Source: Pseudonocardia xinjiangensis
GTDB taxonomy: Bacteria; Actinomycetota; Actinomycetes; Mycobacteriales; Pseudonocardiaceae
NCBI RefSeq assembly: GCF_012911925.1
Contig: NZ_JAAXKY010000010.1
Span: forward strand, 1-64,000
Direction: 5' to 3'
Length of the DNA stretch: 64,000 nucleotides
The notes below the pieces were generated by a model. That model did not search any database. It saw only the letters and a program-made list of their open reading frames with translations, and was not told the origin of the DNA. Shown piece by piece: positions 1 through 64,000 of this stretch; positions within the stretch are counted from its first letter, which is position 1, and each line of letters starts with the position of its first letter. Position numbers and translations under genes: made by a program.

Positions 1-2
1 GC

Positions 3-482
3 CTCTACGGCGGCACCGTCACCAGCGGCCAACACATCCCCGACGGCACCAACGGCTTCTCCACCCGCTACATGTGGCGCACCGACGGCGCCGGCGAGGT
101 CTACGCCTACCTCCCCACCTCCCAGCAGCACGGCACCTCACTCGGCCGCGGCTGCTGGACCTTTGCTCCCGGCGTCTGGACCCGGCTCCACCAACGCATC
201 ACCCTCAACACCCCCGGCCTCGCCAACGGCCGCATCACCGTCTGGCAGGACGACCGCCTCGTCCTCGACCACCCCGGCCTCGAGTTCCGCACCACCTCCG
301 ACCTGCGCATCGACGGCCTGTTCTTCTCCACCTTCTTCGGCGGCGACGACTCCAGCTGGGCCAGCCCCACTGACCAGCACGCCGACTTCGCGGACTTCGC
401 CGTCACCTCGACCTCGACCCCACCACCTGCACCGCCGGGCGCCGCGGCGCCCGACTGCGGAGTGAACGGAGCCCCGTCATGA
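3..482 (+). CDS. Polysaccharide lyase (PL14-like), C-terminal part, 5' truncated
   Basis: The frame is open from the window edge, so the N-terminus is missing. About 159 residues are visible. A short stretch reading LYGG..SG, then GFSTRYMWR and GEVYAYLP resembles the beta-jelly-roll core of PL14-type alginate/glucuronan lyases; this is family resemblance from memory, not a search. The last ~20 residues are Pro/Ala-rich with a final Cys, typical of a low-complexity tail. The stop overlaps the next start by 4 bp (ATGA at 479-482), so the two genes are probably translationally coupled. An extracellular polysaccharide-cleaving or editing role is inferred. An unspecified polysaccharide-binding jelly roll is the alternative. 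Confidence 0.65.
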   Translation, partial: LYGGTVTSGQHIPDGTNGFSTRYMWRTDGAGEVYAYLPTSQQHGTSLGRGCWTFAPGVWTRLHQRITLNTPGLANGRITVWQDDRLVLDHPGLEFRTTSDLRIDGLFFSTFFGGDDSSWASPTDQHADFADFAVTSTSTPPPAPPGAAAPDCGVNGAPS

Positions 483-1882
483 CGAGTCGCACAGCCGGCT
501 GGAGACGTCGAACGGCCGGGTTTCCCCGGATCCCGGTCACCGCCGTCCGGGCCGTGCTGCTGATCGCCGTGCTCGGTCTGCTGGGCGGTGCCTTCGTTCT
601 GCTGGGAAACGCCTACGCCCCGGCAAGTCCGGAACCACTGGCGCGCCGGCCGATCCCGGTGGAACCGGTGGTCGACCCGGCCCGGCCCTGCACCCGGGAG
701 GCTCCGCCGGTGCCTGCGGCCGAACCGGGCACGCCGTCCCGCGCGGGCGTGAGCTTCGACCCCGCCTCCAACACGATCGTGCTCGCCTCGGGCGAGGGCG
801 TCAGCCTCTCCGCACTCAGCAGCGCCGTCGGCAACCCGGCGGCGCTGCGCGAGGTGGCCCCCGGGGAGTGGCTGCTCGGGGCCGACCTCCAGGTGCTCAC
901 CGGCGCCTCGTTGCAGATCACCGCCCCTGACGTGCGCTGGCTGAAGCTCGGCAGCAGCCCGGCGGGCTTCGTCACCGTCAAGGTTCTCGGAGGTGCCCTC
1001 GACATCACCGGAACCTGCGTCACCTCATGGGACACCGCCGCAGGCCACGCCGACGCGGACAGCCTCGACGGCCGCGCCTTCCTGCTCGCCCGCGACGGCG
1101 CACGGATGCTGATCCAGCATTCCGAGCTGCGCTACCTCGGCTATGGCGAGGTCGAGTCCTACGGGATGTCGTGGCGCACCGCGGCCACCGGCGGCATCAC
1201 CACGAGCGTCGTGTCGCACCTGTTCTACGGGCTCTACTCGTTCCGGGTCGACGGACTCACGGTGCAGGACAACGAGTTCCACCACAACGAGCTGTACGGC
1301 ATCGACCCGCACACCAGCTCGCGCCGCATGCTGATCGAACGCAACCTCGTGCACAACAACGGCAAGCACGGGATCGTCCTGGCCGAGGACTGCACCGACA
1401 GCGTGATCCGCGACAACGTGGTCTACGCCAACGACCACCACGGAATCGTGCTCTACCTGCACTCCGACCGGAACATCGTCGAAGGCAACGACTCCTTCGG
1501 CAACGCCGCCCAGGGCATCAACATCAATGAGTCGGCAGGCAACACCGTGCGCGGCAACCGCGTCTACGACAACACCGAGTCCGGCATCGCCGTCGGCCAG
1601 ACCGCCAAGGACAACGTGGTGGAGAACAACCAGATCCGCGGCAACCAGCAGGACGGCATCCGCCTGGTCAGCGACGCCGTGGAGACCACCGTGCGGGGCA
1701 ACGTCATCGGCGAGAACACCCGCTACGGCGTCTACGTCGACGGCAACGGCACCTTCGACCTGGCCGGCAACACCATCTTCGGCAACCGCACGGGCGTCAT
1801 GCTGAAGGGCACGCCCACGGTCGTGACCCCTGCCGACAACCGGCTCTTCGACAACGTCAAGGGCGACATCGCGAAGAGCTGA
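479..1882 (+). CDS. Membrane-anchored right-handed parallel beta-helix protein, AlgG/NosD-like
   Basis: 467 residues. An Arg-rich N-terminus precedes one hydrophobic segment (about residues 22-45, AVLLIAVLGLLGGAFVLLG), giving a signal anchor with the rest outside. From about residue 180 onward there are repeated turns such as NEFHHNELYGI, NLVHNNGKHGI, NVVYANDHHGI and NRVYDNTESGI, which are PbH1 repeats of a right-handed beta-helix. The motif YGIDPHTSS in the first repeats resembles the DPH motif of mannuronan C5-epimerases, so an epimerase or lyase acting on an uronic-acid polymer is the best guess. Its ATG overlaps the stop of the lyase-like gene, supporting joint exopolysaccharide processing. 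The exact polymer cannot be told. Confidence 0.75.
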   Translation: MTSRTAGWRRRTAGFPRIPVTAVRAVLLIAVLGLLGGAFVLLGNAYAPASPEPLARRPIPVEPVVDPARPCTREAPPVPAAEPGTPSRAGVSFDPASNTIVLASGEGVSLSALSSAVGNPAALREVAPGEWLLGADLQVLTGASLQITAPDVRWLKLGSSPAGFVTVKVLGGALDITGTCVTSWDTAAGHADADSLDGRAFLLARDGARMLIQHSELRYLGYGEVESYGMSWRTAATGGITTSVVSHLFYGLYSFRVDGLTVQDNEFHHNELYGIDPHTSSRRMLIERNLVHNNGKHGIVLAEDCTDSVIRDNVVYANDHHGIVLYLHSDRNIVEGNDSFGNAAQGININESAGNTVRGNRVYDNTESGIAVGQTAKDNVVENNQIRGNQQDGIRLVSDAVETTVRGNVIGENTRYGVYVDGNGTFDLAGNTIFGNRTGVMLKGTPTVVTPADNRLFDNVKGDIAKS

Positions 1883-1894
1883 GCCCCCACGCGA

Positions 1895-1926
1895 CCCCTC
1901 CGCCGACGGGGACGCCGCCGGAGGGG
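1895..1926. terminator. Hairpin between convergent genes
   Basis: CCCCTCCG (1895-1902) pairs perfectly with CGGAGGGG (1919-1926) across a 16-nt GC-rich loop. It lies between the convergent stops at 1882 and 1949 and probably serves both strands. There is no U-tract, as is common in high-GC actinobacteria. Confidence 0.6.
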
Positions 1927-1948
1927 CCACGGAGCGAGCCGGTGCAGC

Positions 1949-2941
1949 TCAGGCGTGGGGGAACGTGAAGAGCACCTTTCCGGCGCGGTCCGGCGAGGCG
2001 TTGCGGGCGAACGCCTCCTCGTACCGGTCGAGCGGGTAGGTGGAGTCGACGGGCACGGCGAGCACGCCGCGGGCAACGAGGTCGACGAGGTCGCCCACGA
2101 CCTTCTCGATCTCGGCCCGGGGTGCGCTGCGAACCCAGTTGGTCAGCCAGAACCCGCGGACCGCGAGCTCGCTGAACACGAGGTTGCCGAGCGGTACCGC
2201 CGGCGGCTCACCCGTGGGAGAGGAGTAGCTGACGACGGTGCCGCCGAACTCGAGCGCGGTCGCCAGCGTCCCCGGCACACCCCCGCCCGCGCCGTCGAGG
2301 ACCAGCCGGAGCTTGTCGCCACCCAGTGCCGCCACGATCCGGTCGCCCAGGTCGTCGCCGTCCACGAGGACGATGTCGCCACCCGCGGCCCTGGCCTCCT
2401 CTGCGGCCTTCTCGCTCCGCACCAGGCTGAGCGTCCTGAGGCCGGCGATCTTGGCGAGGGCGATCACGCTGCGGGCGACGGCCGAGTTCCCGAGGGTCTG
2501 GCCCACCCAGTCACCCGGCTCGAGGCCGACGTACTTGGTGAGCATCAGGTGGGCGGTGACCGGGTTGACCACCGCCATGGACAGCTGCTGCGCGTCGACG
2601 TCCTCGGGCACGACGACGATGTTGCGGGTGGGAACGACGACGGTGTCCCCCCACACGCCCTGTTCGTACGGGCTCAGAACGACCACGCGTTTTCCGGCGA
2701 GCGACCGGTCGGCGGCGGACCCGACCTCGATCACCCGGCCGACGCCCTCGGAGCCGAGGACCGCGGGGATCGTCGGCTGCAGCGCGTAGTAGCCGTTCGA
2801 GAACAGGTAGTCGACGGGGTTGATCGGCGACACCTCCATTCGGACGAGCGCGTCCTCGGCGCCGACCGTCAGGTCGGGGTCCTTCTCGAGGCGCGCGTTG
2901 CCGGTGAGGTCGCCGACGGCGGTCAGGACGATCTGGCTCAT
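1949..2941 (-). CDS. MDR-family zinc-less alcohol dehydrogenase / enoyl-thioester reductase-like
   Basis: 330 residues from ATG 2941, preceded by AGGAG at a good distance; an in-frame start 48 nt upstream lacks such a site. The N-terminal GroES-like half carries SPINPVDYLF and LGSEGVGRV; the Rossmann half carries the nucleotide-binding region around GQTLGNSAVARSVIALAK. The Cys/His zinc ligands of classical alcohol dehydrogenases are absent, which points to the quinone reductase / MECR (2-enoyl thioester reductase) branch using NADPH. The gene is divergent from a CGNR zinc-finger regulator with a palindrome between them, so it is probably the regulator's target. Substrate unknown. Confidence 0.85.
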   Translation of the reverse strand: MSQIVLTAVGDLTGNARLEKDPDLTVGAEDALVRMEVSPINPVDYLFSNGYYALQPTIPAVLGSEGVGRVIEVGSAADRSLAGKRVVVLSPYEQGVWGDTVVVPTRNIVVVPEDVDAQQLSMAVVNPVTAHLMLTKYVGLEPGDWVGQTLGNSAVARSVIALAKIAGLRTLSLVRSEKAAEEARAAGGDIVLVDGDDLGDRIVAALGGDKLRLVLDGAGGGVPGTLATALEFGGTVVSYSSPTGEPPAVPLGNLVFSELAVRGFWLTNWVRSAPRAEIEKVVGDLVDLVARGVLAVPVDSTYPLDRYEEAFARNASPDRAGKVLFTFPHA

Positions 2942-3029
2942 GGGAGTGCTCCTCGCTACGTTCACCAGGGGTAATCGTCGTATCTTCAACGACGCTTACG
3001 AACGTAGCGATCAACCCGACCTCTGTAAA

Positions 3030-3048
3030 GGTCTATGGCATTTAGACC
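3030..3048. promoter_or_regulatory. 19-bp palindrome, candidate CGNR-regulator operator
   Basis: GGTCTA (3030-3035) and TAGACC (3043-3048) are perfect inverted 6-mers separated by 7 bp, in the intergenic region between the divergent MDR gene (start 2941) and the CGNR gene (start 3070). The site covers the presumed -35 region of the CGNR promoter, a typical place for autorepression. Confidence 0.5.
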
Positions 3049-3057
3049 ATGTTCCGG

Positions 3058-3063
3058 TACCGT
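3058..3063 (+). promoter_or_regulatory. -10 hexamer of a probable leaderless transcript
   Basis: TACCGT (TANNNT type) lies 6 nt before ATG 3070. In actinobacteria this spacing places the transcription start on or next to the initiation codon, which fits the lack of a Shine-Dalgarno sequence for this gene. Confidence 0.45.
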
Positions 3064-3069
3064 CGGGTC

Positions 3070-3636
3070 ATGAGCTCCAGTGCGACGCGCATCGCCCGCG
3101 ACGAGGCGGTCAGCGCTTCCGCGGCAGCGGTCGTGGACCTGTTGAACTCGCGTGCCTACGCCGGCAAGGCGGACAGGCTCGACACCCCCGAGTCGGCCAC
3201 CGAGGTCCTCCGCCCCTTCGGACAGGAGGATGGCGGCCCCTCACCGCACCGTCTCGACCTCGTCCGCGCGATACGGTCCGACCTCCTCGACGTCCTCGCA
3301 GCGGCCGATCCCTCCGACACCGCCGGGAACTGGGCGGCCTTCTCCGGTCGGGTCTCCTCCATCACGTTCCAGCAGGACTTCTCCGAACCGGGGCAGGTCC
3401 TGCTGCGTCAGATCACCGGTGACCCGGTGGCCGGCCGGATCACCCGGGACGTCGCCGCGCTGGTCGCCGCGGGCGGCTGGTCGCGCCTGAAGCTCTGCGC
3501 CAACCACGAGTGCCGCGCGGTGTTCTACGACACCACCCGCAGCCGCACCCGGCGCTGGCACTCCTACGAGTACTGCGGCAACCGCACCAACGTCGCCGCC
3601 TACCGGGCGCGTACCGCCGGGTGCGGTGGTGACTAG
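3070..3636 (+). CDS. CGNR zinc-finger (DUF1470-type) transcriptional regulator
   Basis: 188 residues from ATG 3070; an in-frame ATG at 3049 is possible, but the -10 spacing favours 3070. The C-terminus carries the diagnostic zinc-binding CGNR motif: C-x4-C (LCANHECRAVFYD) followed by RRWHSYEYCGNRTNVAAYRAR, a putative DNA-binding treble-clef finger. The N-terminal ~120 residues are the helical ABATE-type stress/ligand-binding domain usual in this family. It is divergent from the MDR oxidoreductase with a palindrome between them, so it probably controls itself and that enzyme. Ligand unknown. Confidence 0.88.
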   Translation: MSSSATRIARDEAVSASAAAVVDLLNSRAYAGKADRLDTPESATEVLRPFGQEDGGPSPHRLDLVRAIRSDLLDVLAAADPSDTAGNWAAFSGRVSSITFQQDFSEPGQVLLRQITGDPVAGRITRDVAALVAAGGWSRLKLCANHECRAVFYDTTRSRTRRWHSYEYCGNRTNVAAYRARTAGCGGD

Positions 3637-3788
3637 AGGTCGTCCTGCCGCTCGCTGCGGTCGTGTCACGCCCTCGCCGTCACGCACGGGTGTTAGCGTC
3701 GAACCGTGAGTGCCGCTGCGACGCCCCCACGTCGTGGCGTTGCCCGTCCGCCGGTTTCGGCGCGAGCGCACGGTGACAGGAGCAACGG

Positions 3789-4043
3789 ATGACCAGCCCC
3801 AACGTCGACCCTGCAGCGATTCCCGACAGGCGCATCCCCTCGGGGACCCCCGCGGGCGAGGCGCAGGAGCACCCGCCGATCTGGGATGTCCGCGGCATGC
3901 GGTGGGACTACGTTCCCGAGCTCGGTGGATGGGTGTGTGAGCAGGACAAGGACACATTGAGCCGCGACGTGGGTTCGATCCCGGCCGAGTTCCAGCCGAC
4001 CTACGGATACCCGCCGCCGCACCCGCCGGTCCTGGACGTCTAG
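3789..4043 (+). CDS. Small hypothetical protein
   Basis: 84 residues with a good ribosome binding site (AGGAG, 7 nt before ATG 3789). The protein is Pro-rich, has no membrane segment and includes the Trp/Tyr-rich stretch WDYVPELGGWVCEQDK in the middle. I do not recognise the family. It is convergent with the MEDS-STAS gene (16 bp between stops). The codon use is like its neighbours', which supports a real gene. No function can be inferred. Confidence 0.6.
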   Translation: MTSPNVDPAAIPDRRIPSGTPAGEAQEHPPIWDVRGMRWDYVPELGGWVCEQDKDTLSRDVGSIPAEFQPTYGYPPPHPPVLDV

Positions 4044-4058
4044 TGCGGTGGGCCGTGG

Positions 4059-4835
4059 TCAGGACCGTCCCGGCACGAGCGTGAGTCCCGGCAGCTGATC
4101 CAGCTGCAGCAGCCGCAGTACCCGGGTCAGGTGCGGGGCCGCGCCGTGGAGCTCGACCTGCCCGCCGGCGGCACGGAACGCAGCTGTCTCGAGGTGGAGC
4201 AGGCGGACCCCGCTGACCCCGAGGAACCGGAGACCGCCCAGGTCGATCCGGACCGTCCGGCCCGCCGTCCGGGTCAGGCTGCGCAGTGCCACGGCGAGGA
4301 CGTCCAGGTTGGTCATGTCGATCTCGCCGCCGAGATGCAGCGTGGCCTCGCGGCGACGGACGTCGAGCTGCTGTTCGTGCAGGCCGTCGGGGTGGCCCGT
4401 CACGGCCAGGTCGAGGTGGTCCATCCCGGCTGCCCGGTCGTACAGGCACAGCACTGACACCTGGTGGTTGCGGCTGAGGTCCCCGAGCACCGCCTCGACG
4501 TCGGAGTACATCTCGTTCGAGGACGCGGCGACAACGCCGTCGGCCCACATGACCACGCCCAGTCCGCGATAGCCCTCGTCCAGGGCGTGCAGCACCAGAC
4601 GTGCCGGCTCGGCGGCCGGGCGCAGGTCGGCGGGATCGAGGACGACCGGGCCGGCGCCGGACCGGTGCACGCCGGCGTCGAACCCGTCGGGCGCGGCGAG
4701 GGTGAGCACCTTCTCGCCACGGCTGTGGGCCGCGAGCAGCCACGTGTCGATCTCGGTACGCCGGTGGCGGTCAGAGGCGGCCAGGAGCGCGTGGTGCCCG
4801 ACCGTCGCCAGCGCGTCACGCCGGTTGCCGGACAT
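4059..4835 (-). CDS. MEDS-STAS fusion, anti-sigma factor antagonist-like
   Basis: 258 residues. Residues ~10-165 resemble a MEDS (DcmR-type sensory) domain: hydrophobic beta strands and acidic loops, including GLGVVMWADGVV and SVLCLYDRAA. The C-terminal ~90 residues are a STAS domain: RREATLHLGGEIDMTN, then VRIDLGGLRFLGVSGVRLL. The usual phosphorylatable Ser of SpoIIAA/RsbV (DxSG) aligns with LGVSGVR, so a Ser is available. Its start overlaps the 3' end of the MEDS-ATPase gene by 20 bp, so the two are co-translated. This suggests a sensory partner-switch pair acting on a sigma factor elsewhere. Confidence 0.78.
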   Translation of the reverse strand: MSGNRRDALATVGHHALLAASDRHRRTEIDTWLLAAHSRGEKVLTLAAPDGFDAGVHRSGAGPVVLDPADLRPAAEPARLVLHALDEGYRGLGVVMWADGVVAASSNEMYSDVEAVLGDLSRNHQVSVLCLYDRAAGMDHLDLAVTGHPDGLHEQQLDVRRREATLHLGGEIDMTNLDVLAVALRSLTRTAGRTVRIDLGGLRFLGVSGVRLLHLETAAFRAAGGQVELHGAAPHLTRVLRLLQLDQLPGLTLVPGRS

Positions 4836-5811
4836 GCCCGTCCTCCTCTGTCGTGCCCGACCTCATGACCAGCCGGATCGTGAACCCGCGGTCCGTCGTA
4901 CCCATCGTGACGTGGGTGCAGACCCGGTGGATCATCCACAGGCCGAGGCCTGCCGACGTCGTCCCCGTCGTGGGCAGCAGTCCGGCGAACGGATCGCTCG
5001 GCCCGGGACCTGCGTCGCTGATCGAGGCCACGACGCGCTCCGGCGCCGACCAGAGCCGCAACCGGACGGGCCGGCGCCCGTGCGCCAGTGCGTTGGTGAC
5101 CGCCTCACTGACAGCGAGCACGGTGTCGTCGACCTCGATCTCGTCGAGCACGGTCGCGTCACCGACCGCGCGGGCGGCGTTGCGGGCAGCCGCAGGTGTG
5201 GGATCGAGCAGATCGACCACCGGAGGCGTCGTCGCCTCCAACGGGTCGACGTCACCGGCCGGGCGCTGGGCGAGGAAATCTGCCGGTTCCTGGTAGCGCG
5301 GGTTGGGGACGTGCCGGCCGTCGACGGTCGCGAGGTGCGGGTGGGTGCGGACGACGTCGGCCGCCACGTCGTCGGAGATGAGGCGCGTGTCGTAGGGGCA
5401 CAGGCCCCACGCGGGGAAGGGGGCGAAGGCGTGGTTGATCGTGGCCTCGTAGCGGGCCCACCAGTCCCACGGCGCGCCCAGCCCCGGATGCGGGACCTCA
5501 CCGAGCACGCGGATCTGCTGCGCACCGTCCGTCAGGCGGTCGGCGAGGAACTGCCGGTTGGTCGCGATCGTGTTCGCCGGACGCGTGCGCCGACCCTCCC
5601 GGTCGTCGAGGAAGACGACCCCGGGAATGCCGGTGAGCGCGGCGCGGAGCAGCTCCGCCGTCCCGCCCCCCACGCCGACCACGGCCGGCTCTCCGGCCGC
5701 GACGCCCTGTTCGAGAAAGGGGATGGCGATGGCGAGGAACTCCTCGTCGGTGTTGTAGAAGGCGGCCTCGTGGAAGTAGCCCTGGTGCCCAGCCGGTGCA
5801 CCCGTCCGCAT
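4816..5811 (-). CDS. RsbA-like anti-sigma regulatory protein (MEDS + HATPase)
   Basis: 331 residues. The N-terminal ~170 residues are a MEDS domain (GYFHEAAFYNTDEEFLAIAIPFLEQG, shown here by its key residues H..AFY and F..A.P). The C-terminal ~130 residues are a GHKL ATPase of the RsbW type: N-box VSEAVTNALAHG, then DAGPGPSDPF and the GLGLWMIH lid. It probably binds or phosphorylates the STAS partner encoded immediately downstream with overlap. The ATG at 5811 has only a weak ribosome site. Candidate upstream promoter elements resemble those of SigB/SigF. Confidence 0.82.
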   Translation of the reverse strand: MRTGAPAGHQGYFHEAAFYNTDEEFLAIAIPFLEQGVAAGEPAVVGVGGGTAELLRAALTGIPGVVFLDDREGRRTRPANTIATNRQFLADRLTDGAQQIRVLGEVPHPGLGAPWDWWARYEATINHAFAPFPAWGLCPYDTRLISDDVAADVVRTHPHLATVDGRHVPNPRYQEPADFLAQRPAGDVDPLEATTPPVVDLLDPTPAAARNAARAVGDATVLDEIEVDDTVLAVSEAVTNALAHGRRPVRLRLWSAPERVVASISDAGPGPSDPFAGLLPTTGTTSAGLGLWMIHRVCTHVTMGTTDRGFTIRLVMRSGTTEEDGHVRQPA

Positions 5812-5962
5812 GCCGGAACCCGCCTTCCGTTCGTCCGTGAGCCGCCGATGTCCGTGCCGGGCCTCGCCGGCCCGGGCGACTCCTCCGACACGCCGTGACC
5901 TCCTGACCCGGTGGCAACGGGTGACGTCGTCCCGCGTCGATTACGACCGGATGCCCCTTCAC

Positions 5963-5987
5963 GTACCCGCCATCGGGGTGGCCAACC
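5963..5987 (-). promoter_or_regulatory. Candidate SigB/SigF-type promoter
   Basis: Read on the minus strand, GGTTG (5987-5983), 14 nt, then GGGTAC (5968-5963). This resembles the actinobacterial SigF/SigB consensus GTTT-N14-16-GGGTAT. It lies about 150 nt upstream of the MEDS-ATPase start, in a 231-bp gap with no gene. Both hexamers deviate by one or two bases from consensus. Confidence 0.4.
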
Positions 5988-6042
5988 ACCCGGCTGGTCA
6001 CGCTGCGATGTCGGCGCGGCTCCGGGCCCGTGGAGTCCTGCC

Positions 6043-7188
6043 TCAGCGGCTGGGCGAAGGTGGCCAGCGCAACACCGCCGCCACCCCGTCCTCGACGGGA
6101 CGACCGACGAGCCCGGTGCGGCCCCCACCGAGTGGCTGGAACGAGGCGCCGGACCCCGCTGCCGCGCGGAGCAGCGCCGCGTCCACCGGCACCCGGTGAA
6201 GCGACCGCGCACCCATGGCTTCGAGCTCCTCGCGGTCGAGGGCGACGTGGGTCGGGTTCGCCGCGATCCACGCGGTCCCATCACGCTCGATACCGCCGTC
6301 GAGCAGCAGCGTGTCCACCTGCTCGGCGCGCATCGCCACCAGTACGGGACCGATGCCCTGCGCGAACGCGCCGTCCGGGCGGCCCGCGACCTGTGCGACG
6401 TGTTCGAGCACGGCGTGCCGTTCGCGGCTGGACGCGTCCCGGGCCGCCCGGTCGACCGCGGCAGCGAGCTCCTCGTCGCCGGCGCCGGAGGGAGCTCCGC
6501 TGTGCTCGATCTCCACCGCGTACCTCGCCGCGCGCTCACCGAGGTTGTCGAGCAGCAGCTTGCGCGACTGCGTCTCGCCGGCCAGCACGACGAGGCGCGC
6601 TCCGGCCTCGGACACGTGCCGGTCGACCCGCTCGGCGAGCTCGCTGACATTGCTGCGCCAGGTGTTCTCGACGGTGTGCTGCATCTTCAGGTGCTTCCAC
6701 CCGCCGCCGCGCACCTTGTGCAGCGGGTGCCGGGCGCTCGTGACGTCCTCGACGGCTTCGGGGTCGGTGCCCGGGTCGCTCGGGTCGGCCAGCAGGATCT
6801 CGCCACCGTTCTTGTCGACCCGCACCACCACGGCCGTCATCGGTTCGGGCAGATCCAGCAGCATCGGCAGGAGGTCGGGCACCGACGCCCAGGAGGCCGA
6901 GGGTGGGTCAGGGGGCTCGGCGAGGACGCGGTCGAGCAGCACCACCCCGCTTCCGGCCACGAGGACCCGCCCGGCCCGGCCCACGACCCGCGGGCCGCCC
7001 AGGACGGCGTCCTCCAACGCGGCCAGCGTCGACAGGTCGGCGCCCTGGGCCTCCAGCGCGGACCGCAGCTCCTGCCAGCGCAGGCGCAGGGCGTGCTCGG
7101 CGTCCTCGGTCTCGTGGGAGACGTCCATGTAGACGGTGGCGTACGGCCCGGCGGCCCGGCTCACCTCACGGATGAACTCCAGATCCAT
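6043..7188 (-). CDS. Vms1/Ankzf1-like peptidyl-tRNA hydrolase family protein (baeRF2 type)
   Basis: 381 residues if started at ATG 7188 (MDLEFIREVSR); longer in-frame starts exist but give a Cys/Arg-rich unrelated-looking leader. The protein resembles the actinobacterial Rv2629 / bacterial archaeo-eukaryotic release factor group: N-terminal YATVYMDVSHETEDAEHAL, a central RNase H-like core with TAVVVRVDKNGGEI, and the C-terminal AQGIGPVLVAMRAEQVDTLLL region typical of eRF1-like domains. Known relatives release nascent chains or act on stalled ribosomes; that role here is inferred. It is divergent from the dynamin-like GTPase pair. A hairpin (ACCCCC/GGGGGT, 7200-7217) sits just upstream of its start. 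Confidence 0.75.
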   Translation of the reverse strand: MDLEFIREVSRAAGPYATVYMDVSHETEDAEHALRLRWQELRSALEAQGADLSTLAALEDAVLGGPRVVGRAGRVLVAGSGVVLLDRVLAEPPDPPSASWASVPDLLPMLLDLPEPMTAVVVRVDKNGGEILLADPSDPGTDPEAVEDVTSARHPLHKVRGGGWKHLKMQHTVENTWRSNVSELAERVDRHVSEAGARLVVLAGETQSRKLLLDNLGERAARYAVEIEHSGAPSGAGDEELAAAVDRAARDASSRERHAVLEHVAQVAGRPDGAFAQGIGPVLVAMRAEQVDTLLLDGGIERDGTAWIAANPTHVALDREELEAMGARSLHRVPVDAALLRAAAGSGASFQPLGGGRTGLVGRPVEDGVAAVLRWPPSPSR

Positions 7189-7351
7189 CCCGGTCGGGTA
7201 CCCCCGATACGGGGGGTCACTCGGCCGGTCGATGAGGGGCGGTGCGGGGGCAGCACCGTTCGGAGATCTCGTGCAGCGGCACCGGGGGTTCGGGAGGGCA
7301 CCGAACGGGCATTCGTCGCGGAACGCGCACCGCCGGCGTCGAGGAGTGGGG

Positions 7352-9058
7352 ATGGACATCGGTGCTCCTGCACCCACCGCGCCGCTCCTCGACGCGCTCG
7401 TCCGGCTGCGCGAAGCTGCCGCCGCCGCCCGCTTCGCGCTGGAGATCCCCGGTGCGGAGCAGGCGCGTGCCGTGCGGACCGAGCTGGTCCACCAGCTCGA
7501 CGACTACGTGCTGCCTCGGCTCCGGCGGTTGGACGCCCCCCTGCTCACCGTGGTGGGCGGCTCGACCGGTGCGGGCAAGTCGACGGTCGTCAACAGCCTG
7601 GTGCGGGCACCCGTCACGCCCGCGGGGGTGCTGCGCCCGACCACGCGCTCCCCGGTGCTCGTGTGCCATCCCGAGGACATGCGCTGGTTCTCCGACACCC
7701 GTGTGCTGCCCGACCTCACGCGCACCACCGGTGCGGGCGCCGGCCACGAGACGCTGCAGCTCGTCGCTTCACCGGCGCTCGACCAGGGACTGGCCTTCCT
7801 GGACGCACCGGACATCGACTCGGTCGTCACGGCCAACCGGCGGCTCGCCACCCAGCTCCTCGCCGCGGCCGACCTGTGGTTGTTCGTCACCACCGCGGCC
7901 CGGTACGCGGACGCCGTGCCGTGGGACGTGCTGCAGACCGCCGCGTCCCGGGGCACCGCGCTCGCCGTGCTGCTCGACCGGGTGCCGCCGGGAGCCCAGG
8001 ACGAGATCGGTCCCCACCTGCGGGAGATGCTCGTCGAGCACGGCCTGGGGGACGCGCTGCTGTTCGTCGTGCCCGAGACGGTGCTCGACGCCGGGCTGCT
8101 GCCCGAGCCGGTGCTCGCCCCCCTGCGTGCCTGGTTCCACGACCTCGCCCGCGACGCCGGGCAGCGGGCGATGGTCGTGCGCCGCACCCTGGACGGTGCG
8201 CTCGACAGCCTTCGCCCCCGCACCGCCGCGCTGGCCGCACAGGCCGGTGCCCAGGTGGACGCGGCGCGTCAGCTGCATGCGGACGCCCGGGCCGCCTACG
8301 CCGCTGCGCTGGCCGAGGTGGACGCCGGGATCCGCGACGGTGCGTTGTTGCGCGGCGAGGTGCTGGCCCGCTGGCAGGAGTTCGTCGGCACCGGGGAGCT
8401 GCTGCGCACGCTGCAGGCCCGGGTCGGCCGGTGGCGGGACCGGGTGGCCGCCGCCGTGCGGGGCCGGCCGCGGCCCGGGGACGATCTCGCCGTCGCGCTG
8501 GAGTCGGGGGTCGCGCTGCTGGTGGGCAGCGCTGCCGAGCAGGCCGCTGAGCGCACCGCGACGACGTGGCGGTCGACCGCGGCGGGGGCTGCCCTGCTCC
8601 GCGACGCCGGGCTGCGGCTGGACCGGGTGTCCCCGGAGTTCCGGGACGACGCCGAGCGCGCGGTGCGCGACTGGCAGGCCGCGGTGCTCGACCTCGTCCG
8701 CCGGGAGGGCGGGGACCGGCGGACGGTGGCCCGGGCGGCTGCGTACGGCGTGAACGCCACCGGCCTGCTGGTGATGATCGCCGTGTTCGCCACGACGTCG
8801 GTGATCGCCCCACCGATCGAGATCGTCGTGGCGGGAGGCACCACGATGCTGTCGCAGAAGGTGCTGGAGGCGCTGTTCGGCGACCAGGCCGTCCGCGAGC
8901 TCGCGGACGACGCGCGGGCGGACCTGCTGGACCGGGTCGAAGCCCTGCTCGGCCGGGAGGAGCAGCGCTACGCCCGCCTCCTCGAGCAGCACGCCACCCT
9001 CCCGGAGGACGGTGCCGCGCTGGCGCGGGCGGCGGCAGCGGTGGAGCGGGCCCGGTGA
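7352..9058 (+). CDS. Dynamin-like GTPase, first of a pair
   Basis: 568 residues from ATG 7352, preceded by GAGGAG. The P-loop is GGSTGAGKST near residues 69-78, followed by a threonine-rich switch I (LRPTTRSPVLV) and the G3-like FLDAPDID. The N/TKxD motif is degenerate (LLDRVPPG). The central part is helical (residues ~290-480). A hydrophobic hairpin near residues 470-500 (LLVMIAVFATTSVIAPPIEIVV) could insert into the membrane, as in bacterial dynamin-like proteins. It overlaps the second GTPase (GTGA junction), and both are exactly 568 residues long. Probable partners in membrane remodelling, for example septation; role inferred. Confidence 0.8.
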   Translation: MDIGAPAPTAPLLDALVRLREAAAAARFALEIPGAEQARAVRTELVHQLDDYVLPRLRRLDAPLLTVVGGSTGAGKSTVVNSLVRAPVTPAGVLRPTTRSPVLVCHPEDMRWFSDTRVLPDLTRTTGAGAGHETLQLVASPALDQGLAFLDAPDIDSVVTANRRLATQLLAAADLWLFVTTAARYADAVPWDVLQTAASRGTALAVLLDRVPPGAQDEIGPHLREMLVEHGLGDALLFVVPETVLDAGLLPEPVLAPLRAWFHDLARDAGQRAMVVRRTLDGALDSLRPRTAALAAQAGAQVDAARQLHADARAAYAAALAEVDAGIRDGALLRGEVLARWQEFVGTGELLRTLQARVGRWRDRVAAAVRGRPRPGDDLAVALESGVALLVGSAAEQAAERTATTWRSTAAGAALLRDAGLRLDRVSPEFRDDAERAVRDWQAAVLDLVRREGGDRRTVARAAAYGVNATGLLVMIAVFATTSVIAPPIEIVVAGGTTMLSQKVLEALFGDQAVRELADDARADLLDRVEALLGREEQRYARLLEQHATLPEDGAALARAAAAVERAR

Positions 9059-10761
9059 ACGACGTGACCGGTCCGCGGCTCCAGGCCGGCCGCCGCGCCG
9101 AGCGCGAGCGGGCTACTGCCGAGGAGCACGTTGCGGCGCGGCTGCGGGCGCTGGACCAGGTGGTGCGGGTCGGGGCGGGCCGGCTCGACGAGGCGTTGCT
9201 CGTGCCGGCGCGGGCTCTCGCCCGCCGGGCCGGGGAGCGGCTGCGGCTGTCCGGGACGCACACGGTGGTGGCACTCGCCGGTGCGACGGGCAGTGGCAAG
9301 TCGTCGTTGTTCAACGCGCTCAGCGGGGCCGACCTGTCGGCGGTCGGGGTGCGGCGGCCCACCACCGGTGTCGCACACGCCGCCGTGTGGGGCGCCGAGG
9401 GCGCGGGCCCGCTGCTGGACTGGCTGGAGATCCCGCGGCGGCACCACGTCCGGACCCCGGAGGGGGACGTGGCGGAGAACCTCCGCGGGCTCGTGCTGCT
9501 CGACCTGCCCGACCACGACTCGACGGAGGTGGCGCACCGGCTCGAGGTGGACAGGCTGGTCGCGCTCGTCGACGTGCTGGTGTGGGTGCTCGATCCGCAG
9601 AAGTACGCCGACGCCGCGGTCCATGACCGGTACCTGCGCCCGCTCGCCCGGCACGGCGAGGTGATGGTGGTGGTCCTCAACCAGGTCGACCGCCTCCCGG
9701 TCGGCAGCACCGATGCCGCTGTGGCCGATGTCCGACGGCTGCTCGCCGACGACGGGCTCACCGGCGTCCCGGTGCTGGCCACGTCGGCCGTCGCGCAGGG
9801 CGGACAGGACGAGCTGCGGTCGGTGCTGATCGGTGCCGTTGCGGCGCACCGGGCGGCGCTGCGCCGGGTGTCCGCCGACCTGGACGACGTGGCCGCTGCC
9901 CTCGACGTCGTCGTCGCCGGGCCGGCACGCAACGACCTGGACCCGGCGACCTCCCGCGCGCTGACCGCGACGTTGAGCTCCGCGGCGGGGGTGGCCGCCG
10001 TCGGTGTGGCCGTCCAGCAGGCAGCGGTGCACCGGGCGGTGGCGGCCACCGGGTCGCCGTTCACGCGCTGGTTGCGACGGCTGCGCCCGGACCCGCTGCG
10101 GCGCCTGCACCTCGACCGGGCACTGGCCCGGACGGGTGCCGGGGACGGCGGGGGAGAAGGGCAGGGGAGCGGGCCGCCCCCGGTCGCCCGGACCTCGCTC
10201 CCCGCGAGCACCGCCGTCGAGAGATCCCGGGTGGACGTCGCGCTGCGGGCGCTGGCCGACTCCGCGGCCGAGGACCTGCCGGCCCCGTGGCCGGACGCCG
10301 TGCGGACCGCGGCCCGGGGCCGGTTCGAGGACCTGCCGGACGCGCTCGACCGAGCGGTGGCCACCACCGACCTCGGGCTGACGCGCACCCCGGTGTGGTG
10401 GCGGGCCGTCGGGCTGCTGCAGGCCCTGCTCGCCACGCTCGCCCTCGCCGGGGGCCTGTGGCTCGCCGCCCTGTACGTGCTGACGGTGCTCCGGCTCCCC
10501 GAGCCCGGCACCCCCATGTTCCGGGAGGTTCCGGCGCCGACCGCGTTGCTGCTCGGGGGGTTGCTGGCCGGGTTGCTCCTCGCGCTGCTGGCGCGGCTGC
10601 TGGCCGTCGTCGGTGCGCGCCGGCGGCGGGCGACGGCCGAGATGCGGCTGCGTGAGGCGGTGGCGGCCGTGGCCGACGAGCTCGTGCTCTCGCCGGTCCG
10701 GACGGAGCTGACGGCCTACGGCCACCTGCGGGACGCTGTGGCGCAGCTCCACCGCCGCTGA
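9055..10761 (+). CDS. Dynamin/YfjP-type GTPase, second of a pair
   Basis: 568 residues from GTG 9055, whose TG overlaps the preceding TGA; a GGAG site lies about 9 nt upstream. Visible G motifs: G1 GATGSGKSS, switch I threonines RRPTTG, G3 DLPDHDS and G4 NQVDR, so the nucleotide pocket is intact, unlike the more degenerate G4 of its partner. Two transmembrane helices occur near the C-terminus (LLQALLATLALAGGLWLAAL and TALLLGGLLAGLLLALLARL). The tail is Arg-rich and cytoplasmic. It forms an operon with the upstream GTPase; a heterotypic membrane GTPase complex is the likely arrangement. Confidence 0.82.
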   Translation: MNDVTGPRLQAGRRAERERATAEEHVAARLRALDQVVRVGAGRLDEALLVPARALARRAGERLRLSGTHTVVALAGATGSGKSSLFNALSGADLSAVGVRRPTTGVAHAAVWGAEGAGPLLDWLEIPRRHHVRTPEGDVAENLRGLVLLDLPDHDSTEVAHRLEVDRLVALVDVLVWVLDPQKYADAAVHDRYLRPLARHGEVMVVVLNQVDRLPVGSTDAAVADVRRLLADDGLTGVPVLATSAVAQGGQDELRSVLIGAVAAHRAALRRVSADLDDVAAALDVVVAGPARNDLDPATSRALTATLSSAAGVAAVGVAVQQAAVHRAVAATGSPFTRWLRRLRPDPLRRLHLDRALARTGAGDGGGEGQGSGPPPVARTSLPASTAVERSRVDVALRALADSAAEDLPAPWPDAVRTAARGRFEDLPDALDRAVATTDLGLTRTPVWWRAVGLLQALLATLALAGGLWLAALYVLTVLRLPEPGTPMFREVPAPTALLLGGLLAGLLLALLARLLAVVGARRRRATAEMRLREAVAAVADELVLSPVRTELTAYGHLRDAVAQLHRR

Positions 10762-10831
10762 GCGCGCCGATCATCGCGTAGTACCGTCATCGGACAGTGT
10801 GTCAGACGCTACGTCATGAAGGGCGGAACAC

Positions 10832-11533
10832 GTGACGCCGACGGTGGACGGCAGGGGGCATCTCCTCCTGGTGCACGGGGCATGGCACGGATCATGGTGC
10901 TGGCAGCAGCTGGAGCCCCACCTCGCCGCGGACGGCTGGACGGTCAGCACCATCGACCTCCCCAGCGTGGCCGACGACAGCGGGACCGCCGGCATGTTCG
11001 ACGACGCCCGGGCCGTCCGCGAGCGCCTGGACGGCCTCGACGGCCCCGTTGTCGTGCTCGCGCACTCCTACGGCGGTGTCCCCACCGCACAGGCGGCGGC
11101 CGGGGCGCCCAACGTCTCGCAGCTCATCTTTCTCGCCGCCTACATGCTGGAGGTGGGCGAGTCGCTCGCCAGCCCGGTCGGGTGGGATCTGCCGGAGCAG
11201 GGCGAGGGCACCATCCCTCCGCCGCCCGCACGGGAGGCTCTCTATGCGGACCTGTCGGACGAGGATGCCGCGCAGGCGGAGGGGCGGCTGCGTCCCCACA
11301 GCATCCGGTCGCTGACCGAGCGCCTGACCGCCGCGGCCTGGACCACGATCCCGTCCGCGTACGTGCACTGCGAGAAGGACCAGATCCTCCCGCCGCTCAT
11401 CGACCGCATGGCGCAGGAGCGGGCGGCGGCCGTGTACCGGCTGCCGAGCTCGCACTCCCCGTTCCTCTCGATGCCCGCGGAGCTCGCATCGCTCATCGGC
11501 AGCATCGCCGGGACGACGGCGAGCCGTCCCTGA
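10832..11533 (+). CDS. Alpha/beta hydrolase (methylesterase-like)
   Basis: 233 residues from GTG 10832, with a GGCGGA site. The N-terminus LVHGAWHGSWCW carries the oxyanion-hole HG, the nucleophile elbow is AHSYGG, the acid is in HCEKDQI and the catalytic His in SSHSPFLS, so the triad is complete. The order and the GAWHG motif match the small esterase family that includes plant methylesterases and hydroxynitrile lyases, common in actinobacteria as unassigned hydrolases. The gene stands alone: the GTPase pair ends 70 bp upstream, and the lipoprotein gene is convergent. Substrate unknown. Confidence 0.85.
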   Translation: MTPTVDGRGHLLLVHGAWHGSWCWQQLEPHLAADGWTVSTIDLPSVADDSGTAGMFDDARAVRERLDGLDGPVVVLAHSYGGVPTAQAAAGAPNVSQLIFLAAYMLEVGESLASPVGWDLPEQGEGTIPPPPAREALYADLSDEDAAQAEGRLRPHSIRSLTERLTAAAWTTIPSAYVHCEKDQILPPLIDRMAQERAAAVYRLPSSHSPFLSMPAELASLIGSIAGTTASRP

Positions 11534-11542
11534 CCCCCGGGC

Positions 11543-12091
11543 TCAGCTCGCGGTCGCCTTGTCGCCGGTGGGGGTGACGGCGAACCAGGTGCCGTCCTCT
11601 CCGTGGTGCCCGGCGTTCTGCAGGCCGCCCGGGTCGTCACGGTGGCGGTACAGGGGCCACCCGGCGAGGGTGAGCTGCGAGGTGCCCTCGGGACGGGCGA
11701 GCCTGCCGACCAGTGCCGCGTCGACGCCCAGCAGCTCGGGCTCCTGGCCGGGCGCGACCAGCACCGGGATCCAGGTCTCGGTGCAGGGACCGGTGCACGT
11801 CGACGCGGACGGTGCGGCGCTGTCCTTGTCGGACCGGTACATGAGGTGCCCACCGCCGTCCGTGGCGACGACGCCGAGGGGGCCGCTCTGCACGGCGTAC
11901 AGCGCCGGCACGGCAGAAGATGAGCCGTGGCCTTCGTGGGCGCCGTGGCCACCCTGGTGCTCCGGGGCGGCCGCGGTCGGGGCGGCTGCCGGCGGGGCGG
12001 CCGGTGCGGGGGGCGGTGCCGCGGAACAGCCGGCTACCGCGATGCCGGCGGCGAGGACGGAACCGATCAGGGTGAGCGCGGAACGGGACAC
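11543..12091 (-). CDS. Secreted lipoprotein, COG4315-type repeat protein
   Basis: 182 residues from GTG 12091, chosen because GGGGAGGA lies 9 nt upstream and the signal peptide begins at once (SALTLIGSVLAAGIAVAGC with lipobox AVAGC). A Pro/Ala-rich and His-rich linker (HQGGHGAHEGHG) follows, then two copies of the small repeat typical of the family: G..LYRS or WPLYRHRDD with CTGPCTETWIPV. The function of this family is not established; surface-exposed redox or metal-related roles have been suggested because of the His linker. Convergent with the hydrolase gene. Confidence 0.82.
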   Translation of the reverse strand: MSRSALTLIGSVLAAGIAVAGCSAAPPPAPAAPPAAAPTAAAPEHQGGHGAHEGHGSSSAVPALYAVQSGPLGVVATDGGGHLMYRSDKDSAAPSASTCTGPCTETWIPVLVAPGQEPELLGVDAALVGRLARPEGTSQLTLAGWPLYRHRDDPGGLQNAGHHGEDGTWFAVTPTGDKATAS

Positions 12092-12147
12092 GGTCCCCGA
12101 TCCTCCCCGTACCGCCCTTCGGCCTCGACGCCGCCCCACGGCAGGCG

Positions 12148-14202
12148 TCAATTCTCCGGAACCTCGCGCCGGATCTCCTCCAGCCAGATCCGGGCCGACA
12201 TGTCCGACGGTGCCCGCCAGTCCCCGCGGGGCGACAGCGATCCACCTGCGGAGACCTTCGGGCCGTTGGGCAGCGCGGACCGCTTGAACTGGCTGAAGCT
12301 GTAGAACCGCTGGGCGAAGACCTCGAGCCAGTGCCGGATCTCGGCGAGCGTGTAGACGGGCCGCTTGTCCGCGGGGAACCCGGGCGGCCAGTTCCCGGCC
12401 TCCGGGTCCCGCCAGGCGTGCCAGGCGAGGAACGCGATCTTCGACGGGCGGAACCCGTAGCGCAGGACGTGGAAGAGCGAGAAGTCCTGCAGGGAGTAGG
12501 GCCCGACCTTCGCCTCGCTGCTCTGCACCTCCTCGTCCTCACCGGTCGGCACCAGCTCCGGGGTGATCTCGGTGTCGAGTACGGATTCGAGCACCTCGCC
12601 GACCTCGGCCTCGAACTGCTTGGACGAGACGACCCACCGGATCAGGTGCTGGATCAGGGTCTTCGGCACGCCACCGTTGACGTTGTAGTGCGACATCTGG
12701 TCACCGACGCCGTACGTCGACCAGCCGAGTGCCAGCTCGGACAGGTCGCCGGTGCCGAGCACGATGCCGCCGCGCTGGTTGGCGGCCCGGAACAGGTAGT
12801 CGGTGCGCAGCCCGGCCTGCACGTTCTCGAACGTGACGTCGTAGTCCGGTTCGCCACGCGAGAAGGGGTGGCCGAGGTTGGTCAGCATCAGCCGCGCCGT
12901 CTCGGTGATGTCGAGTTCCTCGAAGGTGATCCCGAGCGCGCGGGCCAGCCGGATCGCGTTGCCCTTCGTACGATCGCCCGTGGCGAAGCCCGGGAGCGTG
13001 AACCCGAGGATGTCACTGCGGGGACGGCCAAGCCGGTCCATGGCCCTCGCCGCGACGATCAGCGCGTGGGTGGAGTCCAGTCCGCCGGAGACGCCGATGA
13101 CGACCTTGGGCTGCCCGATGGCGCGCAGGCGCTGTTCGAGCCCGGACACCTGGATGTTGTACGCCTCGTAGCAGTCCTGTTCGAGGCGCGACTCGTCCGC
13201 CGGGACGAAGGGGAACCGCTCGAGCTCGCGTCGCAGCCCGATGTCGTCGCCGGGCGGGTCGAGACGGAAGTCGATCCGGCGGAACGAGTCGGCCCGGGCG
13301 CCGTGGTGCCTGCGGTTGTCGTCGAACGTGCCCATGCGCAGGCGCTCGGCGCGCAGCAGGTCGAGGTCCACATCGGCGACCGAACGCCGTGGACCCTCAG
13401 GGAAGCGCTCCGACTCGGCCAGCAGCACCCCGTTCTCGTAGACCATGGTCTGGCCGTCCCAGGCGAGGTCGGTGGTCGACTCACCCTCGCCCGCGGCCGC
13501 GTAGACGTAGGCGGCGAGGCATCGCGACGAGGCGGAACGGCACATCAGGTGCCGGTCCTCGGCGCGGCCCACCGTGATGGGGCTGCCGGACAGGTTCGTC
13601 AGCACCGTGGCACCGGCCAGCGCGGCCTCGGCGCTCGGCGGCACCGGCACCCACATGTCCTCGCAGATCTCGACGTGCAGGACGAACCCGGGCACGTCCG
13701 AGGCGGCGAACAGCAGGTCGGGACCGAAGGGCACGTCGACACCGGCGCCCGGGCCCCCGATGCGGATCGTCGAGCTGATGTCGTCGCCCGGAGCCAGCTG
13801 GCGGCGCTCGTAGAACTCCCGGTAGGTCGGCAGGTACGACTTCGGTGCCACCCCGAGCACACGCCCGCGGTGGATGACCACGGCGGTGTTGTAGACGCGG
13901 TGCCGGTAGCGCAGGGGGACGCCCACGACGAGCACCGGCAGCAGGTCGGCCGAACCGGCGACGATGTCGAGCAGCGCCTGCTCGACCGCGTCGAGCAGCG
14001 ACTCCTGCAGGAGGATGTCCTCGATCGAGTAGCCCGACAGCGTCAGCTCGGGGAAGACGGCCAACCCGACACCGTCGTCGTGGCACTCGTTGGCGACGTG
14101 CAGCACCGACTCGGCGTTGGCGGCCGGATCGGCGATCGAGGTCGTGAGCGTGCAGGCGGCGACGCGGAGAAAGCCGTGGCGGTACGCGGAGTGGAAGTCC
14201 AT
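12148..14202 (-). CDS. nadE: Glutamine-dependent NAD+ synthase
   Basis: 684 residues, close to the 679 of the M. tuberculosis enzyme. The N-terminal nitrilase-type glutaminase has the triad Glu ([10 protein letters not shown]), Lys ([15 protein letters not shown]) and Cys ([10 protein letters not shown]). The C-terminal synthetase has the PP-loop SGGLDST followed by [12 protein letters not shown], and downstream [16 protein letters not shown]. It converts deamido-NAD+ to NAD+ with glutamine-derived ammonia passed through an internal tunnel. This is a cytosolic housekeeping enzyme. Start ATG 14202 has a distant AGGAAG. It is monocistronic here; the neighbour upstream is divergent. Confidence 0.97.
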
Positions 14203-14373
14203 GCGGGCGGAGACGACCTTCCTCGTGAGGGGAACACCGGAGATCCTGGTTCCAGTCTGCCCGCACCGCCGGATCTGGGAGACATGCGTGCTGCGCGCCG
14301 GGCTCCGTCCGGTTTGGAGCGGGGCGTCCGCCGGGTACCGAAGAGCACTTGACCTTGGAGAGCGGGGAGCAGC

Positions 14374-14571
14374 ATGCGGATCGGTGGCGTGATCGTCGTC
14401 ATCTGGCTGGTGATCGGTGTGATCGCGAGCTACCAGCGCGGCTACTTCACGCAGTCGGAGGTGAACTGTGCCGCATTCGGAACCGTGCTGGTGACCATCG
14501 TCGTCGGGCCGCTCAACTACCTCGGGGTCAACCCGCGGATCGAGTGCGAGGTGCCGCAGCCGTCGCAGTGA
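14374..14571 (+). CDS. Small membrane protein
   Basis: 65 residues, ATG preceded by GGGGAGCAGC. There is one clear N-terminal transmembrane helix (GGVIVVIWLVIGVIA) and a second, weaker hydrophobic stretch (FGTVLVTIVVGPLNYL), so it may cross twice. Small proteins of this shape, with the motif GYFTQSEVNC between the helices, recur in actinobacteria without assigned function. A strong hairpin terminator follows. Confidence 0.72.
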   Translation: MRIGGVIVVIWLVIGVIASYQRGYFTQSEVNCAAFGTVLVTIVVGPLNYLGVNPRIECEVPQPSQ

Positions 14572-14574
14572 GGG

Positions 14575-14604
14575 GGTCCGGCGGCGGCGTCCCGCCGCCG
14601 GACC
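14575..14604. terminator. Strong hairpin between convergent genes
   Basis: GGTCCGGCGGCGG (14575-14587) and CCGCCGCCGGACC (14592-14604) are a perfect 13-bp inverted repeat with a 4-nt loop. It lies between the convergent stops at 14571 and 14612 and can serve both strands. Confidence 0.8.
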
Positions 14605-14611
14605 GGGACGG

Positions 14612-14842
14612 TCAACGCGACAGCCGCTGCGCCAACATCTGCTTGCCCTGGTCGGCGCCCTTGCGGCTCTCCGCCTGCGCTCGCCGGAAGAACTCGGCCA
14701 GGTCGTCGTCGCCGTCGCGTTCGGCGTCCTGGGCGTAGGTCTCCAGACGGAGGGCGTTGTTCAGGCAGGCCTCGGTGAACCAGATCAGGTTGTAGTCCTT
14801 GTCCTTGGTCCCGGTGACCTGCCCGGTCTCGGTTGTCGACAC
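14612..14842 (-). CDS. Small hypothetical protein
   Basis: 76 residues from GTG 14842, with AAGGGAG 8 nt upstream. The sequence is mainly one or two amphipathic helices (LIWFTEACLNNALRLETYAQDAERDGDDDLAEFFRRAQAE given by its ends), followed by a basic tail. Helix spacing with Glu residues slightly resembles ferritin-like or rubrerythrin helices, but a single short chain cannot be assigned. It lies downstream of the Pls-type synthetase on the same strand, with 164 bp between, so co-transcription is possible but not shown. Confidence 0.6.
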   Translation of the reverse strand: MSTTETGQVTGTKDKDYNLIWFTEACLNNALRLETYAQDAERDGDDDLAEFFRRAQAESRKGADQGKQMLAQRLSR

Positions 14843-15006
14843 GACGTGCTCCCTTCTCGCGCTTACAGGATGCAACTCGTGCGTACCCGGAGTGTCGTGC
14901 ATCACACGTCCGACTCCGCCGGAAATTGCCCCGGGGCCGTCCCGCTGCCGTGCCGCCGAGATGACGGTGGTGCCATACCCCGGCCGGGATGTGGCACCAC
15001 CGTTCG

Positions 15007-18000
15007 TCACGACGACCTGCGCCGCCACCTGTGCCCGCGGGTGGGGTCGTAGGTCTCCTGGTGGGACCCCCCGGAACCGGAACTGCTGCGGGGCGTCGAG
15101 CACGAGTTGGCCGGGTGGGCGCCCCGCCGCTTGGCGTGCCGTCCGTGACGGGTCTGCCAGGCGGCCTGCCGAGCGGCCTGCCGCGCCTCGCGGGCGCCCC
15201 GCCGGGCCAGCTCGCGGATCTGCCGGCGCGTCGGTGGCACCGCCGGATCGCCGGCCTCGGAGATCTCGCGGGCGGGGTTGCCCTGCCAGCGGGTGTCCGC
15301 GCCGGGCTGCTCGCCCTTCATCAGGAAGGCGTCGGCCTCGACCACGACCCGCTCGCCCATGACCACGCCGTAGTGCACGTAGCTGTTGGCGCCGATCGTG
15401 CTGCCGCTGCCGATCACGACGTAGTCCGACTTGAAGCCGCCGTCCTCCAACGAGTGGCACTGGATCGTGGACTGGGCCCCGAGGGTGCAGTAGTCCCCGA
15501 TCGTCACCATCGTCTTCTCCGGCATGGCCGCGCCGTCGTCGAAGAGCTTCTTCCCGACGCGCACGCCGAGCAGCCGCCACACGATCGACTTGAACGGTGT
15601 GCCGTTGTAGATCTGGAGGTAGCCGGTCCCGCTCAGCTTCCAGAGGCGCTCGTGCCGCCAGAAGTACGGCTCGTAGATGGAGCAGAACTGCGGCCGGAGC
15701 CTGCGGAACCCGAAGCTGATGCGCTCTTCCAGGATCGAGTACAGCGTGGTGAACAGGAGCGCGGCGATGATCCCCAGCGCGTACGAGCTGACCCCGATGT
15801 CGCTGTAGAAGTAGCTCGAGAGCAGCCCGATGACGACGACGCCGAACCACTGCACCCACCGCATCAGCAGGAACAGCACGATCGTGACGGCGTTCGAGCG
15901 GTTCTTCCTGGCCAGCCTCGCCGGGAACTCCTCGTCGGTGCGGAACCGTTCGAGCTCGATGTCACGCTGGACGGAGCGGGGGATCTCGAAGGAGGGAGAC
16001 CCGAGAAGGCCCACCCCTTCCCGCACCGGGCCGTCCATCGGGATCATCGCCTTCGTGGCGAGCAGCACGTTGTCCCCGGTCCGGCCACCGGCCGGGTAGG
16101 TCACTGCGTTGCCCACGAAGCTGTTGTCGCCCAGCGACACCCGCGAGACCTTGAACGACGAGCTGGAGTAGTCGGCGTTCGCCATCGACAGGCCGTCCGA
16201 CACGAGCGTCCCGGTGCCCACGTGAGACAGGAACGGCGACTCGTGCTTCACCATCAGCCCGAAGTTCGACCCGGTCTGCTGCACGGTGGACAGGTCGTAC
16301 CCGATCATCTGCAGGTAGCGGATGATGAACGAGCTGTCGCCCAGCAGGTTGGTGAAGAACCCGATGTTGGTCATCCGGCGCAGCGCCCGGTGGGCCGTGT
16401 AGCGCAGCCCGTAGAGCTTGAGGGTGGTGTCCGCCGGCACGAGCCGGTTCAGCAGGCGCGGCAGAGTGGTGGCCACCAGCAGCCCGAGGAGCATCACGCC
16501 AAACAGAAGTGCGCCCGACACGAGGAAGTAGTCGAGGTAGAACCGGGGTTCCACGAACACGCTGCGGTCGGTGCCGTCCACGATGCCCTGGATCGCCGAT
16601 GCGGAGTTCACGGTGGGGAAGATGCTGGGCAGCGCGACCAGCAGCACGCCGGTGGCGAGCGGGCCCCAGACCAGCAGCATCCCGAGCAGCTGGGACGTGC
16701 CGTAGGCGAAGCGCCGGGCCCGGGTGCTGCCCAGCGGCTCCACGCGCCGGTAGTCGGCGGTCGTCTCCTGCGCGGGCGACCCGTGGTAGCTCGTGCCCGC
16801 AGGCACGTGCTGACCCGTGTGCAGCGACGACGTGTGGCCGAGCTGCGCCCCCTCCCCGACGGAGGTGCCGATGTCGAGCACGGTGGCCTCACCGATGAGG
16901 GCGCCCGCCCCGATGTCGACGCGGCCCGTCCGGATCCACCCGGACTCGGCTCGGTACCCACTGAAGAACGAGTCCTTGCGCACGACGGCGCCGGCCCCGA
17001 TGGAGATCAGGTCACCACAGACCGGCAGCGAGGTGGAGAGGACGACCGCACCCCTGCCGACCTTCACCCCGAGCATCCGGAGGTAGACCAGGTAGAGGGG
17101 AGAGCCGACGAACGCCAGCGCCGGGCTGACGCGCAGCAGCTGGCGCACCGTCCAGAACCGCAGGTAGGCGAACCCCCAGATCGGGATCACGCGCGGCTTC
17201 CAGCGACCGATCAACACCCATTTCGCCACGACCGGGAGCAGACTGAGAACGAGGAAGGCGCCCCCGCCCACGGCCACCGAACGCAGGTAGACGTCGGCCA
17301 GGCCGGTCGCCTCGGACACCCACTGGTACCCGGTGACGCCGACGAGCGCGACGACGTAGGCGAAGCCCACGTAGATCGCGGCCTGCGCGAACCCGGTGAA
17401 CAGGTACTGCGCCGTGCTCGCCCGGCGGACGGTGCGCGGCTCCACCTCGGTGCGGCGCGGGGCGCGGTCCTGCAGCGTCGCGGCGAGCTTCCGCACCGTG
17501 GGGTTCAGGTACATGTCCTTCATGCCCACCGACGGCAGTTCCTCGTGCACCCTCAGCTTCGCGCTCAGCTGGGCGATGATCAGCGAGTTCATGCCGAGGT
17601 CGTCGAAGAAGTCGCTCTCGACGGACACGCGGTCGAGCGAGAGCATCCCGGCGACGGCGGCGGCCACCAGCTCCTCGACCTCGCCTTCGGCCTCGACCAC
17701 CTCGCCCTGCGCCGCCTGGTAGCGGGGACCCTGCGGTGCGGGGAGGTTCTTGCGGTCGGCCTTGTCGCTCGGGAGCATCGGGATGCGCTCGAGCTGCTCG
17801 AAGTACGCGGGCACCATGTACTTGGGGAGCCGGCGGCGGAGCTCGTCGTGCAGGAGGTCGACGTCCACGGGCGGCCCCTGGCGGCGGCGCGTGTAGTAGG
17901 CCACGAGCTCCACCACACCCGGGGCGGGCTCGTAGGTGTCCACCACGGCCTGGGCGACACCGGGCAGCTGCAGGAGCAGCGACTCGATCTCGGTCAGCTC

Positions 18001-19344
18001 GATGCGGTAACCGCGGACCTTGACCTGTGTGTCGATCCGGCCGAGGGTCTCGACCATGCCGTTCTCGGTGATCCGGCCGAGGTCACCGCTGCGGTAGATG
18101 AGTCCTGAGGTGTTGTTGGGGATGCCCAGGACGTCGGGGATGAAGGCCTTCGCGGTGAGGTCGTCGCGGTTCACGTAACCGGCCGAGAGGCCGATGCCGG
18201 CGATGCCGATCTCGCCGAGCTCGCCGGGGAGCAGGGGGTGCTGGTCGTTCTCGTCGAGGATCACGATCGAGTACGTGGGGAGGGGAACGCCGATCGTCAC
18301 CGGCTGGTCGGGGTCCAGCGTCGTCCAGGTGGCGGTGACAGTGGCTTCGGTGGGGCCGTACACGTTGAGGAACCGCCTGCCGGGGCGGTGCCAGCGAGCC
18401 ACGAGGTCCTGGGGGCACGCCTCCCCGGAGACCAGCAGGAACCGCAGGTCGGGGAGGTCGTCGTCCATCGTCGCGAGCAGGGTGGGCACGCAGCACATGG
18501 CGGTGACGCCCTCCTCGCGGAGGAAGTCCGACAGGTCCTCGCCGAGCAGGCTGCCACCCCGCTTGGGTACGAGCGTCGCCCCCACGACGAGCGCGATCCA
18601 GATCTCCTCCACGGAGAAGTCGAACGCGATCGTCATGCCCTGGTACATGCGGTCGTCGGGGAGGACGCCGTAGGTCTCGGACGCGACCCGCACGAAGTTG
18701 CAGATGCTCGCGTGCTCGATCGCGACGCCCTTGGGGCGACCCGTCGTGCCGGAGGTGTAGATGATGTAGCAGAGGTCCTCCGCCGGCGTGCCCTGCTCGG
18801 CTGCGCTGAGCCGGGACCCGTCCTGGGCCTCGACCTCGTCCTGCACCTCGTCCACACACACCACGGCGGCCACCGCCTCCCCCACCTGCGCGCGCAGGTG
18901 GGAGAGGGTCAGCACGACGCTGACGCGGGCATCGCCCACGATGTAGGCGATGCGGTCGGGCGGGAACGCCGCGTCGAGCGGGACGTACGCGGCGTTGATC
19001 TTGAGTACCGCGAGCATGGCCACGTAGGACTGCAGCGGCTCGTCGAACACGAGCCCTACCCGTGCGCCTGGCCCGACCCCCCGGCCGAGCAGGAACCGGG
19101 CCATCCGGTTGGCTCGTGCGTTCAGCTCCGCGTAGGTGACCTCGAGGTCCCGCCTGCCCACGGCGAGATGCCCGGGGTCCCCGTCCGCCAGTAGCTGGTC
19201 GCACCGCTCCTCGAACAGGTGGTGCAGCCGTTCACCGGGCTTCCACCGCACCGACTGGTCGGTGTCGTCGCTGCTGAGTACCAGGTCCGCGAGCCGGCCG
19301 AACGCCCCAGCCGGCCGGGTCCCCTGGTCGAATCCGGTGCTCAT
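15007..19344 (-). CDS. Pls/PosA-family membrane nonribosomal peptide synthetase
   Basis: 1,445 residues. Order: adenylation domain (about 20-520; YTSGTTGRPKG, YGPTEAT, YRSGDLGR, final Lys in PSDKADRKN), carrier domain (DDLGMNSL, Ser near 586), then six transmembrane helices in three pairs, each pair followed by a soluble left-handed-helix-like domain (about 760-870, 1010-1110 and 1260-1390). This A-T-TM2-C1-TM2-C2-TM2-C3 layout is that of epsilon-poly-lysine synthetase. Aligned by eye to PheA, the substrate code reads D-F-E-C-L-S-V-V-T-K; the Glu suits a cationic amino acid. The first 4 bp overlap the diaminobutyrate aminotransferase gene, so the monomer is plausibly 2,4-diaminobutyrate. The last ~75 residues form an unusual Arg/Ser-rich tail. 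Confidence 0.88.
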   Translation of the reverse strand: MSTGFDQGTRPAGAFGRLADLVLSSDDTDQSVRWKPGERLHHLFEERCDQLLADGDPGHLAVGRRDLEVTYAELNARANRMARFLLGRGVGPGARVGLVFDEPLQSYVAMLAVLKINAAYVPLDAAFPPDRIAYIVGDARVSVVLTLSHLRAQVGEAVAAVVCVDEVQDEVEAQDGSRLSAAEQGTPAEDLCYIIYTSGTTGRPKGVAIEHASICNFVRVASETYGVLPDDRMYQGMTIAFDFSVEEIWIALVVGATLVPKRGGSLLGEDLSDFLREEGVTAMCCVPTLLATMDDDLPDLRFLLVSGEACPQDLVARWHRPGRRFLNVYGPTEATVTATWTTLDPDQPVTIGVPLPTYSIVILDENDQHPLLPGELGEIGIAGIGLSAGYVNRDDLTAKAFIPDVLGIPNNTSGLIYRSGDLGRITENGMVETLGRIDTQVKVRGYRIELTEIESLLLQLPGVAQAVVDTYEPAPGVVELVAYYTRRRQGPPVDVDLLHDELRRRLPKYMVPAYFEQLERIPMLPSDKADRKNLPAPQGPRYQAAQGEVVEAEGEVEELVAAAVAGMLSLDRVSVESDFFDDLGMNSLIIAQLSAKLRVHEELPSVGMKDMYLNPTVRKLAATLQDRAPRRTEVEPRTVRRASTAQYLFTGFAQAAIYVGFAYVVALVGVTGYQWVSEATGLADVYLRSVAVGGGAFLVLSLLPVVAKWVLIGRWKPRVIPIWGFAYLRFWTVRQLLRVSPALAFVGSPLYLVYLRMLGVKVGRGAVVLSTSLPVCGDLISIGAGAVVRKDSFFSGYRAESGWIRTGRVDIGAGALIGEATVLDIGTSVGEGAQLGHTSSLHTGQHVPAGTSYHGSPAQETTADYRRVEPLGSTRARRFAYGTSQLLGMLLVWGPLATGVLLVALPSIFPTVNSASAIQGIVDGTDRSVFVEPRFYLDYFLVSGALLFGVMLLGLLVATTLPRLLNRLVPADTTLKLYGLRYTAHRALRRMTNIGFFTNLLGDSSFIIRYLQMIGYDLSTVQQTGSNFGLMVKHESPFLSHVGTGTLVSDGLSMANADYSSSSFKVSRVSLGDNSFVGNAVTYPAGGRTGDNVLLATKAMIPMDGPVREGVGLLGSPSFEIPRSVQRDIELERFRTDEEFPARLARKNRSNAVTIVLFLLMRWVQWFGVVVIGLLSSYFYSDIGVSSYALGIIAALLFTTLYSILEERISFGFRRLRPQFCSIYEPYFWRHERLWKLSGTGYLQIYNGTPFKSIVWRLLGVRVGKKLFDDGAAMPEKTMVTIGDYCTLGAQSTIQCHSLEDGGFKSDYVVIGSGSTIGANSYVHYGVVMGERVVVEADAFLMKGEQPGADTRWQGNPAREISEAGDPAVPPTRRQIRELARRGAREARQAARQAAWQTRHGRHAKRRGAHPANSCSTPRSSSGSGGSHQETYDPTRGHRWRRRSS

Positions 19345-20627
19345 ACCGCGATGGCGTGCAGACCTGAGGCGGCCGACTCCTCGAGGATGTCGAGGCCGCG
19401 GTTCAGGAGCTGCTCGGACGTGGTGAGCGGGGCCAGGATCTTGACGACCTCGTCGCGGGGCCCGGCGGACTCCACGATCAGGCCCTGGCGGGCGCTCTGC
19501 CGGCAGATCTCGGCGGCGACGTCACCGTCGCGGACGTCGATGCCCTGCATCATCCCGCGGCCCTTGACCCGGGCGCCGGGGACGAGCTTCGCGATCCGCT
19601 CCAGCCGCTGTCCGACCAGCGCGCTGCTGCGCTCGATGTCCTCCTGGAAGCTCCGGTCGGCCCAGAACTTCTCCAGGGCCACCTTCGCGGTGACGAACGC
19701 GTGCGCGTTGCCGCGGAAGGTCCCGTTGTGCTCGCCGGGCTTCCAGATGTCCCACTCGGGTTTGATCAGGAGCAGCGACATCGGCAGGCCGAAGCCGGAG
19801 ATGGACTTGGACAGCGTCACGAGGTCCGGGGTCACGCCCGTGCCCTCGAAGCTGAAGAACGAGCCGGTCCGACCGACGCCCGCCTGGATGTCGTCGACGA
19901 TCAGCAGCGCGCCGTGTGCCTGGGCGGTGGCGGCGATGCGGCGCAGCCACGGCCGGGAGGCGACGTTGAGGCCGCCCTCGCCCTGAACCGTCTCGAGCAG
20001 GATCGCCGCGGGGGCGTCGACGCCGCTGGACGGGTCGGACAGCATCCGGTCGAGCATCTCGGCGGTGTCGATCGAGGCCCCGTGGTAGCCGTCGTAGGGC
20101 ATGCGGGTGACGTCGGGCAGGGAGAGCGTGGTCCCCATGCGGTTGTCCCGGTTCCCGGTGGCGGCCAGCGCGCCCTGGCTGACGCCGTGGAAGCCGTTGG
20201 TGAACGAGATGACGTTGCGGCGGCCGGTGACCTTCCTGGCCAGCTTGAGTGCGGCTTCCACCGCGTTCGTCCCGGTGGGGCCGGTGAACTGGATCCGGTA
20301 GTCCATGCCGCGGGGCTCCAGGACCAGGCCTTCGAAGGCCTCCAGGAACTCCATCTTCGGCCGGGTGAACAGGTCGAGGCCCTGCGCGATGCCCCCGCCC
20401 CGGATGTGGGCGATGAGCGCCTCGGCCATGTCGGGGTCGTTGTGGCCGTAGTTCAGGGAGCCGGCGCCGGCGAGGAAGTCCAGGTACTCCCGACCCTCGG
20501 CGTCCCAGACGAGGGTGCCGCGGGCCCCCTCGAACACGATCTCGTACTTGCGGCTGTAGCTCCGGACACGCGACTCGCGCCGCGCGAAAACGTCCATGCC
20601 GGTCGAGTTCCGGCGTTCAGTCATCAT
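19341..20627 (-). CDS. ectB: Diaminobutyrate--2-oxoglutarate aminotransferase (EctB type)
   Basis: 428 residues. Class III PLP aminotransferase: GPTGTNAVEAALKLAR, FTNGFHGVSQGALA, VDDIQAGVGRTG and the PLP Lys in TLSKSISGFG. The N-terminus FARRESRVRSYSRKYEIVFE and the overall length match EctB, which converts aspartate semialdehyde plus glutamate to L-2,4-diaminobutyrate. No ectA or ectC is present, so ectoine is not the product here. The stop overlaps the Pls-type synthetase start (ATGA), tying the enzyme to peptide synthesis. The first ATG (20627) is used; starts at 20624 or 20597 are possible and the ribosome site is weak. Confidence 0.9.
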   Translation of the reverse strand: MMTERRNSTGMDVFARRESRVRSYSRKYEIVFEGARGTLVWDAEGREYLDFLAGAGSLNYGHNDPDMAEALIAHIRGGGIAQGLDLFTRPKMEFLEAFEGLVLEPRGMDYRIQFTGPTGTNAVEAALKLARKVTGRRNVISFTNGFHGVSQGALAATGNRDNRMGTTLSLPDVTRMPYDGYHGASIDTAEMLDRMLSDPSSGVDAPAAILLETVQGEGGLNVASRPWLRRIAATAQAHGALLIVDDIQAGVGRTGSFFSFEGTGVTPDLVTLSKSISGFGLPMSLLLIKPEWDIWKPGEHNGTFRGNAHAFVTAKVALEKFWADRSFQEDIERSSALVGQRLERIAKLVPGARVKGRGMMQGIDVRDGDVAAEICRQSARQGLIVESAGPRDEVVKILAPLTTSEQLLNRGLDILEESAASGLHAIAV

Positions 20628-21074
20628 GTCTGGGCCTACGCGGCAGGCCTCCGGTTTGTTCGAGCTTCAAGTAGTGACCGTACTCACCGCGTTCGCGCAA
20701 GGGTTTGATCCACATTTCCGTAACGCTCGGGTAAACCCTTGAATGCAGATGAAGCCAGCGTGAAGGGTATTAACCGGACACGTTCGGGAAGTCTGCGAGC
20801 ACTGTCGGAAAAGTGTTCCCGGCTGTGACTTACGACATGTTGAGGGCTGCACCACCCCGGACGCGGGGAGCTCACGCCCACCCGCCCGCCTGCGCCGAGG
20901 GCAGGCCGCCGGGCCCGGCAGCCGCCTGCCGATCGAGGCGCCCCGGCTACTGTCCGCCCCGGCCAGAGAGGTCACTACTGCGGAAGCCGGCGTGCCACGG
21001 TGACGCCGGTCGGGTCCATGACCTGCCGGAAGCAGGGCTAGCGTTCCGCGGAGCCGATGATCAGGGGGGAAGCG
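20628..21074. other. 447-bp divergent intergenic region
   Basis: This separates ectB (minus) from an SDR gene (plus). It contains the inverted repeat listed separately, local AT-enriched segments (for example around 20700-20780) unlike the flanking genes, and presumably both promoters. I find no convincing ORF, RNA gene or full consensus promoter in it. Confidence 0.6.
20698..20741. promoter_or_regulatory. 9-bp perfect inverted repeat upstream of ectB-pls
   Basis: CAAGGGTTT (20698-20706) and AAACCCTTG (20733-20741) are exact inverted copies with a 26-bp spacer, about 70-115 bp upstream of the ectB start. The arms sit on one helical face (centres 35 bp apart), so the pair could be a two-site operator; a hairpin in a leader is the alternative. 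Confidence 0.5.
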
Positions 21075-21818
21075 GTGGCGAACGGACCAGTCGCGGTGGT
21101 GACGGGCGCGGGTTCCGGCCTCGGCCGCGTGGTGGCGCGGGCTCTGCTCGGCGCCGGATATCGCGTGGCCTTGGCGGGCCGCCGACGCGAGGCGCTCGAA
21201 GATACGGCAAACGCCGATCCGGCCGCGGTGGTGTCGCCCACCGATGTTGCGGACGCCGGGTCGGTCGCCCGGTTGTTCGGCACGGTTCTCGATACCTGGG
21301 GCCGGGTGGACCTGCTGATCAACAATGCCGGCACGTTCGGCCCGGCCGGCAGCCCCGACGAGATCTCGGTGGAGGATTGGACGGCTACGGTCGCCACCAA
21401 TCTGACCGGTTCGTTCCTCTGTGCGCGGGAGGCATTCACCGCGATGCGCTCCCAGCAGCCGCAGGGCGGGCGGATCATCAACAACGGCTCGATCTCCGCC
21501 CACGCCCCCCGCCCGGGGAGCGCCGCGTACACCGCGACGAAGCACGCCATCACCGGTCTCACGAAGTCCATCTCGCTCGACGGGCGGCCCTACCGCATCG
21601 CCTGCGGGCAGATCGACATCGGCAACGCGGCCACCGACATGACGGCCGGGATCGCCACCGGAGCGCGCCAGGCCGACGGCAGCGTGCGGCCGGAGCCGAC
21701 GTTCGACCCCGCCCACGTCGCCGACGCGGTGCTGCTCATGGCCGGGCTGCCGCTCGACGCGAACGTGCAGTTCATGACCATCGCCGCGACGGCGATGCCG
21801 TTCATCGGCCGGGGCTGA
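21075..21818 (+). CDS. SDR-family oxidoreductase
   Basis: 247 residues from GTG 21075, chosen because AGGGGGGAAG lies just before it; an ATG 18 nt upstream lacks a site. Classical [11 protein letters not shown] cofactor loop, LLINNAG, NGSIS catalytic Ser and YTATK catalytic Tyr/Lys, all intact. The Arg-rich stretch after beta2 ([10 protein letters not shown]) favours NADP(H). It is probably a carbonyl reductase or dehydrogenase; the substrate is not evident. Convergent with another SDR, with only 22 bp between stops; the small inverted repeat TGACCG/CGGTCA spans the two stop codons. Confidence 0.85.
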
Positions 21819-21840
21819 CCGACCGTGCGGCCTGCTGCGG

Positions 21841-22614
21841 TCAGTGCGCGCGGATCATGCCGCCGTCGCAGCGGACCTGCTCGCCCGTGACGTAGGACGC
21901 CGCGGTGCCGGCCAGGAAGGTGACGACCGCGGCGAACTCTTCCGGGGTGCCGTAGCGGCCCACGGGGATCGACGCCTCCGCCAGCGCCCGCTGTTCCTCG
22001 GGGCTGCTGCCCGAGCGTTCGGCGACAGCACGGTCCAGCACGGCGACCCGGTCGGTGTCGATGCGGCCGGGCAGCACCATGTTGACGGTCACGCCGTCCG
22101 CGGCGACCTCGCCCGCGAGGGTCTTGAGGTAGCCGGCCAGCGCGCCACGTGCGGCGTTGGAGGCCACGAGCCCGTTGATCGGCTGCTGCACCCCGGTGGA
22201 CCCCACCGCGACGATCCGGCCGAAGCCCCGCTCCCGCATGCCCGGCAGCACTGCGGCCACGAGCCGCAGGTTCGGCTGTACCAGGAGGTCGACGGCGGTC
22301 GCGAACTGCTCGGGGGTGAAGGCGTCGGCGGTGCCGGGCGGCGGGCCCCCGCCGTTGAGCACCAGCACGTCCACCGGGCCGAAGCGCTGCTCGGCCTCGG
22401 CCACCAGCAGCGCGGCGGCGTCCGGGTCGGTGAGATCGACCTCGACCCCGACGGCCGACGGCAGCTTCGCCGCCTCGGCCTGCACCAGGTCCCCGCGCCG
22501 CCCGGCGAGCACGACGTGGGCGCCTTCCGCGGCGAGTGAGCGCGCCACGGCGAGACCGAGCCCGGAGCTCGAGCCCGGCACGATGGCGGTGCGTCCCTGC
22601 AGTCCCGTGTCCAT
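21841..22614 (-). CDS. SDR-like protein lacking the catalytic Tyr/Lys
   Basis: 257 residues from ATG 22614; a GTG 18 nt upstream is possible. The Rossmann core is present (PGSSSGLGLAVARSLA, VLVLNGGGPPPG, final GEQVRCDGGM). At the YxxxK position the sequence reads VASNAARGAL, so neither Tyr nor Lys is there. The same loss is known in the BKR-like SDR subgroup, which is described as lacking a full catalytic tetrad. It follows the ThDP-enzyme gene by 27 bp on the same strand, so the two are probably co-transcribed. A binding or non-classical reductase role is inferred. Confidence 0.8.
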   Translation of the reverse strand: MDTGLQGRTAIVPGSSSGLGLAVARSLAAEGAHVVLAGRRGDLVQAEAAKLPSAVGVEVDLTDPDAAALLVAEAEQRFGPVDVLVLNGGGPPPGTADAFTPEQFATAVDLLVQPNLRLVAAVLPGMRERGFGRIVAVGSTGVQQPINGLVASNAARGALAGYLKTLAGEVAADGVTVNMVLPGRIDTDRVAVLDRAVAERSGSSPEEQRALAEASIPVGRYGTPEEFAAVVTFLAGTAASYVTGEQVRCDGGMIRAH

Positions 22615-22641
22615 GGTCAGGGAGTCAACCACTCCGCCCGA

Positions 22642-24279
22642 TCAGCGCGGGCGGTACCAGCGGGGCGAGGTCGACAGCGGCGGGGTGAGCGCGGCGTGCA
22701 CCGCGACCAGGTGGGGGCCTGCGGTGTCGAGGCTCTTCGCGAGCGCCGCCTCGAAAGCGTCGCCGAACCCGTCGACGCGCTCGGCAGGCACCCCGAAGGC
22801 GGCGGCGAGCGCGGCGAAGTCCGGGGTGGCCAGGTCGACGCCGCGGGTGGGCACCCCGGCCTGCACCTGGTCGAAGCGCAGCATCCCGTAGCCGCCGTCC
22901 TCGACGAGCACGACGGTGAGCGGCAGCTGCTCCTGAACCGCGGTGGCCAGCTCTCCACAGGCGAAGAGAAAACCGCCGTCGCCCACCACGGCCACGGCCC
23001 GGCCGAGGCCGGCGGCCGCCGCGCCCAGCGCAGCGGGGAAGGCGTAGCCGAGCGTGCCCCAGCCCATCGGGTAGGCGAGCCGGCGCGGCCCCGGTACCCG
23101 GTGAAACCCGGCGACCCAGTAGCCGGCGATGCACATGTCGGCGAGCACGGTGGCGTCGGCGGGGACGAGTCGGTTGAGCACGTCCAGCAGCTGGGCGGCC
23201 TGGGGTTCCTCCTCCCGCACCAGCGCCGCGACCTCCGCACGCAGGCCGTCGATGCGAGCGGTGACCTCGCCGCCGTCGCGGGGCGCGACCGCCGCGGCCA
23301 GCCGTCCCGTCACGTCCTTCGCATCTGCGACGAGCACGTGGTCGGGCCGGTAGTTCTTCGCCGCGTCCCCGGCGTCGACGTTGATCGCGAGCAACGCGGG
23401 CGGCGCGGGCATCCGCCAGTTCTGCGTGGTCATGCCGTCGAAGTCGCTGCCGATGGCGACCACCAGGTCGGCCTCGTCCCACAGCGACCCGATGGCGGGC
23501 ACGTGCGCCGGACCGGGCACCAGGAACGGGTGGTCGGGCGGGAGCACGCCGCGACCGTTGTACGTGGTGAGGACCGGTGCCGCGAGGCGTTCGGCGAGCA
23601 GCGCCACCTCCGCGCCTGCGTCCGCCCGCAGGGCTCCGCCGCCCACCCACAGCAGCGGACGGCGGGCCCGCTCCACGAGCGCCAGCGCGGCCGCGAGGTC
23701 GGGTTCCGCCGGTTCCTGCTGACCCTCCGGCGCGCCCGGCCCGGGCTGTCCGGCGGCCGTGAGCAGGTCCGTCGGCACCCCGAGGTAGACCGGTCCCGTC
23801 GGCGCCCGCAGAGCCGTGCGTCCGGCCCGCAGCACGTCGCCGTACAGGTCGCTCGCCGCGGTGCTCGTGGTGGCCGTCTTCGTCACCGGCGCGAACATGG
23901 CGGCCTGGTCCCGGGTCTCGTGCAGCACCCCCCGGTACACGCCGGGACGCCGCAGTGTCGACGGGATGTCGGTGGCGAGCACGAGCACCGGCGCGCCGGA
24001 CGCCATGGCCTCCCCGGTGGCACCGAGGGTGTTGGCCGCCCCGGGGCCGGTGGTCACCACCGCGCCCCCGAGCCTGCCGGTGGCCCGCGCGTAGCCGTCC
24101 GCCGCATAGGCGGCGGCCTGCTCGTGGCGTACCCCGATCAGCCGGATACCGGCCGCGGCCGCGGCTTCCCACACCGGCAGGTTGTGCACGCCGGGCAGCC
24201 CGAAGGCGAGGTCGACCCCGAGCTCACGCAGCGCCGAGACCAGCGCCACCGCTCCGCTGTCGGATCCGAGCTCAGCCAT
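22642..24279 (-). CDS. Thiamine diphosphate-dependent enzyme, acetolactate synthase-like
   Basis: 545 residues from ATG 24279, with AGGAGGTG just upstream. Three-domain ThDP fold: N-terminal PYR domain with RHEQAAAYAADGYARATG (catalytic Glu) and TTGPGAANTLGA, a central nucleotide-like domain, and C-terminal PP domain with the metal/ThDP motif VVGDGGFLF and EDGGYGMLR. The general type is that of acetolactate synthase large subunits or benzoylformate decarboxylase-like catabolic enzymes. No small regulatory subunit is nearby, which argues against branched-chain amino-acid synthesis. It lies between a degenerate SDR and a divergent FadR-type regulator, so a catabolic 2-oxo-acid role is likely. 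Exact reaction unknown. Confidence 0.82.
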   Translation of the reverse strand: MAELGSDSGAVALVSALRELGVDLAFGLPGVHNLPVWEAAAAAGIRLIGVRHEQAAAYAADGYARATGRLGGAVVTTGPGAANTLGATGEAMASGAPVLVLATDIPSTLRRPGVYRGVLHETRDQAAMFAPVTKTATTSTAASDLYGDVLRAGRTALRAPTGPVYLGVPTDLLTAAGQPGPGAPEGQQEPAEPDLAAALALVERARRPLLWVGGGALRADAGAEVALLAERLAAPVLTTYNGRGVLPPDHPFLVPGPAHVPAIGSLWDEADLVVAIGSDFDGMTTQNWRMPAPPALLAINVDAGDAAKNYRPDHVLVADAKDVTGRLAAAVAPRDGGEVTARIDGLRAEVAALVREEEPQAAQLLDVLNRLVPADATVLADMCIAGYWVAGFHRVPGPRRLAYPMGWGTLGYAFPAALGAAAAGLGRAVAVVGDGGFLFACGELATAVQEQLPLTVVLVEDGGYGMLRFDQVQAGVPTRGVDLATPDFAALAAAFGVPAERVDGFGDAFEAALAKSLDTAGPHLVAVHAALTPPLSTSPRWYRPR

Positions 24280-24405
24280 CGGCCACCTCCTGTGACGTCC
24301 AGAGGATCGACCATAGGGAGGAGGGGCGCCGAGCGGAACGGGCCGCGCCGCGATGTCGGGAACGGCGCGGGGACGAGGTATGCGGCTGCGGCGAAGTAGG
24401 CTCCA

Positions 24406-24418
24406 GACATCCGATGTC
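24406..24418. promoter_or_regulatory. FadR-type operator, autoregulatory site
   Basis: GACATCCGATGTC is a 6-1-6 perfect palindrome placed just before the ribosome binding site (GGGAGGT, 24421-24427) of the FadR-type gene and just after a TAGGCT -10-like hexamer (24397-24402). The same core ACATCCGATGT recurs at 33169-33179, at the promoter of the fucose operon. Confidence 0.7.
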
Positions 24419-24430
24419 CTGGGAGGTCGA

Positions 24431-25117
24431 GTGCCGGTCACGGACGAAGCGATCGAGAAGATCAAGGCGATGATCGTCTCCGGCGAGCTGGGCCCGGGTG
24501 CGCGGCTGCCTCGCGAGGCCGATCTCGCCGAGCGGCTGGGGCTGTCGCGCAACTCCCTGCGTGAGGCCGTCAAGGCGCTCTCGCTGATCCGGGTGCTGGA
24601 CGTCCGGCAGGGCGACGGCACCTACGTCACCAGCCTCGACCCGCACCTGCTGCTCGACGCGATGACGTTCGTCGTGGACTTCCACCGCGACGACACCGTG
24701 CTGGAGTTCTTCGAGGTGCGGCGGATCCTGGAACCGGCGGCCACCGCGATGGCCGCCCTCACCATGACCGACGAGGAGATCGACGGCCTGCGCGGCGTGC
24801 TCGCCGAGCTCGACCCGGAACCCGACGTCGAGGCACTCGTGGCCAACGACCTGGAGTTCCACCGCCGTGTCGCGGTGGGCAGCGGGAACACCGTGCTGTG
24901 CTCGCTGATCGAGGGCCTGTCGGGCCCGACCACCCGCGCCCGGATCTGGCGGGGGCTCACCCAGGAGGGTGCTGTCGCGCGCACGATCGAGCAGCACACG
25001 GCCATCTGCGACGCGATCGCGGCCCGCCAGCCGGACGTCGCGCGGTCCTGGGCCACCGTCCATGTCGCGGGCGTCGAGGAGTGGCTGCGCAGCGCGCTGG
25101 GCACCGCAGGCGACTGA
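24431..25117 (+). CDS. FadR/GntR-family transcriptional regulator, likely fucose-operon repressor
   Basis: 228 residues from GTG 24431, with GGGAGGT 3 nt upstream; longer in-frame starts would read through the operator. N-terminal winged helix-turn-helix (GARLPREADLAERLGLSRNSLREAVKAL by its ends, then RVLDVRQGDGTYV) and a C-terminal all-helical FCD domain with metal-type residues (FFEVRRILEP, NDLEFHRRVA, EQHTAICDAI). FadR-group regulators commonly sense sugar acids. The gene is convergent with the fucose operon and shares its operator, so a 2-keto-3-deoxy-L-fuconate- or fuconate-responsive repressor is inferred. Confidence 0.85.
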   Translation: MPVTDEAIEKIKAMIVSGELGPGARLPREADLAERLGLSRNSLREAVKALSLIRVLDVRQGDGTYVTSLDPHLLLDAMTFVVDFHRDDTVLEFFEVRRILEPAATAMAALTMTDEEIDGLRGVLAELDPEPDVEALVANDLEFHRRVAVGSGNTVLCSLIEGLSGPTTRARIWRGLTQEGAVARTIEQHTAICDAIAARQPDVARSWATVHVAGVEEWLRSALGTAGD

Positions 25118-25123
25118 CCGGAA

Positions 25124-25186
25124 CCGCGCGCTCGGCACGGTCCTCGCAGACCCGTGGGCTCTGCGAGGACCACACCCGGCGCGCGG
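25124..25186. repeat. Long palindromic element, copy 1 (terminator between convergent genes)
   Basis: Core arms GGTCCTCGCAGA (25139-25150) and TCTGCGAGGACC (25160-25171) are perfectly complementary, and outer arms CCGCGCGC (25124-25131) and GCGCGCGG (25179-25186) also match. It lies between the convergent FadR-type and lactonase genes and probably ends both transcripts. A related element with the same left-arm sequence lies at 59001-59064. Confidence 0.75.
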
Positions 25187-25192
25187 AGCGGG

Positions 25193-26053
25193 CTACAGGC
25201 CGTAGACCCGCCGTGCCGTTGCGCCCAGGACGGCCGCGCGCTCGGTCGGGAGCAGGTCGGCGAGCAGGCCCTCGGTCGTCGTCCGGACGGCGGGGTAGCC
25301 GCCGGCGAGCTCGCACACCGGCCAGTCGGAGCCGAACATCACCCGGTCCGCCCCGAAACATCGGAGCACCAGGTCGGCGTACGGCCGCAGGGTGGCGACG
25401 TCCCGGCCGCTGGGTGCCGCCTCGGTGAGGAGCCCGGAGAGCTTGCACGAGACGTTCGGCAACGCCGCGAGCTCGGCGACGAACGATGCCCACGGCTCCC
25501 ACTCCGCGTCCGAGATCCCGGGCTTGCCCGCGTGGTCGAGCACGAACGCGACGTCGGGCGCGGCGCGGGCCGCGGTGAGCGCCGCGGCGCGCTGCGGGGC
25601 CCGCACGAGGAGGTCGACGACCAGGCCGTGCCGCCCGGCCGTGGCGATCCCGCGAGCCACGTCGGGACGGGCCAGCCAGCCGGGGTCGGGCTCGTCCTGG
25701 GCGAGGTGCCGCACCCCGACCAGCCGGTCCCCGCCGGGACGGGAGCGCAGCCGCTCCAGCTCGTCCCCGACGCCGGGCGCGGTCAGATCGGCCCAGCCGA
25801 CGACACCGGCGATGAGATCCGACCCGGCGGCCACGGCGAGCAGCCGCTCGCTCTCCGCCGTGGACGCCAGCGCCTGCACCAGCACGGTCGCCCCCATCCC
25901 GGGCGGGAGCACGGCACGCAGGTCCGCGACGTCGTAGCGGCGCCGGATGGCGGCGTGCTCCCGAGCGAGGAGCCAGCTATGCCCCCCATCAGCGGGATCC
26001 CACAGATGATGATGAGCGTCGACGCCGCCGGCGCCCTCGTGTTCCAGGGTCAG
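25193..26053 (-). CDS. L-fuconolactonase-like amidohydrolase (amidohydrolase_2 family), CTG start proposed
   Basis: 286 residues if begun at CTG 26053. The metal-binding motif VDAHHHLWDP lies only about 11 residues in; later motifs are VLDHAGKPG, SCKLSGL and MFGSDWPVCEL with the catalytic Asp. The first in-frame ATG/GTG/TTG is GTG 25912, which would delete the HxHxW motif. CTG overlaps the preceding TGA (CTGA), exactly where other genes of this operon have ATGA or GTGA, and GAAGG lies 9 nt upstream. It would hydrolyse L-fucono-1,5-lactone to fuconate in the cytosol. Alternative: a start-codon mutation has silenced it. Confidence 0.75.
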   Translation of the reverse strand: MTLEHEGAGGVDAHHHLWDPADGGHSWLLAREHAAIRRRYDVADLRAVLPPGMGATVLVQALASTAESERLLAVAAGSDLIAGVVGWADLTAPGVGDELERLRSRPGGDRLVGVRHLAQDEPDPGWLARPDVARGIATAGRHGLVVDLLVRAPQRAAALTAARAAPDVAFVLDHAGKPGISDAEWEPWASFVAELAALPNVSCKLSGLLTEAAPSGRDVATLRPYADLVLRCFGADRVMFGSDWPVCELAGGYPAVRTTTEGLLADLLPTERAAVLGATARRVYGL

Positions 26054-27015
26054 GGGAGGAGGCCTTCGTTCGTCAGGTCTGCCCAGAGGGCGTCCGGGAT
26101 CCGGGTCTCCGCTGCGGCTGCGTTCGCCGCCACCTCGGCCGCGGCGCGGGCACCCAGCACCACCGAGGCGACCTCGGGGCGCGCTCCCGCGAACGCGATC
26201 GCGGCGGCGGGCAGCGGGACCCCGTGGCGGCGGCAGACGGCGCCGATCGCGGCCGCACGCTCGCGAACGGTGGCAGGCGCCGGCTGGTAGTCGTACGTGG
26301 CGTCCGCAGGGGGGTTGTCCGTGGCGAGCAGTCCGCTGTTGAACACCCCCGCCGCCAGCACCGACACGCCGCGCTCCGCGCAGGCCGGGAGCAGGTCGTC
26401 GGCCGCGGACGGGTCGAGCAGGGTGTAGCGGCCCGCGACGAGCACGGCGTCCACCTCGGTCTCGACGACGAACCGGGTGAGCATGGCGGTCTGGTTCATC
26501 CCGGCCCCGATCGCCCCGATCACGCCCTGGGCGCGCAGCTCGTGCAGCGCCGGGTAGGCCTGCCCGGCCGCCTCCGCCCAGTGGTCGTCCGGGTCGTGGA
26601 TCAGGACGAGGTCGATGCGGTCGAGCCCGAGCCGCTCCAGGCTCCCCTCCAGGCTGCGTCGCACGCCGTCGGCGCTGAAGTCCCAGACCCGTCGCAGGTC
26701 GGCGGGCACGTCGAAGCCCTCGTCGTCACGGCGGGAGGCGCCGTCGGGGTCGGGCACCAGCAGCCGTCCGACCTTCGTGGAGATCGTGTACTCCGCGCGC
26801 GGACGACCGGCCAGCGCGGCTCCGAGCCGCCGCTCCGCAAGGCCCAGCCCGTAGTGCGGCGCCGTGTCGAAGAACCGGATGCCGCTCTCCCACGCCTGGT
26901 CGATCGTGGCGGTGACGTCGGGCTCGGGCACCACGCGGTAGAGGTTGCCCAGCGGTGCGGTGCCGAGCCCGAGGGGGCTGACCGGCACGGAGGAGCGCCC
27001 CAGCACGGCGGTCAT
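26050..27015 (-). CDS. Aldo/keto reductase, L-fucose dehydrogenase-like
   Basis: 321 residues from ATG 27015. AKR catalytic residues are visible: FDTAPHYG (Asp and Tyr), STKVG (Lys) and LIHDPDDHW (His). The start PLGLGTAPLGNLYR and the length match the D-threo-aldose 1-dehydrogenase / L-fucose dehydrogenase branch, which oxidises L-fucose (or L-galactose, D-arabinose) to the lactone with NAD(P)+. It overlaps the mutarotase gene by 4 bp upstream and the lactonase downstream, so the order mutarotase-dehydrogenase-lactonase follows the pathway. Confidence 0.86.
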   Translation of the reverse strand: MTAVLGRSSVPVSPLGLGTAPLGNLYRVVPEPDVTATIDQAWESGIRFFDTAPHYGLGLAERRLGAALAGRPRAEYTISTKVGRLLVPDPDGASRRDDEGFDVPADLRRVWDFSADGVRRSLEGSLERLGLDRIDLVLIHDPDDHWAEAAGQAYPALHELRAQGVIGAIGAGMNQTAMLTRFVVETEVDAVLVAGRYTLLDPSAADDLLPACAERGVSVLAAGVFNSGLLATDNPPADATYDYQPAPATVRERAAAIGAVCRRHGVPLPAAAIAFAGARPEVASVVLGARAAAEVAANAAAAETRIPDALWADLTNEGLLP

Positions 27016-27323
27016 GGCAGCTCCCAGACCTGACGCAGCCCGCGGTCGGCGCCGGAGTAGTCGTCGGCGACGTCGAGCAGCTCCGCCATCCGCGCCTGCC
27101 AGGTGACGTTCACCGGGTCGTCGCGCAGCGCGTCGCGCATGGCCCGGTAGTCCTCCACCTCGACGACGTGGAACAGGTCGAGGCCGTCGCGCCAGATCCG
27201 CCACGCGTGCACCCCGGCGCCGCGCAGGGCGGAGTCCAGCTCGGGCGGGATCTCGGCGTGGACCCGGTCGTAGTCCTCCTCCCGTCCCGGTCGCAGCTTC
27301 GTGTGCAGGGCGATCCGTTCCAT
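27012..27323 (-). CDS. L-fucose/L-rhamnose mutarotase (RhaM-like)
   Basis: 103 residues, ferredoxin-like fold. Visible motifs: ALHTKLRPGREEDYDRVHAE, with the catalytic His in HT, then GVHAWRIWRDGLDLFHVVEVEDY and a C-terminal QVWEL. It interconverts the alpha and beta pyranose anomers so the dehydrogenase gets its preferred form. The family length is about 104, so it is complete. The start ATG overlaps the ABC permease stop (ATGA), and its stop overlaps the aldo/keto reductase start. Sugar choice between fucose and rhamnose comes from the neighbours. Confidence 0.88.
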   Translation of the reverse strand: MERIALHTKLRPGREEDYDRVHAEIPPELDSALRGAGVHAWRIWRDGLDLFHVVEVEDYRAMRDALRDDPVNVTWQARMAELLDVADDYSGADRGLRQVWELP

Positions 27324-28366
27324 CAGTCCTGAGCCTTTCCGCTGGTCAGTCGGGCCAGCACCAGCGCAACGAGGATCACGAGCCCGTTCACGGCCTGGAT
27401 CTGGTCGGCCTTCACCTGGGCGAGGGTGAGCACGTTCTGGATCAGGCCAAGCAGTACCACGCCGCACAGCGCGCCGAAGAGCGAGCCCTTGCCGCCGTCG
27501 AGGCTGATGCCGCCGATCACCGCGGCGGCGAACACGGTGAAGATCATGCCGTTGCCCTGCGCGGCGGCCACCGAGCCGAGCCGGGCGGAGAGCATCAGCC
27601 CCGCGAGCGCGGCCAGCGCCCCGGCCACCACCAGCGTCAGCCAGATCACCCGCTCCACGCGGATACCGGCGGCGCGGGCGGCGTCGGGGTTGCCACCCAC
27701 GGCGTAGAGCGAGCGGCCGACCCTCGTGTAGCCGAGCACGACCATGCCCACCGCGAACGCGATCACGACGATCCAGATGGCGAGCGGGATCGTGGCGATC
27801 CGCAGGCTGCCGAGGTCGTCGACCACCGGGATGCGGTTGGCGAGGTTGGAGATCGTCGCGCCGCCGACGATCGCGAGCTGCAAGCCGCGTAGGGCGATGA
27901 GCATCGCCAGCGTGACGATGAACGCCGAGAGCCGGAACCTGACGATGAGCAGCCCGTTGAAGGCGCCGATCAGGGCCCCGAACAGCACGGCTACCGGGAG
28001 CACCGTCCACGCGGGCCACGGCGCGCCGAGCACCGAGGTCTGGCCGACCACGAGGAACACCGCCACGGCGGGCGCGATCCCGACCACGGACTCCAGCGAC
28101 AGGTCGAACTTGCCGACGATCAGCACCAGCGCCTCGGCCAGCACCACCAGCGCCAGCTCGGACTGGTACTTGAGCACCGTGTCGACCAGGTAGGACTGGC
28201 TGAGGAAGACGTCCGGCTTGAGCAGGTAGCCGACCACCAGCAGGGCGATGATCGGCGGGATCAGCGCGAAGTCGCGCAGCCGGGCCAGCCGCAGCCGGTT
28301 GGCCGGGCGCCCCGGCTTCGGTGGCGTCACCGGTGCCTGCGGTGCCGCGGTGCTCGTGTCCGTCAT
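27323..28366 (-). CDS. Sugar ABC transporter permease (RbsC-like, CUT2)
   Basis: 347 residues, with about ten hydrophobic helices after a Pro-rich cytoplasmic N-terminus. The region ALVLIVGKFDLSLESVVGIAP is the usual CUT2 permease signature (GxxDLSVG type), and GRSLYAVGGNPDAARAAGI is the EAA-like coupling loop to the ATPase. Only one permease gene is present, so a homodimer is expected, as for RbsC. It overlaps the ATPase upstream (ATGA) and the mutarotase downstream. Confidence 0.92.
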   Translation of the reverse strand: MTDTSTAAPQAPVTPPKPGRPANRLRLARLRDFALIPPIIALLVVGYLLKPDVFLSQSYLVDTVLKYQSELALVVLAEALVLIVGKFDLSLESVVGIAPAVAVFLVVGQTSVLGAPWPAWTVLPVAVLFGALIGAFNGLLIVRFRLSAFIVTLAMLIALRGLQLAIVGGATISNLANRIPVVDDLGSLRIATIPLAIWIVVIAFAVGMVVLGYTRVGRSLYAVGGNPDAARAAGIRVERVIWLTLVVAGALAALAGLMLSARLGSVAAAQGNGMIFTVFAAAVIGGISLDGGKGSLFGALCGVVLLGLIQNVLTLAQVKADQIQAVNGLVILVALVLARLTSGKAQD

Positions 28367-29952
28367 CGCTGTTCCCTCTCGGCAGAGGCCGTTCCGTTGA
28401 CCGGACCCGGCTCGTCGCCCGGATCCGGAGCCGCCCCGATGCCCTCGATCTCCGCCACCAGGTCCGCCTCCCGCCAGCCCCGCGGGTGCTCGGCGACCAG
28501 CCGGCCCCCGACCATCACGACCACCCGGTCACACAACCGGAGGTCCTCCAGCTCGTCGCTCACCAGCAGCGCGGCGCGGTTGCGCCGGGTCTCCGCGTCG
28601 ACCGCCCCGAGCAGCGACTCCTTCGAGCGGACGTCCACCCCCGCCGTCGGCTGCACCAGCACCAGCACCGTGGGGTCGTTCGCCAGCGCCCTGGCCATGA
28701 CGACCTTCTGCGCGTTGCCACCCGACAGCTCGCTGACGGGCTGCCCCGGGCCGGCCGTGTGCACGTCCAGGTCGGTGATCATCCGGTTGGCCCGCTCGTC
28801 GCGCTTCTTCGGCAGAACGAAGCCGGCGGGCCCGAGCCGGTCGGTGATCGTCATCGTGGCGTTCTCCGCCACCGAGAGCGCGGGGACGAAGCCGTCGATG
28901 TTGCGGTCGCCCGGCAGGTACCCGACGCCGCCGCGCAGGGCGGCCGGCACGTCCCCGGAGCGGATCGGGAGCCCGGCCACGCGCACCGTGCCCTCCCGGG
29001 GCCGCAGCCCCACCACGGCTTCGGCGAGCTGACGCTTCCCGCTCGCCGCCGATCCCGCGACGCCGACGATCTCGCCGCGCCGCACCGTCAGGTCGACGCC
29101 GGTGACGATCCCCGGCACGGTCACCCCGGCGAGCTCCAGGGCGGCCTGCGCATCGGCGGGCACCGGCGGGCGGTCCGCGCCGACGTCGACCAGCCCGCGG
29201 GCCTCGCCGATCATCGCTGCCACGAGCTCGTCGCGGCCCAGCTCGGCGACGTCCGCGTCGAGCACGTAGCGGGCGTCGCGGAACACGGTGACCCGCTGGC
29301 AGATCTCGTAGATCTCCGGGAGGTGGTGGGAGATGTACAGGAACGTGACGCCCTGGGCCCGCAGGTCGCGCAGGCGGTCGAAGAGCCGGGCGATCGCGCG
29401 TCCCTCGAGCTGCGCGGTCGGCTCGTCGAGGATGACGAACCGGGCGCCGAGCGAGAGCGCGCCCGCGATCTCGACGAGCTGGCGCTGCTCGACCGACAGC
29501 TCGCGGGCCGCCACGTCGGGGTCGACGTGCACCGCCCACTCCTCGAGCAGCTCCGCCGCCTGCCTGCGCAGCAGCCGGGGGGAGAGCAGCCCGAACCGCC
29601 CCCGGGGCTGGCGGTGCAGGAACAGGTTCTCCGCCACCGAGAGACCGGGCACGACCGACGGCTTCTGGTAGACGCAGGCGACGTGCCGCCGCCAGGCCGC
29701 CCGGTCGCCCGCCGCCGGGGCCGGGCTGCCGCCGAACCGCACCTCGCCCGCGTCGGCGCGCAGCAGACCGGTGAGTACCCCGACGAGCGTGGACTTGCCG
29801 GCGCCGTTGCGCCCGACCAGCGCGTGCGTCTCGCCGGGCGCGACGGTCAGGCGCCCGTCGGCCAGCGCGACGGTGGCGCCGAACCGTTTCGTGACGCCCA
29901 CCGCCTCGGCGACGGGCACCGGACCGTCCGCTCGCGGATCCATCGAGTCCAC
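28363..29952 (-). CDS. Sugar ABC transporter ATP-binding protein (RbsA-like, two cassettes)
   Basis: 529 residues from GTG 29952 (ATG 29943 possible). First cassette: Walker A GRNGAGKST, signature LSVEQRQLVE, Walker B FVILDEPTA. Second cassette: a degenerate Walker A (GSAASGKRQ), signature LSGGNAQK and VLVLVQPTAGVD. This tandem asymmetric arrangement is normal for CUT2 importers (RbsA, MglA, XylG). It sits between the binding protein (2-bp gap) and the permease (4-bp overlap), so all three are made together. Confidence 0.93.
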   Translation of the reverse strand: MDSMDPRADGPVPVAEAVGVTKRFGATVALADGRLTVAPGETHALVGRNGAGKSTLVGVLTGLLRADAGEVRFGGSPAPAAGDRAAWRRHVACVYQKPSVVPGLSVAENLFLHRQPRGRFGLLSPRLLRRQAAELLEEWAVHVDPDVAARELSVEQRQLVEIAGALSLGARFVILDEPTAQLEGRAIARLFDRLRDLRAQGVTFLYISHHLPEIYEICQRVTVFRDARYVLDADVAELGRDELVAAMIGEARGLVDVGADRPPVPADAQAALELAGVTVPGIVTGVDLTVRRGEIVGVAGSAASGKRQLAEAVVGLRPREGTVRVAGLPIRSGDVPAALRGGVGYLPGDRNIDGFVPALSVAENATMTITDRLGPAGFVLPKKRDERANRMITDLDVHTAGPGQPVSELSGGNAQKVVMARALANDPTVLVLVQPTAGVDVRSKESLLGAVDAETRRNRAALLVSDELEDLRLCDRVVVMVGGRLVAEHPRGWREADLVAEIEGIGAAPDPGDEPGPVNGTASAEREQR

Positions 29953-29954
29953 CC

Positions 29955-31007
29955 TCAGGCCGCCGCGTTGCCCCAGAGACTCTTGTCGTCCACGTTGTCC
30001 TTCGTGACCAGCGGTGCAGGCAGCTGGTCCTCGAAGCCGTTGGGCAGCTCGATCACGGTGCTGCCGTGGTCGGTCGGGCCCGGTGTCGGGGTCACGCCGG
30101 CCAGCGCCTGCTTCGCCCAGTACAGGCCGTACTGCGCGTAGAGGTCGGCGGGCTGGGACACGGTCGCGTCGATCTCACCGGCCCGGATCGCGTCGAACTC
30201 CTGCGGGATCCCGTCGTTGGAGATGATCGTGATGTGCTTCGGGTCGCCCGGCGGCACGAGCAGGTTGCGCTGCTTGAGCACCTGCAGCGTCGGGTCCAGG
30301 AAGACCCCGCCCGCCTGCATGTAGATGCCCTTGATGTCGGGGTCGGTGGACAGCCGGGTCTCCAGCGCCGCCTGGGCCTTGGTGCCCTCCCAGTCGGTGG
30401 GCTCCTCGAACACGGTGATGCCGGGGAACTTCGACGTCATGCATTCCTTGAACGCCTCGGAGCGGTCGCGCCCGTTGATCGACGACAGCGCGCCCTGGAA
30501 CTCGACGACCTTGCCGGTGCCACCGAGCTTCTCGCCGAGGAACTCGCAGGCCTTCTGCCCGTACGCCCGGTTGTCCGCGCGCACGACCATGTAGATCTTG
30601 CCGCTGTCGGGGCGGGTGTCGATGCTGACCACCGGGATGCCCCGGCCGGCCAGCTCGTCGAGCTTGGGCCCGATCGCGCCGGTGTCCTGCGGGGCGATGA
30701 CGAGCGCGCCCGCACCCTGGGTGACCAGGCTGTCGATGTTGCCGATCACCTTCTGCACGTCGTTCTGCGAGTTGGTCGGCCCGGTGACGGTGACACCCAG
30801 CTCCCCGGCCTTCTCCGGGACGTAGCGGGCGTAGGCCGTCCAGAAGTCGGAGTCCGCGCGCGGCAGGTCGACGCCGATCGACGCCGACGCACCCCCGCTC
30901 GCGGGGGGTGCGCCACCGGGTGTGTCGCGGCTGCACGCGCCCACCGCGAGCAGGAAGGTGGTCGCGGCCAGCGCGCCCACGGCGCGTCGCGCAGGGACCG
31001 AAATCAT
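29955..31007 (-). CDS. Sugar-binding lipoprotein of a CUT2 ABC transporter
   Basis: 350 residues, ATG preceded by GAGGAG. Lipoprotein signal peptide with lipobox VGAC near residue 25, then a Gly/Ala-rich linker. The mature part is a periplasmic-binding type 1 fold like RbsB: IGVDLPRADSDFWTAYARYV by its ends, NSQNDVQKVIGNIDSLVTQG, GIPVVSIDT and a hinge region FQGALSSINGRDRSEA. It probably captures L-fucose or a related 6-deoxysugar at the cell surface; the assignment rests on the enzymes beside it. Confidence 0.9.
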   Translation of the reverse strand: MISVPARRAVGALAATTFLLAVGACSRDTPGGAPPASGGASASIGVDLPRADSDFWTAYARYVPEKAGELGVTVTGPTNSQNDVQKVIGNIDSLVTQGAGALVIAPQDTGAIGPKLDELAGRGIPVVSIDTRPDSGKIYMVVRADNRAYGQKACEFLGEKLGGTGKVVEFQGALSSINGRDRSEAFKECMTSKFPGITVFEEPTDWEGTKAQAALETRLSTDPDIKGIYMQAGGVFLDPTLQVLKQRNLLVPPGDPKHITIISNDGIPQEFDAIRAGEIDATVSQPADLYAQYGLYWAKQALAGVTPTPGPTDHGSTVIELPNGFEDQLPAPLVTKDNVDDKSLWGNAAA

Positions 31008-31037
31008 CGTTGATCTCCTCGGCTTGACGGGCTCGGG

Positions 31038-31805
31038 TCAGTCCTTGCGCGGCCGCAGCCGCAGGCCTTGCATGCCGCCGTCCACGAAGAGCGCGGTGCC
31101 GGTGGTGGCGGCCGCCACCGGGCTGGCCAGGTAGGCGATGGCCGCGGCCACCTCCTGCGCCGACACCAGCCGGCCCATCGGCTGGCGGGCCTCCAGCGCG
31201 GCGCGTTCCGCCGCGGGGTCGTCGGCCGCGTCGAGCAGCCTGCCGACCCATGGCGTGTCGGCGGTGCCCGGGTTCACGCAGTTGACGCGGATGCCGTCGG
31301 CGACGTGGTCGGCCGCCATCGCGAGCGTGAGCGACTGCACCGCGCCCTTGCTCGCGCTGTAGAGCGCCCGCTGCGGCAGTCCGGCGGTGGCCGCGATGGA
31401 GCAGGTGTTGACGATCGCCGCGTTCGAAGACCGGCGCAGGTGCGGCAGCGCGGCCCGGCTGAGCCGGACGATGCCGAGCACGTTGACGTCGAGGACGCGG
31501 TGCCACTCGTCGAGGGAGTTGGTCTCGACGGTGCCCTGCGCGCCGATGCCGGCGTTGTTCACGAGCACGTCCAGGCCGCCGAGGCGCTCGACGGCTGCGG
31601 CGACGGCCGCATCCACCGAGTCCTGGTCGGTGACGTCCGCGGTCAGGCCGAGCAGCGGCTCCTCGACGCCGGACGGGTCGAGGTCCAGGCAGGCCACCTT
31701 GGCCCCGCGCTCGGCCAGGAGCCGCGCCGTGGCCAGCCCGATGCCGGAGCCGCCGCCGGTTACCACCGCGGCCAGCCCCGCGAACTCACCCCCGGGGGCG
31801 CTCAC
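31038..31805 (-). CDS. SDR oxidoreductase, 2-keto-3-deoxy-L-fuconate dehydrogenase-like
   Basis: 255 residues from GTG 31805, which overlaps the dehydratase stop (GTGA). Classical SDR with [19 protein letters not shown], the acidic residue in CLDLDPSG that favours NAD+, NNAGIG, the catalytic Ser in CSIAATAG, and YSASK. The C-terminus [11 protein letters not shown] resembles fucose-pathway dehydrogenases. It would oxidise 2-keto-3-deoxy-L-fuconate to the 2,4-diketo acid, which a hydrolase (not found in this window) then splits to pyruvate and lactate. Confidence 0.85.
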
Positions 31806-33124
31806 AGCGCGCTCCGCTGCGGCTCGCCGGCCCAGACGGCGCCGTCGGGGAACCGGTACGCGGCCAGCGTCTGCGGCCGCATCTCGGCGCCGGCGCCCGG
31901 CGCGGTCGGGACGAGGTACCGGCCGTCCCGCACCACCACCGGGGCGACGAAGTGCTCGTGCAGGTGATCGACGTACTCGATCACCCGGTCGTCCATCGAT
32001 CCGGACACTGCGATGAAGTCGAACATGGACAGATGCTGCACCAGCTCGCACAGGCCGACCCCGCCGGCGTGCGGGCAGACGGGCACCCCGAACTTCGCGG
32101 CCAGCAGCAGGATCGCCACGTTCTCGTTGACGCCGCCGACCCGGGCCGCGTCGATCTGCAGGTAGGACAGCGCCCCGGTCTGCAGGAGCTGCTTGAACAC
32201 CACGCGGTTGGCCACGTGCTCCCCGGTGGCCACCTTGACCGGCGCGATACCGCGGGCGATGGCGGCGAGCCCGAGGACGTCGTCGGGGCTGGTCGGCTCC
32301 TCCACCCACCACGGGTCGAACGCGGTCAGCGCCCGGACCCAGTCGATCGCCGCGCCGACGTCCCAGCGCTGGTTGGCGTCCACCGCGATCCGGATGTCGG
32401 GGCCAACCGTCTCGCGCGCGATCCGCATCCGCCGTAGGTCGTCGTCGAGGTCGGCGCCCACCTTCAGCTTGATCTGGGTGAACCCGTCGGCGACCGCCTC
32501 CCGGCACAGCCTGCGCAGCTTCTCGTCGTCGTAGCCGAGCCAGCCGGGGGTGGTGGTGTAGCCCGGGTAGCCCTGCGCCCGCAGCGTGGCCTCCCGCTCC
32601 GCGCGGCCCGGCTCCGCCGCACGGAGGATGGCCAGCGCCTCGTCGCGGGTGAGCGCGTCGGTCAGGTAGCGGAAGTCGACGAGGTCGACGATCTCCTCTG
32701 GCGTGAGGCCGGCCAGCAGCTGCCACAGCGGCAGCCCGGCCCGCTTGGCCCGCAGGTCCCACAGCGCGTTGACGACCGCGGAGATCGCCATGTGGATGAC
32801 GCCCTTCTCCGGGCCGAGCCAGCGCAGCTGGGAGTCGTGCACCAGTTCGATCCACAACGGCCCGAGCGCCTCGAGGGTGGTGTCGAGCGGTCGTCCGACG
32901 AGCATCGAGCCGATCGTCTCGATCGCGGCGGTCTGCACCTCGTTGCCCCGGCCGATCGTGAACGCGAAACCGTGGCCCTCGTGACCGTCGGGGTCGTCGG
33001 TGCTGACGACCACGTAGGCGGCGGAGTAGTCGGGGTCGGGGTTCATCGCGTCGGAGCCGTCGAGCTCGCGAGAGGTGGGAAAGCGCACGTCGAGGGTGTG
33101 CACGGTGGTGATCCGCGCGGTCAT
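31802..33124 (-). CDS. L-fuconate dehydratase (enolase superfamily)
   Basis: 440 residues from ATG 33124. The N-terminus [28 protein letters not shown] (given by its ends) and [13 protein letters not shown] are very characteristic of L-fuconate dehydratases and human ENOSF1. Catalytic KxK is in IKLKVGAD, the metal ligands in [19 protein letters not shown] and ATGEHVANR, and the general acid/base His in [11 protein letters not shown]. It dehydrates L-fuconate to 2-keto-3-deoxy-L-fuconate. This is the first gene of the operon, downstream of a TATAAA -10 box and the FadR-type operator. Confidence 0.94.
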
Positions 33125-33167
33125 GCCTGCCCCGCCGAACAAAGAAGCCGCACTGCTACCCCCGCTA

Positions 33168-33218
33168 GACATCCGATGTATCGCCGATCTTTATACGGCC
33201 ACGCACCCTGGCGCACAA
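33168..33218 (-). promoter_or_regulatory. Fucose operon promoter with FadR-type operator
   Basis: On the minus strand: -35-like TTGTGC (33218-33213), 17 nt, then -10 TATAAA (33195-33190). Ten bp downstream, GACATCCGATGTA (33168-33180) repeats the core ACATCCGATGT of the operator before the FadR-type gene. A repressor here would cover the transcription start. Confidence 0.65.
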
Positions 33219-33241
33219 GGGCGGAGCGGTGTTCCGGGACG

Positions 33242-33254
33242 GACATCGGACGTC
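33242..33254. promoter_or_regulatory. Third, imperfect FadR-type operator
   Basis: GACATCGGACGTC has the same 6-1-6 layout with one arm mismatch. It lies about 62 bp upstream of the first site (centre to centre 74 bp), so looping or cooperative binding is possible. It is also upstream of the divergent RpiR gene and could affect both directions. Confidence 0.5.
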
Positions 33255-33323
33255 TACGGATGAGCGGCGAGGGGCCGTGTCCGTCCCGTTGCCCTCCATT
33301 AACAGAAACGTCTTACCGAAGTC

Positions 33324-33358
33324 TTGACAGTTCACCCCATTCGGTGGAAATTTTCACC
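33324..33358 (+). promoter_or_regulatory. RpiR-gene promoter with a 16-bp palindromic operator
   Basis: A perfect -35 TTGACA (33324-33329) is followed 13 bp later by GGTGGAAATTTTCACC (33343-33358), an 8+8 palindrome with one mismatch that covers the -10 position. AT-rich TGAAA/TTTCA palindromes are usual for RpiR-family regulators, so this is a likely autoregulatory site about 30 bp before the start at 33388. Confidence 0.6.
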
Positions 33359-33387
33359 ACCTTGCTCCTTCTCGAAAGGTTGTACTG

Positions 33388-34344
33388 GTGGTGCTGGCTG
33401 GATCCGACTCACCCGCCGAGGCGGGCACCGGTCAGCTGCTCGTGCATCTGCGGAGCCTCCTCCCGGGGCTCGCCGGCGCGCTGCGGCAGGTCGGGAACGT
33501 GATCCTCGAGGATCCGGCCTGGGCCTCGCGGGCGACGATCGTGGAGCTCGGGGAGCGGAGCGGCACCTCACCGGCCACCGTCACCCGCTTCTGCCGCACC
33601 CTGGGCGTGGCGGGCTACACGGAGCTGCGGGTCGGCATCGCCACCGAGATCGGGCGCGCCGACCAGGCCGGCTGGGAGCTCGGCATCGGTGCGGACGTAC
33701 TGCCCACCGACCCGATCGACCGCGTGCTGCGCACGCTGGTGGCCGTCGACGTGCAGGCGATGCACGAGACCGCGGCGGCACTCGACCTCGCGGTGGTCGA
33801 CGCGGTCGCCGACGCCGTGGTGGCCGCGCGGCGGGTCGACTTCTACGCCACGGGCGGCAGCGCCGCCGTGCTCGAGGACCAGCAGCTGCGGCTCTACCGG
33901 ATCGGCATCGCCACCTGGACGTGGGCCGACGTGCACAACGGGCTCACCAGCGCCGCGCTGCTGGGCCCCGGCGACGTGGCCGTCGCGCTGTCGCACAGCG
34001 GTCGCACCACCGAGACCGTGGAGATGCTCGCCGAGGCCGGTCGGCGCGGCGCCACCACCGTCGCGATCACCAACTTCTCCACGTCACCGATCGCCGATGT
34101 CGCCGACCACCTGCTCGGCACCTCGGTGCGGGAGACGGCGTTCCGGGCCGGGGCGATGTCGGCGCGGCACTCCCAGTTCCTGGTGCTGGACCTGATCTAC
34201 CTGGCGGTCGCGCAACGCACGCACGAGCGCTCCACCGAGGCGTTCGCCCGCACCGCTGCCGCCGTGGCCGCGCACCGCACCCCGTACGACCCGCGCGCGA
34301 GGGGCGGCTCAGCACGCTCCGCCGATCCGCACCGAGGAGCCTGA
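33388..34344 (+). CDS. MurR/RpiR-family transcriptional regulator
   Basis: 318 residues from GTG 33388 (GTG 33391 equally possible; GAAAGG upstream). N-terminal HTH_6 domain (ATIVELGERSGTSPATVTRFCRTLG by its ends) and C-terminal SIS sugar-phosphate isomerase-like sensor (residues ~130-270; YATGGSAAVLEDQQLR, VALSHSGRTTETVEMLAEA). Such proteins sense phosphosugars. It is the first gene of a run with a SIS enzyme and an amino-sugar importer, which it probably controls through the palindrome in its own promoter. Confidence 0.9.
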   Translation: MVLAGSDSPAEAGTGQLLVHLRSLLPGLAGALRQVGNVILEDPAWASRATIVELGERSGTSPATVTRFCRTLGVAGYTELRVGIATEIGRADQAGWELGIGADVLPTDPIDRVLRTLVAVDVQAMHETAAALDLAVVDAVADAVVAARRVDFYATGGSAAVLEDQQLRLYRIGIATWTWADVHNGLTSAALLGPGDVAVALSHSGRTTETVEMLAEAGRRGATTVAITNFSTSPIADVADHLLGTSVRETAFRAGAMSARHSQFLVLDLIYLAVAQRTHERSTEAFARTAAAVAAHRTPYDPRARGGSARSADPHRGA

Positions 34345-35135
34345 TGACCTCCGAGACGAACACGACGAGCGTCGCCCCCGGGCCTGCTCCGGTTTCCGGC
34401 GCGGCCTTCGCCGAGGCCGCCGCGGCCGCGGTGCAGCGGGTGTCCACCGAGCAGGCCGGCGCGGTCGCGGCGGCGGCAACGCTGCTGGTCGACGCGCTAC
34501 GCGCAGGCGGGGTGGTGCAGGCGTTCGGCACCGGCCACTCCCAGGCGCTGGCGATGGAGATCGCCGGGCGCGCGGGCGGCCTCGTGCCCACCAACATGAT
34601 CGCCCTGCGCGACCTGGTGATCCTCGGTGGTGAGCCGCCGGACGTGCTGTTCGACGCCCACCTCGAACGGGATCCGGCCGTCGCCCACCGCGTCTACGAA
34701 CTGGCGGGCGCGCACCACTCCGACGTCTTCGTGATGGCGTCGAACTCCGGCGGGAACGGGTCCGTCGTGGAGCTCGCGCGGCTGGTCAAGGAGCGCGGGC
34801 ACGGCCTCGTCGCGATCACGTCGATGGCGCACAGCTCGCGGGTGATCTCGCGACATCCCTCGGGGCTGCGGCTGTTCGAGCTCGCCGACGTCGTGCTCGA
34901 CAACGGCGCGCCCTACGGCGACGCCGTGCTGACCACGGGTGAGATCGCCGTCGGCGGGATCTCCTCGATCACGGCGGCCCTGCTCGCCCAGATGGTGGTG
35001 GCCGAGGTCGTCGCCACCATGCTCGCCGCAGGCGAGGTCCCACCCGTCTACCTCTCGGCCAACATCCCCGAGGGCGACGCCCACAACTCCGCGCTGGAGG
35101 CCCGGTACGCCGGTCGTATCCGGCGATCCGCCTGA
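34344..35135 (+). CDS. SIS-domain sugar isomerase/etherase-like protein
   Basis: 263 residues; ATG overlaps the regulator's stop (TGATG). SIS fold: FGTGHSQALAMEIAGRAGG, MASNSGGNGSVVELA, then GLVAITSMAHSS and the late LSANIPEGDAHN. The general type is the UPF0309 / sugar-isomerase-domain family related to MurQ and AgaS-like amino-sugar phosphate enzymes. With the importer downstream it may act on the phosphorylated amino sugar; the reaction is not established. Confidence 0.82.
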   Translation: MTSETNTTSVAPGPAPVSGAAFAEAAAAAVQRVSTEQAGAVAAAATLLVDALRAGGVVQAFGTGHSQALAMEIAGRAGGLVPTNMIALRDLVILGGEPPDVLFDAHLERDPAVAHRVYELAGAHHSDVFVMASNSGGNGSVVELARLVKERGHGLVAITSMAHSSRVISRHPSGLRLFELADVVLDNGAPYGDAVLTTGEIAVGGISSITAALLAQMVVAEVVATMLAAGEVPPVYLSANIPEGDAHNSALEARYAGRIRRSA

Positions 35136-35238
35136 CCGCCCCACCCCACAGTCCGTCCGCTCCCCATCGGCACGGCCCGTTCTGTCCGCTCCCCACCCCT
35201 CGTGATCAGCAGCTCATCGTCAGCTCAAGGAGACAGCC

Positions 35239-36666
35239 ATGACCCCGTCTCGTCCCCCAACCGGTATCGACCGCCGGCAGTTCCTGCAGCGGCTGGCGGC
35301 CGCGGGCCTGCTCGCGGTACCGGGTGCGGGGCTGCTCTCCGCCTGCGCCACCGGAGGCGGGGGCACCACCACCGCCGCGCAGGGCCAGGTCAGCGCCACC
35401 AACCCGCTCGGTGTCGCCGCCGACGCCCCCCTGGACGTCGTGATCTTCAAGGGCGGCTACGGCGACGACTACGCCATCGCGCACGAGGCGATGTACAAGC
35501 AGCGCTACCCGCAGGCGCAGGTCAAGCACTCGGCGAGCACGCAGATCGCGCAGGAGATGCAGCCGCGGTTCGTCGCGGGCAACCCGCCCGACGTCCTGGA
35601 CGACACGGGCGCCCAGAAGATCGAGTACGCGGTGCTCGTGAACGACAACCAGCTCACCGACCTCGGGCCCCTGCTCGACGCCCCCTCGGTGGACGACCCG
35701 AACGTCAAGGTGCGCGACACGCTGCTCCCCGGTGTGATCGAGCAGGGCACGTTCGGCGACAAGTTCGTCATCCTCAACTACGTCTACGAGACCTACGCGC
35801 TCTGGTACTCGAAGCCGCTGTTCGAGAAGAACGGCTGGCAGGTCCCCACCACGTGGGACGAGATGATGGCGCTCTGCGAGAAGATCAAGGCCGCAGGCAT
35901 CGCCCCGTTCGCCTACGGCGGGGTCAACGCGGGCGACTACGTGATCGACCTCAACCTGGGCGCGGCCATCAAGCAGGGTGGCCTCGACGTCGTGAAGAAC
36001 ATCGACAACCTGCAGTCTGGCGCCTGGACGCAGGACACGGTGCTGGCGGCGACGCAGCGGCTCGAGGAGATGGCCCGCAAGGGCTACTTCATGCCGGGTT
36101 CGGAGGGCCTCAAGCACACCGAGGCGCAGACGGCGTGGGTGCAGGGCAAGGCCGCGTTCTACGTCTCCGGCTCGTGGATCGAGAACGAGATGAAGGGCAT
36201 CGCGCCGCCGGACTTCGCGATGACCGCGGCGCCGGTTCCGGTGCTGGACAGCAGCTCGGCGATGCCGGTCACGGCCCTGCGTACGCAGCCGGCCGAGGCG
36301 TTCGTGGTGCCGTCCAAGGCGAAGAACGTCAACGGTGGCATGGAGTACCTGCGGACGATGCTCTCCAAGGAGGGCGGCATGAAGTTCGCCGAGCTCACCG
36401 CGTCGGTGCCTGCGGTGAAGGACGCCACGGCCCAGGCCAAGAAGACGCCGGCGCTGGAGTCGCTCACGGCCGCTCTCGCCGCCGCGGGCCCCAACGTGTT
36501 CAGCTGGCAGTTCCGGACCTGGTACTCCACCTACAGCACCCTGCTGATCACCGAGACGACGAACCTGCTCGCCGGCCGCACCGACGCCAAGGGCTACCTC
36601 GCGAAGCTGCAGGCGGAGACCGACCGGATCGCCGCCGACTCGAGCATCACCAAGTACCACCGCTGA
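35239..36666 (+). CDS. Extracellular solute-binding protein, NgcE-like
   Basis: 475 residues with AAGGAG before ATG. The signal has both a twin-arginine-like start (DRRQFLQRL) and a lipobox (LLSAC near residue 34), so it is a lipoprotein that may use Tat. Cluster-B-type binding protein of CUT1 importers; the stretch GNPPDVLDDTGAQK and the long C-terminal part ending SITKYHR resemble the N-acetylglucosamine/chitobiose-binding NgcE of Streptomyces. The 103-bp gap upstream carries two copies of GTCCGCTCCCCA (35155, 35184). It begins a three-gene importer operon. Confidence 0.82.
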   Translation: MTPSRPPTGIDRRQFLQRLAAAGLLAVPGAGLLSACATGGGGTTTAAQGQVSATNPLGVAADAPLDVVIFKGGYGDDYAIAHEAMYKQRYPQAQVKHSASTQIAQEMQPRFVAGNPPDVLDDTGAQKIEYAVLVNDNQLTDLGPLLDAPSVDDPNVKVRDTLLPGVIEQGTFGDKFVILNYVYETYALWYSKPLFEKNGWQVPTTWDEMMALCEKIKAAGIAPFAYGGVNAGDYVIDLNLGAAIKQGGLDVVKNIDNLQSGAWTQDTVLAATQRLEEMARKGYFMPGSEGLKHTEAQTAWVQGKAAFYVSGSWIENEMKGIAPPDFAMTAAPVPVLDSSSAMPVTALRTQPAEAFVVPSKAKNVNGGMEYLRTMLSKEGGMKFAELTASVPAVKDATAQAKKTPALESLTAALAAAGPNVFSWQFRTWYSTYSTLLITETTNLLAGRTDAKGYLAKLQAETDRIAADSSITKYHR

Positions 36667-36668
36667 CC

Positions 36669-37586
36669 ATGCGTTACGGAAAATACCGGTTCATCGCCGG
36701 CTTCCTGGCGGTCCCGCTGGCGCTCTACATCGTGTTCGTCGTGTCGCCGTACGCCCAGGCGTTCTACATCTCGATGACCGACTGGCGGGGCTTCTCCGGG
36801 CAGCAGAACTTCATCGGCTTCGGCAACTACATCGAGCTGGCCACCGACGGCCGGTTCTGGCGGGCCATGGGGCACAACGGGCTGCTGCTCCTGGTGGTGC
36901 CGCTGGTGACGATCGTGTTCGCCCTGTTCCTGGCGGCCGTCACGACCGTGGCGGGACGCCAGGGCGCGGTCGGTCGCGGCGGGGTGCGGGGATCACGCTT
37001 CTACCAGGTGGTGTTCTTCTTCCCGCAGGTCGTCCCGGTGGTGATCGCCGGGGTGCTCTTCGGGTTCTTCTTCAACCCCGACGCGGGGCTGCTCAACGGG
37101 CTCCTGCGCGTGCTCGGCCTGGGCTGGCTCACGCGGCCGTGGCTCGGCGACCCGGCGCTCGCCCTGCCGTCGGTGATGGCCGTGCTCATCTGGGGTGCGG
37201 TCGGCTTCTACTACGTGCTGTTCAGCTCGGCGATGAAGTCGGTGCCCCCTGACGTCTTCGAGGCGGCGGTGCTCGACGGAGCCGGGCGGCTGCGCACGTT
37301 CTGGAGCATCACGCTGCCGATGATCTGGGACAGCGTCCAGGTCTCCTACATCTACCTGGGGATCATGGTGCTCGACGGGTTCGCGCTGCTGCAGGTGATG
37401 TTGCCGGTGCCGGGTGGCGGCCCCGACGGGTCGACGGCGGTGGTGTCGCAGTACCTGTACGAGAGCGCCTTCATCAACGGCCGGTTCGGCTACGCCTCGG
37501 CCATCGGGGTGGCGCTGTGCCTGGTGACGCTGCTGCTGGCCGTCGCCGTCCTGCGGCTCACCCGCCGCCAGCAGACCGAGTACTGA
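36669..37586 (+). CDS. Sugar ABC transporter permease, NgcF-like
   Basis: 305 residues, starting 3 bp after the binding-protein stop. Six transmembrane helices; MalF-type permease with the EAA loop EAAVLDGAGRLRTFWSITLPM (shown by its key residues EAA..DGA.....F..ITLP). It forms the inner-membrane channel with the next gene's product. The N-terminus RYGKYRFIAGFLAVPLALY is the usual first helix of this group. Confidence 0.9.
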   Translation: MRYGKYRFIAGFLAVPLALYIVFVVSPYAQAFYISMTDWRGFSGQQNFIGFGNYIELATDGRFWRAMGHNGLLLLVVPLVTIVFALFLAAVTTVAGRQGAVGRGGVRGSRFYQVVFFFPQVVPVVIAGVLFGFFFNPDAGLLNGLLRVLGLGWLTRPWLGDPALALPSVMAVLIWGAVGFYYVLFSSAMKSVPPDVFEAAVLDGAGRLRTFWSITLPMIWDSVQVSYIYLGIMVLDGFALLQVMLPVPGGGPDGSTAVVSQYLYESAFINGRFGYASAIGVALCLVTLLLAVAVLRLTRRQQTEY

Positions 37587-37597
37587 GGAGTACGGCG

Positions 37598-38518
37598 ATG
37601 ACACTCGGCACGTCGGCGCCGGCCACGACGCCCCCCGACCGGTCGCAGCGCCGGCCGCGCCGCCACGACGACGCCCACCACAAGGCATTGACGGGTGAGC
37701 GGACGCTCAACGTGTTCACCCACGGCTTCCTCGCGGTGTGGGCGATCCTCGTGGCGGTCCCGCTGATCTGGGCCGTGCTCACGGCCTTCAAGACCGACAG
37801 CGAGATCTTCTCCAGCCCGTGGAGCCTGCCCGCGCAGTGGCAGTTCGGCAACTTCGTGCGGGCCTGGACCACGGCCAGCATCGGCACGTACTTCGTCAAC
37901 AGCCTCATCGTCGTCAGCGTCTCGGTGGTGCTGGTGATGCTGCTCGGGTCGATGGTGGCCTACGTGCTGGCCCGCTACGAGTTCCCCGGGCGGGGCGTCA
38001 TCTACTACGCGTTCGTCGCCGGGATGACGTTCCCGATCTTCCTGGCCCTCGTGCCGCTGTTCTTCGTGGTCCAGAACCTCGGGATGCTCGGCACCTACCA
38101 CGGGCTGATCCTGGTCTACACGGCGTACGCACTGCCGTTCACGGTCTTCTTCATGACCGGGTTCTTCCGGACGTTGCCGAGCGCGCTCGCCGAGGCCGCG
38201 ATGCTGGACGGCTGCTCGCACTCTGGCGTGTTCTTCCGGATCATGCTGCCGCTCGCCCGCCCGGGCCTGATCAGCGTGGGGATCTTCAACTTCCTCGGGC
38301 TGTGGAACCAGTACCTGCTGCCGCTCGTGCTGATGCCGGACAGCGACCACTACGTGCTCTCGCAGGGGCTCGCGGTGCTGGCGGCGAACCAGGGCTACCG
38401 CAGCGACTGGAGCGCGCTGTTCGCCGGTCTGGTGATCGCGCTGCTGCCGGTGCTCGCGGTGTACGTCGTGTTCCAGCGCCGGATCCAGGAGGGACTGAGC
38501 GTCGGAGCCATCAAGTAG
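37598..38518 (+). CDS. Sugar ABC transporter permease, NgcG-like
   Basis: 306 residues from ATG 37598, with GAGGAG 7 nt upstream. MalG-type permease: a long Arg/His-rich cytoplasmic N-terminus, six helices, EAA loop AEAAMLDGCSHSGVFFRIMLPLA (key residues EAA..DG......F..I.LP). No ATPase gene follows, as is usual for actinobacterial CUT1 systems energised by a shared MsiK-type ATPase encoded elsewhere. Confidence 0.9.
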   Translation: MTLGTSAPATTPPDRSQRRPRRHDDAHHKALTGERTLNVFTHGFLAVWAILVAVPLIWAVLTAFKTDSEIFSSPWSLPAQWQFGNFVRAWTTASIGTYFVNSLIVVSVSVVLVMLLGSMVAYVLARYEFPGRGVIYYAFVAGMTFPIFLALVPLFFVVQNLGMLGTYHGLILVYTAYALPFTVFFMTGFFRTLPSALAEAAMLDGCSHSGVFFRIMLPLARPGLISVGIFNFLGLWNQYLLPLVLMPDSDHYVLSQGLAVLAANQGYRSDWSALFAGLVIALLPVLAVYVVFQRRIQEGLSVGAIK

Positions 38519-38582
38519 CGGCGCCGGTGCCGTGGCCGTCGACACGGTGAAAGGGCGGCCACATGCGGCGTACGGTGCAGAA

Positions 38583-39725
38583 GTGATCGGCTCGAGGGCG
38601 AGGCTCCGGGCACTGCGGTGGGGTCTACGTATCGTGTTCGGGCTGCCGCAGCCCGTGAAACGGGTGCTCGCGGGCCATCCGGTCCGGCTCGACGGGCAGG
38701 TCCTGGACCTGGACCTGCAACTGCTGGGGCGCGTCGACCGGCTGCTGTCGAGCTCCGCCGGCGGCACGGTCGATCAGGCCGCGCTGGCCGAGCAACGCCG
38801 CCAGGCCGACGAGGCGGCCGAGGTCGTCGCCGACGCCGCACTGGACGACGTCCTCACCGAGGACCTGCAGGTGCCCGGCGGCGCGGGCCCCCGCGCCGCC
38901 CGGCTCTACGTCCCGCCTGCCGTGCCCGAGACGGCGGGGCTGATCGTGTACTTCCACGGCGGCGGGTTCGTGATGGGCAGCATCGCCTCGACGGACCCGC
39001 TGTGCCGGCTGCTCGCGGCCCAGTCCGGAGTGCGGGTGCTCTCCGTCGACTACCGCCTCGCTCCGGAGGACCCGTACCCCGCGGCGCTCGAGGACGCCAT
39101 CGCCGCGTACCACGGTGCCCGGGACGCAGCGTCCGACCTCGGCGCCGACCCCGAGCTGATCGCGGTGGGCGGCGACAGCGCGGGTGCCAACCTCGCCCTC
39201 GTCGTGGCCCAGCAGCAGGCGATGGCCGGTGGCCCGCTCCCGGCGTTCGTCCTCGCGCTGTACCCCGTCACCGACGCCGCGCGCTCCACGCGCTCGCGGG
39301 AGATGTTCGGCGCCGGCTTCGGCCTCACCGCGGAGTACATCGCCGAGCTGGAACGCCTCTACCTGCCTGACGGGGTGCCGTCCGACGACACGCGGGGCGC
39401 GATCCTGCGCGCCGACGACCTGGCCGGGATGCCTCCGGTCTATCTCTCCACCGCGGGCTTCGACCCGCTGCGTGACGAGGGCGAGGAGCTGGCCGATCGG
39501 CTGCACCACGCGGGGGTGCCGGTGGTGGCGCGCCGCTTTCCCGGCCTGGTGCACGGATACGCCAGCTTCACCGCGGTCAGCGCCGCCGCCCGGGACGCCA
39601 CCCTCGACGCGGCCAGCGCGCTGCGCGCGGCGCTCACGCTGGTGCGGAGCAGGCATCCGGCGAGGGTCATCGGCCATGCGGTGCTGGACGCGCTGCCGAC
39701 CACCGCGCGCACCACCGGAGCGTGA
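38583..39725 (+). CDS. HSL-family carboxylesterase
   Basis: 380 residues from GTG 38583; an in-frame start 51 nt upstream is possible, and ribosome sites are weak for both. Hormone-sensitive-lipase hallmarks: oxyanion-hole HGGG (YFHGGGFVMGS), nucleophile GDSAG, acid in FDPLRDEGEEL and His in VHGYASF. The N-terminal ~120 residues form a cap that is more basic and variable. It is a cytosolic esterase with broad short-chain ester activity expected; physiological substrate unknown. Confidence 0.88.
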   Translation: MIGSRARLRALRWGLRIVFGLPQPVKRVLAGHPVRLDGQVLDLDLQLLGRVDRLLSSSAGGTVDQAALAEQRRQADEAAEVVADAALDDVLTEDLQVPGGAGPRAARLYVPPAVPETAGLIVYFHGGGFVMGSIASTDPLCRLLAAQSGVRVLSVDYRLAPEDPYPAALEDAIAAYHGARDAASDLGADPELIAVGGDSAGANLALVVAQQQAMAGGPLPAFVLALYPVTDAARSTRSREMFGAGFGLTAEYIAELERLYLPDGVPSDDTRGAILRADDLAGMPPVYLSTAGFDPLRDEGEELADRLHHAGVPVVARRFPGLVHGYASFTAVSAAARDATLDAASALRAALTLVRSRHPARVIGHAVLDALPTTARTTGA

Positions 39726-39835
39726 GATCCACCGGTGACCCCGGTTCGGACGCTACCGTCACCCGGCACGTGGTCGGTCCGACGAGAAGGACGAGGCGCT
39801 GCGACGGCTGTCGCAGCACGGCTGGAGGCGAGCCC

Positions 39836-40576
39836 GTGGATCGCCAGGACGTCAGTGCCACCCTGCCCTGGATGGGCGCCGGCACCGAGTTCCTCTACCG
39901 CGCTGTCGACGCGTTGCCCGACGACGCCCTCCGCGCGCCCAGCGCGTTGCCCGGGTGGAGCAGGGCCCACGTCGTCGCCCACGTGGCGCGCAGCGCCGAG
40001 GGCCTCACCCGGCTCGCCACCTGGGCGCGCACCGGCGTCGAGACCCCGATGTACGCCTCCCGCGAGGAGCGGGCGGTGCGGATCGAGTCCTCGGCGCAGG
40101 CGTCCGCCGAGACGCTGCGCCGGGAGCTCATCACCACCGCCGACGAGCTCGACGCCGCCCTCGCCGCCCTCGACGACGAGGCGTGGCTCGCCGAGGTGCG
40201 CACCGCTCTCGGCGTGCCGGTGCCCGCGGCCGAGATCCCCTGGATGCGGGTGCGGGAGGTGTGGGTGCACGCGGTCGACCTCGACGTCGGGGCGAGCGTC
40301 GACGATCTTCCGCCGGAGGTGGTCGACGCCCTGCTGGACGACGCCACGGCCACCTTGTCGGAGCGCGAGGGGTGCCCCGTCGCGCTCCTGGCGCCGGTCG
40401 ACCGGGAGCACACGTGGTGGCTCGGTCCGGAGTCCGGGTCGGGCTCCGTCGAAGTGCGGGGCGAGGCGGCCGCCGTGCTGGGCTGGCTGGTGGGCCGCAC
40501 CGGGGGCGAGGGCGTCGATGCCGTCGGCCCCACCGGCAGGCCGGTCCCGGTCCCGGTCGCGCCGCGCTGGCTGTAG
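39836..40576 (+). CDS. Maleylpyruvate isomerase family, mycothiol-dependent-type protein
   Basis: 246 residues from GTG 39836, with CTGGAGG 7 nt upstream. The N-terminal DinB/MDMPI four-helix fold shows ALPGWSRAHVVAHVARSAEGL with metal-ligand-type His residues, and a third His in REVWVHAVDLDVG. The C-terminal part has the small SCP2-like WWLGPESGSGSVEVRGEAAAVLGWLVGR (ends given). Members isomerise maleylpyruvate using mycothiol, but many are unassigned; no gentisate-pathway gene is nearby, so the name only marks the family. Confidence 0.85.
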   Translation: MDRQDVSATLPWMGAGTEFLYRAVDALPDDALRAPSALPGWSRAHVVAHVARSAEGLTRLATWARTGVETPMYASREERAVRIESSAQASAETLRRELITTADELDAALAALDDEAWLAEVRTALGVPVPAAEIPWMRVREVWVHAVDLDVGASVDDLPPEVVDALLDDATATLSEREGCPVALLAPVDREHTWWLGPESGSGSVEVRGEAAAVLGWLVGRTGGEGVDAVGPTGRPVPVPVAPRWL

Positions 40577-40603
40577 CCCCCGAACCAATGGGACGTTGAC
40601 CAC

Positions 40604-40927
40604 TTGGACGTGGACGAGGTTGTCGCAGCTATCCGGGCAGAACTACCTCAGCGCATGGAGTGGTGGAACCTGCACGTCAGGTCGGTGTCCGTGCAGGCTC
40701 ATGGCGAGTGGCCCATCACCGTGTTGGTCGATGACCCGACCTTCGACGAACCTCTGCAAATCCAGCTCGACGAGGACCCCTTCGGCTCCGACGACGTCAG
40801 TTCGCAGGCGAACTGCCAGCTCATCATCATCTGCGCGCTCACCGATGAGCGACTCCACGCAGAGCCGCCACCGGGGGGCTGGCAGACGTGGCGCACCGGC
40901 CGTAGCCCTCAGACCGGCCAGGAGTAG
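40604..40927 (+). CDS. Hypothetical protein with repeat-derived C-terminus
   Basis: 107 residues if TTG 40604 is the start (GTG 40610 possible; no strong ribosome site). Acidic, with WWNLHVRSVSVQAHGEWPITVLVDDPTFD in the N-terminal half (ends given) suggesting a small alpha/beta fold. I do not recognise it. Its last nine or so codons lie in a ~34-bp stretch that copies the 3' end of the gene at 41043-41492, so the natural C-terminus may have been replaced. A real but possibly damaged gene. Confidence 0.45.
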   Translation: MDVDEVVAAIRAELPQRMEWWNLHVRSVSVQAHGEWPITVLVDDPTFDEPLQIQLDEDPFGSDDVSSQANCQLIIICALTDERLHAEPPPGGWQTWRTGRSPQTGQE

Positions 40928-40935
40928 GCGGAGCC
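40902..40935 (+). repeat. Near-direct repeat, copy A
   Basis: The stretch beginning GTAGCCC-TCAGACCGG and ending GTAGGCGGAG matches 41035-41068 with about three differences, including one 1-nt gap. It spans the 3' end of the hypothetical gene. On the minus strand it reads ..SAYSWPV-stop, like the C-terminus SAYFWPV of the protein encoded at 41043-41492. Confidence 0.7.
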
Positions 40936-40946
40936 CGATCCGCCTC

Positions 40947-41000
40947 GAGATCGACACCGGCGGGGTTTCGTCCTTGGGAAAGCCCTCTGGTGTCGATCTC
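40947..41000. terminator. 54-bp hairpin between the two repeat copies
   Basis: GAGATCGACACC (40947-40958) and GGTGTCGATCTC (40989-41000) are a perfect 12-bp inverted repeat. The inner sequences GGGGTTTC and GAAAGCCC extend the stem with two mismatches, leaving a loop of about 8 nt. It lies between convergent stops at 40927 and 41043, so termination on both strands is likely. Confidence 0.7.
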
Positions 41001-41034
41001 GCCGCTGTCACCGGGTGCAGAGGCGCCGCCGGCT

Positions 41035-41068
41035 GTAGCCCCTCAGACCGGCCAGAAGTAGGCGGAGT
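41035..41068 (+). repeat. Near-direct repeat, copy B
   Basis: Second copy of the 40902-40935 repeat, 133 bp away. It includes the last codons and stop of the MSMEG_6728-like gene on the minus strand, and is the presumed original from which copy A was duplicated. Confidence 0.65.
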
Positions 41069-41492
41069 CTGGTTCCGCGTCCGGGAACAGCGGCCCGTAG
41101 AACTCGGGGTTCTTGCGTACCAGCGCGGACCGGTGGCTGCGGTGCACGCGCTCGTCGCCGACCCATTCCGGCAGGAGCGACCGCGCGGCGAGCTCGGCCT
41201 GGGTCCGCGGCGGTGGCAGCCCGTGCTCGGCGAGGTCCGTCCCGATGGTCGCGGCGCACGTGTCGGCCCGGCCCCGCGCCACCCACTCCGCGCAGACCAC
41301 CAGCCCGTAGGCCGCGATGCCCTCGGGGTGTCCCGCCCACATCCGCACGGCGGGGTGGCGCTTCCAGCCGTAGGTCGCCCTGGTCACCGCCCGCAGCACC
41401 TGCAGCGCCTCCACGCGCTGCTTGCCGAGCCGCAGGTCGTCGAGCACGGCGGCGCTCGCGGCGAAGTCGGGGTAGGGCAGGAACGTCTGCAT
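41043..41492 (-). CDS. MSMEG_6728-like protein (pyrimidine-dimer glycosylase-related)
   Basis: 149 residues from ATG 41492. Starts MQTFLPYPDFAASAAVLD, then RLGKQRVEALQVLRAV, HPAVRMWAGHPEG, VVCAEWVARGRADTC and ends PDSAYFWPV. The N-terminal LGKQRVEA and HPAVxMW motifs recur in a conserved actinobacterial family that I associate with the Pyr_excise (T4 endonuclease V-like) fold; the catalytic role is not shown. The downstream minus-strand hairpin ends it. The next gene upstream (41498-42097) is only 5 bp away, so they form an operon. Confidence 0.7.
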   Translation of the reverse strand: MQTFLPYPDFAASAAVLDDLRLGKQRVEALQVLRAVTRATYGWKRHPAVRMWAGHPEGIAAYGLVVCAEWVARGRADTCAATIGTDLAEHGLPPPRTQAELAARSLLPEWVGDERVHRSHRSALVRKNPEFYGPLFPDAEPDSAYFWPV

Positions 41493-41497
41493 CGGGC

Positions 41498-42097
41498 CTA
41501 CGCCCCCTCGACGAGGGTCACCACACGCGTCAGCGACGGGGTGCGCGGCGTCGACCCGAACCCGAACCTCACGGGCGGCGCCACCGGGGCGAGCGCGCCC
41601 TGGTCGGCGCCGTTCCAGGCCGTGGCTGCCGCGGTCAGGCCGTGCAGGTCGAGGGCGGCGTAGTACTCCCTGCGCCCGCCTCCCGCGCTGCCCCTGGTGC
41701 GCACCCCCGGCAGCACCCGGCGGGCGACGACGTCCACGGCGCTGATCCACAGCGGGCTCGTCGCCACTGTCCGCGGTACCGCGCGGAGCAGGAGCCCGAG
41801 CGGTGGCCGCCCTCCGACGGTGAACGACAGCGCCAGCGGCGCGGCGTCCACCCGCCAGCGCACCCCGTCGATCTCGGCGTGGACCCGGCCCACCCGCACG
41901 TCGTCGAACAGGTAGGTGGCGGCCACGAACTCGGCCACCTCCCGCGACGGTGCGAGCAGGACGCGGTGCCCGTCCGGCTGCTCCACCATGACGTCGGTGA
42001 ACGCGCCGAGCGGCGAGCGCGGCCAGTGCCCGACGACGACGCGCAGCCCGGCTGCCGTCCCCAGGCCGGCGATCCACCCGTCGAAGCGGTCGGTCAT
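41498..42097 (-). CDS. Conserved hypothetical protein
   Basis: 199 residues, ATG 42097. Alternating strands and few Lys; includes LRVVVGHWPRSPLGAFTDVMVEQPDGHRVLLAPSREVAEFV (ends given) and late REYYAALDLHGL. No transmembrane segment or signal peptide. I recognise it only as an actinobacterial unknown that often stands alone. It is co-directional with and 5 bp from the MSMEG_6728-like gene, and divergent from the VOC gene. Confidence 0.65.
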   Translation of the reverse strand: MTDRFDGWIAGLGTAAGLRVVVGHWPRSPLGAFTDVMVEQPDGHRVLLAPSREVAEFVAATYLFDDVRVGRVHAEIDGVRWRVDAAPLALSFTVGGRPPLGLLLRAVPRTVATSPLWISAVDVVARRVLPGVRTRGSAGGGRREYYAALDLHGLTAAATAWNGADQGALAPVAPPVRFGFGSTPRTPSLTRVVTLVEGA

Positions 42098-42277
42098 CGT
42101 GCCCCCTCCGGTTCCCCGGGACTACCCGGAACGCCGCGAACCACGCCGTCCGGTGTGGCTACGGAGGAAGCTGACGCGGTGGGGCCGGGCCTGCCAGGCT
42201 GGGCGGGCCGAGGCCGGAATGTTGAGCATGCAAGTAACGTTGATCGCAGCACTGTACGTCCACGAGGAGGAGGACCC

Positions 42278-42799
42278 ATGCCACAGCCAGAGGGTGCCGA
42301 GCTCGAAGCCGTGCGCGCTCGTCGAGCGGCGCTCAAGGAGAGGTACCTGCGCCCGGTCGGTGAGCGCCCCACCACGACGGTGCGGGGCGTGCACCACCTC
42401 GCGCTGGTCGCGCGCGACGTCGAGGAGACGATCAAGTTCTATCAGGACCTGCTGGGGTTCCCGCTGGTCGAGCTGGTGGAGAACCGCGACTATGAGGGGT
42501 CGAGCCACTTCTTCTTCGACATCGGCAACCGCAACCTGCTCGGCTTCTTCGACTTTCCCGGGCACGACCATCCCGACTACTCCGAGACGATCGGAGCCGT
42601 CCAGCACCTCGCGCTCTCCACCTCGCCGGAGGAGTTCGCCGCCACCCGCAAGCGCCTCGACGAGGCCGGCATCTCCTACCTGGGCCCGGACCGGGGCGTC
42701 GACAACAGCCTCTACATCCGCGACCCCAACGGGGTGGGCATCGAGTTCTACAGCGAGGAACTCGGCGTATTCGAGGGGGAGCCGCTGCTCTCCTCCTGA
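42278..42799 (+). CDS. VOC-family (glyoxalase/extradiol fold) protein
   Basis: 173 residues, with GAGGAGGAGG before ATG 42278. Two beta-alpha-beta-beta-beta modules: HHLALVARDVEETIKFYQDLLGF and, in the second half, QHLALSTSPEEF ... VGIEFYSEEL (each given in pieces). Metal ligands His, His and Glu are all present, so it is probably active as a dioxygenase, glyoxalase or isomerase. A ~35-residue charged N-terminal extension precedes the fold. Substrate unknown; it is monocistronic and followed by a large inverted repeat. Confidence 0.85.
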   Translation: MPQPEGAELEAVRARRAALKERYLRPVGERPTTTVRGVHHLALVARDVEETIKFYQDLLGFPLVELVENRDYEGSSHFFFDIGNRNLLGFFDFPGHDHPDYSETIGAVQHLALSTSPEEFAATRKRLDEAGISYLGPDRGVDNSLYIRDPNGVGIEFYSEELGVFEGEPLLSS

Positions 42800-42821
42800 C
42801 ACCCGCTGAGCGAGAAGTGGT

Positions 42822-42890
42822 GGCGGTCACGCAACCTGGGAGTGACCCGGTGCGTCCTCTGATGTAGGACAACTGCGCCGCGTGACCGCC
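42822..42890. repeat. 11-bp perfect inverted repeat with internal hairpin
   Basis: GGCGGTCACGC (42822-42832) and GCGTGACCGCC (42880-42890) are exact inverted copies 47 bp apart, enclosing the smaller TCCT..AGGA hairpin (about 42856-42870). It lies between the VOC and LCP genes, both on the plus strand, so it could be a terminator for the first or an operator/attenuator for the second. Confidence 0.6.
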
Positions 42891-42933
42891 GTTACCGTTC
42901 ATCGGTGCGGGGCCGCGGGGGGATGGGGTCAGC

Positions 42934-44151
42934 ATGAACGGTGAGTACCGAGGACGGGGCGGCCAGCCGCCGCCGGCACACCCTTCGGGGCGGCCGCCGC
43001 GGCGCGGTGGTGGTCCCGGCTGGGGGCAGCCGCAGCGACCCCGGCCCCAGCAGGCCGGGCCGCCACCAGGCCCACCGCTCGGTCCGCCGCGTCCGCTGCG
43101 CGACACGGCGCTGCTCCCGTCCGATCCGGTCCGGCCCCAGTACCGGTCTCCCCAGTACCGGGGTCCCGCCGTCCCGGTCGCCCCGCCGCCGCGGCGCCCG
43201 GTGGGCGCCCGTCCGGTTCGCCGGCCGCGGTGGGGACGGCGGATCGGCATCGCCCTGCTCGTTCTGCTGCTGCTCGTGGTCGGTCTCGGCGTCTACGTCG
43301 ACACGAGCCTCAACCGGGTGGCGGCCCTGCCGGCCGACAGCACGGCCATCTCGAAGGGCACCAACTGGTTGATCGTCGGGTCGGACAGCCGGTCCAACCT
43401 CACGCCGGAGCAGCGCGCCGAGTTCGCCACCGGCGACCCGGAGTCCGAGCTCACCGACACGATCATGCTCATGCACACCGGCAGTGGCCCCACCACGCTG
43501 GTCAGCATCCCGCGCGACTCGATGGTCGACATCCCGGGCAAGGGCCGACACAAGATCAACTCCGCCTACGGGCGCGGCGGCGGTGCCGACGGCGGCGGCC
43601 CCGAACTGCTGGTGCGCACGGTCGAGCAGGCCACCGGCCTGCACATCGACCACTACGCCGAGATCGGGTTCCTCGGTCTCGTCTCGATGGTGGACGCCGT
43701 CGGTGGCGTCGACCTCTGCGTCCCCGAGGCGATCAAGGACCCCAAGGCCGCTCTGGACATCAAGGCGGGCTGCCAGACGCTCGACCAGGCCACCGCCCTG
43801 GGCTATGTCCGCACCCGCGCCACCGCCACGTCCGACTTCGGGCGGGTCGAACGGCAGCGCGCCTTCATCTCCGCGCTGCTCGACAAGGTGACCAGCCCCA
43901 CCACGCTGCTCAACCCGTTCCGGGTGGTGCCGCTGGCCACGGGACTGTCCAGCGCGATCACCGTGGACGACGGCGACCACGTGTGGAACCTCGCGAGCCT
44001 CGGCCTGGCGATGCGAGGGCTGAAGGACGGCGTCTCCACCACCGTTCCGGTGCGCGACGGCGTCGTGAACTGGGACCGCCAGCGTGCAGGCGCGCTCTTC
44101 CAGGCGATCGCCGATGACGAGCGGCCCCCGGCCAACGCACTCGGCCCCTGA
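42934..44151 (+). CDS. LytR-CpsA-Psr (LCP) family cell-wall ligase
   Basis: 405 residues. A Pro/Arg/Gly-rich cytoplasmic N-terminus (~100 residues), one transmembrane helix (IGIALLVLLLLVVGLGVYV) and an extracellular LCP domain from about residue 130: WLIVGSDSR, TDTIMLMH, VSIPRDSMVDIPG, KINSAYGRGG and a late VRTRATATSDFGRVERQ. The Arg and Asp residues that bind the polyprenyl pyrophosphate are in place. It attaches arabinogalactan or other glycopolymers to peptidoglycan. The C-terminal LytR_C domain is absent. Confidence 0.93.
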   Translation: MNGEYRGRGGQPPPAHPSGRPPRRGGGPGWGQPQRPRPQQAGPPPGPPLGPPRPLRDTALLPSDPVRPQYRSPQYRGPAVPVAPPPRRPVGARPVRRPRWGRRIGIALLVLLLLVVGLGVYVDTSLNRVAALPADSTAISKGTNWLIVGSDSRSNLTPEQRAEFATGDPESELTDTIMLMHTGSGPTTLVSIPRDSMVDIPGKGRHKINSAYGRGGGADGGGPELLVRTVEQATGLHIDHYAEIGFLGLVSMVDAVGGVDLCVPEAIKDPKAALDIKAGCQTLDQATALGYVRTRATATSDFGRVERQRAFISALLDKVTSPTTLLNPFRVVPLATGLSSAITVDDGDHVWNLASLGLAMRGLKDGVSTTVPVRDGVVNWDRQRAGALFQAIADDERPPANALGP

Positions 44152-44212
44152 GGCTGCGATGAGTTCGGCCCTTCCTGCCGGTCCGAGGTCTCGACGACCT
44201 CGAGGAGGATGC

Positions 44213-45376
44213 ATGACGCAGCACGCGGGTGACGGACCGGTGGCCGCCGCGAGTCTCGAACGGATCTGGCAGGTCCCGGACGCGCAGGTCGCGTCCGGGC
44301 GGATCCCCGGCTACGTGGGCGCGGTGCGCGTCCGCGGGCAGGAGGAGGTCCGGGCGGGCGGCACCATGGCCGTCGGCGCGCACAGCGAGCCCATGAGCGA
44401 GCACACGCTCTTCCGCATCGCCTCGGCCACCAAGCCGATAGGCGGCGCTCTCGTGCTCGGCCTCGTGGAGGAGGGCGTACTCGCGCTCGACGACCCGATC
44501 GCACGGTGGCTGCCGGAGGCGGCGAACCCGCGCGTTCTCGTAGCGCCCGACGCCCCGCTCGACCACACCACCGAGGCACGGCGACCGATCACCGTCCGGC
44601 ACCTGCTGACCATGACGTGCGGCTGGGGTGCGGTGCTCGAGCCGACCCCGCTGCAGGCGGCCATGAGGGAGCGGGGCGTCTACCCCAGCCCGCTCCCGCC
44701 CCCGATGACGGGCGACGAGTTCGTGGCGAGGCTCGCCGCGCTGCCCCTCGCGTTCCAGCCGGGGGAGGGCTGGCTGTACGACAGCGGCATCGACGTACTC
44801 GGCGTCCTGCTGGCCCGGGCCGCCGGAAAGCCGCTCTCCGACCTGCTCGCCGAGCGCATCACCGGACCACTCGGGATGACGTCCACGAGTTTCTGGACGC
44901 CGGAGGTCCACCGCCTCGCCACGTCTTACCTGTCGGGGCCGAACGGGCTCGAGGTGCTCGACCCGCCGGGCGGCGCCTTCGCCTCCCCGCCCGGCTTCGA
45001 GAAGCTGGGCGGGGGCCTGCTGTCCACGGCGTCGGACGTACTGCGCTTCTACTGTGCGATGGCCGACGGTGGCGCACCGGTGCTCTCGGCCGACTCACTG
45101 GCACTGATGACGGCGGACGCGCTCACCGCGGCGCAGCGCCGGCAGGGGCTGCCCATCCTCGGTCCCGGAGTGTCATGGGGCCTCGGCACGAGCGTGGACG
45201 TCGAGGCCGTTGAGCCGTGGATGGCGCCGGGTCGCTGGGGCTGGGACGGCGGGACGGGCACCACCGTTCGTGTCGACCCGGGTCGCGACACCGTCGGCGT
45301 CCTGCTGACCCAGCGGCTGATGGCCGACCCGCTGGACGGCTTCGACGACTTCTGGGCTGCGGTGGCCGCCGTCTGA
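44213..45376 (+). CDS. Serine hydrolase, beta-lactamase/class C PBP family
   Basis: 387 residues from ATG 44213, with GAGGAG 6 nt upstream. SxxK motif is in FRIASATKPIGGAL, the YxN-type motif is YDSGIDVLG, and HxG-type late motif is WGWDGGTGTT. This matches the beta-lactamase-fold esterases/EstB rather than true resistance enzymes; no signal peptide is seen, so it is cytosolic. It follows the LCP gene by 61 bp and may be co-transcribed. Function in antibiotic resistance is not supported. Confidence 0.85.
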   Translation: MTQHAGDGPVAAASLERIWQVPDAQVASGRIPGYVGAVRVRGQEEVRAGGTMAVGAHSEPMSEHTLFRIASATKPIGGALVLGLVEEGVLALDDPIARWLPEAANPRVLVAPDAPLDHTTEARRPITVRHLLTMTCGWGAVLEPTPLQAAMRERGVYPSPLPPPMTGDEFVARLAALPLAFQPGEGWLYDSGIDVLGVLLARAAGKPLSDLLAERITGPLGMTSTSFWTPEVHRLATSYLSGPNGLEVLDPPGGAFASPPGFEKLGGGLLSTASDVLRFYCAMADGGAPVLSADSLALMTADALTAAQRRQGLPILGPGVSWGLGTSVDVEAVEPWMAPGRWGWDGGTGTTVRVDPGRDTVGVLLTQRLMADPLDGFDDFWAAVAAV

Positions 45377-45415
45377 CCTGCGCGATGCGGTGGGCCGGGG
45401 CGCCGTGTCGCCGGC

Positions 45416-46366
45416 TCAGGCCGGTTTGCGAGCCCGCTTGCGGGGTGCGGGAGCGTCGTCCTCCTCGGTCTTCTTCCTGGCCGCGGGCTTGGCTGCGGGC
45501 TTGCGGGCCGGCGCCTTCTTCTTGGGGGCCGCGTCGTTCGCCGGCCCGCTAGTAGACGCGCCAGTGGCGGCGCGCCCCCCGGATCCGGCCCGGGCGGCCT
45601 CCACGCTGGCCTGCAGGGCGCTCAACAGGTCGGTCATGCTGTCCGGCCCCTCGTCGCGCTTCGCCGCCACGGGTGCCGGCCGGGTCTCGCCGGTGGTGCG
45701 CTTGCGGTCGATGAGCTCCACCACGGCGTCGCGGTACTCGTCGTGGAACTGCGCGGGGTCGAACTCGGCGCCCAGGCTCTCCACCAGCGATGCCGCCATG
45801 GTCAGCTCCTGGGGCCGCAGCTCGACCTCGGCGTCCAGGATGTCGAACTCGGGCTCGCGCACCTCGTCGGGCCACAGCATCGTCTGGAGCACGATCGCCT
45901 TGTCGCGCACCCGCAGCAGCGCCATGCTCTCGCGCTGCCGCAGCGCGACCTTGACCACCGCCATCCGGTCGGTCTGCACCAGCGCCTCGCGCAGCAGCGC
46001 GTAGGGCTTCGCCGCCTTGGCGTCGGGCTCGAGGTAGTAGCTCTTCTCGAACAGCAGTGGGTCGATCTGGTCGGCGGGGACGAACTCGATGACGTCGATC
46101 TCGTGCCCGGTGGCCGTGGGCAGCGAGTCGAGATCCTCCTCGCTGAGGGTGATCAGCTCGCCGTCGTCGGTCTCGTAGCCCTTGACGATGTCGGCGTACT
46201 CGACCTCCTCGCCGTCGATCGAGCACGTGCGCTTGTACTTGATCCGTCCACCGTCGGCCGCGTGCACCTGGTGGAACCGGACGTCGTGGTTTGTCGTGGC
46301 CGAGTACGCCTTGACCGGCACGCTGACCAGACCGAACGAGACGGCGCCGCTCCACATCGCGCGCAT
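45416..46366 (-). CDS. ku: Ku protein, NHEJ DNA-end binding
   Basis: 316 residues from ATG 46366 (MRAMWSGAVSFGLVSVPVK). The central Ku beta-barrel is recognisable: HQVHAADGGRIKYKRTC, VKGYETDDGELITLSEEDL and MLWPDEVREPEFD (ends given). The C-terminal ~60 residues are Lys/Ala/Pro-rich (KKKAPARKPAAKPAARKK), typical of actinobacterial Ku, and used for DNA binding. It is divergent from a LigD-type ligase with a 75-bp shared promoter region; together they make a minimal non-homologous end-joining pair. Confidence 0.95.
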   Translation of the reverse strand: MRAMWSGAVSFGLVSVPVKAYSATTNHDVRFHQVHAADGGRIKYKRTCSIDGEEVEYADIVKGYETDDGELITLSEEDLDSLPTATGHEIDVIEFVPADQIDPLLFEKSYYLEPDAKAAKPYALLREALVQTDRMAVVKVALRQRESMALLRVRDKAIVLQTMLWPDEVREPEFDILDAEVELRPQELTMAASLVESLGAEFDPAQFHDEYRDAVVELIDRKRTTGETRPAPVAAKRDEGPDSMTDLLSALQASVEAARAGSGGRAATGASTSGPANDAAPKKKAPARKPAAKPAARKKTEEDDAPAPRKRARKPA

Positions 46367-46441
46367 GCAGGCCCCTGTTCCCTTCGCCGGCAACCGAGTC
46401 GGCAAAATGTGTGAATCTCTCTCGAGTGCCAGCATGACGGC

Positions 46442-47362
46442 GTGCAGCCCATGCTCGCCACCCCTGGAGCCCTTCCGGACGGCCCGGAATGGGTGTTCGA
46501 GGTGAAGTGGGACGGCATGCGGCTGCTCGCCGACGTGGCCGACGGGCGGGTCCGGCTCGCCAGCCGCACCGAGCGTGACGTCACGGCGAGCTTCCCGGAG
46601 CTCGCCGAACTCACCCGGCTCGCGCCCGACGTCCTGCTCGACGGGGAGGTCGTGCTGCTCGAAGGCGGCGTGCCGAGCTTCCCGGCGCTGCTCGAGCGCC
46701 TCCACGGCCCTGCCCTGCCGCGGACCGTGCAGGCGCGGCCGGTGACCTACATGGTGTTCGACGTGCTGCGCCTCTACGGCGTCCCGCTGCTGGACCGCCC
46801 GTTCGAGGAACGCCGGGCCACCCTCGAGCGTCTCGACCTCGCCGCCGTGCCGGCGCTCTCGCTGTCGCCGACGTACTCCGACGGCCGCGCTCTGTTCGAG
46901 GCCACCCTCGAGCGGGGGATGGAGGGCGTGGTGGCGAAGCGGCGCGACGGCGTCTACCGGCCGGGGCGCCGGGGCCCGGGCTGGACGAAGGTGACCCACC
47001 GGCAGACGCAGGTGTGTGTCGTCGGGGGATGGCGCCCGGAGCGCGCAGGCCCCGGCCGGATCGGGTCGCTCCTGCTCGGTGTCCCCGACGCTGCCGGGCT
47101 GCGGTTCGCGGGCCGGGTCGGGTCGGGTCTGGCCGGGGAGACGACCCAGCGGGTGCTGCGGGACCGCCTCGTCGAGGCAGAGCAGCCGCCGTTCGCCGAG
47201 CGGCTGCCCCGGCCCGACGGCGCGGGCGCGCACTGGTGCGAGCCGCAGACGGTGGTGGAGGTGGCCCACACCGGCTGGACCGAGGGCGGCCGCCTGCGGC
47301 AACCGGTGTTCCGCGGGGTGCGGGACGATCTCGATCCCGATCACGTGCGACAGGAGGCGTGA
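46442..47362 (+). CDS. ATP-dependent DNA ligase, LigD ligase-domain type
   Basis: 306 residues from GTG 46442. Adenylation Lys is in FEVKWDGMRLL; further motifs SRTERD, LLDGEVV, FDVLRLYG, MEGVVAKRRDGVY and WTKVTH; the OB domain follows and ends with CEPQTVVEVAHTGWTEGGRLRQPVF (ends given). There is no primase-polymerase or phosphoesterase domain, unlike full-length LigD. It is paired with Ku by divergent transcription, so it probably seals ends in NHEJ. Polymerase and phosphoesterase must be encoded elsewhere, if present. Confidence 0.93.
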   Translation: MQPMLATPGALPDGPEWVFEVKWDGMRLLADVADGRVRLASRTERDVTASFPELAELTRLAPDVLLDGEVVLLEGGVPSFPALLERLHGPALPRTVQARPVTYMVFDVLRLYGVPLLDRPFEERRATLERLDLAAVPALSLSPTYSDGRALFEATLERGMEGVVAKRRDGVYRPGRRGPGWTKVTHRQTQVCVVGGWRPERAGPGRIGSLLLGVPDAAGLRFAGRVGSGLAGETTQRVLRDRLVEAEQPPFAERLPRPDGAGAHWCEPQTVVEVAHTGWTEGGRLRQPVFRGVRDDLDPDHVRQEA

Positions 47363-47534
47363 TCGCTCTCGGGACTGGCCGATCTCCGCGGTGCGGTGCA
47401 GGATGTGCCCCGTCGGATGCTCGAGAAGGGGGCGCCCACGTGCCTGCGCCAGTTCACCTGCCTCCCACCACTCCGGCGAGGTGCGCAGTGTCACGCTCGC
47501 CGATCGCCGTCCTCGCTCGTCTACGGTGGTGCCG

Positions 47535-48143
47535 ATGACGACGATGCTCACCTGGCAGGCCGACGGAGGCCACGGGCTCGAAGGTGCGCGCCTGCTGCTC
47601 CAGCCCCACGGCTACCGTGCGCTGGGCCGGATGGTCCGGGCCGAGCCCGGCAACGACTTCACCGCGTCCTACCGGCTGATCGTCGGCGAGGGTGGCGAGA
47701 TCGTGCGGCTCTCGGTCACCGCGGCCACCGCGGAACGGGAACGCCACCTGACGATCAACCGCACCGACGACGGGGTCTGGCTCCTCGACACCGGTTCGGG
47801 CGGCGGAAGCACCCGCACCGACTTCGCCGGCGCGGTCGACGTCGACCTCGAGTACAGCGCGATGTTCAACACGCTCCCGATCCGCCGTCTCAACCTGCAC
47901 CGCGAGGCCGCCGAGCAGACGATGCCGATGGTGTTCGTGTCGCTGCCGGATCTCGGGGTGCGGGTGGTCGAGCAGACCTACCGCACGGTGTCGGCGCTGG
48001 ACGACGCCACCGGCCACGCCGTGGTGGAGTTCCGCAGCGAGGACTTCGTCGCGGAACTGGTGGTGGACGCCGACGGCATCGTGGTCACCTACCCCGGCAT
48101 CGCCACGCGGCTCCTGCCCGGCGTCACGCCCGCGGCGGGCTGA
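47535..48143 (+). CDS. Putative glycolipid-binding protein
   Basis: 202 residues from ATG 47535. All-beta with repeats of long strands: YRLIVGEGGEIVRLSVTAAT, RHLTINRTDDGVWLLD, VDVDLEYSAMFNTLPIRRLNLH (ends given). These match the putative glycolipid-binding family (PF06475) of actinobacteria and proteobacteria. The stretch VFVSLPDLGVRVVEQTYR is typical of its second half. No signal peptide. It is convergent with tyrA (15 bp between stops). Confidence 0.8.
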   Translation: MTTMLTWQADGGHGLEGARLLLQPHGYRALGRMVRAEPGNDFTASYRLIVGEGGEIVRLSVTAATAERERHLTINRTDDGVWLLDTGSGGGSTRTDFAGAVDVDLEYSAMFNTLPIRRLNLHREAAEQTMPMVFVSLPDLGVRVVEQTYRTVSALDDATGHAVVEFRSEDFVAELVVDADGIVVTYPGIATRLLPGVTPAAG

Positions 48144-48158
48144 GGCGCACCCCGCCTC

Positions 48159-49103
48159 TCACTCGGTCCAGCCCACCACCGCGTCACCGCGGCGGCCGAC
48201 CTCCCGCAGCGCCGGCAGAGCGAGCCGGGAGCGCCGTACCCGGACGGCCTCCGGGTCACGGGCAGCGGCCCAGCGCTGCCGTCCGGCGTACCCGGCGTTC
48301 ACGGTGGCGGCCAGACCTCCGGTGGACGCGAGCGCGCCCCGCATCGCGCCGAGCCGGCCCAGTGCGTCGTCCACGGCGCCGAGCAGGGCGTCCCGGTTGC
48401 CCTCGCACATCGCGAGCACCAGTTCCGGACGGGTGCCTGCCACCCGCGTGCCGTCGGCGAACGACGACGCGGCGAGCGCCAGCGGCAGGTCGTCCTCACC
48501 CGCGGCACCCACGGCGGCCAGCACGGCGGCCAGCAGGTGCGGCAGGTGCGACACCCTGGCGACGGCCAGGTCGTGCTCGTCGGCTGCCGCCGGCACCACC
48601 CGGGCGCCGCATGCCCAGGCCAGCTCGGCGACGTCGGCCCACACGTCGAGGTCGAGCCCGTCGTCGGCGGCCACCACCCAGGCCGCGCCGGTGAACAGCC
48701 CGGCCTGCCCCGCCGCCCAGCCGGACTCCGCGGTGCCGGCCATCGGGTGCCCGCCCACGAAGCGGGCGCTGGGCGCGTAGCGCGCCACGTGGTCGGCCAC
48801 GGCGACCTTGACGCTCACCGTGTCGGTCAGCCGGCAGGTGGGCGCGACCGCGTCGACCCGGCGCAGCACCCCGGGGAGCGCCGGCAGCGGCACGGCCAGC
48901 ACCACGAGCGCGTCGTCCTCGGCGGCCCTGCGCAGCGCGGCGTCGGTGTCGGTGGTGACGTCGAAACCGTCGGCGCGGGCCTCCTCCGCCGTGTCGGGCG
49001 AGTCGCTCGTCCCCCAGACCGTGCGCCCGGCCTTCCCGGCGGTCCGCATCAGCGAGCCACCGATCAACCCGGTGCCGATCACGCACACCGCCCGCTCCGT
49101 CAC
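48159..49103 (-). CDS. tyrA: Prephenate dehydrogenase
   Basis: 314 residues. NAD-binding GTGLIGGSLMR at the N-terminus, LAVPLPALPGVL and the catalytic-loop GGHPMAGTAESGW, then a helical dimerisation domain with VSHLPHLLAAVLA and FADGTRVAGTRPELV. It oxidatively decarboxylates prephenate to 4-hydroxyphenylpyruvate in tyrosine synthesis. No ACT domain is present, so feedback control, if any, uses another site. The gene is monocistronic. Confidence 0.94.
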   Translation of the reverse strand: MTERAVCVIGTGLIGGSLMRTAGKAGRTVWGTSDSPDTAEEARADGFDVTTDTDAALRRAAEDDALVVLAVPLPALPGVLRRVDAVAPTCRLTDTVSVKVAVADHVARYAPSARFVGGHPMAGTAESGWAAGQAGLFTGAAWVVAADDGLDLDVWADVAELAWACGARVVPAAADEHDLAVARVSHLPHLLAAVLAAVGAAGEDDLPLALAASSFADGTRVAGTRPELVLAMCEGNRDALLGAVDDALGRLGAMRGALASTGGLAATVNAGYAGRQRWAAARDPEAVRVRRSRLALPALREVGRRGDAVVGWTE

Positions 49104-49171
49104 CGCTCCGAGACTAGTGCGGTGGCCGGGACCGGTGCCGGGATGATCGGGTGATCAGGCGGGGCCGTCCG

Positions 49172-50500
49172 TCACTCTCTGGTGAGTGCCGACGCCACTC
49201 GCAGCACGCCGCGCTCCTCCAACCGGACACCGACGACCTGCACGCCCGCCGGCAGGCCGCCGTCGGCGACCTCCCCGGGCACCGACACGGCAGGCCAGCC
49301 CGTCAGGTTGAACGGCAGCGTGAGCGCGAGAAGGTGCTTCCGCACCGGCACGACCGTGCCGGCGACCTCCACCTCCTCGGCGCCGACGGGGGTGGCGCGC
49401 AGCCGGGTGGTGGGCAGCAGGAGAACGTCGAGATCACCGACGGCGGCCCGCATCGCGGCCGCGAGGCGCCGCCGGGCACGCAGCGCGTCGACGTACTCCT
49501 TGGCGGGCTGCGCGGCCCACGGCAGGAGCCGCTCCCGCGTGGCGTCCTGGTAGTCCTGCGGTCGCTCGGCGAGCCACGCCGCGTGGGTGGCGTAGGCCTC
49601 GGCGCCGACGATCACCGGGTAGGTGGCGGCGAGCTCGTCGATCATCGGCGTGCTCACCTCGACGACGGACGCGCCGCGGGCCCGCAGCGTCTCGGCCGCG
49701 GCGGCCACCGCGGCGTCGAGTGCCGGGTCGAGGGCGCGCCAGTAGTCGTCGACGAGCACTCCCACCCGCACGCCGGCGACGCCGGGGGACTGGATCCCGC
49801 CGCCGGTGCCGTCCGGCCTGCTGAGCACATCCCAGGCAACCGACGCGGCGTGCACGTCGGCCGCGAGCACGCCGACGTGGTCGCAGGTCTCCGACAGCGG
49901 GAACACCCCGTCGATGGACAGCGCGCCGAACGCCGGCTTCAGTCCCACCACCCCGCACAGCGCGGCCGGTGTCCGCACGCTCGCCCCGGTGTCGGTGCCC
50001 AGCGCGAGCGGGAGGTGCCCCGCCGCGACGGCCGCCGCGGAGCCCGAGGACGAGCCGCCGGTGATGCGCGTGGGGTCGTGCGGGTTGAGCGCGGGACCGG
50101 TGGCGGCGATGTCCCCGGTGGGGCCGTAGGCGAACTCGTGGGTGTGCAGCTTCGCCACCACGACGGCACCGGCTTCGCGCAGCCGTGCGACAACCGCGGC
50201 GTCGGCCTTCGCAGGCGGAGCGTCGGCGAGCACGTTCGAACCGGCCCTGGTGGGCAGCCCGGCCACGTCGAACAGGTCCTTCACCCCGACCGCCACACCG
50301 TGCAACGGCCCCCGCCACTCGCCGCGGGCGAGCTCGGCGGTGAGCGCGGCGGCCTGCGCCAGCGCCGCCTCCGTGTCGAGGCTGATCACGGCGTTGTGCG
50401 TGTCGGCGGCGAGCCGGTCGAGGATCTCGGTGACGTGTTCGACGGGGGAGAGCTCGCCGGAGCGCAGCGCCATGCCCAGCTCGCGTAGGGAGGTGACCAC
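49172..50500 (-). CDS. Amidase-signature family hydrolase
   Basis: 442 residues from GTG 50500, with AGGATG upstream; a further in-frame start is 60 nt away. Signature region: GPLHGVAVGVKDLFDVAGLPTRAGS (ends given) with the catalytic Lys in VKD, then GGSSSGSAAAVAAG with the cis-Ser and nucleophile Ser (GTDTGASVRTPA). The general class covers GatA and many amide hydrolases, but no gatB/gatC is nearby, so this is a free amidase. It shares its strand with the M20 peptidase upstream (83 bp apart), suggesting a small amide-scavenging operon. Confidence 0.87.
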   Translation of the reverse strand: MVTSLRELGMALRSGELSPVEHVTEILDRLAADTHNAVISLDTEAALAQAAALTAELARGEWRGPLHGVAVGVKDLFDVAGLPTRAGSNVLADAPPAKADAAVVARLREAGAVVVAKLHTHEFAYGPTGDIAATGPALNPHDPTRITGGSSSGSAAAVAAGHLPLALGTDTGASVRTPAALCGVVGLKPAFGALSIDGVFPLSETCDHVGVLAADVHAASVAWDVLSRPDGTGGGIQSPGVAGVRVGVLVDDYWRALDPALDAAVAAAAETLRARGASVVEVSTPMIDELAATYPVIVGAEAYATHAAWLAERPQDYQDATRERLLPWAAQPAKEYVDALRARRRLAAAMRAAVGDLDVLLLPTTRLRATPVGAEEVEVAGTVVPVRKHLLALTLPFNLTGWPAVSVPGEVADGGLPAGVQVVGVRLEERGVLRVASALTRE

Positions 50501-50583
50501 CCGGCCATCCTGGCGCACGGCGTCCGCAGCGGTCTCGCGAACGTGCGGAGAGTGACGCAAGGGGCCACCGGGCAGGAGCTGCG

Positions 50584-51798
50584 TCAGGAGAGCGCGTCCA
50601 GCGCCAGCCCCGCGTAGACGGCGACGCCGTCGGCCATCGCGTCCTCGTCGAAGACCACGCGGTTGGAGTGGTTGGGGGGCGCGGCTCCGGGGTGGACGTC
50701 TGGCGGGCAGCCACCGAGGAACGCCAGCGCGCCGGGCACCTCGGAGAGCACGTACGAGAAGTCCTCGGCACCCATGATCGGGCTCTCCATCGTGACCACC
50801 CGGTCCGGCCCGACCACGGCGTCGGCGAGGTGGCCGAGGCGCACGGCGGCGTCCGAGTCGTTGACGGTGACCGGGTAGCCCTGCTCGATGTGCACCTCGG
50901 CGGTGCAGCCGTGGGCCATCGCGGTGTGGCGGCAGACGCGCCGGATCTCCTCGTGCACGGTGGCGCGGGTCGCCTCGGAGAGCGTGCGCACGGTGCCCTC
51001 CATGAAGGCGGTCTCCGGGATGATGTTGTTGGTGGTGCCCGCGACGATCCGGCTGATCGTCACCACCACGGGCTGGTGGGCGCTCACCCGGCGGGTCACC
51101 GCCGTCTGCAGCGCGCCCACCATCGCGGCGGCCGCGGGCAGCGGGTCCAGGGCGTCGTGCGGTGCCGAGGCGTGGCCCCCGCGGCCGCTGACCGTGACAC
51201 GCACCGTGTCCGCCGCCGCCATCACCGGGCCCGGACGGACGTGCACCTCGCCGGCCGGCAGCGTGGCGCTGATGTGCAGGGCGTAGGCGGCGTCGGGCCG
51301 TCCGGCGGGCCCGGTGCGGTCGAGCAGCCCCTCGTCGATCATGTGCCGGGCGCCGTGGAAGCCCTCCTCGCCGGGCTGGAACATGAAGAGCACCCGCCCC
51401 GCCAGGTCGTGGCGCCGCGCGGCCAGCACCCGGGCCGCCGAGGCGAGCATCGCCACGTGGGTGTCGTGGCCGCAGGCGTGCATCGCGCCCTCGATCCGCG
51501 AGGCGAACGGGAGCCCCGTGTCCTCCTCCAGCGGCAGCGCGTCCATGTCGCCGCGCAGCAGCACCGTCGGCCCGGGACGCTCGCCTTCCAGCACGGCCAC
51601 CACCGAGCTGACCGAGCGGCCGAGGTGCACCTGCAGCGGAAGGTCGGCGAGGGCGGCGACCACCGCGTCGCGGGTGCGCGGCAGGTCGAGGCCGAGCTCG
51701 GGATGGCGGTGCAGAGCGCGACGCAGCGCCACCGTGCGTGGCTGGACGCCGCGGGCCTGTGAGCGGAGGGTAGTGATGAATGCGGCATCCGGTGGCAT
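50584..51798 (-). CDS. M20-family amidohydrolase/peptidase
   Basis: 404 residues from ATG 51798, with AGGAT upstream. Metal-binding residues follow the N-acyl-amino-acid amidohydrolase (hippurate hydrolase/AmiA) pattern: ALRRALHRHPELG, RGDMDALPL, HACGHDTHVAML, FQPGEEGFHGA and a late His in PPNHSNRV. The insert GGHASAPHDALDPL forms the dimerisation/bridging domain. It would release free amino acid from N-acyl or aromatic amides. Cytosolic. Confidence 0.9.
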   Translation of the reverse strand: MPPDAAFITTLRSQARGVQPRTVALRRALHRHPELGLDLPRTRDAVVAALADLPLQVHLGRSVSSVVAVLEGERPGPTVLLRGDMDALPLEEDTGLPFASRIEGAMHACGHDTHVAMLASAARVLAARRHDLAGRVLFMFQPGEEGFHGARHMIDEGLLDRTGPAGRPDAAYALHISATLPAGEVHVRPGPVMAAADTVRVTVSGRGGHASAPHDALDPLPAAAAMVGALQTAVTRRVSAHQPVVVTISRIVAGTTNNIIPETAFMEGTVRTLSEATRATVHEEIRRVCRHTAMAHGCTAEVHIEQGYPVTVNDSDAAVRLGHLADAVVGPDRVVTMESPIMGAEDFSYVLSEVPGALAFLGGCPPDVHPGAAPPNHSNRVVFDEDAMADGVAVYAGLALDALS

Positions 51799-51854
51799 GG
51801 ACCGAATCCTGGCAGCTCGGGGAGGTGACGTGCGAAACCTCTTCCCCATGTGGT

Positions 51855-51884
51855 TTGGAGCACAGTCACTCGGAGGCTTACGGT
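51855..51884 (+). promoter_or_regulatory. Promoter of the TadA operon, probable leaderless start
   Basis: TTGGAG (51855-51860), 18 nt, then TACGGT (51879-51884), which lies only 6 nt before ATG 51891. This spacing is typical of leaderless transcripts and fits the misplaced GGAGG, which here falls inside the promoter instead of 5-9 nt before the start. Confidence 0.45.
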
Positions 51885-51890
51885 AGTGGC

Positions 51891-52412
51891 ATGGCGGTGC
51901 AGAGCATTGAGTCGCGCGCGGAGGTGCGTGAACAGGCCCTGCCCGGGTACGCCGTAGCGGCGATCCGGGAGGACGGGCAGTGGCGCTGCTCCCGGATGAC
52001 ACCCGAGGCCCTCGTCGACCTGGACACCGCGATCACCGAGCTACGGGAGCTGCGCTCCACCGGCGCGGTGCTCGGTCTGCTCGACGTCGACGACGAGTTC
52101 TTCGTCCTGCTGCGGCCCACTCCCGGCGGCATCTCGCTGATGGTGTCCGACGCCGTGGCGGCACTGGACTACGACGTGGCCGCCGACGTCCTCGACCTGC
52201 TACGCCTGGAGCTGCCGCCGGAGGACGAGGCCCTCGACTCTCCGCCGTGGCCTGAGGGCGACCTCGCGATCCTCGCCGATCTCGGCCTGCCCGCCGACGA
52301 GCTCGAGGTGCTCGCGGGCGAGGTGGAGCTCTATCCCGACGAGCAGCTCGCCGCGATCGGCCGCCGCTGCGGCTTCGCCGATGCGCTCGCCGAGGTCGTC
52401 GACGCGCGGTGA
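51891..52412 (+). CDS. tRNA adenosine deaminase-associated protein
   Basis: 173 residues, acidic, with a conserved N-terminus (YAVAAIREDGQWRCSRM), then DLDTAITELRELRSTGAVLGLL, FFVLLRP and the C-terminal LYPDEQLAAIGRRCGFADAL. This is the actinobacterial family encoded next to tadA. Its junction with tadA is GTGA (52409-52412), so the two proteins are produced together. A partner or chaperone role to TadA is inferred from this constant pairing; no catalytic motif is visible. Confidence 0.9.
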   Translation: MAVQSIESRAEVREQALPGYAVAAIREDGQWRCSRMTPEALVDLDTAITELRELRSTGAVLGLLDVDDEFFVLLRPTPGGISLMVSDAVAALDYDVAADVLDLLRLELPPEDEALDSPPWPEGDLAILADLGLPADELEVLAGEVELYPDEQLAAIGRRCGFADALAEVVDAR

Positions 52413-52909
52413 CCCCGGCGCGGGGCGCGGGCGCGGCGCGCTCCGGGCCCATCCCCTCCGCTTCGGATGAGGCGCTGGTGAAGCGCGCCATCGAGATCGC
52501 CACCGCCGCCCCGCGCACCGGTGACGTGCCGATCGGTGCGGTGGTCGTCGACGCCGACGGCCGTGAGCTCGCGGCGGCGTGCAACGGCCGCGAGGCCATG
52601 GGCGACCCCACGGCGCACGCGGAGCTGCTGGCGCTGCGGGCGGCTGCGGCGGTGCGGGGGGAGTGGCGCCTGGAGGGCTGCACCCTCGCCGTCACGGTGG
52701 AGCCCTGCACGATGTGCGCGGGCGCGATCGGGCTGGCCCGGGTGGCGCGGGTGGTGTTCGGGGCGTGGGAGCCGAAGACGGGCGCGGCGGGCTCGCTGTG
52801 GGACGTCCTGCGGGACCGCAGGCTCAACCACCGGCCGGAGGTGGTCGGCGGGGTGCTGGAGCGGGAGTGTGCCGCGCTCCTGGAGTCGTTCTTCGGGGGC
52901 TTCCGCTGA
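52409..52909 (+). CDS. tadA: tRNA-specific adenosine-34 deaminase
   Basis: 166 residues from GTG 52409. Zinc site of the CDA superfamily: TAHAE (His ligand, catalytic Glu) and EPCTMCAGA (two Cys ligands). The N-terminal helix DEALVKRAIEIATAAP and the late GSLWDVLRD..LNHRPEV, ending FFGGFR, match TadA. It deaminates A34 of tRNA-Arg(ACG) to inosine and is essential in most bacteria. It is co-translated with the associated protein. Confidence 0.95.
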   Translation: MTPARGAGAARSGPIPSASDEALVKRAIEIATAAPRTGDVPIGAVVVDADGRELAAACNGREAMGDPTAHAELLALRAAAAVRGEWRLEGCTLAVTVEPCTMCAGAIGLARVARVVFGAWEPKTGAAGSLWDVLRDRRLNHRPEVVGGVLERECAALLESFFGGFR

Positions 52910-52971
52910 GCACGCGCGGTGTCGCGGGGAGAAGCGGTGGACGTTTCCGGCTGCCGCGCTAGCCTGCGCGA

Positions 52972-53397
52972 ATGGAGCAGGCGGTGGTGCAGAAGACCCG
53001 CGTCGGGGCCTACGCGGTATGCGTCAGGGACGGTGCACTGCTGCTGGTCCGGTTCAGCCGCGGCGGGCGCTGGACACTGCCGGGGGGCGGCCTGGACCAC
53101 GGCGAGCGACCCGAGGACGCGGTCGTGCGCGAGGTGGAGGAGGAGACCGGCCTGCACGTCGAGCTCGGCAGGGTGATCGGGGTCGACTCGTCGCGCTGGG
53201 ACCGCGCCAGCGACGGCAGCCCGATCGACATGCACGCCCTGCACATCGTCTACACCGCCGAGGTGGTGGGCGGCTCCCTGCGCGACGAGGTCGGCGGCAG
53301 CACCGACCGCGCGGAGTGGGTGCCACTCGCGGACCTCGCCGACCGGCCGCACATCGGGCTGGTCGACATCGGGCTCGCCGCGGCCGGCCTCTCCTGA
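52972..53397 (+). CDS. Nudix hydrolase
   Basis: 141 residues. A complete Nudix box GGGLDHGERPEDAVVREVEEETGL (ends given: G-x5-E-x7-REVEEE-TGL) follows a first strand GAYAVCVRDGALLLVRFSRGGRW. Metal-binding Glu residues are intact, so it cleaves a nucleoside-diphosphate-linked substrate, for example 8-oxo-dGTP or ADP-ribose type. No sub-family signature decides which. It lies 62 bp after tadA. Confidence 0.9.
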   Translation: MEQAVVQKTRVGAYAVCVRDGALLLVRFSRGGRWTLPGGGLDHGERPEDAVVREVEEETGLHVELGRVIGVDSSRWDRASDGSPIDMHALHIVYTAEVVGGSLRDEVGGSTDRAEWVPLADLADRPHIGLVDIGLAAAGLS

Positions 53398-53433
53398 CGG
53401 TCACTGCGCCTGGTAGTCCTCGGGGCCTGGCCG

Positions 53434-53814
53434 CTACACGGCCGCGGTCGGCAGCCCGACCGCGTCCGCTGCCGCGATCTGCCTGCTGTCGTAGGACAGC
53501 ATGACGTCGGCGTTCAGCCGCAGCGCCGCGGCGACGTGCAACGCGTCGAGGCTCCGCAGGTGGCGACCGGGCAGCAGACCGGCTTCCCGGTACAGCGATC
53601 GATCGGTCTCGAGGAGGTCGAACCGCTCGAGCAGGGCGGTGACGGCGGTCTGCGGGAGCTCGACGCGCACGGCGAGGCGGCGCAGCTCCGTCTCCAGTAC
53701 GAGACACGACACCGGGGCCTCGGGGAGCGCGTCGAGATGCTCGGCGAGGCGCGCCGACGCCTCTTCCTCGACCAGCAGCTTCGCCGCCGCGGACGTCTCG
53801 ATGTAAACGATCAA
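53434..53814 (-). CDS. vapC: VapC-type PIN-domain ribonuclease toxin
   Basis: 126 residues from TTG 53814, whose TTGA overlaps the antitoxin stop. PIN-domain acids: VYIETSAAAKLL (Glu in place of the first Asp, a known variant), ETELRR, SLDALHVAAAL and MLSYDSRQ. It would cleave RNA, often tRNA, when not bound by its antitoxin. The length is standard. The pair lies on the minus strand, away from the genes around it. Confidence 0.87.
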   Translation of the reverse strand: MIVYIETSAAAKLLVEEEASARLAEHLDALPEAPVSCLVLETELRRLAVRVELPQTAVTALLERFDLLETDRSLYREAGLLPGRHLRSLDALHVAAALRLNADVMLSYDSRQIAAADAVGLPTAAV

Positions 53815-54074
53815 CGGTCCCCGCGGAGATCGTCGAGATCGTCCTGGAGTGGGTGATCGAGGCGGGTCCGCGGTAGGTCGGCGAAGCCCCCCTTCACTCT
53901 CGCCCGCCGGATCGGCAGCACGGCACCGGGACGTCGCGGGGGCGGGACCAGCATCGCGACGACCTCACCGTTGTTCGTCACCGCGATCGTCTCGCCTGCC
54001 TGCACCTCGCGCAGCACGGCGCTGCTGTTGTTGCGCAGTTCGCGGTGCGGAATGGTTCTGGCCACGACGCTCAC
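53811..54074 (-). CDS. vapB: VapB/Phd-YefM-type antitoxin
   Basis: 87 residues from GTG 54074 (GTG 54065 possible). N-terminal Phd/YefM DNA-binding core: TIPHRELRNNSSAVLREVQAGETIAVTNNGEVVAMLVP, given by its ends. The C-terminal ~40 residues, rich in Asp/Arg (LDHPLQDDLDDLRGDR), form the toxin-binding tail. It probably neutralises VapC and represses the pair's promoter. The TTGA junction ensures more antitoxin than toxin translation. Confidence 0.85.
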   Translation of the reverse strand: MSVVARTIPHRELRNNSSAVLREVQAGETIAVTNNGEVVAMLVPPPRRPGAVLPIRRARVKGGFADLPRTRLDHPLQDDLDDLRGDR

Positions 54075-54093
54075 CCCCGTAGCAACCGTAGCA

Positions 54094-54843
54094 CTAGACC
54101 AGCCGGCCCGCCGCGATCACGCGGGCCAGGAACTGCCGGGTCCGGTCGTGGACCGGGTCGCCCAGCACCTGCCCCGGCGGCCCGGACTCCAGCACACGGC
54201 CGGCGTCGAGGAAGCACACCTGGTCCGACACCTGCTTGGCGAACCCCATCTCGTGGGTCGCCATGAGGATGGTGATCCCGCCGTCCGCGAGCTCCCGCAC
54301 GATCGCGAGCACCTCGCCGACCAGCTCGGGGTCCAGTGCGGAGGTGATCTCGTCGAGGAGCAGCAGCCGCGGCTGGACCGCCAGGGCGCGGGCGATCGCC
54401 ACCCGTTGCTGCTGGCCGCCGGAGAGGCGGTCGGGGTAGGCGCCGGCGAACCGTTCGAGCCCGACCCGGCGCAGCAGTTCGTGCGCCCGCTCGTCGGCCT
54501 CCGCCGCCGGCACGTGGTGCACCACCCGCGGCGCGAGGGACACGTTCTGCACCGCGGTCATGTGCGGGAACAGGTTGAACGCCTGGAACACGATCGCCAT
54601 CCGGCGCTGCGCGGCAGCGACGTCGGCCCGGGGGTCGGAGACGTCAACGCCGTCGAGGAGGATCTGCCCGTCGTCGACCTCCTCCAGCAGGTCCACACAC
54701 CGCAGCAGCGTCGACTTGCCGGAGCCCGACGACCCGATCAGCGTGACCACCCGGTGCTCCTCGACGGTCAGGTCGACGCCGTCGAGCACGGTCGTCGTGC
54801 CGTAGCGCCGGACCAGCCCGCGCACCTCGAGCACGGGGCTCAC
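54094..54843 (-). CDS. Polar amino-acid ABC transporter ATP-binding protein
   Basis: 249 residues, GlnQ-type. Walker A GSSGSGKST, Q-loop FQAFNLFPHMT, signature LSGGQQQRV, Walker B LLLLDEITSALDPE and switch His in ATHEMGFAKQ. The start overlaps the permease stop (54840-54843), so it is the last gene of the three-gene importer. Substrate class is polar amino acid or a related compound. Confidence 0.93.
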   Translation of the reverse strand: MSPVLEVRGLVRRYGTTTVLDGVDLTVEEHRVVTLIGSSGSGKSTLLRCVDLLEEVDDGQILLDGVDVSDPRADVAAAQRRMAIVFQAFNLFPHMTAVQNVSLAPRVVHHVPAAEADERAHELLRRVGLERFAGAYPDRLSGGQQQRVAIARALAVQPRLLLLDEITSALDPELVGEVLAIVRELADGGITILMATHEMGFAKQVSDQVCFLDAGRVLESGPPGQVLGDPVHDRTRQFLARVIAAGRLV

Positions 54844-55694
54844 GAGGCACCCTGTCGGCGCGCCGCCCTGGCCGCCACCGCGTCGGCGACCCGGCCGGTC
54901 GGGATGGCGAGCAGCACGAACAGCAGTGCTGCCACCAGGTACGGCGTGAAGTTGAAGGTGCGGGCCGCCTCGATCTGGGCGGCCCGGATCGCGTCCACGG
55001 CGCCGAGCACGGAGATCAGCCCGACGTCCTTCTGCAGCGCGACGAAGTCGTTGAGCAGCGGCGGCAGCACCCGGCGTACCGCCTGCGGCAGCACGACCAG
55101 CCGCATCGACTGGCGGTGGCTCAGCCCCAGGGAGCGGGCCGCGGCCCGTTGGGACGGGTGCACCGACTCGATGCCGGCGCGGAACACCTCGGCCACGTAC
55201 GCGGAGTAGACGAGGATCAGCGTGATCGTGCCGAGGACGGCGGTGTCGGTCGGCACGCCCGAAAGCCGCAGCGCCGGCACCCCGAAGCCGATCAGGTACA
55301 GCGCGATGAGCAGCGGCAGCCCGCGGAACAGGTCGACGTAGCCGGTGGCCAGCGCGCGCACCGGGAGGAACACCGGCCCGCGCAACGTCCGCAGCACGGC
55401 GATCAGCAGCCCCAGCACGAGGATCCCGATCTCGGCGACCACGAGCACCCGGATGTTGAGCCAGAGCCCCGCGAGCACCGGGGGCAGCGACGACCAGGCC
55501 ACGTGGATGTCGAAGAAGGTGTCGCGGACCCGTGGCCAGCCCGGCGAGCTGACCACCCCGACGCCGACCGCCCCGGCGAACACCACGGTGGACGCGAACG
55601 CGACCAGCGTGGAGCGTCGCGCCCGGGAGCGCCGGTAGGCCAGCCGGTCCCGGGCCAGCGGGCTCAGCTCCGGCGCGACGGGCGTCCCCCTCAC
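54840..55694 (-). CDS. Polar amino-acid ABC transporter permease
   Basis: 284 residues from GTG 55694, which overlaps the binding-protein stop (GTGA). His/Met-type permease with a basic cytoplasmic N-terminus, about five or six helices, and the EAA motif GIESVHPSQRAAARSLGLSHRQSM (key residues G..S....Q..AA..LGLS). The long stretch FFDIHVAWSSLPPVLAGLW precedes the membrane core. Only one permease gene is present. Confidence 0.9.
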   Translation of the reverse strand: MRGTPVAPELSPLARDRLAYRRSRARRSTLVAFASTVVFAGAVGVGVVSSPGWPRVRDTFFDIHVAWSSLPPVLAGLWLNIRVLVVAEIGILVLGLLIAVLRTLRGPVFLPVRALATGYVDLFRGLPLLIALYLIGFGVPALRLSGVPTDTAVLGTITLILVYSAYVAEVFRAGIESVHPSQRAAARSLGLSHRQSMRLVVLPQAVRRVLPPLLNDFVALQKDVGLISVLGAVDAIRAAQIEAARTFNFTPYLVAALLFVLLAIPTGRVADAVAARAARRQGAS

Positions 55695-56590
55695 TTCAGC
55701 GCCGGCGCCGACCCCGCCGAGGCGAGCCACTGCTGCTCCAGCGCGGTGAGGGTCCCGGCGGAGCGCAACCGCTCCACGGCTGCCGAGACACAGCCGGTGA
55801 GCGGGCTGCCCTTGTCCAGCACCGCGCCGAACTGCTCGGGGGTGCCCGATCCCGCCGGCAGCTGCCCGACGATCTTGCTTCCCTGCAGCTCCGCAGAGGT
55901 GATGAAGAACGCCGTGGGTAGGTCGACGACGATCGCGTCCACCTGCCCGTTGGTGAGTGCCAGCTTCGCGTCGTCGTTGGTGTTGAAGACGGCGGGCTGC
56001 GCGGAGGGCTTGATCTGGTCGACGATCGCCTCGTAGCTGGTGGTGCCGACCTGCGCACCCAACCGCGCGTCCTTGAGCGCGGCGACGGTGGTGGCGCCGG
56101 CGAACGGGCTCGACGCGAGGGCGACCACCGCCTGCTTGACGTCGTAGTAGGGCGCCGAGAAGTCGACCGCCTGGCGCCGCTCGTCGGTGATCGAGAACTC
56201 GGTGAGGTTCAGGTCGAACGCCTTGGGCCCCGGCTGCACAGCCGCGTTGAACGGCACCCGTGCCCAGGTCACCTTGTCGCGGGGGTACCCCAGCTCGCCG
56301 GCGATCGCGTAGGCGACAGCGCTCTCGAACCCGTTGCCCGACGTCGGGTCGTCGTCGATGTACCACGGTGGGTAGACCGGCTGGTCCGTTCCCACGGTGA
56401 GGATCCCGTCGGTGCGGGTCGGGAGCGCCCCTGGCGTGCAGGTGGCGGCTGTGGCCGGTGCGCTGTTCGTGTCGGCGGGGGCGCAGCCTGCGACAGCGAG
56501 GACGGCAGTGGCGGCCACGAGCAGGCGCCGGAGGGGAAGCGGGGAGGGCACCAGGAGATTCTGTCGTGCGGGACTCGGGGCGTCGATCAT
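55691..56590 (-). CDS. Amino-acid-binding lipoprotein of the ABC importer
   Basis: 299 residues from ATG 56590; GTG 56551 is an alternative that still keeps the signal peptide. Lipoprotein signal PLPLRRLLVAATAVLAVAGC with lipobox AVAGC. The mature part is a periplasmic-binding type 2 domain (SBP_bac_3): ILTVGTDQPVYPPW, GFESAVAYAIAGELGY, FDLNLTEFSITDERRQAVDFS and VGTTSYEAI. Ligand residues suggest a polar amino acid. First gene of the importer operon. Confidence 0.9.
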   Translation of the reverse strand: MIDAPSPARQNLLVPSPLPLRRLLVAATAVLAVAGCAPADTNSAPATAATCTPGALPTRTDGILTVGTDQPVYPPWYIDDDPTSGNGFESAVAYAIAGELGYPRDKVTWARVPFNAAVQPGPKAFDLNLTEFSITDERRQAVDFSAPYYDVKQAVVALASSPFAGATTVAALKDARLGAQVGTTSYEAIVDQIKPSAQPAVFNTNDDAKLALTNGQVDAIVVDLPTAFFITSAELQGSKIVGQLPAGSGTPEQFGAVLDKGSPLTGCVSAAVERLRSAGTLTALEQQWLASAGSAPALK

Positions 56591-56620
56591 TCCCGACCCG
56601 GCGGCGCGTGTGGCGCCGAC

Positions 56621-56660
56621 CCGGGCCCGGGCGCGCACCCCGCTCCGCGCCCGGGCCCGG
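56621..56660 (-). terminator. Terminator after the amidohydrolase gene
   Basis: CCGGGCCCGGGCGCG (56621-56635) and CGCGCCCGGGCCCGG (56646-56660) form a perfect 15-bp stem with a 10-nt loop, just after the amidohydrolase stop (56676, minus strand). It separates that gene from the ABC importer genes downstream. Confidence 0.75.
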
Positions 56661-56675
56661 CGCCGCCGGGGGAGG

Positions 56676-57686
56676 TCAGTGCGTCTGGGGCCGGCCCAGC
56701 CGCTCCACCGTCTCCGCGACGTCGAGGCCGTGCAGCCGCAGCAGGTTCTCCCCGAGGATCTTGCGTTTGGCCTGGTCGGTGAGCTGCGGGTAGCCGTAGC
56801 CGTCGCAGAGGTCCTGCGGGATCTGGAAGTCCATGAACGCCTTCAGCGCCCACTGCGGATGGAACAGCGGGGCCTCGGACCCGTACACGATCTTGTCCTC
56901 GCCGCACCAGAACAGCAGCTTCCCCATGATCTCGGCGAACATCCGTGGCGAGCGCCGCACGAAGTTGATCGTCGCCGCGATCGACGCGTAGAGGTTCGGG
57001 TAGCGGATCAGCTGCCAGCACGTCTCGTCGATGAACGGCAGCCCGACGTGGTAGATCACGAAGTTGATGTCCGGGAAGTTGGCGGCGGCACCGTCCATGT
57101 CCCAGGTCTGGGTGTGTTCGATCGGCTGCGGGCCCAGCGGCACGCCCTTGTGCACGCCGATGAGGTTGACGCCCAGCTCCTGGGCCTTCTCGAAGATCGG
57201 GAACGCGACCTTCGGGTCGTCCATCCGCCAGGGGATCGGCTGCCCGAAGTCGTAGCGCACGTTGTAGAACTTGAACGCCTTCGCCCCGAACTCGCCGACC
57301 TGACGTTCCATGAGATCGACGGCTTTTCGGCCTTCGAGGGGGTTCACCGACCCCCAGAAGACGGTGCGGTCGGGGTCGCGCGCGGCGAGCTCGGTGCACT
57401 CCTCCCAGGGGGAGAGGCCGTCGCGGTAGAGGTCGGTGAGGGGGAGCGGCATCGCCACGAGCATGTCGGTGTCGGACTGCTCGTAGACCATCTCCCGGAC
57501 GTCCGCGGGGCTCCAGTCCTTGAGGAACTCCTCCGGTGACAGCTTCGTCGCGTCGTCCGGGGTGAGGGTGGCGTGGAAGGCGTAGAGGTGGTTGGAGAAC
57601 ATCTCGGCGGGCTTGCCGTAGGCGTTCTTGGGGTCGAAGTTGAACGGGTGCGCCACCCCGTCGAACACGAACGCGTCGCCGATCAT
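56676..57686 (-). CDS. Amidohydrolase-family protein of the propane-monooxygenase accessory type
   Basis: 336 residues from ATG 57686. Begins MIGDAFVFDGVAHPFNFDPKNAYGK (by its ends), lacking the classical HxH at that place, with later GVHKGVPLGPQP, FVIYHVGLPF and a late VYGSEAPLFHP. It resembles the amidohydrolase encoded next to propane and related diiron monooxygenase genes in Mycobacterium, Rhodococcus and Pseudonocardia, where it seems to aid assembly of the large oxygenase subunit. It overlaps the DUF59 gene (TGATG). No monooxygenase lies in the window. Confidence 0.8.
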   Translation of the reverse strand: MIGDAFVFDGVAHPFNFDPKNAYGKPAEMFSNHLYAFHATLTPDDATKLSPEEFLKDWSPADVREMVYEQSDTDMLVAMPLPLTDLYRDGLSPWEECTELAARDPDRTVFWGSVNPLEGRKAVDLMERQVGEFGAKAFKFYNVRYDFGQPIPWRMDDPKVAFPIFEKAQELGVNLIGVHKGVPLGPQPIEHTQTWDMDGAAANFPDINFVIYHVGLPFIDETCWQLIRYPNLYASIAATINFVRRSPRMFAEIMGKLLFWCGEDKIVYGSEAPLFHPQWALKAFMDFQIPQDLCDGYGYPQLTDQAKRKILGENLLRLHGLDVAETVERLGRPQTH

Positions 57687-58087
57687 CAGCTGGCCTCCTC
57701 GACCTGGGAACGGTGCGCCGCGACGTAGGCGTCGCGGTCGGGCACGGCAGTGGGGGCGGGCAGGAAGCGGAGCTTGCGCACAGCCGACTCGGCCAGCCGG
57801 TCCGTGGTCCACGCCTCGTCCCAGACGATCTCGACCTCGGCGCTGTCCACCCCGGGCTGCGCCGCGATCGCCTCCTCCACCTCGGTGAGCACGCGCGAGG
57901 CGAACGGGCACCACCCCGAGGTCAGGAGCAGCTCGACCCGGGCGTGGCCGTCCCGGAGCGCCACCGACCGGAGCAGCCCCATGTCGACCACCGAGATGCC
58001 CTTCTCCCGGCAGCACGGGTCGTACACGTCCGAGAGGGCGGCGATCGCCCACTCGGGAACGGCCGGGGGCGCGGCGTGCGAATCCAT
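57686..58087 (-). CDS. DUF59/PaaD-like metal-sulfur cluster assembly protein
   Basis: 133 residues. The MIP18/DUF59 core is visible: ALSDVYDPCCREKGISVVDMGLL, with a conserved Cys pair, then VELLLTSGWCPFASRVLTEVEEAI (ends given) and VEIVWDEAW. Family members help assemble Fe-S or related metal centres. Coupled with the amidohydrolase gene (stop and start overlap) as in propane-monooxygenase operons. The IclR gene lies 77 bp upstream on the same strand. Confidence 0.85.
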   Translation of the reverse strand: MDSHAAPPAVPEWAIAALSDVYDPCCREKGISVVDMGLLRSVALRDGHARVELLLTSGWCPFASRVLTEVEEAIAAQPGVDSAEVEIVWDEAWTTDRLAESAVRKLRFLPAPTAVPDRDAYVAAHRSQVEEAS

Positions 58088-58164
58088 ACGATGATCGTGT
58101 GACGCCGGTCTCAGTGGCGGAAGAGCGGTGATTTCAGATGGTGGGCCGCCCGGTCAGGGCAGCC

Positions 58165-58914
58165 TCACTCCAGCGTGAGCGCCCGGGCGACCCGGGACGC
58201 GCCCGCGCTCAGCGTCTGGCGGAGCGCGGCCCGGCGCCGCAGAGCTGCGGGCGAGGCGACGAACCCGAGCGAGCCGGCACCGTCCTTCGTGGTCACGGGC
58301 ACGGCGAGGCAGCAGACGCCTACGGCGTACTCCTCGTCGTCGACGGCGAGGGCGCCCGGAGCCGGCAGGCGGTCGCCGAGCCTGCGGCGGTCGACCACCG
58401 TGTGCGGGGTGAGGTCGTGCAGCGGGTGCCGGGCGAGGTAGTCCTCCCGGTCCGGGGCGGGAAGCTGGGCGAGGATCGCCTTCCCCAGCGCCGTGGCGTG
58501 GGCGGCGTCGTGGATCCCGACCCAGAGGTCGATCCGGGGGGCTCGCGGGCTGTCGATGATCTCGACGATCACGATCTCCCCGTCGACGTGCCGGGCGAGG
58601 TACACCGCGCTGCAGAGCTCGTCGCGCAGCCACTCCAGCGCAGGACGGGCGTGCGCCACCCCACGGGCGGCCGTTCCGTGGCTGCGGACGACGTCGATCC
58701 GGTGGCCGAGCACGTACGACCCGTCGTCCAGGCGCTGCAGGTAGCCCTCGTGGGTCAGGGTGCGCAGCAGGTGGTAGGCCGTCGGGAGGGGCAGACCCGT
58801 GGCGCGGGCGAGCTCCTTGGCGTGCGCCCGCCCTTCCCGCTCGGCGACGACCTCCAGCAGCCGCAGCGCACGCTGCACCGACTGGATGAGGGTCGGACCG
58901 CTCTGCTCGCCCAC
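58165..58914 (-). CDS. IclR-family transcriptional regulator
   Basis: 249 residues from GTG 58914, with AAGGAG 8 nt upstream; longer in-frame starts lack a site. N-terminal winged HTH (LIQSVQRALRLLEVVAEREG, ELARATGLPLPTAYHLLRTLTHEGYL by their ends) and C-terminal IclR sensor domain with HATALGKAILA and VGVCCLAVPV. It precedes the DUF59-amidohydrolase pair on the same strand and probably controls it. Ligand unknown. Confidence 0.9.
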   Translation of the reverse strand: MGEQSGPTLIQSVQRALRLLEVVAEREGRAHAKELARATGLPLPTAYHLLRTLTHEGYLQRLDDGSYVLGHRIDVVRSHGTAARGVAHARPALEWLRDELCSAVYLARHVDGEIVIVEIIDSPRAPRIDLWVGIHDAAHATALGKAILAQLPAPDREDYLARHPLHDLTPHTVVDRRRLGDRLPAPGALAVDDEEYAVGVCCLAVPVTTKDGAGSLGFVASPAALRRRAALRQTLSAGASRVARALTLE

Positions 58915-59000
58915 GTCACCGCTCCTTCGCGGGATGTCCCGTTCGGAGCGTGGCAGAACCTCGCCGAGTTGGGAACGGCTGGGGAACGGCCGCCGCCGCT

Positions 59001-59064
59001 CCGCGCGCTCGCCCTGGTCCTCGCAGGGTCCCCGCGGTCTGTGAGGACCGTGCGGAGCGCGCGG
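59001..59064. repeat. Long palindromic element, copy 2
   Basis: The left arm (59001-59026, CCGCGCGCTCG..GGTCCTCGCAG) and right arm (59039-59064, CTGTGAGGACC..GAGCGCGCGG) pair over about 26 bp with several mismatches. The left arm matches 25124-25149 at 23 of 26 positions. It lies upstream of the IclR gene and before a tRNA gene, so it is not a terminator for either, which points to a dispersed repeat. Confidence 0.7.
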
Positions 59065-59088
59065 ACGGGACCTTGTAAGCTCATCGGC

Positions 59089-59176
59089 GGTAGCGTGTCC
59101 GAGCGGCCGAAGGAGCACGCCTCGAAAGCGTGTGAGGTGCAAGCCTCCGTGGGTTCAAATCCCACCGCTACCGCCA
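59089..59176 (+). tRNA. tRNA-Ser (anticodon CGA)
   Basis: 88 nt including encoded CCA. Acceptor arms GGTAGCG (59089-59095) and CGCTACC (59166-59172), discriminator G, then CCA. Anticodon CGA (59123-59125) in the loop CTCGAAA between stems CACGC and GCGTG. A long variable arm (GTGAGGTGCAAGCCTCC region) and TTCAAATC T-loop confirm a class II serine tRNA reading UCG codons. Confidence 0.96.
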
Positions 59177-59188
59177 CTGAACAGGGCA

Positions 59189-59224
59189 AACGCCGGGCCT
59201 TCCGTTGAGGGAGCGCCCGGCGTT
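59189..59224 (+). terminator. Terminator after tRNA-Ser
   Basis: AACGCCGGGC (59189-59198) pairs perfectly with GCCCGGCGTT (59215-59224), 13 nt after the tRNA end, followed by a T-rich CGTTCGTCGTCTGTT. Beyond it, to 59349, I see no gene; the repeat GTTGCAG..GTTGCAG (59234, 59246) is the only notable string. Confidence 0.75.
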
Positions 59225-59349
59225 CGTCGTCTGTTGCAGTTCTGGTTGCAGCCGCGACCCCGCTGCTGGGCGCGAGAGCATCTGGTGGAGGCGCGAGCGG
59301 AGTGCTCAGCAGTGCGCCGACGCCCACGAGCTCACCAAGACCAGCGCAA

Positions 59350-60105
59350 TCAGTCGGCCTTGAGGACGAAGAACAGGAAGCCCAGGAAGCGGGTGTCGGA
59401 CAGCGTGGCGAAGTCCTCCGGGAACATCTCCGGGGCCCCGGGCACGGCCGGCGGCTCGCTGATGACCTCGATCCGGAAGCCGGCCGCGGTGAAGGCGTCG
59501 GTCATCGCGTGCAGCGGCCGGTCCCAGAAGGTCAGCCGGGTGCTGCCCCCGCCCATCGTCCACTCCTCGGTGCGCTCGGTGACCCCGAAGTAGTTCGCCT
59601 TCTCCCCTGCCAGGCGCCTGATGAGAGCGAGGGCGAACGGGTGTTCGACCGTGGCGATGAGCCGCCCGCCGGGGACCAGCACGCGGTGCAGCTCGGCCAG
59701 GGTCGGTCCCCAGTCACGCAGGTAGTGCAGCACCAGGGACGCGACGACGTCGTCGAACGCGGCGTCGGCGAAGGGCAGCGGCTCGGCCAGGTCGGCGACC
59801 CGCAGGTCGGCGTCGGGGCCGAGTCGCCGCCGAGCCACCTCCAGCATGCCCACGCTCGCGTCGATGCCGGTGACGATGGCACCGCGGTCGCGCAGTGCGG
59901 CGGACAGGGGTCCCGCGCCGCACCCGGCGTCGAGGATCCGTCGCCCGGTCACGTCGCCGGCGAGCTCCAGGACCGCGGGCCGCTCGTAGTGGGCGTTCAG
60001 GAGGCTGACCTCGTTCTCGGCCGCGTACCCCTCGGCGATGGGGTCGTAAGCGCCTCCACCGGCCGGCTCAGCGATACGTGCATGATCTTGTGAATCCGTA
60101 GTCAC
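59350..60105 (-). CDS. Class I SAM-dependent methyltransferase
   Basis: 251 residues from GTG 60105. Motif I ILDAGCGAGPLSAAL, motif II-like VTGIDASVGMLEVARR, motif III FDDVVASLVLHYLRDW. A C-terminal insertion (ANYFGVTERTEEWTMGGGSTRLTFWDR by its ends) precedes DTRFLGFLFFVLKAD. These features place it among UbiE/COQ5-like small-molecule methyltransferases; substrate not evident. Stands alone on its strand, with 217 bp upstream free of genes. Confidence 0.88.
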   Translation of the reverse strand: MTTDSQDHARIAEPAGGGAYDPIAEGYAAENEVSLLNAHYERPAVLELAGDVTGRRILDAGCGAGPLSAALRDRGAIVTGIDASVGMLEVARRRLGPDADLRVADLAEPLPFADAAFDDVVASLVLHYLRDWGPTLAELHRVLVPGGRLIATVEHPFALALIRRLAGEKANYFGVTERTEEWTMGGGSTRLTFWDRPLHAMTDAFTAAGFRIEVISEPPAVPGAPEMFPEDFATLSDTRFLGFLFFVLKAD

Positions 60106-60322
60106 GCGGCTGATCGTGGCAGCCCGCGCCCGGCCACTTCTCGTGACGGATCCGGATCGTTCCGCGGTGGTGCCCCGTCGATGGCTTCCACAGCAAGCCG
60201 CTTCGACGTGCCGCGGAGCCTTTCAGCCGCGCTGGCCCACCGTCCACCCCTCTACCTCCGGCCCGGGGCGGCCGGTGGTCCGTCTACCCGGCCCTACCAC
60301 CGAAGGGGAGCCTTGACCCGGA

Positions 60323-61240
60323 TCAGATGTCGAGCTGCCACTCCCGGGCCGTCTCAGTCAGACGGCTGAACCCCAGCCGTTCAAGGAACGCCAACCGCGC
60401 CACTTCCTGCGGCGCCGCGTAGTCGAGCAGCCGATCGACCCGGGCCAGACGGAGCCAGTCAGCGGCCCGAGCGACCAGGCACGTACCGACACCGCGGCGA
60501 CGATGCGCCTCATCGACGTGCAGGTTCCCGACATCGGCCCAGCCTTCATGGCTCGACACGCGACCAGCACCGCTGATCCCGGTGTTGACCTCGATGAACC
60601 CGACCTCAACCCCGTCCCGCCGAGCCGTGAACCGCGTACCGGACACACCCAACGTGCGCACCAGGTCGAGGCCCACGGTGTGCCCCGAGGAGCGGGGGAG
60701 AGACGCGACGTCGGCCAGCAGGACGACCTCCGTCCGGTCCCCTCGCACGAACCCGATCCGTTCAAGGACCTCACGGACATGCGGCCACTGCTCAGGCAGG
60801 CCGTAGACGCCGGGCGCCGGCAGCGTTCCGTCAGCGGCGATCTTGGCTACCTGCCATCGACGCAGGACAGCAACAGCGGCATGAGCCACCGCCGCGCCAG
60901 CAGCCGAGGAGTCAGGCCAGACCGGAGCATCCGGCCAGTAGATCAACCAACGGATCTCACCGGTCCCACGCAAGGCCGGGCCCACATCCGTCCCCGTGCC
61001 GTACCGGACCAGGTGGGTCGCAGCAGACACGCGTCCTCGTTGCTCCACGACGAGGGTGACACGCTCGCTCACCCATGGGTCGACGATGAACTCCCCCGGA
61101 TCGCATTCCAGCTGGCTCAGCACAGCATTCACTGAGACCGACATCCCAGGGATGACCGCCTGGACGTGCGCGTTCACCAGCGCGGTCAGCTGGTCGCGGT
61201 CGGCGCGACGGAACGGTCTTACCTCTCCAATGGACACCAC
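60323..61240 (-). CDS. Tandem GNAT-family N-acetyltransferase
   Basis: 305 residues from GTG 61240 (GTG 61237 possible), with AGGAGAG upstream. Two GNAT-like halves: the N-terminal half (PFRRADRDQLTALVNAHV) is degenerate, while the C-terminal half has the acetyl-CoA loop HVDEAHRRRGVGTCLVARAADW (ends given), a typical R-x-x-G-x-G/A turn. The final SRLTETAREWQLDI is usual. Acceptor substrate unknown. Confidence 0.82.
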   Translation of the reverse strand: MVSIGEVRPFRRADRDQLTALVNAHVQAVIPGMSVSVNAVLSQLECDPGEFIVDPWVSERVTLVVEQRGRVSAATHLVRYGTGTDVGPALRGTGEIRWLIYWPDAPVWPDSSAAGAAVAHAAVAVLRRWQVAKIAADGTLPAPGVYGLPEQWPHVREVLERIGFVRGDRTEVVLLADVASLPRSSGHTVGLDLVRTLGVSGTRFTARRDGVEVGFIEVNTGISGAGRVSSHEGWADVGNLHVDEAHRRRGVGTCLVARAADWLRLARVDRLLDYAAPQEVARLAFLERLGFSRLTETAREWQLDI

Positions 61241-61514
61241 GGCTCTCCTATTCACCACGAGTGCAGGGAAGCCGCCACCGGTGCGGTACCTCATCAGGCT
61301 AGAGATCATCCGGGCGAGTGTCGATCGCGAAGAACAGCGACGGGCTCCGCCCGCACCCGGCAGGGCTCGGAGATCGGAGGAGATCACCACCAGCACGCAG
61401 CGTTGGTAGGCAAGAGCAGCTCGCGCGGACTATGCACGTACGCGGAGGGTATGAATGCAGATCGCCGCAGGCCAAGGTCAGGTTGACAGCCCACTGTAGA
61501 TCCATCGGAGCCGC
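61241..61514. other. Gene-poor stretch
   Basis: 274 bp between the GNAT and small hypothetical genes. It is less GC-rich than the surroundings in places (for example CTATGCACGTACGCGG near 61430). I see no ORF that looks real, no RNA gene and no clear promoter. Confidence 0.5.
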
Positions 61515-61787
61515 TCAACTGTCGCTCAGAACGATGTTGATGAGGGCTGTGACGTGCTGTTCGAGGACGGCGAGGTAGCCCAGCGGACGGCCGATGGCGA
61601 GCGTGATGCCGGCTAGGGCGTTGGGCCAACGGATGCCGCTCCGTCGCAGACCCAGAATGACGGCACGTTCGGCTAGCGTCCAGCTGAGCAGAGTGGCGCC
61701 GAGCCCTTTCGCCGCGTCGCTGTCTGGTCGCGTGCTTCCGACGTCCACCGGTTGAACCGGGTTTGATCTGTGGTCGAGCATGCCCAT
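61515..61787 (-). CDS. Small hypothetical protein
   Basis: 90 residues from ATG 61787; weak ribosome site. The C-terminal ~60 residues are helical and hydrophobic on one face (LLSWTLAERAVILGLRRSGIRWPNALAGITLAIGRPLGYLAVLEQHV by its ends), but not a transmembrane helix. I do not recognise it. Codon bias here is less extreme than in nearby genes, so this may be a real small gene or a remnant. Confidence 0.35.
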   Translation of the reverse strand: MGMLDHRSNPVQPVDVGSTRPDSDAAKGLGATLLSWTLAERAVILGLRRSGIRWPNALAGITLAIGRPLGYLAVLEQHVTALINIVLSDS

Positions 61788-61884
61788 GGCCAGGGTCGCG
61801 ACTGCGCATGTCCTGAGATCGCGAGCCGGGTGCGGCGGTCGGGGACGTGGTCCTTGGAGATGTAGTCGAGCAGGACCAGGCCGG

Positions 61885-62352
61885 TCAGTTGAGTCGGTAG
61901 GTCTGGTCGATGCGGATGGCGGTCACCGCGGCGGCGACGCTGCGGTAGCGGACGGCAGGTTCGTCGGGCCAGAGCATCGTGATGACCCGGTCGAGATGGG
62001 CGCTCAGGCCCGACAGCGCGAAGTGGATGCCGGCCGCTCGGGCGGTGTCTGCGAGGTCGACGAGCAGTTCGAACCCGCGCACGCAGCAGAAGCTCACCCC
62101 GGCCAGATCAAGCACCAGGTCGCCGTGTGCCTGGTCGGTAGCGGTGCTCAGCGCGGTCCGCACCAGGGGCCGGGTGAGCATGTCGATCTCCCCGAACACA
62201 CGCAGCACCACGATCGGCCCGGCCGGCCCGGTCTCGGTCTCGATGTCGCACCGGCATGTCCCGGCGGGATCGCCTGGATAGGCCTGCACCGCGCGGGAAC
62301 GATCGTCCGTGTGGTTCACGGTGGGGTTGGAACGGATGCTGCTGGCCGACAC
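61885..62352 (-). CDS. STAS-domain anti-sigma factor antagonist-like protein
   Basis: 155 residues from GTG 62352, with AAGGGGG upstream. The STAS core is GPIVVLRVFGEIDMLTRPLV, then DLVLDLAGVSFCCVRGFELLVDLADTAR and a late HFALSGLSAHLDRVITML (ends given). The usual phosphorylated Ser position reads SFCCVRG, so Cys replaces Ser, which could abolish phosphoregulation. A TTGACA promoter lies upstream. Next to two GAF-ANTAR genes on the same strand, it probably belongs to a light/stress-type regulatory set. Confidence 0.8.
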   Translation of the reverse strand: MSASSIRSNPTVNHTDDRSRAVQAYPGDPAGTCRCDIETETGPAGPIVVLRVFGEIDMLTRPLVRTALSTATDQAHGDLVLDLAGVSFCCVRGFELLVDLADTARAAGIHFALSGLSAHLDRVITMLWPDEPAVRYRSVAAAVTAIRIDQTYRLN

Positions 62353-62413
62353 GACGCGCCCCCTTTTGGGCTGACAGACGAAGCTGTCGCCGGGGGCTGG
62401 GGCAACACGGGTA

Positions 62414-62441
62414 AGGCTACGTCCCTGGTAGGACATGTCAA
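62414..62441 (-). promoter_or_regulatory. Housekeeping-type promoter for the STAS gene
   Basis: On the minus strand TTGACA (62441-62436), 16 nt, then TAGCCT (62419-62414, TANNNT type). The -35 overlaps the GAF-ANTAR stop codon. About 62 nt separate the -10 from the GTG start at 62352. Confidence 0.55.
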
Positions 62442-63211
62442 TCTTCGTGTTGACTCCGTCTGGCGGTGCTGGCCGGGTTCGGCGCAGTGATCTGGCCCGG
62501 GTCGAGTTGCAGGTTCGCGACCTGGCGGGCGACTTCGCTCAGTCGAAGGTTGTTGCTGCGGGCGTGGCGGCGGAGCCGGTCGAACGCAGCGTCCATGCTC
62601 AGGCCCAGCTGGTGTGCGATCACGCCCTTGGCCTGCTCGATGATCACCCGGCTGGTCAGGGCGGACTGGAGTTGTTCGTTGACGACCTCGCCGCGGCGGA
62701 TCACCCGCTCGGACAGGATGCCGATGGTGGCCACGTCGGCCAGTGCCTGGCCCAGCGCCAGGTCCGCGGGCGGCAGCGGTCCGGGTGTGCGGTGGAACAG
62801 GCTCAGCGCACCGATGGCCTGCCCGCGCAGCCGCAGCGGCAGGGCGTGCACCGACCGGAACGCCCCGGCCCGGGCGACGAAGGCGGTGAAGGTCGGCCAC
62901 CGCCCGGCCACGTCGGTGATGTCGGGCACGCTGACCGGGTCGCCGGTGGCGTAGCAGTCCAGGCACGGGCCCTGGTCGGCTTGCAGGGCCAGCAGTTCCA
63001 TGGTTTCGGCGTCCTCGCTGCTCGACGCCACGGCGCGCAGCTCGCGGCGGGCGTCCCCGAGCAGGATCCCGGCGGCGTCGGCGGCGAGGAGCTCGACGCT
63101 GTGCTCGACGAGCTGGTTGAGGAGGTCGATGATGTCGTAGTCATCGACCAGGGTGTCGGCGAGCGCGACGAACGCCACGCTGATCTGCTGTTCACGCTCA
63201 GGCTGGCTCAC
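62438..63211 (-). CDS. GAF-ANTAR regulator
   Basis: 257 residues from GTG 63211, with AAGAAGGGGG upstream. The N-terminal GAF-2 domain shows ADTLVDDYDIIDLLNQLVEHSVELLAADAAGILL (ends given) and DQGPCLDCYATGDPVSVPDI with a CLDC pair. The C-terminal ANTAR domain (residues ~170-230) shows SRVIIEQAKGVIAHQLG, LSMDAAFDRLRRHARS and LSEVARQVA, all residues for RNA hairpin binding. It probably acts by antitermination on target transcripts after GAF ligand or redox sensing. Confidence 0.92.
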   Translation of the reverse strand: MSQPEREQQISVAFVALADTLVDDYDIIDLLNQLVEHSVELLAADAAGILLGDARRELRAVASSSEDAETMELLALQADQGPCLDCYATGDPVSVPDITDVAGRWPTFTAFVARAGAFRSVHALPLRLRGQAIGALSLFHRTPGPLPPADLALGQALADVATIGILSERVIRRGEVVNEQLQSALTSRVIIEQAKGVIAHQLGLSMDAAFDRLRRHARSNNLRLSEVARQVANLQLDPGQITAPNPASTARRSQHED

Positions 63212-63245
63212 GACAGCCCCCTTCTTCTTGGGGTAGCGGCATCGG

Positions 63246-63968
63246 TCAGGTCATGTGCGGGGTGAACACCAGCCGCCGTTCGACCACGTCGTGGGCGACG
63301 TCGATGAGCAGCCGCTGACCGGCGAACGCGTGGGCGCGTAGCCGGGCGAGAGCGTCGGTGGGTTTGATCCGGAGCTGAGCCACCACCATGCCGGTGGCCT
63401 GGTGGATCTCGGCGCGGTGACCCAATGCTTGATCGAGCCAGCCATCCGGTCCGGCCGGGTCGGTGCGTTGCCCGAGCATCATCAACGCTGCCGTGTCCGC
63501 CGAGGCGAGCGCGTCGTGCCACTGGACATCGCTGAGCCCCCCCGGCGTGACCCGGTACAGGTCGAGCACCCCGAGGTTCACCGGACCCCATTGCAGCGGC
63601 AACGCGAACAGCGCGCAGACGTCGGTCTGTTCGGCCACCGCGGCGGCGAAGATCGGCCAGCGCGAGGTCTCGGTGGCGTGGTGCAGATCGGGCACCAGGA
63701 CCGGGCGGCCGGTGGTGGCCGCCTCCATGCAGGCGCCCTCGTACAGGGTGAACTGCAGGTCCTCCAGCAGCTCCGCGGTCGCGTCGGTCGCCCACAGCGT
63801 CTCCCGGGACACGCTCGCTGTGAGGAGCGAGATCGCCGCCCCGTCGACGTCGAGGCTCTGCACACACGCGGAGCAGATCAGCCCGGCCAGCCCACGCTCG
63901 TCGGTTCCGTCCCGCCCGAAGCCCAGCAGCGCGCGGGTCACCGGGCCCAGCTCAGCCACGCCGGACAC
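63246..63968 (-). CDS. GAF-ANTAR regulator, second copy
   Basis: 240 residues if begun at GTG 63968; the frame is open to the window edge (63968-64000), so the true N-terminus may lie further out. GAF part: CVQSLDVDGAAISLLT, YEGACMEAATTGRPVLVPDL. ANTAR part: HRAEIHQATGMVVAQLRI, PTDALARLRAHAFAGQRLL. It shares gene order and type with the neighbour 34 bp downstream, but the GAF sequences differ clearly. Probable stress or cell-wall-stress regulator. Confidence 0.88.
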   Translation of the reverse strand: MSGVAELGPVTRALLGFGRDGTDERGLAGLICSACVQSLDVDGAAISLLTASVSRETLWATDATAELLEDLQFTLYEGACMEAATTGRPVLVPDLHHATETSRWPIFAAAVAEQTDVCALFALPLQWGPVNLGVLDLYRVTPGGLSDVQWHDALASADTAALMMLGQRTDPAGPDGWLDQALGHRAEIHQATGMVVAQLRIKPTDALARLRAHAFAGQRLLIDVAHDVVERRLVFTPHMT

Positions 63969-64000
63969 CGCCCCACCGAGCCCGGCTACATCGAGGATTC

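Follow-up and report, generated by a model that had tools for sequence, protein, structure and literature searches.

A two-gene locus coupling an ectoine-type EctB to a Pls/PosA-family synthetase, predicted to make gamma-poly-L-2,4-diaminobutyrate

The closest described counterparts of the locus reported here are two systems for poly-2,4-diaminobutyrate (poly-Dab). In the available text on the gamma-poly-L-Dab locus of Streptomyces celluloflavus, the genes are given as pldA, dat and ask (PMC8117764), and the available account of the gamma-poly-D-Dab system of Streptoalloteichus hindustanus describes PddA-PddD, wherein the DapF-like racemase PddB is translationally coupled to pddA (PMC8225329). 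For PosA, PMC10522769 describes three left-handed beta-helix domains together with six membrane helices, as also found here; it assigns Phe at position 2 of the adenylation-domain code to poly-L-2,3-diaminopropionate (poly-Dap) and poly-Dab synthetases alike, and notes that these two are hard to tell apart by alignment alone.

The gene pair and its synthetase

Both genes, with the parts of them given below, lie on the minus strand of the window, the whole 64-kb stretch of DNA that was analysed. The upstream gene (19341-20627) encodes a 428-aa EctB-type L-2,4-diaminobutyrate:2-oxoglutarate aminotransferase, the predicted monomer supply, for which an alternative start could give 418 aa, and the downstream gene (15007-19344) encodes a 1445-aa single-module synthetase of the Pls/PosA family, the predicted poly-Dab synthetase. 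The stop of EctB and the start of the synthetase share the 4 bp ATGA at 19341-19344 (...GTATGAGC... in the window sequence), and exact coordinates, strand and lengths all agree with the overlap claimed in an earlier note on this DNA. The identified neighbours of the pair encode an NAD synthase, SDRs, an alpha/beta hydrolase and a lipoprotein. A downstream 96-aa ORF (14612-14902) was rejected as a third operon member: a homologue lies in L121, but the same search found none in L029.

The larger protein had been read as an adenylation-thiolation (A-T) synthetase laid out as in Pls, with six membrane helices and three beta-helix domains, and Pfam, hydropathy, AlphaFold and Foldseek concur in this. 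Pfam matched AMP-binding (PF00501), AMP-binding_C (PF13193), PP-binding and Hexapep, and no canonical condensation or thioesterase family at E 0.001. The A domain (residues 54-534; 17743-19185) scores 408 bits against TIGR01733 (cut-off 317.4), and its AlphaFold model (pLDDT 83.5) is aligned by Foldseek to the A domains of PosA (8g95, rmsd 3.4 Å) and Pls (7wew). The thiolation (carrier) domain (residues 560-624; 17473-17667) reaches 27.7 bits against PF00550 (cut-off 20.8), and its DDLGMNSLI motif, which includes the Ser presumed to accept pantetheine, aligns across relatives. The NRPS terminal region C1, C2 and C3 (residues 652-1358; 15271-17391) matches TIGR02353, 'Pls/PosA family NRPS', at 669 bits against a cut-off of 423.1, so the likeness of C1-C3 to Pls is present by profile search. 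Hydropathy gives six clusters of hydrophobic stretches, and AlphaFold models residues 641-1445 with confidence (pLDDT 86.2, pTM 0.84), as a C-terminal half of three repeats, each comprising a pair of membrane helices and a left-handed beta-helix. The best PDB matches of this model by Foldseek are hexapeptide acetyltransferases.

A basic C-terminal tail, put at about 75 residues in the earlier note, does exist and comprises the 87 residues that follow the family domain (1359-1445; 15010-15270), with 20 K/R versus 7 D/E and a helix predicted by AlphaFold at about 1373-1406. A comparable tail occurs only in L029 (81% identical), whose gene is also that of L122, and is absent from the more distant rows compared. 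The tail was discarded as a defining feature, as tails vary among relatives and this one is weakly constrained (dN/dS about 0.8, window versus L029).

The EctB-synthetase pair is found in four genomes, with EctB identities of 100, 88, 70 and 67%, and its junction is again a 4-bp overlap in L122 (ATGA) and L119 (GTGA) and a short gap in L120. Comparison of the window with L029 gives a dN/dS of 0.17 both for EctB and for the A domain, and of 0.30 over the full synthetase. Because of this purifying selection and the presence in four genomes, the pair is not a chance arrangement. In genome G046 (L121), the EctB orthologue persists beside a mere short remnant of the synthetase start, an observation that runs against the reading of the pair preferred below; EctB could serve another purpose in that genome, or an assembly fault may lie behind the gap.

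Adenylation code and partner genes at related loci

The A-domain code of the synthetase reads DFECLSVVTK, with pocket residues D242, F243 and E246. The Glu at the '239' position noted earlier is borne out, with Phe at '236', and no sign of a preference for a non-cationic amino acid appears in the code, as the Asp and Glu conserved in the Pls/PosA family (D242, E246) are both present together with Phe. Glu at position 3 would fit a cationic side chain, and F243 accords with the published rule of Phe at position 2. As a check of the register, the code of the paralogue L025, which adjoins KamA-like, DapA and aspartate kinase genes, was read as DGESVSVVNK and equals the published epsilon-poly-beta-lysine code DGESISVVNK at nine of ten places; L025 stands outside the set of synthetases described next, its terminal domain scoring below 400 bits.

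Ninety synthetases were read. The label A-less, given to 66 of them, considers their own open frame alone, and some lie near contig ends; the exact DFECLSVVTK code recurs in 17 of the 24 whose frame includes an A domain. In 13 of these 17, a Dab aminotransferase is either fused to the synthetase or encoded no more than about 2.3 kb from the terminal domain. At one further locus (L049) it lies 5.8 kb away; this EctB-type gene is accompanied by no EctA or EctC match at the locus, although the trees label L049 as 'ectoine' and 'noDAT'. For the remaining three same-code synthetases (L024, L034, L107), no aminotransferase lies within 8 kb, and at L021, of the same code, SbnA genes adjoin the synthetase as well as a Dab aminotransferase; both observations speak against a Dab assignment. 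Over 80 named loci, from which L025 and L119-L121 were assessed apart, a Dab aminotransferase occurs within 8 kb at 12 of 19 A-containing synthetases (including L049) versus 0 of 61 A-less ones, whereby the name applies to L020, which passes TIGR00709 (451.5 against 401.6), to L021, which falls narrowly below (399.5), and elsewhere to aminotransferases similar to these two. L020, L123 and L124 each encode a fusion of synthetase and aminotransferase in a single open frame, and the aminotransferase frame is split in two in L075 and L097. An aspartate kinase gene is present at L049, L073, L079, L085, L086, L096 and L097, and L085 and L096 have the layout of pldA, with both Dab aminotransferase and aspartate kinase.

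Because 13 of the 17 exact-code synthetases have an adjoining or fused aminotransferase, as against none of the 61 A-less ones, Dab is favoured over Dap. The earlier proposal of Dab as the likely monomer is thus supported, with the substrate predicted from the code and the gene association. The code together with the partner gene provides a testable rule for separating poly-Dab from poly-Dap loci.

A dedicated EctB in a genome rich in related synthetases

EctB-type enzymes normally serve the synthesis of ectoine, a salt-protectant. The EctB of the window passes the ectoine_EctB model TIGR02407 (599.2 bits, cut-off 552.2) and NF006733 (621.4 bits, cut-off 438), and also matches Aminotran_3. The earlier statement that ectA and ectC are lacking holds for the 64-kb window, where neither was matched, but not for the genome, which carries ectABCD on contig C152. 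This ectA/ectC pair has its own EctB, in a separate clade and only 52% identical to that of the window, and therefore the latter is a dedicated paralogue, apart from the ectoine EctB. A close form was found in five of 390 family genomes (four candidates scored per genome, with the limit of E 1e-150 chosen from the EctB identity comparison), and a synthetase is coupled to it in four of the five. In the EctB tree, these five form a clade sister to the ectoine EctB with support of 93/93, which falls short of the tree tool's star, and distant from the aminotransferases usual at Pls-family loci; in a synthetase tree of 26 rows, the clade pairs with two synthetase lineages.

The genome holds 11 Pls-family genes, one of them fused to a Dab aminotransferase; family-wide copy counts were set aside, as only two candidates were scored per genome, and the genus counts, which score no more than 15 per genome, give at least 15 for G004. 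Contigs C50 and C55 both carry SbnA genes, and C55 an SbnB gene too. In the genome and its relatives there are also A-less synthetases accompanied by free-standing A-T-TE proteins and by TauD genes, and the family thus also works in assemblies. No aspartate kinase was matched in the 64-kb window with two queries at E 0.001, unlike at the pldA and pddA loci, which weighs against the reading preferred below.

Alternative readings and comparison with known systems

We consider it quite improbable that the synthetase polymerises Dap while EctB serves something else. The SbnA and SbnB genes of the genome and the SbnA genes beside the identical-code L021 would suit such a product, but neither SbnA nor SbnB is matched in the window, the EctB pairing is kept in four genomes, and most A-containing synthetases beside SbnA/SbnB show altered codes with no Lys aligned at 517 (L022, L099, L081, L127, L128 and L130-L134; L021 excepted). 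Little probability likewise attaches to poly-D-Dab, although the A-domain code offers no means known to us of separating L from D. PddA, which makes that polymer in Streptoalloteichus hindustanus, is a synthetase of the same kind in both accounts (PMC8225329, PMC8117764), but its racemase gene pddB is coupled to pddA, whereas no DapF-like protein is matched in the window and only one PF01678 (DapF-family) protein was found in the genome (99% complete, 308 contigs). Therefore, no sign of a PddB-like racemase is seen and poly-D-Dab is disfavoured.

Instead of a long homopolymer, the product might be an isopeptide that contains Dab but is short or mixed, or might consist of Dab oligomers attached to a different molecule. 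This would accord with the assemblies in which the family also works, and enzyme parts beyond the A domain may restrict what is polymerised, according to PMC4668381; yet within 5001-30000 an A-T-TE query matched the synthetase's own A-T region only, TauD was unmatched, and homopolymer synthetases that have been characterised share the layout seen here, making such a product unlikely. Scarcely credible is a spare ectoine copy of EctB placed beside the synthetase by accident: the ectoine_EctB cut-off is passed and ectABCD lies elsewhere in the genome, but that cluster already carries its own EctB, and the EctB of the window falls in the separate, largely synthetase-coupled clade.

We propose that the locus is very likely a two-gene operon for gamma-poly-L-Dab, similar to that of PldA, with the monomer from an ectoine-type EctB and no local aspartate kinase. 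EctB would convert L-aspartate semialdehyde and glutamate to L-Dab, which the A domain would activate as the adenylate and the T domain carry as a thioester. The C1-C3 beta-helix domains, embedded in the membrane, could then form successive bonds between the carboxyl of each unit and the side-chain amine of the following one, the joined chain being released as a polycation. The analysis shows the gene content and the overlap, the layout of domains and the A-domain code, the gene association, the phylogeny and the purifying selection; we infer the catalysed reaction, the L-stereochemistry, the isopeptide linkage, co-transcription and export, and, by analogy, a product that may act as an antimicrobial or antiviral polycation. 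A wider scenario is possible though doubtful, namely that a dedicated EctB was recruited out of ectoine synthesis as monomer supplier and later moved from one synthetase lineage to another, and that the genome, with 11 Pls-family genes, supplies for Dab, Dap and beta-lysine and one aminotransferase fusion, could make several cationic isopeptides, some possibly new. If true, the recruitment of an ectoine-type EctB to polymer synthesis would show how such pathways exchange their monomer supply; the titles and abstract openings listed from the open-access literature revealed neither an ectoine-type EctB nor a fused aminotransferase with a Pls-family synthetase. The 11 family members and the natural fusion offer a compact source of testable polycation pathways, polycations being of interest for antimicrobial and antiviral use and for carrying cargo into cells.

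Compared with the ectoine EctB, the window enzyme is of the same type and matches the same equivalog model, but has no adjoining ectA/ectC, belongs to a separate clade and is linked to a synthetase. With Pls (epsilon-poly-L-lysine) and PosA (delta-poly-L-ornithine), the synthetase shares TIGR02353, the A-T-TM6-C1-3 layout with three left-handed beta-helices, and the Asp and Glu of the code, while position 2 is Phe here, Ala in Pls and Met in PosA, from which a shorter diamino acid is predicted. PddA-PddD, by its published description, has the same kind of synthetase and a Dab aminotransferase as monomer supply, but no PddB-like racemase was found here, either at the locus or, apart from the one DapF-family protein, in the genome, and no PddD-like aspartate kinase was found in the window. 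The PldA locus, as published, comes closest, with the same synthetase architecture, an adjoining Dab aminotransferase and no racemase, and the product is probably the same; the locus here differs in its ectoine-type aminotransferase, placed upstream with a 4-bp overlap, in the basic C-terminal tail and in that no aspartate kinase was found in the window. The kind of system is therefore already known, and here its monomer enzyme is of the ectoine type.

Gene pair and domain architecture

The two-gene locus described in the earlier note was recovered with the same coordinates and overlap, namely that the stop of an EctB-type aminotransferase gene (19341-20627, minus strand; TIGR02407 599 bits, cut-off 552) shares 4 bp with the start of the gene for a 1,445-residue synthetase (15007-19344, minus strand). 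The similarity of the synthetase to Pls, including its C1-C3 region, was borne out by its match to TIGR02353 'Pls/PosA family NRPS' (669 bits, cut-off 423) and by three beta-helix repeats in an AlphaFold model. Pfam matches comprised AMP-binding, AMP-binding_C, PP-binding and hexapeptide repeats, and the same search found no condensation or thioesterase domain in the synthetase. The model of residues 641-1445 (confident, pLDDT 86.2, pTM 0.84, from 44 sequences) predicts three repeats, in each of which a beta-helix comes after a pair of long helices, and then a helix within the basic C-terminal tail, which is indeed present as previously noticed; the helix-pair/beta-helix arrangement is that given for PosA in PMC10522769. 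In Foldseek searches, the best PDB matches of the terminal region were hexapeptide acetyltransferases, and the many A domains matched by the A-domain model (pLDDT 83.5) include those of GrsA, Pls (7wew) and PosA (8g95).

Between the window and the close relative L029 (synthetase 81% identical), dN/dS was 0.17 for EctB. Over the synthetase it was 0.30, with 0.17 in the A domain, 0.48 in the T domain and 0.32 in the terminal region, against about 0.8 in the tail. To judge from matching protein starts and order, the two loci also share an SDR gene upstream and an NAD synthase gene downstream. Downstream of the window synthetase lies a 96-aa ORF (14612-14902, minus strand), 76% identical to an ORF in L121, another locus with a window-type EctB, where the copy had no NCBIfam match.

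Adenylation code and association with Dab aminotransferases

Alignment at the GrsA code positions gave the A-domain code DFECLSVVTK (D242, F243, E246, C284, L304, S306, V328, V336, T337 and K528), and the Glu expected by the earlier note is E246, at the third code position. As a register check, the code extracted from L025, a distant paralogue in the same genome, was DGESVSVVNK, equal at nine of ten places to the published epsilon-poly-beta-lysine code DGESISVVNK (PMC10522769). The L025 synthetase adjoins KamA-like (160 bits, under its cut-off), DapA (over cut-off) and aspartate kinase genes, and L025:7303-15112 (minus strand) is a predicted epsilon-poly-beta-lysine locus. The Asp and Glu of the code are conserved across the family, and position 2 is Phe in poly-Dap and poly-Dab synthetases, Met in PosA and Ala in Pls (PMC10522769). 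Therefore, the Phe at position 2 points to a short diamino acid, without saying which.

The neighbouring genes argue for Dab. A scan of named genomes gave at least 593 pattern matches and at least 559 confirmed loci, and the best 80 of these were read together with the window synthetase and nine of its paralogues in the same genome, 90 synthetases in all. Pseudonocardia supplied the closest named relative and many further hits among these loci, and the window probably comes from this genus. An A domain lay in the same frame in 24 of the 90, and 17 of these 24 carried exactly DFECLSVVTK. In 13 of the 17, a Dab aminotransferase was fused or lay no more than about 2.3 kb from the terminal domain (split across two frames in L075 and L097, by decay or sequencing error); in L049 it was 5.8 kb away, and none was found within 8 kb in L024, L034 and L107. 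Among the best 80 named loci, a Dab aminotransferase occurred within 8 kb of 12/19 A-containing but 0/61 A-less synthetases, a contrast that does not count independent events because the rows are related. The A-less loci instead carried SbnA (51/61) and SbnB (50/61), and the paralogue locus L021 cuts across the contrast, as Dab aminotransferase and SbnA genes adjoin one synthetase there. Aspartate kinase was present in seven of the 19 A-containing named loci, and all five tested with family models passed TIGR00657; the known pldA locus is shown with dat and ask in PMC8117764. Synthetase and aminotransferase form one open frame in three genomes (L020, 1,910 aa, 6489-12221, plus strand; L123; L124), and in L125 and L126 the two stand in this order as separate genes.

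The L049 locus, from Arthrobacter crusticola, holds an EctB-type gene (L049:3001-4230) separated from the synthetase by the aspartate kinase, and no EctA/EctC match was found in it; an ectoine-type EctB may have been recruited a second time here.

The EctB clade and the Pls-family complement

The earlier claim that ectA and ectC are lacking does not hold for the genome, where ectA, ectB, ectC and ectD lie together on contig C152; this ectoine set, however, has its own EctB, 52% identical to that of the window. Across 62 genus genomes, matches to the window EctB fell at 100, 88, 85, 70 and 67%, then at or below 53%, and the close form occurred in 5/390 family genomes (E 1e-150, four candidates scored per genome), all five of the window's genus. 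In the tree these five cluster together (93/93) next to ectoine-type EctB, and the two groups lie far from the 12 aminotransferases of the other loci (100/99). The window EctB is a paralogue dedicated to the synthetase locus and distinct from the ectoine-cluster EctB.

A synthetase directly follows the close-form EctB in four genomes (G000, the window's own, G004, G025 and G009). In G046 (L121:7187-7431), EctB (85%) is followed by about 38 codons resembling the synthetase start and then by the downstream region; the locus therefore lacks the synthetase here, through deletion or an assembly gap. In the synthetase tree, the G009 partner groups with L020 and L024 (100/98), and the partners from the remaining three genomes group together (100/100). 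Members of the EctB clade are thus paired with synthetases of two kinds, behind which we infer a partner swap. One EctB-partnered synthetase (L119:4373-9934, minus strand) has a 496-residue C-terminal extension, apparently rich in hydrophobic stretches.

The window's genome holds 11 TIGR02353 matches over cut-off (contigs C308, C111, C253, C50 (two), C55 (two), C124, C259, C11 and C166), of which six share their frame with an A domain and five do not, namely L018, L019, L023 and one match each in L021 and L022. Among the 62 genus genomes it is second to G004 (at least 15), and the remaining 60 have 0 to 7 matches (E 1e-100, at most 15 scored per genome). A cluster widespread in Streptomyces and others, seen in L022 and L023 and, among the 61 named A-less loci, in many (L030-L032, for example), combines an A-less T and membrane terminal domain with a separate A-T-TE protein, a TauD dioxygenase, SbnB and SbnA; its separate A domain has the code DIWQSTADDK in 7/16 fetched genus loci. 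In L022, L081, L099, L127, L128 and L130-L134, the synthetases adjoining SbnA and/or SbnB carry A domains that are altered or truncated (e.g. code GGECLSAVAR, with no Lys at position 517 of the alignment) and look as though they were loaded in trans.

Proposed pathway and comparison with known systems

Enzymes of the EctB family are established producers of L-Dab, with aspartate semialdehyde and glutamate as substrates. From the sequence features and associations observed, we infer all the chemistry of the window pair: EctB would supply L-Dab from these substrates, the A domain would activate it, the T domain would carry it, and C1-C3, by analogy with Pls, would form gamma-amide bonds in series. 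The poly-Dab reading first proposed is thus supported by family score, code, Dab aminotransferase association and a dedicated EctB, and the locus probably directs PldA-like synthesis of gamma-poly-L-Dab, with the monomer from an ectoine-type EctB.

As for stereochemistry, PddB, the DapF-like racemase of the poly-D-Dab system, is translationally coupled to the synthetase (PMC8225329). No PF01678/DapF-like protein was found in the 64-kb window, and the one PF01678 protein found in the genome was matched in two halves within a single frame. These results make L-Dab the more probable monomer. Aspartate kinase, SbnA, SbnB and KamA-like proteins had no match in the whole 64-kb window or in the related loci L029, L119, L120 and L121, and since no aspartate kinase was matched, aspartate semialdehyde presumably comes from housekeeping supply. 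The window pair differs from the known pldA locus in that its aminotransferase is an ectoine-type EctB, and from both the pldA and pddA loci in presumably relying on housekeeping aspartate semialdehyde.
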